Shown here piece after piece: positions 1-20,451 of a DNA stretch of 20,451 bases. Position numbers and translations under genes: made by a program. Numbering within the stretch: position 1 is the stretch's first letter; every line of letters begins with the position of its first letter. The notes under the pieces were generated by a model that was given only the letters and a program-made list of their open reading frames with translations, ran no database searches and was not told the DNA's origin. The stretch is from a virus: positions 1 through 20,451 of IMG/VR virus record IMGVR_UViG_3300030098_001508; one strand, 5' to 3'.

Positions 1-157
1 TATTCAAACTTGACTGTGTTGGTTTACTGTGACCACTAGCAACTGTTAAGTTTGCATAAACTTTATTTGAGTTATCTGACCAACTAAACCATTGCCCTGT
101 GTTCAATGTTACAAGAACATCTTCTATATGATTTGGTCTACCTGTTGTCATATCCAT
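1..157 (-). CDS. Partial hypothetical protein, 3' end beyond the left edge
   Basis: An open frame of 52 codons runs from an ATG at 155-157 to the window edge without a stop. Translation begins MDMTTGRPNHIEDVL and continues with TGQWFSWSDNSNKVY. A perfect AGGAGGT ribosome site (165-171) lies 7 nt upstream and overlaps the TAG stop of the tail-fibre gene, which selects the first ATG over the one two codons later. The position just downstream of a tail fibre suggests another tail or fibre-associated protein, but the visible part carries no motif I recognise. The reading frame is well supported; the function is unknown. Confidence 0.75.
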   Translation of the reverse strand, partial: MDMTTGRPNHIEDVLVTLNTGQWFSWSDNSNKVYANLTVASGHSKPTQSSLN

Positions 158-164
158 GTTATAT

Positions 165-171
165 ACCTCCT
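165..171 (-). promoter_or_regulatory. Ribosome binding site AGGAGGT of the partial left-edge gene
   Basis: A perfect AGGAGGT on the minus strand, 7 nt before the ATG at 155-157. It overlaps the stop codon (170-172) of the upstream fibre gene, so the two genes are probably translated in succession from one mRNA. It decides the start of a gene too short in the window to be called by length. Confidence 0.8.
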
Positions 172-2155
172 AGGCTAACTTTATAAATGTAAAGTATGTA
201 TAGTTTATATTTGTGTCTCCAAAAATAGTGTTACTAGAACTATTCCCACTAATTTTAAATTGCACTTTATCGTTAGTAGTATTCGTTACTTGAAAAAGGT
301 AACTAGCAGTTAACATAGACCTTGCACTACTATTGTAAACACTACCCTGTGAAGTGCTAGCTTGCTCAAATGTACTTCCATCAGTTGCTACTTCTATCAT
401 TAGGTTAGTTTCAGCATCAGCTGCTCCTGAACCAAAAAATGCGTGTGCTTGTATCAAATAAGTTCCTGCTCCAGTATTTGAAAAACTAAACACACCAGCA
501 TCTAATCCCAAAGCGTCACTATCACCAAGTTCACTATCTCCACGAGTATCATCTTTTTCAAGGTTTGATGCAATAGGATCAGCATCTCCTGTAAAGCTAC
601 TAGTTAATCTATATATAACTGCTTTTGCAATTCCACCAGCTGCTGCTGATAACTGCCCACTTGAAGCAGTTAAGTTTGTTCCTGCTATTGCTGATACAAA
701 GTCTGCTACAGATTCTTTATTCATATTACCTGTAGCTCCACCATCAAGGAAAAGGAGATAGTCACTTGCTACTGCTACTGCATCTTCTGTTGCTAGTTGA
801 GGAGAAAGTTCTACAAAATTATCTAAACCTACTTTTTTAAGAGTACCCCCATCAGAGTAAAGTAACTCGTCTGCTGCTGCAAGACCTGAAGTTATTTCAG
901 TTTGTGCTGATATAACATCATCAGCTAAATGTTCTTCGCTTATAGCATCATCTGCTATTTTTGCACTTGTAACTGCATCTGCTGCTAACTCTGCTGTTAC
1001 TATACCACCATCTTTGATTGTTATAGTACCACTAGATGCAGCAAAGTTATCAGAACTAAATTGTGCAACACCTTTAGCAGATGTACTTGCATCATCTCCT
1101 GCTACAGTTGCTGTACCTGAACTATAACTTACAGTAATTCCACTTCCTCCTGCTACAATTACAGCACCCTTAGCAGAAGCTGTACCATCATCTACGCTCA
1201 ACACAGACGAAGATGCAGTCAAACCTGTTCCTGCAAATAATGTTGCTAGGTTTGCTATAGTTGTAAGTTGTTCTGTAGAACCATCAGAATCTAAAGTTGC
1301 TAGTTTATCCCCATTAGCTGGAGTAACATCACTTAATCCACTTGATAAATCTAAAGCAAGACTTACTCCACCTGAAGTACCACCACCTGACAAACCTGCA
1401 CCTGCAGTAACACCAGTAATGTCACCTGTTGTTGGTGTTTGCCAACTAGGTGCTGAACCTGCACCACCAGATGTTAGTACATCACCACTAGAACCATAGT
1501 TAGTTCCACCTACTCCTAGTTCACCATCGCTAGTAAATCTAAACTTTTCTGTTGCAGCTCCTGATGATCCTGTACTAAACACTAAGTCTGTTGCATTTAA
1601 GTCGGCAGCAAATGTACCTTGTGCAACAGCAGTTATAGAAGCAGCAGCAGTTATGGCATCTGTTCCGCCAGCTTCTAAGGGAGCTTTAAATGTTATATCA
1701 CCTAGTACATCATTGGCATTTACATCTGTTAACGCAGTTGTCAGTAGTAGTTTACCTGTACTTGTACTTGCATCAGCCGAAGGTCCTCTGATTTCAAGAG
1801 TATCTTCTGATGCGTCATAGATCATAGCAGCTCCTGCTGAAGCACCATGGAAAGTTACATCAAATCCTACGTCATCTTCACCAACAGTTAGAGTGTCTGT
1901 TAGTGTTAGTTTAGATACGTTTATACTATCTCCTGCTTTCAACCAACGTACACTATCACCGAATGTAATCTTTACATCCATTGGTATTCGTGCTGCAGTT
2001 GAAGTAGTTATACTCCATTTACCATTTGAGTCTGTAGTTGTTGCACTTTCAGCTGTAGTAGTTGCGTTGTCTGCACTTACATAACCTTGTACTGTTGCTC
2101 CAGAAACTGCGTTTCCTGAAGAGTCAAATACAAACCCTGTTAATGTCATTGCCAT
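170..2155 (-). CDS. Tail fibre protein with C-terminal C1q/TNF-like domain
   Basis: 661 residues, low complexity and very rich in Ser, Thr, Ala and Gly. Residues 1-60 resemble a carboxypeptidase-regulatory-like beta-sandwich (LTGFVFDSSGNAVSGATV followed by TTDSNGKWSI), a common fibre N-terminal module. The middle carries repeats typical of phage fibres, such as GVTAGAGLSGGGT, and serial beta-strand segments with DGG and ASSG turns. Residues about 510-661 have the pattern of a trimeric C1q/TNF-like jelly roll: GVFSFSNTGAGTYLIQAHAFF, an aromatic strand pair near SYLFQVTN, and a terminal YFTFIKLA strand. Such domains often form receptor-binding tips. The ATG at 2155 has a GGAAGA ribosome site, and a second ATG two codons later is also possible. 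The gene follows the 131-aa gene by 3 nt. Fibre role is confident; the receptor is unknown. Confidence 0.8.
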   Translation of the reverse strand: MAMTLTGFVFDSSGNAVSGATVQGYVSADNATTTAESATTTDSNGKWSITTSTAARIPMDVKITFGDSVRWLKAGDSINVSKLTLTDTLTVGEDDVGFDVTFHGASAGAAMIYDASEDTLEIRGPSADASTSTGKLLLTTALTDVNANDVLGDITFKAPLEAGGTDAITAAASITAVAQGTFAADLNATDLVFSTGSSGAATEKFRFTSDGELGVGGTNYGSSGDVLTSGGAGSAPSWQTPTTGDITGVTAGAGLSGGGTSGGVSLALDLSSGLSDVTPANGDKLATLDSDGSTEQLTTIANLATLFAGTGLTASSSVLSVDDGTASAKGAVIVAGGSGITVSYSSGTATVAGDDASTSAKGVAQFSSDNFAASSGTITIKDGGIVTAELAADAVTSAKIADDAISEEHLADDVISAQTEITSGLAAADELLYSDGGTLKKVGLDNFVELSPQLATEDAVAVASDYLLFLDGGATGNMNKESVADFVSAIAGTNLTASSGQLSAAAGGIAKAVIYRLTSSFTGDADPIASNLEKDDTRGDSELGDSDALGLDAGVFSFSNTGAGTYLIQAHAFFGSGAADAETNLMIEVATDGSTFEQASTSQGSVYNSSARSMLTASYLFQVTNTTNDKVQFKISGNSSSNTIFGDTNINYTYFTFIKLA

Positions 2156-2158
2156 AAT

Positions 2159-2554
2159 TTATCTTCCAGCTCTCGATCTATCTATACCTGCTAGAGCATC
2201 AGCTACTATCTTTCTTGCATCATCTATCAAATCATCTTCATCGATGAATATAAGATTGATGCCTTCTGCCGCCAGAAATGCTCTTGTTAATATGTCAGAC
2301 TGTCTTACAGCTGCTCCTTTCTCGTAGTGATAATACACTCCTTGAACATTTATTGCTATATTTGGTGGATTAAAGATTAAGAAATCTATAACCCTACCCC
2401 CCTTGTCCTGTCTTCCTCCTGCTAGTTGAGACTGATATTGAAAATCTATATCAGGCTTCAACCCTAATTTTAGCAGAGCTTGCCAACAAAGGTATTCTGG
2501 TCCACTTCCTACCCACCATTCAGGTGTTGGTATTTCTGCGATACTTGTTGCCAT
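2159..2554 (-). CDS. Small protein with PD-(D/E)XK (Vsr/DUF559-like) nuclease fold, probably inactive
   Basis: 131 residues. The order of elements follows the small endonuclease fold seen in Vsr and DUF559 proteins: an N-terminal helix with E20 (GPEYLCWQALLKLG), a strand ending in D57 (RVIDFLIF), a second core strand IAINVQG (66-72), an aromatic YYHY with H76, a helix with D87 and R91 (QSDILTRAFLAAEG), and a last strand-plus-acid segment LIFIDEDDL. In DUF559 relatives the second strand usually reads like I-E-V-D-G; here N69 and Q71 stand at those two places, so metal binding would be weakened. The start overlaps the stop of the 637-aa gene as TAATG, implying translational coupling within the tail cluster. 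It could be a structural protein reusing the fold. Fold assignment is by eye; activity is not established. Confidence 0.6.
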   Translation of the reverse strand: MATSIAEIPTPEWWVGSGPEYLCWQALLKLGLKPDIDFQYQSQLAGGRQDKGGRVIDFLIFNPPNIAINVQGVYYHYEKGAAVRQSDILTRAFLAAEGINLIFIDEDDLIDDARKIVADALAGIDRSRAGR

Positions 2555-4467
2555 TATAACTCAACTAACTGTAATTGCATCTGTCCTCTCTCATCCAAAC
2601 CAGTATACTCAAAGCCAGATGCTGCTACTAAGTCTACATTATAAGTTCTATCTGAGTCATTGTCTTTATAGGTAAACGCTACTAACGTATTAGTATTTAT
2701 AACTGTGGTTATATTATCTATTTGTTCTTTTACTGTTTTCCCAGCAAATGATTTAGATGCGTCTATATTTACACTAAACCCAAACTTAGGAGGAATCTTC
2801 TCTCTGAATCTTAATTCCAACAAGTTCAAGTCAGGACTACTTGCCGAGTTATTGGTAGACATAGTAATCCTAAACTTTATTGAAGAAAACTCTACACCTG
2901 CACCAGATCCAAACGTATAAGTTGTAACTCCATTTGTTGTAATAGTTCCCATACTTGTATATGACTCATTAAAATCTGTAGCATACTCTACCTGGATGTT
3001 AACATTCGTAGAACAGTTACTTGTTATAGCTCGTAGTGACACAGCAGTCTTATTACCTGCAGCATCTCCTCCATCAAAGTATGGTGTTTCCATAGTTCCA
3101 CCACCAGTATCGTACTGGAAGTCTTCTATTTGGTCAGGGTTTATAATATCTGTTTGCAGTTTTATCCAGTACACAACACTACCAAACCCAAACCACAGTC
3201 TATATTTATTGTATGCAGAACCTACATGACCTGATGTAAGTGGCAAGTTGTTCTCTCCTGCCCATAACACTTCCCATGCACCCTCATTCCAACCTAATAC
3301 AGCTGATTTACCTTTACCTGATACTACTGGAGATGTACCACCAATACCTGATGACTGCCTACCAGTTGGGAAAATAGAATACTCTTGTGTAATATCACCA
3401 TTCAAAAGAACTAATAAATCATTGTGAGTACCTATAAGTTTTGTTATTTCCCCAGCATATCCTGATGGTAATCCATGGTCTCTATCAAAGCCAACTAAAC
3501 TCACAACTGCTGTATTTGAGCCTGTTTGGTATCTATACAAAGCATTACCTGCTGGGAAATATATTGAGTCTCTCCAAACTATAGCACCCTTACCACCTGC
3601 TTCATGGAATGGTACACGAAGTTCTGTTTCTTCCCATCTGTTATTTGTTTCGTCATATGCCCATAATCCAACCTTAGTTGTTGCATATATGATAGGACTA
3701 CCAGCTGCATCTCGGTATACTAATAGTTCTGTTACTGAATTATCTGGTAGTGGCAGTTGTGCTTTTGGAGTAGCAAGTGCAGTTGGTCCTGATGCCCATT
3801 GTAATAATGTTCCATCTTTCTTTATACCCCATAATTGTCCATGCCATATTGTAAAGAATGCCACTTTGTTTTTTACATCAGATGAAGCATCTTTATCTGT
3901 GTAGTCAGTCCCATTTGTTGTATATGTATATCCTGAATCTCCCCTGGCAAATATTAAATAAGAAGCAGTAGAATCTCTAAATACAATGGCTTCTTCAGTA
4001 GGATTAGTAAGAGTGTCTAGTGCTGCAGATCCCCAGTTATCACTTGCATTATTGTACTTATAAACTTTATTATCACCGAATACTGCATATATTTCTTCTT
4101 GTGATGCTGCAGAACTTTGCCAACCAATAATAGATTTTACTGCACCTGATATTGCAGTACCATCTGATAAAGCAGAAGTTGCTGCATTTAGTTTTCTTGG
4201 CATCAACAAGTGACCTTTGTACCTAGTCTGACAAGTAGACCACCATACCCTATCTATTGTCCCTGGATCTAAACCTCTTTCCCAACCTATACCCCCTCTG
4301 AAATCGTTCTGTGTAAGTATAGATGCTCTTGGATCTGCACCTCTTTGTGTATCACCAATAGTAAATCTAGGTGCTGCAATACTAACTAACGTCTTACGAA
4401 CTGGTCCTGTTATTTTATATCTTTGACTGTTTAATAATATTTCGTTTTTGTTTACTACTGATGCCAT
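2554..4467 (-). CDS. Tail protein, beta-propeller-like; nozzle candidate
   Basis: 637 residues. Residues about 85-400 are a run of short beta-strand repeats with aromatic and Gly turns, for example EIYAVFGDNKVYKYN, LWGIKKDGTLLQW and GLWAYDETNNRW, as in beta-propellers. From about 459 a second beta-rich part follows (strands around NIQVEYATDF and KFRITMS), and the end (KFGFSVNIDASKSF to the last residues MQLQLVEL) looks like a small interface domain. In T7 and P22 the tail nozzle (gp12, gp10) contains a propeller and is encoded beside the adaptor; the 423-aa adaptor candidate is directly upstream here with a TAATG overlap. Virion-protein status is likely; nozzle identity is an inference from fold pattern and gene order, and a receptor- or fibre-binding hub is an alternative. 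Confidence 0.55.
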   Translation of the reverse strand: MASVVNKNEILLNSQRYKITGPVRKTLVSIAAPRFTIGDTQRGADPRASILTQNDFRGGIGWERGLDPGTIDRVWWSTCQTRYKGHLLMPRKLNAATSALSDGTAISGAVKSIIGWQSSAASQEEIYAVFGDNKVYKYNNASDNWGSAALDTLTNPTEEAIVFRDSTASYLIFARGDSGYTYTTNGTDYTDKDASSDVKNKVAFFTIWHGQLWGIKKDGTLLQWASGPTALATPKAQLPLPDNSVTELLVYRDAAGSPIIYATTKVGLWAYDETNNRWEETELRVPFHEAGGKGAIVWRDSIYFPAGNALYRYQTGSNTAVVSLVGFDRDHGLPSGYAGEITKLIGTHNDLLVLLNGDITQEYSIFPTGRQSSGIGGTSPVVSGKGKSAVLGWNEGAWEVLWAGENNLPLTSGHVGSAYNKYRLWFGFGSVVYWIKLQTDIINPDQIEDFQYDTGGGTMETPYFDGGDAAGNKTAVSLRAITSNCSTNVNIQVEYATDFNESYTSMGTITTNGVTTYTFGSGAGVEFSSIKFRITMSTNNSASSPDLNLLELRFREKIPPKFGFSVNIDASKSFAGKTVKEQIDNITTVINTNTLVAFTYKDNDSDRTYNVDLVAASGFEYTGLDERGQMQLQLVEL

Positions 4468-5738
4468 TAGTCCACCATCTTAGTGCCAGGTTTTAATATC
4501 GGTAAAGATTGTTCTGACTGCGATGCCACTCCTTCAAAATACGCAGCTCGTCTATCATTATCATCAGGATCAGTTACACTTCCTCTAGCCAAAGTAAACA
4601 ACGCTTTACTTGTTGCTCTTGCAGTTACAAGTGATGGATCTATTTCACAAGCAGTAGCATCTGCGTTTAACAAGACTGGCAACCTGTAACCTACCATTCT
4701 TATCAAGCTGTATCCTACTTCTTTTCTTGCTTGTTCAGTAAGAAATATTTCTCTACCTTCTCTGTCTATTCTGTATGAACCTGACCATAATCTATTGAAT
4801 ACAGCAGATTCTGTGTTTACTGCTTTGATGTCATTAATATGTATATATCTTGTTGCTGTACTAGTAGTTTTTATACCAACAGAAATAATAGCACCATCTA
4901 ATTCTGGATTAGCTAAACTAACTCTACAATATGTCCAAGTCCTAGCAGATACTGCTGGAATACTTAGTGTTTCTGTAATCGTTCCTAGACTTGATGAACT
5001 ACTTAAGTTCAACGTGTAATCACCAGCACTTGTTGCAGTTGTTGATTTGAAGAAAAACTCTACTGCATTCATGCCTCGTAAGTCTGTGCTAGTTATAGCC
5101 TGAGCTGCTAATACATCACCAGATGATACTGATCCACCACCTGTATTTGTTTGTATTCTCAACGCACCATTGTGTGCTTTAAAATCTTCTGTATCAAGAG
5201 TAAGTGTTACATTACCATCAACTACTTCTGACCATACTACATTTGCATCTTGTATCTGTTCTGAATCATAAGCATATCTATAATCAATCGCTGAAACTGC
5301 AATCATATCTGATGGAATACTATACCTACTGTCGTTTCTGTGTCCATGATTACTTATGTCTTCATCATGAATCAAACCTCTAGGTGTTCTCTGTATTATA
5401 GATTCGTTTATTAGTTCGTGTATTCTTGCAGGAGGAAACTCTGATCTCCAAAATTCATATGTGTCGTTAGTCGCTGTGCTTGCAGAGGCAGCAGGGGTAA
5501 ATGTAAATGTACCTGTACTACTTGTGTAGTCTGTGACACGCCTTATAAGTCCATCATTTGTTCCTGAAGTAAATACTAACCACCCACCATTGTACTCGTC
5601 ATCTCCACCAATTAAAGTTGTATCTAATAATGTAGTCGTACTACCATTACCAGTAACAATACCAGATGGTAGCTGATCTAAGTTAGCAGCAACAGCTCTT
5701 CTTATTTGTTCTCTAGTTCTACTTTGTATAGCAGCCAC
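4467..5738 (-). CDS. Head-to-tail connector/adaptor candidate with inserted beta-sandwich, GTG start
   Basis: 423 residues, starting with GTG (5736-5738) behind AAGGTAGGT. Three parts are visible. A helix at 6-20 (SRTREQIRRAVAANL) leads into a small beta-barrel at about 24-97 (EYNGGWLVFTSGTNDG, then TFTFTP). Helices at 101-120 (FPPARIHELINESI) and near the C-terminus (371-405) could form the helical core expected of adaptors such as T7 gp11 or P22 gp4. Between them, residues about 165-308 look like a carbohydrate-binding-type beta-sandwich (LRIQTNTGGG, AVEFFFKS, TWTYCRVSLAN, YIHINDIKAV). Its place between capsid genes and the propeller-like protein supports a connector role. The stop overlaps the next start (TAATG). 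Function is inferred from architecture and context, not from a diagnostic motif. Confidence 0.5.
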   Translation of the reverse strand: MAAIQSRTREQIRRAVAANLDQLPSGIVTGNGSTTTLLDTTLIGGDDEYNGGWLVFTSGTNDGLIRRVTDYTSSTGTFTFTPAASASTATNDTYEFWRSEFPPARIHELINESIIQRTPRGLIHDEDISNHGHRNDSRYSIPSDMIAVSAIDYRYAYDSEQIQDANVVWSEVVDGNVTLTLDTEDFKAHNGALRIQTNTGGGSVSSGDVLAAQAITSTDLRGMNAVEFFFKSTTATSAGDYTLNLSSSSSLGTITETLSIPAVSARTWTYCRVSLANPELDGAIISVGIKTTSTATRYIHINDIKAVNTESAVFNRLWSGSYRIDREGREIFLTEQARKEVGYSLIRMVGYRLPVLLNADATACEIDPSLVTARATSKALFTLARGSVTDPDDNDRRAAYFEGVASQSEQSLPILKPGTKMVD

Positions 5739-5744
5739 GATTAC

Positions 5745-6086
5745 CTACCTTGTGTTTCTTTTTTGTCTACGCCATTCGGCTATAGATTTCATCGCCCCTT
5801 TTAAATCATCTAGTTGTGCTTTAGAAACTTCTTTAGGTTTATTCTTTGCTTGTTGTTGTGCTTCTTTCTCTGCTATTTCTGTTTGTTTGTGCAATAGTTC
5901 TTGAAGCTGACCACCAGTTAAATTACTTGCACCTGGTATATATACAGGTTTGTTTTGTGGTCCAACATAGAAAGTTTCTTCCTCAGCAGATCCTAAAATC
6001 CTAGATACATCTTTAGAAGAACCTACTTGCTTTAATCCAAGTTTCCTACCCTCTGATACTGGTAAGTATATTTGTCTCTTAGCCAT
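5745..6086 (-). CDS. Hypothetical 113-aa structural-module protein
   Basis: 113 residues, basic. The first half (IYLPVSEGRKLGLKQVG, then ETFYVGPQNKPVYIPG) suggests short strands; the second half is a long charged helix rich in Gln, Lys and Glu (LQELLHKQTEIAEKEAQQQA) ending in WRRQKRNTR, possibly a coiled coil. I do not recognise the family. A good ribosome site (AGGAGA, 7 nt before the ATG) and tight spacing to both neighbours make it a real gene. Placed between the decoration-like protein and the connector candidate, it may be a head-completion or assembly factor, but nothing in the sequence proves that. Confidence 0.65.
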   Translation of the reverse strand: MAKRQIYLPVSEGRKLGLKQVGSSKDVSRILGSAEEETFYVGPQNKPVYIPGASNLTGGQLQELLHKQTEIAEKEAQQQAKNKPKEVSKAQLDDLKGAMKSIAEWRRQKRNTR

Positions 6087-6107
6087 GTAGGTTCTCCTAA
6101 ATATTTA

Positions 6108-6851
6108 TTATCCTCTGATGTTTAAGTCTACCAAAGAGTATTCTGTGCTAGCAGCAACTGCAATAACACCACCGATTAGAAATTCGGCAGATGAATCGTC
6201 AGCTATTACGTCAGCAGAACCATCTGTTGTAGAACCAGTCATTACGTTCTTACCAATTACAACTGTACCATTTGTAAGAACTGCAGCTGGACCTTTGACC
6301 TGATTCCAGAAGTATTCACCAGATGCTACGTCACAAGCTGGTACACCTAGAGGAATACCATCAATGTCGTTTACATCCCATACTTCTACGTTAGAACCAA
6401 GTGCTTTTTGAATACCACATTGTGAAGCTGTGGTAAGAGCTGTTCTAACTGAGTCATTGTCATGCAAGGTGATTGCTAGTGCAGCACCTGTACCTGCAGT
6501 TGTGTGACTTTTTATTTTGAAGGTTTGACCTTCACCAGCAGCATCATTTACATACAAGTAACCATCATCAAACTGGTTTGCTGTAACAGCAGTAGAACCA
6601 CCATTTGTTAGATTGATTACTTTGTCGCCTACTGCAGCAGCAGAAGCAACAGCTAGATCGGTATCGTGATCTGAAGCTGGTTCGGTAGCACTCATAGTAA
6701 TTTTACCAGCAGTTATTGCTTCACCAGCAAGGCTGTAAAAAAACTCTCTACCATCTGGAAGAATTAATTTTGTACCAATTCTATTTTTCTTTGTGGTGCT
6801 TACAGATTTTTCAAATCCATGGTCACCATATATTACGTTTGGAAAAGACAT
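6108..6851 (-). CDS. Capsid decoration/head-stabilising protein candidate
   Basis: 247 residues, Ala/Thr/Gly/Val-rich, almost all predicted beta. An N-terminal strand unit (RIGTKLILPDGREFFYSLAG) resembles other phage capsid-surface proteins. A barrel-like unit at about 68-130 contains NQFDDGYLYVNDAAGEGQTF. The C-terminal part at about 165-247 (ASGEYFWNQVKGPAAV, then GTVVIGK and FLIGGVIAVA) resembles the SH3-like decoration proteins grouped as DUF2190. The gene lies two positions downstream of the major capsid gene, where decoration proteins often sit. The ribosome site is weak (GAGAG about 9 nt before the ATG). A head-fibre protein is an alternative. No enzyme motif is present. Confidence 0.6.
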   Translation of the reverse strand: MSFPNVIYGDHGFEKSVSTTKKNRIGTKLILPDGREFFYSLAGEAITAGKITMSATEPASDHDTDLAVASAAAVGDKVINLTNGGSTAVTANQFDDGYLYVNDAAGEGQTFKIKSHTTAGTGAALAITLHDNDSVRTALTTASQCGIQKALGSNVEVWDVNDIDGIPLGVPACDVASGEYFWNQVKGPAAVLTNGTVVIGKNVMTGSTTDGSADVIADDSSAEFLIGGVIAVAASTEYSLVDLNIRG

Positions 6852-6891
6852 ATTGAAACTCTCTTTCTGTTTTTCCTAGTTTAACAGGCTA

Positions 6892-7143
6892 TTAAATCCT
6901 GCGATCACCGATTTTAGGCGACTCGGTAATCGTTACATCGCTTTTCTCTGGAGTTTTAGATTCTGCCTTTTTAGGTTCAGGAGGATTTTTAACAAATCCA
7001 CGTTTCAAGTATACATCAAGAAATGTTGCTGGCAAGTTAGGATGTTCTGCCCATATCTCACCTTCTGTTGTTTTCATCTTTTGATAGAGGGTTATTTTTT
7101 TTACTCCCCCTACTGACATACTCATTGTTGCGTCTCGTGCCAT
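6892..7143 (-). CDS. Hypothetical 83-aa protein downstream of capsid gene
   Basis: 83 residues. Residues 1-50 look folded (VGGVKKITLYQKMKTTEGEI, LPATFLDVYLKRGFV); residues 52-83 are charged and probably disordered (PPEPKKAESKTPEKSD). A strong AGGAGG site precedes the ATG at 7143. The gene sits alone between the capsid and decoration-like genes, separated by 28 and 40 nt. The family is not recognised. Small head-completion or capsid-auxiliary proteins occupy this place in many phages, which is the only basis for a role. Confidence 0.65.
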   Translation of the reverse strand: MARDATMSMSVGGVKKITLYQKMKTTEGEIWAEHPNLPATFLDVYLKRGFVKNPPEPKKAESKTPEKSDVTITESPKIGDRRI

Positions 7144-7171
7144 AAAAGCCTCCTGAACTATTATTTATCTA

Positions 7172-8050
7172 TTAAGCTGAAGTTGTTGGATCACCAATTT
7201 CATACTGTGCACCTGCACCTTTGGTGTCGTCTACTTCAAATACTGCATAGTCTTCTGTTACTACTACTTCAAAAGCTCGCAAAGAAATATCTCTATCTCT
7301 TTCCTCTCTTCTTTCTCTAGCAGCAAGGTGTCCCATTGCAGTTCTGTCAGCAATAACTCCGATACCTGAATCAACTGAAGATACTTTCTCGATGTTACCA
7401 TCTTCAAAGAAAGGTACTCCAGCAATCTTAACACCAGTGTAGTAATCGCTTACTGCTGGGTTATTGAATGCGTCAGGTAGTGGGTATGTTGCTAACGTGT
7501 TACCAATGCTAGATGCAAGTTTCCAAATAGCATTTGGGTGATGTACTACGAAAAGATCGTTACCAAACTTGTTTGCTTTTGCATTTGCAATTAGAGCAGA
7601 TGCGTTTGCAAGTGAAAGGTCTGCACCATCAGCACCTAGTTTTGTTCCACCATTTAGGCTTCCAAAAAGTGCAATAATGTCTGTGTCTTTCTTTCGAGCC
7701 ATTGCATCACCCATCTGGCGACCAATGATTCTAAATACATCTTCGTTGTTTTGTTGTACCAAAGTATCAGTTATGATTACTTTTAGACCTACTTCAGCTG
7801 TTGTAGCTGTAACTGTGGAGACATCAATGTCTTCACTGTCAACCATATCAACACCCTCTACTAAGTCCTCAGCATCCATCTGTCCTACTTTTGGAATTGT
7901 TAATTGGAACTCACCTTTGCCTAGATTAAACTTTTCAATCAAACCTGCCATAGGTGCGTTATGCTCTTCTGTGTATCTAGCAGCAGCGAGCATTATTCTC
8001 GACATATTCTGTAAATTGCCAGAAGTCGATGTTTGTGTATTTCCTGCCAT
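7172..8050 (-). CDS. Major capsid protein, HK97-like fold
   Basis: 292 residues with no enzyme motif. An N-terminal helical stretch (SRIMLAAARYTEEHNAPMAG) is followed by an E-loop-like beta segment (GEFQLTIPKVGQMDAEDL), then the long P-domain helix (EDVFRIIGRQMGDAMARKKDTDIIALFG). An A-domain-like segment carries FGNDLFVVHHPNAIWKL, a phrase typical of phage capsid proteins, then GVKIAGVPFFEDGNI, and the chain ends with paired strands (SLRAFEVVVTEDYAVFEVDD). Length and order fit the short HK97-type coat proteins found in marine phages. It directly follows the scaffold gene by 23 nt, the usual arrangement. The ATG has a GAGGT site about 10 nt upstream. Family assignment is by pattern; context makes the role secure. 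Confidence 0.85.
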   Translation of the reverse strand: MAGNTQTSTSGNLQNMSRIMLAAARYTEEHNAPMAGLIEKFNLGKGEFQLTIPKVGQMDAEDLVEGVDMVDSEDIDVSTVTATTAEVGLKVIITDTLVQQNNEDVFRIIGRQMGDAMARKKDTDIIALFGSLNGGTKLGADGADLSLANASALIANAKANKFGNDLFVVHHPNAIWKLASSIGNTLATYPLPDAFNNPAVSDYYTGVKIAGVPFFEDGNIEKVSSVDSGIGVIADRTAMGHLAARERREERDRDISLRAFEVVVTEDYAVFEVDDTKGAGAQYEIGDPTTSA

Positions 8051-8073
8051 TTTAATTTACCTCAAAGGCTATA

Positions 8074-8919
8074 TTAGCCAAATATTGACAATCCCAACTT
8101 TTTAGCAGCTGTTCTTGCCATGTCTGTTGTTACTGCAGGATCTCCTGCATTGTATCTATCGATAACATCCTCAGAGTTTGTAGGTGCAACATCAGCAGCT
8201 GGAGACGCACCAGTCATTTGTTGTCCTGGAGTATTTGATTGGATTGATTTCTCCAACTTATTTATCCTAGACAATGCCTTTGCGTGTCTTTCCATAGCAA
8301 CAGGATCAGAAAAGTCTTGTAGCTCGGTGTATGGTACTTGGTGTTGTGATGCCAATTCATACGCTTTAGCAAGTTGTGTTCTTGAATTTAATTCTTGTTC
8401 AACTTGTCTTTGCCTAGCTAATACACTATCTGCTTGAACTTTTGCCATGTAAGCTTCTTTTGCCATAGCAGCATTACGAGTAGCTTCTTGTTTAGCTGTG
8501 CTTTCATCAAATCCTCTATCAATGTACTGTTGATAAAGTGTATTTGTATAATTAGCAACCTCTGCATTCAAATTGTTTGCATTAGTTTGTTGTTCAGCTA
8601 AAGCTCTAGCTTGTTGCTCTTTTTGTAATTGCTGTCTCATCTCTGCTATTTGTTTATCTGTAGCAGATTGATATTTTCTCAACTCGTCTTGTGCTGTAGG
8701 TTGTTTACTTACAGTTTCTGAAGACTGGGTTTGAGGCTCGGATTGAGGGGAAACCTCGATAGACGAGTCAGCTGTTTCATTTAAATCCTGAGTAGTTTCT
8801 GCAACCTGCTCTGTAGGAGTTACCTCTTTAGCTGGTGCTTGCGTTTCATCAAGACTCAAAGGAACGTCAGTAACTTCCACCTGAGATTCCTGTCCTGGAT
8901 CATTTTGCTCTGTAACCAT
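8074..8919 (-). CDS. Capsid scaffolding protein
   Basis: 281 residues. Residues 1-75 are acidic and disordered (many Glu, Asp, Gln, Ser). Residues about 78-190 form a long Gln/Glu/Ala-rich coiled coil (YQSATDKQIAEMRQQLQKEQ and QVEQELNSRTQLAKAYELAS). The C-terminus is a short basic helix (MARTAAKKLGLSIFG), the part that contacts coat protein in known scaffolds such as those of P22 and T7. Its size, composition and location immediately before the capsid gene are all characteristic. A GGAG ribosome site precedes the ATG at 8919, and a predicted promoter lies in the 97-nt gap upstream, so scaffold and capsid could be transcribed more strongly than the genes before them. Confidence 0.82.
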   Translation of the reverse strand: MVTEQNDPGQESQVEVTDVPLSLDETQAPAKEVTPTEQVAETTQDLNETADSSIEVSPQSEPQTQSSETVSKQPTAQDELRKYQSATDKQIAEMRQQLQKEQQARALAEQQTNANNLNAEVANYTNTLYQQYIDRGFDESTAKQEATRNAAMAKEAYMAKVQADSVLARQRQVEQELNSRTQLAKAYELASQHQVPYTELQDFSDPVAMERHAKALSRINKLEKSIQSNTPGQQMTGASPAADVAPTNSEDVIDRYNAGDPAVTTDMARTAAKKLGLSIFG

Positions 8920-8986
8920 AAATTTTTCTCCAAACTACGCCACCTTAGTAAAGATAACGAAATTTATTTATTTAGAATTACTATAA

Positions 8987-9016
8987 ATAATAAACTACAA
9001 AGTGCTAGTTTGGCAA
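8987..9016 (-). promoter_or_regulatory. Predicted sigma70-type promoter for scaffold/capsid genes
   Basis: On the minus strand TTGCCA (9011-9016) matches the -35 consensus in 5 of 6 bases and TATTAT (8987-8992) matches the -10 in 5 of 6, separated by 18 bp. The -35 begins right after the stop of the 1763-aa gene, and the predicted transcript starts near 8980, about 60 nt before the scaffold start. This is the largest gap inside the gene cluster, which supports a real control point. Not experimentally shown. Confidence 0.55.
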
Positions 9017-12000
9017 CTATTCTCGATCTTGTATCTCTGCACCTTTGTACGTATAGTCACTTTTTTGTTTAGTTGCAACTGCTCGTAACTGTTCATCTGT
9101 ATAACCTAAACCACCATCTGCAACTGGTCTTCTTATTAACTTTAGTAGTAATGAATGTAAACCTTGATTTGCATCTATACCATATAAGTCTTTCAATTTA
9201 TATTTATTTTTATTTATAGCTATAAGTAAATCTTCTGCACCATTATCAAGATATTGTCTTCTGTTCTTCCAGTTATTTAATTTAAGTTTTTGGTCTGGTG
9301 GTAAACTTTCTTCAAACTTATCTCTTTCTTCACCTATTGCTGTCCAATCATAAACATTTCTAGGATCTGTAGTTCTTTTAGGACTAATCAAATGATTGTC
9401 TATTATTGCATAATATTCATTCAACATAATATCATCAGGCAATGTTGACTCATCTCCTGTGTAATTACCTATGTCATTATTAATTCTATATTCTTGTAAT
9501 GCTATATACTCGTCATCTTTTTCATCATATAAATTATCTACAAATTCTTGTATAAGATATTTTACTTTACCAAAATCTCTTTTACCTTCTCTATGAATTT
9601 CTTCTGGATTAAGTAATTTCCTTACAAGTTCATCTGTATAATACTTAACATTGTTTGCTGTAATAGTTTCTTTTTTTTCTCTTGTAAGAATATACTTAGA
9701 ATAGTTATTACCTCTTGCAGCTTTACCAGATTCTATTTCAAGCAAAGTTTCTTTAAACTCTGGATCACGTTTTATTTTATCTTTTTCTATGGTAGAAAGT
9801 TCATCATATTCCTTTTTATAAAATTTTGCTGCTGCGTTGTTTCTTATATCTCTAGTGTAATTTCCTCTAAGATTGAAACCTGCAGAATCAATAATGTTAC
9901 CTGTGTTTGATAATCTTGTTGATTGTCTATCACCTATTATTTCTTCTCCTGAAGGTATTGAAACAGGACCAAGATTAAATCCTGGCATATTTCTTACAAG
10001 ATATTCTTCTATTGGTTCTTGTAAAGATATAGGTGTTAAGGTATCTTGTAATGCTTGATAACCTCTTCCAAAAACAGCAAAAGGTCCAGCATTAGAAATT
10101 TTTTCACCAAAAAAGTTTTCTCCTTTTACTTGACTTAAAAAAGCACCAACCGGAACAGATACTCTACCTTCTACCCAACTAAATGGATCTAATATTCTTA
10201 TTGCTGTATCTAACTGTCCAACTAAATCAAGAGATGCACTAGTTCCATCTTTGCCTAATCCTGGTATATCAGGTGATGCAAACCTTGTATTATATCCAAT
10301 AGGTAATGGTCCCCAACTTGTTTTACTAACTGGACTGTACCTATCTTTAGGCAGGGGTTTACCAGTTGAAGCATAATGAATAGCATTAGCTGTAAGTATT
10401 AAAAATAGATATTGTCCTATTATATTTGTTGCATATAACCTAGAGTTTTCATCACTAACTTTACCAACTCCAGGTATTTTATTTATCATCTCAGTAAATT
10501 TTTTATCGTTTAGTTTTTTTCCTGTTAGTCTACCTGTTGTTCTGATTGCCATTTCAGGACCAAGTGTAAGCAACGCTTTTAAGCCTCTTATTTGCTGACG
10601 AATAATACCCTCTGATTCACCAAGTGAAAACATCCAACGAGTTAGAAACCATCGAACAGGTTGATTATGTATACGAGATTGAGATGCTGGAATAGAAGAG
10701 TATTTCATGTTAACAAAGTTAGTTGCTGCACTAATAACTTGTTGATTTGTGTAATTTGGATTACTTGATATTATTTGTGGTATTACCCTTTCTATTTCTG
10801 TTTTTATTGCAAAAGGATATACTCCATTAAACAAACCATCTCTTGACCATCGTTCTAAATTTCCTAATGTTTGTTTTCCAAGTTTAGGAAATTTTTTTAG
10901 TACATTAGTTTCTTCTACTACTTCACTAATTAGTTTGTCAAATTCTTTACCTGCAAAAATAGTTCTATCTTCTATATTCAAACCACCTTTTAAAATATCT
11001 CTGAAGGTAATAGGTTCTCTATCTTTTCCTTGATATTTCATCCACTTTGGTTGTTCTTTTCCTGTATAGTATTTTCCTAGAACATCTTTTGTATCATCTA
11101 ACAAAGCATCTTTGATACCATTTCTTGCAGCATTTCTTATCCTTACATTTGCTATACCATAAAATGACCTAGGTACATCATATGCAGCGTTAAGTGCTAA
11201 TTTAAATTGACTTGGTTCTCCAAGAATACCTCGTGTAAAAGCATCTACAAATGCACCAATACTACCAATTAAACTTCTCCCTAAAAAGTCGACATCTTGA
11301 AATACGCTTGCTAAAAGTTTTGCTCTTTTAGGTACAAATACTGCATTGTCTACATATTTATTCACATCTATATTGTCAAGATATTTTACTTTTATGTTTG
11401 GTATTTGAGATTCCACTTTAAAAATTTGTTCTATTTTATTTGCAATTTCACTCTCTACTATCCAACTATCTACCATTATTGTTTTACCATCTTCAGTTCG
11501 TATTGGTTTTCCTTTAAAGCCTGGTAAGTTTGGTATTCTAAATCCTGTTTCTATTTCAGGTTCTCTATCTACTGGATCTATTTCATATCTTCTTGATTTA
11601 GTTAATTCATATCTTTTTAGTGCATCTTTTAAAAATTGTTGGAATCTAAAATTCTCACCTTTACCATTAGAGATAGCTATCTGTTGAAATATATTCCAAG
11701 ACAAAGGTTCAAATCCAAGTTGCCTCATATCATCATAACTGTACATATTTCTTTCGTCTGTAAAACCTGGTCTTCTTCCAAAATTAGATTTAGCTTTATT
11801 CTGAAAATAAGCATCTACATTTTGATTGGCTTTTTTTGCTTCTTCTAAAAATTCTTTACTTGGTTTCCACCCTCTGCTAATATAATAATCTTCTGCATTC
11901 TCAGCTAACTTTGGATCAAAATCAAACCTTTTTAATTCTTCTACATGAACTTCATTCCATGCTGTGTTATAAACATCAACATAATTTTCATCCACATTGT

Positions 12001-14308
12001 TTTCTCGTAAGTATCTTCTAACATCATTATTCAAATATTTTTTCCTACCATCTACCATTGAAGTTCCAAGTTCTAAACCTTCTTGAACTACATCATCTGC
12101 AATCCTTGCTTCTCCATGTAGAAGTCTCAACAACACATCTGTGATTCTTTTATCTTCGTCTGTAACAGCTACACGTTGACCTTGGAATTTTTTTCCCCAA
12201 CCTAATTTTTCATATACCTTATTATTATTTCTTAGACTTTGTTTTATAAGTAAAGTTGCAGCATTAAGTTTAGATTCTAAATTAATAATTAATCGTCTTC
12301 CTAATGTTTCATCTTGTAATACTCCATCTTCTAATGCTTCTATTAATTCATTTTCAACATTAGGATCACTTGCATCATCTATTACTTTTTGTGACGCATT
12401 ATCTGGATCTTTAGGTCCACCTGGATTAGGTGCATTACTTTCTATGTATGTTGTTTTTTGTTGTTCAGGTGATAGTCTTGCTTTTTGTCCTGGTGTTGCA
12501 TTTATATTTTTCTTTATATTTTTTTTGTTATTCATTATAGTTTCTGAAAACTGACCAGGGCGAATAATATCGTACTCTGCTTGTTGTAACAAATCTTGTA
12601 GTTTAGGTGCAACTACGTCTAAATCTTTTGCAGCTTGATCTTTAAATGTTTGATTTAATATAGTTTTCATTCTATCTATGTAAGCATCAGTTAGAAATTC
12701 TTGTGGTATTCCCATTCTATTTAGAGTAGCTTTTGCTATTAGTGTAGCTTCTGTTCTTTTTGCACGATCTTTAGAACTTGTATATAAAACTTTTATAAGA
12801 TTTTCGTTACCTGGTTCTTTAGTATATTGAATTTTTCGAGAACCATAATTAGGTTTAAAGCTGTTTATTTTTTTGAAGTATGTAGAATCAGCTTGGGCAG
12901 CAGGTGTAAATATTATATTTCCATCTCGTATGTTTTCTTGTACAGGTTGTGAATTAATTATTTGTCTCAAAGGAGATACATCAGGTACATCATTTACGTC
13001 TGGAGATATACCTCTTGTTCCTGGTAATTGTTCTTGAAGTTGTTCTAGTTCTGCTTGTCTTTCTGCTTTTTTTGCTGCACTAATATTTGGATTACTAAGG
13101 TCATCTTCTATTCTTACAATCCTTCGTTGGATTTCTTTTGCTGTATTAGTTGCTGCTTCTTTAGTTGCTCTAGTTTGTGGTTGCCCTTTCGGAACTAATA
13201 CTGTGTCTACGTTTATATTCTTAGAAACATTTGGTAATTGTTTTTCTGCTTCATCTATAATGTTTTGTTGTATAATCTTTTGACCTTCTGTAAGGTTAGG
13301 TTTAGATAATTCTATTTTTGCATCTTGAACACGTTTTTGTATATCATATAAATCATCTGAAGCAGCAAAAGCTTCACCACCATACAAAGGATTTATTCTA
13401 TCTAATATCTGTCCTTCTGGTCTTTGAAAAACTTGTGCAAGTTTTGTGTCACCTAATACTCTTACACCAGGTATTGCAGCAACTGGTCTAGCAGCTAATC
13501 TTCCTGCTGTTCCTGCTAATCTAGCAACGTCTGATAATTCTTCTCCTAAGAAATCTAATCCTAATGCAGATGCAGTATCTGATCGTGTTCGTATTGGTCT
13601 ACCTGTAGGTCTACTTGCACCAGCTGCTCTCAGACCTGCAGCTATGTCTCCTGCTGTATCTGCTGCTCTTACAACATTTTTAGGAACTAATCCCCCTCCA
13701 ACAAATTGTCCTCCTAAAGTACCAACTCTTTCAAAAGTTTCTGGATCACCTATACCTGTAAACTCAGAAAATGTTTTTGCTCCTTGTCCTAATGCCAATC
13801 CTCCTACTACTTCTCCAGGTATAAAGGGTGCTTGTATAGGTAGTGTTGCTATTTCTGCTAATACTCTTGGGTTAGAACCAGCTCGTAATTGTGTTTCTGC
13901 TCTAGTTTCACCTGTAGCTCTGTTAACATTCATCAAGTTTTGTAAACGTATCCTACCATTTTTAACTTGGTCTGCTATAGTTCTACCTGGCAAAGGTCTA
14001 TCTCCACCAATAGATTGAAGTTGTCTTTTTATTACATACAGGTCTTGCTCATCTTTAGGTAAAAAATTTAAATCGTCACCAGTTTCTGCTACCTCTCTAA
14101 ATATCTCTTCTCTAGTAGGTAAACCTTGTGGTCCTTTTCTTGCATTTTCTATTGCATTAAACTTTTTTCCAGTAAGAGGATCTGTCTTTTCTCCTGGAGT
14201 ACCAACTATACTTTGTGCAGCTTCAGGAATATTACCAAAGGCTCTTCCTATAGGATCTGCTACAAATCTGCGAAAGCCTCCTCCTAGTGCTGCTGCTCCC
14301 ATTACCAT
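9017..14308 (-). CDS. Giant internal virion / DNA-ejection protein candidate
   Basis: 1763 residues, the largest gene in the window. The N-terminus is Ala/Gly-rich (MVMGAAALGGGFRRFVADP) and a second Gly-rich amphipathic stretch lies near 160-230 (VGGLALGQG, LGGQFVGGGLVP). Residues about 370-830 are charged and helical, rich in Lys, Asn, Asp and Gln. Hydrophobic segments appear near 1010-1025 (LIGSIGAFVDAF) and 1297-1312 (YLFLILTANAIHYAS). The last 330 residues are again polar (KRDPEFKETLLEIESGK and similar). Very long, helical, mostly motif-free proteins with scattered hydrophobic stretches are typical of proteins packaged in podovirus heads and injected with DNA (for example T7 gp16). I see no lytic transglycosylase or polymerase motif. 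Its place between portal-side genes and the scaffold is unusual. A perfect AGGAGGT lies 5 nt before the ATG. Confidence 0.55.
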   Translation of the reverse strand: MVMGAAALGGGFRRFVADPIGRAFGNIPEAAQSIVGTPGEKTDPLTGKKFNAIENARKGPQGLPTREEIFREVAETGDDLNFLPKDEQDLYVIKRQLQSIGGDRPLPGRTIADQVKNGRIRLQNLMNVNRATGETRAETQLRAGSNPRVLAEIATLPIQAPFIPGEVVGGLALGQGAKTFSEFTGIGDPETFERVGTLGGQFVGGGLVPKNVVRAADTAGDIAAGLRAAGASRPTGRPIRTRSDTASALGLDFLGEELSDVARLAGTAGRLAARPVAAIPGVRVLGDTKLAQVFQRPEGQILDRINPLYGGEAFAASDDLYDIQKRVQDAKIELSKPNLTEGQKIIQQNIIDEAEKQLPNVSKNINVDTVLVPKGQPQTRATKEAATNTAKEIQRRIVRIEDDLSNPNISAAKKAERQAELEQLQEQLPGTRGISPDVNDVPDVSPLRQIINSQPVQENIRDGNIIFTPAAQADSTYFKKINSFKPNYGSRKIQYTKEPGNENLIKVLYTSSKDRAKRTEATLIAKATLNRMGIPQEFLTDAYIDRMKTILNQTFKDQAAKDLDVVAPKLQDLLQQAEYDIIRPGQFSETIMNNKKNIKKNINATPGQKARLSPEQQKTTYIESNAPNPGGPKDPDNASQKVIDDASDPNVENELIEALEDGVLQDETLGRRLIINLESKLNAATLLIKQSLRNNNKVYEKLGWGKKFQGQRVAVTDEDKRITDVLLRLLHGEARIADDVVQEGLELGTSMVDGRKKYLNNDVRRYLRENNVDENYVDVYNTAWNEVHVEELKRFDFDPKLAENAEDYYISRGWKPSKEFLEEAKKANQNVDAYFQNKAKSNFGRRPGFTDERNMYSYDDMRQLGFEPLSWNIFQQIAISNGKGENFRFQQFLKDALKRYELTKSRRYEIDPVDREPEIETGFRIPNLPGFKGKPIRTEDGKTIMVDSWIVESEIANKIEQIFKVESQIPNIKVKYLDNIDVNKYVDNAVFVPKRAKLLASVFQDVDFLGRSLIGSIGAFVDAFTRGILGEPSQFKLALNAAYDVPRSFYGIANVRIRNAARNGIKDALLDDTKDVLGKYYTGKEQPKWMKYQGKDREPITFRDILKGGLNIEDRTIFAGKEFDKLISEVVEETNVLKKFPKLGKQTLGNLERWSRDGLFNGVYPFAIKTEIERVIPQIISSNPNYTNQQVISAATNFVNMKYSSIPASQSRIHNQPVRWFLTRWMFSLGESEGIIRQQIRGLKALLTLGPEMAIRTTGRLTGKKLNDKKFTEMINKIPGVGKVSDENSRLYATNIIGQYLFLILTANAIHYASTGKPLPKDRYSPVSKTSWGPLPIGYNTRFASPDIPGLGKDGTSASLDLVGQLDTAIRILDPFSWVEGRVSVPVGAFLSQVKGENFFGEKISNAGPFAVFGRGYQALQDTLTPISLQEPIEEYLVRNMPGFNLGPVSIPSGEEIIGDRQSTRLSNTGNIIDSAGFNLRGNYTRDIRNNAAAKFYKKEYDELSTIEKDKIKRDPEFKETLLEIESGKAARGNNYSKYILTREKKETITANNVKYYTDELVRKLLNPEEIHREGKRDFGKVKYLIQEFVDNLYDEKDDEYIALQEYRINNDIGNYTGDESTLPDDIMLNEYYAIIDNHLISPKRTTDPRNVYDWTAIGEERDKFEESLPPDQKLKLNNWKNRRQYLDNGAEDLLIAINKNKYKLKDLYGIDANQGLHSLLLKLIRRPVADGGLGYTDEQLRAVATKQKSDYTYKGAEIQDRE

Positions 14309-14313
14309 AAGCT

Positions 14314-14320
14314 ACCTCCT
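14314..14320 (-). promoter_or_regulatory. Ribosome binding site AGGAGGT of the giant protein
   Basis: A perfect AGGAGGT 5 nt before the ATG at 14306-14308. It overlaps the TAG stop (14319-14321) of the 102-aa gene, and it favours the first ATG over the one two codons downstream. Confidence 0.8.
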
Positions 14321-14627
14321 AAAAGTATAAGAATCTAGTTCGTGGTCGGTATCTTCCTGCTTGGTTATATTGTCTTCCCATTTGTGCAAATCGTTCTGTA
14401 AATGGAAAGTCTTGTAAGAAGTTAGTAAATGTTTGGGTAGGCGCACCTCCACCCAATATCTGTTCACCAAGTTGTCCATAGAAAGATGACAACGCATCTT
14501 GATAAATGTTTTGTGCTTCTCTTCTTCGTGTAGGAGTATCTAGTAAACCTTGTCTACCCAATGTTCCAAAGAATGCTGCCCTTGGTTCTTCTTCTAAAAA
14601 TCCTGCAAAGGTTGGATTGATTGCCAT
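14319..14627 (-). CDS. Hypothetical 102-aa protein with two copies of a 21-residue motif
   Basis: 102 residues. The ATG overlaps the stop of the 642-aa gene as TAATG, and the stop overlaps the ribosome site of the giant gene, so it is firmly part of the operon. Residues 7-27 and 67-87 are an internal repeat with the shared pattern F-x-x-F-L-x-x-x-P-x-x-x-x-F-x-x-x-G-R-Q (8 of 21 identical). A helix with YQDALSSFYGQLGEQI lies between them. The C-terminus is basic and aromatic (RYRPRTRFLYF). I do not recognise the family. Repeated aromatic/GRQ motifs suggest two identical contacts with a partner, plausibly the neighbouring 642-aa protein or the head interior, but that is a guess. Confidence 0.65.
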   Translation of the reverse strand: MAINPTFAGFLEEEPRAAFFGTLGRQGLLDTPTRRREAQNIYQDALSSFYGQLGEQILGGGAPTQTFTNFLQDFPFTERFAQMGRQYNQAGRYRPRTRFLYF

Positions 14628-16555
14628 TATAAACCAAACCTTCCAGCTGCAAAGTCTAAGAAGTTTACTGGACCACCACCTGCTCTTGCTCTTCTATCTG
14701 CTTCCAAAATATAATCTCCAAAAACATCACCTTGTTCTACGTTTCCAAATATACGTCTAGCAAAAGGTGAATATTTACCTCTTTGTGCTGCTCTTAGTAA
14801 ATCTATGGCAGCTCCTGTTTCAGATGCACCTCTTGGTGCAAATAAAGTTGGTGAAGCTAATGCTGCAGCACCACCTAAATCTTGTCCTCTTAAGAAATTA
14901 ATATCTTCTAAAGCTTGTTGATAACCTGTTTGTAATCCTGTTGATTGCTGTCCAAGATTTCTTAGATAATCACTAAATGTGCCTGTTGTACCAGCTCTTG
15001 GTTCTCCTCTAGCAATATTGGCTATTTGTGCAGCTTCAAATGCAGGAGTTAATCCAAATGCCTGTCTTTCTAAAAATGAACCTAATGGTCCACGACCTGT
15101 TCCAAATTGAGGACCATACAAATTACCTAATGCACTTCGTATTGCTGCTGTTCCTGACACTTCTTCTAAATTTCTTGGTGTCATCTCACCAAATGGTATT
15201 CGTGGTTGAGGAGTCATTTGTACTCCACCACCAGTAGTACCAGTAGGACCTGTAGGACCTGTAGGACCAAATGCACCAAACTCTTGGTCAGCATCACCAC
15301 TTCCTCCCATAAAAGCATTAAGAGCATCTAACCCAGCATCACCAGTCAAACCACCAGCTCCTCCTGTTCCAAAAGGATCAAAAAGCGCTCCGAAACCACG
15401 CCCCATAGATGGATCTAGTCCACTTAATGCTGGATCAACAAATGGTCCTTGTTTAGCGTTCAAAGCATCTATTTCAGCTTGCATACTATTTATTATTGCT
15501 AAAACTTCTGGACTTAGAGAACCATCTCCTCCACCAGTTGTTAAACCTCCTATAGCACCATCACCTTCGTCTATATCTGTTGGATCAAAAGCAGGTAGAC
15601 CATACCCTGTTGCACCTAATACATTACTCATGGCTTCTCTCTCTGCCATAGGATCTAAACTAGCAATAAATTCATCAAAACTACTTCCACCTGGATCAAA
15701 CGCACCACCTCCTGTTGTCAATCCCCCTATATTACCTGTTCCCTCGTCTATTGCTGGTATTCGTGTTGTTTGTGGTAAACGAATTTCGTCTTCTGCTAAA
15801 CCAGCTAATTCATCTGTAGTTGTTCCAAATTGAGGTTGAAATTGAGCAGCTCTAACAACAGCATCAGCATCAGCTTGCTGTGATTGAGTAAATTGTCTTG
15901 CTTTTTCATTTGATACTGTTTCACCAAAATTGTATTCATCTATTTCGTCTTCAGTTACTAATGATGCAAGTTTTCTTGCCTTCTGTCTTTCTGCTTCTCT
16001 ATTGATTGCTGCAATATCTGATTGTTGCAAATCTGATAAGTCTCTTGCATTTACTTCATTTGTTACTTCTGTTGCAACTTCTTTGTTATTAGGTAAAACA
16101 TCATTACCTAAAGTTTCTAATTCTGATAAAAGATCTGGGTTTGCTCTTCTAATTTCTTGTTCATAAGCTCTAGCTTTAGCCAAAGCTTCAGCAGCTTTTA
16201 CAGCAAATAATCTTTCTTCTCTACCTTCTCGCAATCTTGCAAATGTTAACATCTCGTCTGCAAGTCTATTTTCAGTTTCGTTTTTTATAAGCTCTTGTCT
16301 TGGAGTTTCATCGCCCTCAATAATAGTATCAAGTAATCTATTTATTTCTTCTTGCCTTGCTATTTGCGCTCTTAAATCTACATCAGCTGCAGGTCTAAAA
16401 GATTCTCTGTCTGCTTCTGTTGCTCTACCTATTCTTGAACCTAGTCCAGCAAGTGACCTTGCTTCTGCTTGTGCAGCTCCAGCTGTAGGTGCTTCAACTG
16501 TAATTGTGTCTAACTCTCCATCAGGAAGAGTAATGCTTACATTATAAATTGCCAT
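14627..16555 (-). CDS. Hypothetical 642-aa virion-associated protein, coiled coil plus Gly-rich repeats
   Basis: 642 residues, family not recognised. Residues 1-45 form a compact beta-type start (YNVSITLPDGELDTITVEAP). Residues about 50-230 are a long charged coiled coil (IARQEEINRLLDTIIEGDE; AAEALAKARAYEQEIRRANP). The central third is Gly/Asp-rich and contains a 16-residue repeat at 269-284 and 328-343 (IDEG-x-G-x-IGGLTTGGG) and a collagen-like GPTGPTGPTGTTGGG at 430-444. Residues about 500-642 are helical and end FLDFAAGRFGL. Located between the portal and the presumed ejection protein, it may be an internal or portal-associated virion protein. The ATG follows the portal stop by 6 nt with GGGAGGA at the end of the portal gene. 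Confidence 0.6.
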   Translation of the reverse strand: MAIYNVSITLPDGELDTITVEAPTAGAAQAEARSLAGLGSRIGRATEADRESFRPAADVDLRAQIARQEEINRLLDTIIEGDETPRQELIKNETENRLADEMLTFARLREGREERLFAVKAAEALAKARAYEQEIRRANPDLLSELETLGNDVLPNNKEVATEVTNEVNARDLSDLQQSDIAAINREAERQKARKLASLVTEDEIDEYNFGETVSNEKARQFTQSQQADADAVVRAAQFQPQFGTTTDELAGLAEDEIRLPQTTRIPAIDEGTGNIGGLTTGGGAFDPGGSSFDEFIASLDPMAEREAMSNVLGATGYGLPAFDPTDIDEGDGAIGGLTTGGGDGSLSPEVLAIINSMQAEIDALNAKQGPFVDPALSGLDPSMGRGFGALFDPFGTGGAGGLTGDAGLDALNAFMGGSGDADQEFGAFGPTGPTGPTGTTGGGVQMTPQPRIPFGEMTPRNLEEVSGTAAIRSALGNLYGPQFGTGRGPLGSFLERQAFGLTPAFEAAQIANIARGEPRAGTTGTFSDYLRNLGQQSTGLQTGYQQALEDINFLRGQDLGGAAALASPTLFAPRGASETGAAIDLLRAAQRGKYSPFARRIFGNVEQGDVFGDYILEADRRARAGGGPVNFLDFAAGRFGL

Positions 16556-16561
16556 TTTATT

Positions 16562-18427
16562 TTATCCTCCCATAGGATTTACTCTTGGACCAGGTCCTCC
16601 TGGTGTACCTGGCGGAGCTTGTCGAGGATCGCCTACTCTAGGAAAACCCTGCATTTGTGATGATACCACTCCACCATTAACTCCTGGTGGTCCTTGTCGT
16701 GGTGGTTGCTGTCCTGGTTGTGGAGGTTGTGGTCTCTGAGGTGCTTGTCCTCCTAGACCGAATTGTTGTAATATGCGTTGAAATTCTAAGTCCTGTGCAG
16801 TCTCTTTCTGCTGGTCTTCTTTCATAGTTTTTCTCAACATATCAATATAAATCATAGCCTTATCTTGTTCACCAGTCTGCATCAATCCTTCTATCAAGGT
16901 TAGTAACAAAGCCTTTGGTTCTGTTACATGAGCTTGCTGTGCAGATATAGCATTTTTAAACTGGTCTACATCGTTTATCTGTAATACATTCTCCCATATC
17001 CACTCGTCTGGTGCAAGTGGTCTAGGTCCATCTCTCATCATTTGTGCCATAGTTACGAGCTGTGGTTCGTCTTGTGGCATACGCACACCAAACTTAATGT
17101 CGATAGCACCTGCTCCCTCTAGATCTGCAGGTTTTATTTCTTCGTTAAAGTAACTTGCAATATCGTTATGTCTACCTCTAACTTCTAGCGGTCCGAAACC
17201 ACCCATCTCGTATTGCATTGTTATAATTTCTGTTATTTGCTTGTAGCAGGCTGTAATACCTTTTACCCTTGGTTCTATCTGATGAGCAGAACCTTCTTGT
17301 AATATTCTTGCTGCAAATCCTGAAATAGCAAATGGTAGTTCTCCGTAACTTACGTTACTCAAACCACCACGTTGGATTTCTCCTGAGATCATACCTACAA
17401 ATGCTGCAGTATCTAGTGGCATTGTAACTTCATCCATCAATCTAATATCAGTACCAGCAGGTAGTGGAACTTCACTTCCATCCTGCCATGGATCAGCATC
17501 AAGTGTAGTTGTTCCATCTGGTGAAATAATTTTGTATGGTCTTCGGACTGCTCTTCTTACTAGAGTTTTGTATGCACTCATAGCAAAGTTTAGGTCGTTG
17601 TATAGTTCTCTGTTTGCCGCAAATATAGATTCACCATAATCTCTGGCAGTATCATCTCCAGATATTTCATCTTGTATCCATGGTGCTGGACCTACAGCTC
17701 CTAAGAAAACTGGGGCACATGGTTCACCATTTGCATCTTTTACATTATGCTTTGTTAGTTTTTTACCAACTTGCATTTCATCGTCACCATCAACTACTAT
17801 TACACCATTCTCTTCTCGTGAATAGTAATCCCAAACTGTAATACCTGATGACGATTCTCCTTCTACAGCAGGCTCAACATCTACGTTGTACATCGATTTT
17901 ATGGCTGATGGTGAACGTTTTGTTTTATGTGCTAGCCAAATAATTCCTTTTTCATCCATCTCATAACAAACGTGTAGTGGATCAAAAGGTGTAATATCTA
18001 CGAAAGGTGTGCCATCAGAATGTTTGTTTAGCATGGCTCTACCTGCATACCATCCTCTAAGTACGATGTAGAATGCTAGTTGTTCTCTAACAGATGGTTG
18101 TCCATATCGTTGCATTCTTTCGTCTGCAAGATTCAATGCACCTATAATAAATTTTTCTTTTTTGTTACCAGCATCTCTGTCATCTACCTTGGTAGTCATT
18201 GGTACTCTGACAGACATTTGTGCGTTGGAAAGGTACGACATTATTTTGTCTGCTAGTATTTTTGGTGCGTTTGATGTATAACTTTGGTAGCCAGTTCCTG
18301 CATCGTAAGCATTCATACGATACAGACCATAGTCTTCTTCGTACCTAGTTCGTCTAGTCCGAAAGCCAGGTGACTCCCAAATTGTTTCAATCTTATGAAG
18401 TATATCTTCTAGTGTTTCTTTAGCCAT
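16562..18427 (-). CDS. Portal protein
   Basis: 621 residues. The N-terminus is helical (MAKETLEDILHKIETIWESP) and enters a portal-like alpha/beta core with FVDITPFDPLHVCYEM and GIIWLAHKTKRS. A long stem helix region carries YGESIFAANRELYNDLNFAM and AYKTLVRRAVRRPYKII, followed by SYGELPFAISGFAARILQEG and helices near the crown (YKQITEIITMQYEMGG). The last 60 residues are a Pro/Gln/Gly-rich tail (PQRPQPPQPGQQPPRQ) that is probably disordered. A dodecameric portal forms the DNA entry vertex and the terminase docks on it. The start codon directly abuts the terminase stop, with AGGTGG inside the end of the terminase gene. Length fits podovirus portals, which tend to be long. Confidence 0.88.
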   Translation of the reverse strand: MAKETLEDILHKIETIWESPGFRTRRTRYEEDYGLYRMNAYDAGTGYQSYTSNAPKILADKIMSYLSNAQMSVRVPMTTKVDDRDAGNKKEKFIIGALNLADERMQRYGQPSVREQLAFYIVLRGWYAGRAMLNKHSDGTPFVDITPFDPLHVCYEMDEKGIIWLAHKTKRSPSAIKSMYNVDVEPAVEGESSSGITVWDYYSREENGVIVVDGDDEMQVGKKLTKHNVKDANGEPCAPVFLGAVGPAPWIQDEISGDDTARDYGESIFAANRELYNDLNFAMSAYKTLVRRAVRRPYKIISPDGTTTLDADPWQDGSEVPLPAGTDIRLMDEVTMPLDTAAFVGMISGEIQRGGLSNVSYGELPFAISGFAARILQEGSAHQIEPRVKGITACYKQITEIITMQYEMGGFGPLEVRGRHNDIASYFNEEIKPADLEGAGAIDIKFGVRMPQDEPQLVTMAQMMRDGPRPLAPDEWIWENVLQINDVDQFKNAISAQQAHVTEPKALLLTLIEGLMQTGEQDKAMIYIDMLRKTMKEDQQKETAQDLEFQRILQQFGLGGQAPQRPQPPQPGQQPPRQGPPGVNGGVVSSQMQGFPRVGDPRQAPPGTPGGPGPRVNPMGG

Positions 18428-19804
18428 TTACCACCTGTTTACTGTTATCAATTTTTGTGATCCTGTAGCTCTTGCATATCCAAAGTTTACCACAAGTCCA
18501 TAGGTTGTCGCCTTAATTCCATGGTTGAAACTATCCCTTGGTTCTCTTCCTACAACATTTCCATCCCTATCAGTTCTCCATGTGTAGACATGAATTTGGT
18601 CATCAAATGGATTTGAACAACCACCTAATTCTGAAATTATACCTTTACATTTTGGATTAATAATCATGTTTGGCTGCTTTGTAGCAGGATTTTCTTTCAA
18701 AAATGTATTAAATCTTTCAATACCATCTAGTATACCAACTCTTTCGGATTGCATATACAGTCCTCCAAATTCTAGCCATGTGTCTACAGGTCTTGATTCA
18801 CCAATATTGTGTGCAGCTATATCGATTACACCATGTTCTACGTCTTTCCACCAAGGTCTCATAGTACAAATCTCTATGATTTCCTCTGTAATCTTTTCTC
18901 TTTCGTATATTTCGTCTATGATTCTTACTTGGTCACCGATTATTTGTACAGCCATGACTGCGTATGCTGACTTTGTTACCTGAGAATAACCTGGATCAAC
19001 CCATAAATGTACAGGTTCTTCCATAATGTACTCTGCATCCTGGGAAACATGGTGTGTTGAGTCAAACATATTGTGTACAAGTCCAGAAGGAGGTGCAGGT
19101 TTACCAGCTACACGTTCATTGAACCAGTCATCTGAGTGTAATCTTTCTAATGACAGTATTTCAGGATCATTTCTGCCTTTTGGGTACACTACTTTGTTGG
19201 TCCATGAGGGTAATGAAAAGGATATTGCATCATCTTCTGCGTTATAAAACTGCCATGACTCCCATTGTGATGGATACCAACCTAATGACATTTCAAATGT
19301 ACCTTCAAGAAACAAATATCCACGTTTTTCTGCTATTCTTCCTCTAAGTCTTAGGAAAGATTCGTGATCTATCTGTGATGCTTCGCAGGCTACTATCATT
19401 CTAGGTGCTTCCATCGCTAGGCTTCTATGATCTTGTGCAGATTTGGTCTTTATTTGGAAAGTTCCAGGGTTTTCGCTACTTCCACAGGCTATTGTCATGG
19501 AACCTGGATCTATTCTTTTGGTTTGTTTTATCAGAAATCCTAGTCTGTGTAGAATATCTGTAAGATAGTTCCATTCTGCTCTGGTTCTTTCGTAGTCTCT
19601 AGCCACTAACCATACAATATCACCATCTTCAAACTCATCAAGTTTGCTAATTATGGATAATGCACCTAAGAAACTCTTACCAGCTCTCTCACCACCAGCT
19701 ACAAGTTTGATTCTAGCAGGATGATCTAGTATTTTTTCCTGTTCTGCCCATGTATCAAGTCCGATACCTTGAAGTATTGATTTCCTATCTTGTGGTAAAA
19801 ACAT
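18428..19804 (-). CDS. terL: Terminase large subunit (ATPase-nuclease packaging motor)
   Basis: 458 residues. A Walker A loop GGERAGKS spans 37-44, with K43 the ATP-contacting lysine. The Walker B strand is RMIVACEA (135-142) with E141 as the catalytic acid; the Asp usual before it is replaced by Cys140. A coupling motif LEGT follows at 166-169. The RNase-H-like nuclease domain supplies D270 (HLWVDPGYS), D328 (GVIDIAAHN) and D424 in DSFNHGIKATTYGL, the usual three acids. It cuts concatemeric DNA and pumps it through the portal. ATG at 19802-19804 has only a weak ribosome site (GGGAAG/AAAGAG), and a structured leader lies just upstream. No small subunit gene is found in the 650 nt before it. 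Confidence 0.95.
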   Translation of the reverse strand: MFLPQDRKSILQGIGLDTWAEQEKILDHPARIKLVAGGERAGKSFLGALSIISKLDEFEDGDIVWLVARDYERTRAEWNYLTDILHRLGFLIKQTKRIDPGSMTIACGSSENPGTFQIKTKSAQDHRSLAMEAPRMIVACEASQIDHESFLRLRGRIAEKRGYLFLEGTFEMSLGWYPSQWESWQFYNAEDDAISFSLPSWTNKVVYPKGRNDPEILSLERLHSDDWFNERVAGKPAPPSGLVHNMFDSTHHVSQDAEYIMEEPVHLWVDPGYSQVTKSAYAVMAVQIIGDQVRIIDEIYEREKITEEIIEICTMRPWWKDVEHGVIDIAAHNIGESRPVDTWLEFGGLYMQSERVGILDGIERFNTFLKENPATKQPNMIINPKCKGIISELGGCSNPFDDQIHVYTWRTDRDGNVVGREPRDSFNHGIKATTYGLVVNFGYARATGSQKLITVNRW

Positions 19805-19827
19805 ATTTCTCTTTCTTCCCAGTTTTA

Positions 19828-19908
19828 GAGTAAAGCCAAAGCCTCCAAACGTAGGAGGCGAATCTTCAGCCTGGAGACTCGGCTGTTGAAGGACAAGGCT
19901 TTTTACTC
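19828..19908 (-). ncRNA. Structured leader RNA candidate, closed three-way junction
   Basis: Three stems close on one another. The outer stem pairs 19828-19837 with 19897-19908 (10 bp with a 2-nt bulge). The second pairs 19841-19846 with 19854-19859 (GCCTCC/GGAGGC, 7-nt loop). The third pairs 19864-19871 with 19881-19891 (5 + 3 bp with a 3-nt bulge, 9-nt loop). The minus-strand transcript would carry it 23 nt before the terminase ATG and downstream of a predicted promoter. In that orientation GGAGG lies in the arm of the second stem. I could not match it to any riboswitch or ribozyme class I know. The structure could also act as DNA or as a plus-strand RNA, since the pairing is symmetric. Confidence 0.55.
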
Positions 19909-19925
19909 GTACCTACAAAAAGCAT
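19866..19925 (-). CDS. Possible 19-codon leader peptide
   Basis: ATG (19923-19925) to TGA (19866-19868) encodes MLFVGTSKKPCPSTAESPG. An AGGA sits 6 nt upstream. The frame overlaps the 5' arms of the outer and third stems of the structured leader, and its stop codon lies in the 3' arm of the third stem. Translation would therefore open the structure, which fits a leader-peptide control arrangement. The peptide itself has no runs of regulatory codons. Such a short frame could arise by chance. Confidence 0.3.
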   Translation of the reverse strand: MLFVGTSKKPCPSTAESPG

Positions 19926-19991
19926 CTGTTTTCCTAATGACGAACCAGAGAAGGAGACACGCCAGATACAAATCAGACCTTCAACACTATT

Positions 19992-20020
19992 ATTCTATGC
20001 CATAAACACAATTTGCACAA
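19992..20020 (-). promoter_or_regulatory. Predicted sigma70-type promoter for the terminase transcript
   Basis: On the minus strand TTGTGC (20015-20020, 3 of 6 to the -35 consensus) and TAGAAT (19992-19997, 5 of 6 to the -10) are separated by exactly 17 bp. Transcription would begin near 19985, giving a leader of about 180 nt that contains both the leader ORF and the three-way junction. Not experimentally shown. Confidence 0.4.
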
Positions 20021-20103
20021 TACACCAGTAACAAATGTGTTACCAAGGGTGTTACTACTGTTACCTCAGTAAGGGAAAACCTATGGAAAGGGTTAAATTA
20101 AAT

Positions 20104-20152
20104 ATAATATTTATGAAGTAATCCTTTTAAGGTAATTACGAATAAATATTAT
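20104..20152. repeat. Nested imperfect palindrome, 20 paired bases
   Basis: Three nested inverted repeats share one centre: ATAATATTTAT (20104-20114) with ATAAATATTAT (20142-20152), GTAAT (20118-20122) with ATTAC (20135-20139), and CCTT (20123-20126) with AAGG (20129-20132) around a TT loop. Together they give 20 bp interrupted by small internal loops. The stem is mostly AT and not followed by a clear T-run on the minus strand, so a simple terminator is unlikely. A protein-binding or cruciform element is possible. Confidence 0.6.
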
Positions 20153-20173
20153 TAATACTTATTAAAAAGAAAC

Positions 20174-20195
20174 ACGTATATACTACGTATATACT
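20174..20195. repeat. Perfect 11-bp tandem repeat
   Basis: ACGTATATACT occurs twice head to tail (20174-20184 and 20185-20195). One copy equals about one helical turn, so both would present the same face to a binding protein. It lies between the nested palindrome and the 12-bp hairpin. Confidence 0.65.
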
Positions 20196-20222
20196 GTAAA
20201 GAAAAAGATAATACCCCTTAAC

Positions 20223-20260
20223 GCTAGTAACACTCTAACCCTAAAGGGAGTGTGACTAGC
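20223..20260. repeat. 12-bp hairpin with one mismatch
   Basis: GCTAGT-A-ACACTC (20223-20235) pairs with GAGTGT-G-ACTAGC (20248-20260), 12 bp with one A/G mismatch and a 12-base loop. One AGTAACA element is inside the left arm. On neither strand does a clean T-run follow at once, so an intrinsic terminator is not well supported. Confidence 0.55.
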
Positions 20261-20374
20261 TCTAGTACACAAAACAGTAACAGATCTGTGAATAAACTGT
20301 TACTACTGTTACTACTTAGTTTATTTTTACAAGTCATTACATATAAATACACATAGACTTATTGGGTTTTGAAT

Positions 20375-20380
20375 TGTCAA
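20375..20380 (-). promoter_or_regulatory. Consensus -35 box with only a weak -10
   Basis: TTGACA on the minus strand is a perfect -35 hexamer. At 17-bp spacing the -10 position reads TCTATG (20352-20357), only 3 of 6. It could mark an activator-dependent promoter firing towards the terminase through the repeat region, or be chance. Confidence 0.25.
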
Positions 20381-20451
20381 GATGGTACCTATCACACAAT
20401 ACATACATAATTATACAGCATACCCGCCCTCGAGCCTTACTGCAATATATA

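Follow-up and report, generated by a model that had tools for sequence, protein, structure and literature searches.

A conserved structured RNA in the leader of the terminase large-subunit gene of a group of uncultured viruses

The translational riboswitches preQ1-I, preQ1-II and SAM-II each consist of a conserved core and a pseudoknot that hides the Shine-Dalgarno sequence. A structured RNA that works differently is put of phage HK022, in which two simple stem-loops act on RNA polymerase in early operons. Conserved leader RNAs with complex tertiary pairing are, to our knowledge, known in few phage structural operons, and we know of no riboswitch-like element that has previously been shown to control phage genome packaging. 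In the gene 32 operator of T4 a pseudoknot in the leader nucleates autogenous repression, the operator having a single pseudoknot of about 28 nt that is followed by UUAAA repeats coated by gp32 (PMC535899).

The leader described here precedes terL, the gene for the terminase large subunit, in a viral DNA of 20,451 nucleotides (IMG/VR record IMGVR_UViG_3300030098_001508, positions 1 to 20,451), the whole of which is called the window below. Comparison with relatives indicates that this leader contains a conserved structured RNA, which is larger than first reported and folds differently (Table 1). Its structure is conserved on the sense strand, shows covariation and always lies 5' of terL, as is the case for a cis-regulatory leader RNA. 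With preQ1-I, preQ1-II and SAM-II it has in common a core plus, in six of nine P3-bearing groups, a predicted pseudoknot that could occlude the ribosome site, whereas it has no match in Rfam and the gene is that of a phage terminase, not one of metabolism. With the gene 32 operators of T4 and RB69 it shares a 5' pseudoknot in a phage leader, ahead of the ribosome site in the gene that encodes a nucleic-acid-binding protein, and also divergence between relatives (PMC535899), but compared with T4 the terL core is larger and is followed by a hairpin whose loop is complementary to the Shine-Dalgarno sequence. The likeness to put is that of a structured RNA at the start of phage operons, and a literature search on put antiterminators found nothing. 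The pRNA of phi29 is likewise a structured RNA beside packaging genes, and the first-pass annotation of the window, which had reported a three-way junction of 81 nt in this leader, compared the two as helical junctions; the terL leader has instead a topology of tandem pseudoknots, the Rfam pRNA model matches neither the window nor, in relatives, sequence close to the leader, and nothing beyond location supports the likeness. A literature search for structured RNA at terminase genes found nothing relevant, a prior listing in a broad compendium of phage RNAs being possible.

In the window terL starts at 19804 on the minus strand, the leader is the minus strand from 19805 upward, and terL is the first gene of a leftward virion operon. 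In longer contigs of relatives terL likewise heads the virion operon, and beyond the leader lies an oppositely oriented replication operon that encodes a Prim-Pol primase-polymerase and AAA ATPases. The ribosome site of the gene had been called weak and this is borne out, as only GGGAAGAAAGAG precedes the start. The promoter that had been predicted upstream of the element was not recovered in the window, where a consensus scan gave no good sigma-70 site just upstream and one site in all, against 2.8 expected in shuffles. By eye, a TATACT-like box is seen about 20 nt 5' of the element in many relatives, not in the window, and a TTGACA-18-TAATGT pair upstream of it in L109 and L110. Several relatives (for example L037, L093, L102 and L107) keep a block of CCCCCCTATAGTCCCCCC or similar upstream of the leader, the reverse complement of which contains ACTATAGGGG, resembling the core of a T7-type promoter directed from terL toward the other operon; among the few early proteins that were scanned there was no Pfam match to an RNA polymerase.

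Two terL searches of IMG/VR, the contigs of which are often fragmentary, gave 68 contigs with the terL start present, at least 100 nt upstream of it and 74-100% protein identity, and an additional nine contigs came from terL searches at 62-64% identity (L112-L120). Isolate phages gave terL matches at 24-29% identity only, and a single scan of genome contigs found no relative of window-type terL in proviruses or hosts. The leaders diverge strongly between relatives whilst terL stays similar, which makes the leaders informative for comparison. By leader sequence they sort into ten groups: A (the window, L001-L007), B (L008-L010), C (L011, L012, L040), D (L013, L014, L019-L021, L024, L046, L089-L092), E (L015-L018, L028, L031-L035, L095), F (L022, L029, L030, L042, L043), G (L023, L025-L027, L122), H (L036-L039, L047, L093, L094, L096-L101, L105, L108, L111), I (L102-L104) and J (L106, L107, L109, L110).

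The core came to light when 28 distinct leaders were aligned with plain MAFFT: two helices are visible, along with AUC-GG and GGU as invariant blocks, and RNAalifold recovers PK1 and P1 unprompted. The core extends the element to a 5' limit near 19972, so that the 81 nt first reported are the 3' half only. The common form of helix P1, CGGGG/CCUCG, is replaced by AGGGG/CCUCU in group B and by UGGCG/CGUCA in group A, the latter through two compensatory changes. In PK1 the six nucleotides before P1 pair with a downstream GGURYN, the loop of hairpin P2, in variants that include CGUAUC/GGUACG, CGCAUC/GGUGCG and UACAUC/GGUGUA, and there are invariant G.U pairs within both P1 and PK1. The stem of P2, which in the window reads GCUUUUUGU-A-GGUACG-A-GUAAAAAGC, differs widely in sequence between groups, and the junction bases UYAGG are nearly invariant and unpaired in the alignment of leaders. 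PK1 alone is paired in 98.8% of cells, with changes on both sides at three of its six pairs; together with P1 the figure is 99.4%, with both-side changes at 5 of 11 pairs and 37 double-change cells, and a control in which the partner is slid by 1-3 columns gives 42-58% (at most 57.5%). The lengths of the P1 loop and of the P1b-to-PK1b spacer differ by numbers not divisible by three and stops fall in varying frames, thus there is no upstream ORF conserved across the core and a coding function of the leader is unlikely.

Table 1. Features of the terL leader in the window (all on the minus strand; RNA letters in the 5' to 3' sense of the transcript)
Feature	Sequence	Position	Strand	Basis or remark
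terL, terminase large subunit, 458 aa		18428..19804	minus	ORF and PHROG phrog_2, E 1.1e-11
Weak ribosome site	GGGAAGAAAGAG	19809..19820	minus	sequence; most relatives have GGAGG or GGGGG
Structured RNA of the terL leader (PK1/P1/P2 core, then hairpin P3 and the region of the ribosome site)		about 19805..19972	minus	covariance model and relatives
PK1, 5' strand	UGUAUC	19965..19970	minus	PK1 pairing in alignment, helix-level test
P1, 5' strand	UGGCG (most relatives CGGGG)	19960..19964	minus	100% paired
P1, 3' strand	CGUCA (most relatives CCUCG)	19938..19942	minus	100% paired
Junction	UUAGGAAAACA (relatives UYAGGGUUACA)	19927..19937	minus	alignment of leaders
P2, 5' strand	GCUUUUUGU	19915..19923	minus	manual structural alignment, helix-level test
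P2 loop, the PK1 3' strand	GGUACG	19908..19913	minus	alignment, RNAalifold
P2, 3' strand	GUAAAAAGC	19898..19906	minus	structural alignment; also in the closing stem of the three-way junction
P3, 5' strand	GCCGAGUCUCCAGGC	19869..19883	minus	3' regions of relatives, helix-level test
P3 loop	UGAAGAUUCGCCUCCUAC	19851..19868	minus	loop-Shine-Dalgarno comparison
P3, 3' strand	GUUUGGAGGCUUUGGC	19835..19850	minus	structural alignment
Three-way junction first reported		19828..19908	minus	isolated fold; mutually exclusive with P2 and P3

A calibrated covariance model built from the core, R1, matches the window at 19972-19892 on the minus strand with 65.3 bits and E 5.3e-13, the window being a training sequence. 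It matches 67 of the 68 related leaders at 51-78 bits, many of them training sequences or near copies, and always directly before terL; the remaining contig (L095) breaks off within the core. The nine distant contigs found at 62-64% identity all lack the element by R1. Thirteen contigs were searched whole: the 11 of 23-42 kb each have one strong copy, before terL, the distant L112 and L116 have none, and no second copy was found in any of the 13, the next best match reaching 15 bits. Sequence-pattern scans of IMG/VR covered 2.9 million contigs, and the matches that pass R1 are contigs already known to carry window-type terL; candidates without such a gene reach at most 20.6 bits, and the many chance pattern matches away from it were rejected by sequence context or R1. 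The element is tied to a single gene across a whole group of uncultured viruses, with nothing matching it in Rfam.

All leaders except those of group J continue into a long hairpin, P3, with CCUCC or a variant in its loop. In six of the nine P3-bearing groups (B and D-H) this loop is complementary to the Shine-Dalgarno sequence of terL, giving the pairing PK2, for example AUCGCCUCC/GGAGGCGAU in L022 of group F, GCCUCCU/AGGAGGC in L036, UUCCUCCAA/UUGGGGGAA in L020 and ACCCUCU/AGGGGGU in L015, with 9-10 complementary bases reached in group F. The duplex with its own partner beats that with every other group's for L019, L020, L015, L031, both F leaders, L036 and L047; it is not the best for L008 or for the L089-L092 type, and leaders of the L091 type have 5 of 7 PK2 pairs only. 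PK2 is weak in L104 and L011 and absent in L102 and L103, CCUCC being retained nonetheless, and the P3 loop of L102 has no partner near the start codon. The same is the case in group A, where the loop keeps CCUCC (19858-19854 in the window), complementary to the Shine-Dalgarno sequence in most relatives and not in the window, and its own duplex is no better than shuffled. Folded in isolation, the 3' region that forms P3 has z of -2.7 to -3.9 outside group A, and within it -1.14 in the window and -1.9 in L003.

The four leaders of group J keep the core and lack both P3 and a recognisable Shine-Dalgarno sequence, and in L013 and L014 an insertion displaces the start codon from the element by about 75 nt. 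The spacer in these two has GATGTTACC tandem repeats between the old Shine-Dalgarno sequence and the terL start, with a new AGGAG site, and in group J terL starts a short distance 3' of P2. A consensus scan of the window also gave a terminator-like site at 19859-19841, minus strand (GCCTCC-TACGTTT-GGAGGC then TTTGGCTTTA), which overlaps P3. It is unlikely that P3 is an intrinsic terminator or attenuator, because several P3-bearing groups, as read from their sequences, have no U run after it. A pairing of an upstream strand into the P3 loop, considered in L036 and L037, was dropped, since PK1/P2 holds in all groups.

Covariation was assessed in a structural alignment of 30 leaders that was made by hand and fitted to the structure, and is hence biased toward it, above all in P2. 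In the R-scape-style null used, substitutions inferred on the terL tree were reassigned between columns within each branch. All column pairs that reach E<=0.05, among 3486, fall inside the proposed structure, the number being 1 to 8 by measure and null, and 5 to 8 when G-APC or covariation is the measure. At the level of whole helices PK1, P2 and P3 were each matched by 0 of 1500 nulls, with E 0.003 for P1 and 0.009 for PK2; this tree-based null backs PK1, P1, P2 and P3 as predicted helices, and PK2 less strongly. Branch changes on both sides that keep a pair number 24 in P2, 26 in P3, 4 in PK1 and 1 each in P1 and PK2. Within P2 and P3 the alignment holds 91 G.U cells and zero A.C cells, which argues that it is the RNA in the terL sense that is constrained, rather than the DNA or the opposite strand. 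P2 was also tested without an alignment, GGURYN being fixed and the flanks shuffled, and 12 of 27 leaders gave p<=0.05, with a combined p of 5e-10 across leaders that are not independent and 0.09 for the window alone. In the structure-blind MAFFT alignment, with the pairs of the window projected onto leaders outside group A, the paired cells are 100% for P1, 90% for PK1 and 79% for P3, and 51% for P2, which is misaligned there. The first-pass annotation had suggested a new structured RNA in this leader, and for an uncatalogued RNA in that place the covariation test succeeds.

The fold it had suggested fares differently. The 81 nt do fold into a three-way junction in isolation (minus strand 19908-19828, -28.7 kcal/mol, z -3.35, with 0 of 200 dinucleotide shuffles as good, and z -3.16 on the plus strand), though these z-scores overstate significance as the stretch had already been picked; the perfect stem is also there, GCCTCC (19859-19854) pairing with GGAGGC (19846-19841). 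As a conserved structure the junction fits the close relatives of the window and fails in the rest of the family: projected onto the structure-blind MAFFT alignment, its three stems are 50%, 47% and 60% paired outside group A, and it was rejected as the family-wide fold. Its closing stem uses GAGUAAAAAGCC, the 3' strand of P2, and its GGAGGC serves in the family fold as the 3' strand of P3; neither hairpin can therefore coexist with the junction. It is at best a lineage-specific alternative fold of group A. We think it unlikely that this group uses it as the functional fold, whether as a derivative of the family fold or in alternation with it. Besides its z-score, such a use would agree with the unexceptional P3 of the window taken alone, with the minimum-energy folds of the window and L004, which include the junction, and with the four distinct group A relatives, which it suits about as well as the family fold does (3 broken cells against 4). 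The nested part of the family fold comes to -30.3 kcal/mol, with PK1 uncredited, against an unconstrained minimum of -44.9 kcal/mol. On the other hand L002 and L003 have P3 in their minimum-energy folds, L003 breaks two junction pairs, other groups do not conserve the junction, and it would destroy P2 and hence PK1, the pairing of which is intact in every group A leader. The lowest-energy fold of a single sequence can thus mislead, the real helices having emerged only by comparison.

Amongst the roles that had been proposed for the leader, which included a cis packaging signal and a separate RNA, control of terL expression is the best fit, given that in most groups, though not in that of the window, the loop of P3 is complementary to the Shine-Dalgarno sequence. 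We regard it as somewhat probable that the terL leader is a cis-acting regulatory RNA in which P3/PK2 limits translation of terL and the core senses or recruits a signal. The layout resembles that of an aptamer, a conserved core followed by a variable platform able to reach the ribosome site in most lineages. The core PK1/P1/P2 lies close to where the transcript is predicted to begin, and most groups have P3 after it; PK2 would hide the ribosome site, making P3/PK2 an expression platform that limits translation of the packaging motor. The core may then be a sensor or docking site for a signal that opens or stabilises PK2. The signal would probably be a protein of the phage, either TerL or one of the other late proteins, with a host factor or small molecule possible; a protein such as TerL is the first guess because of the analogy with the T4 gene 32 operator (PMC535899). 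As group A has lost PK2 and has a weak ribosome site, control there must act otherwise, possibly through the core, through the alternative between P3 and the three-way junction, or through weak initiation. The gaps in PK2, group J and L013/L014 suggest that the role of the core is not always coupled to occlusion of the Shine-Dalgarno sequence. A more specific version is put forward only tentatively, with low confidence, namely that the core is a putative aptamer for a small molecule or a phage or host late-infection factor and gates synthesis of the packaging motor, P3/PK2 being an interchangeable expression platform that is lost or replaced in some lineages. If the leader does gate packaging-motor synthesis, this would be a concrete RNA-level timing mechanism for packaging.

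The survival of the core in group J without P3 or a Shine-Dalgarno sequence, and in L013/L014 despite the moved start codon, means that a role on the transcript as a whole stays a serious rival, even if we consider it rather unlikely. The leader would then be a put-like antiterminator that modifies RNA polymerase where the long late operon begins, or a 5' stabiliser that protects the transcript from decay, with the complementarity to the Shine-Dalgarno sequence secondary. This might suit a core that lies close to the predicted 5' end of the leader in a virion operon about 20 kb long; such a role leaves unexplained both the match of the CCUCC loop to the Shine-Dalgarno sequence and the constant placement of P3 immediately ahead of the start codon. 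A signal at the level of DNA, a pac or cos site beside terL that is conserved for protein binding, could account for the short near-invariant blocks AUCCGGGG and CCUCGUYAGG that adjoin the terminase gene and for the several contigs that end within about 1.2 kb of the element. We nevertheless hold it to be very improbable, as longer contigs continue through the site, and the many G.U and no A.C cells in P2 and P3, the invariant G.U pairs of P1 and PK1 and the wholesale replacement of P2 and P3 sequences with pairing kept point to a constraint on RNA of one strand. An RNA of the packaging motor that acts in trans, in a role analogous to that of phi29 pRNA, would likewise be structured (about 170 nt) and adjoin terL, but the element runs directly into the terL ribosome site and TerL matches ordinary terminase large-subunit families, and this reading appears extremely unlikely.

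With Rfam 15 no family reaches its gathering threshold in the window, as the first-pass annotation had expected from known consensus features, and scans at relaxed E-values gave implausible chance matches or none. The hammerhead models have no match in the leader of the window, and in eleven related loci the only Rfam match is a hammerhead in L029, about 2.3 kb from the terL leader. This is a type II hammerhead ribozyme (RF02276; L029:657-721, minus strand) with 39.7 bits, above gathering, about 2.3 kb upstream of terL. Elsewhere in the virion operon, a protein of 1763 aa without a Pfam match is encoded at 9017-14308 on the minus strand of the window, and the ORF at the same position in relatives has 2233, 2818 or 3500 aa, making it a giant protein of very variable length.
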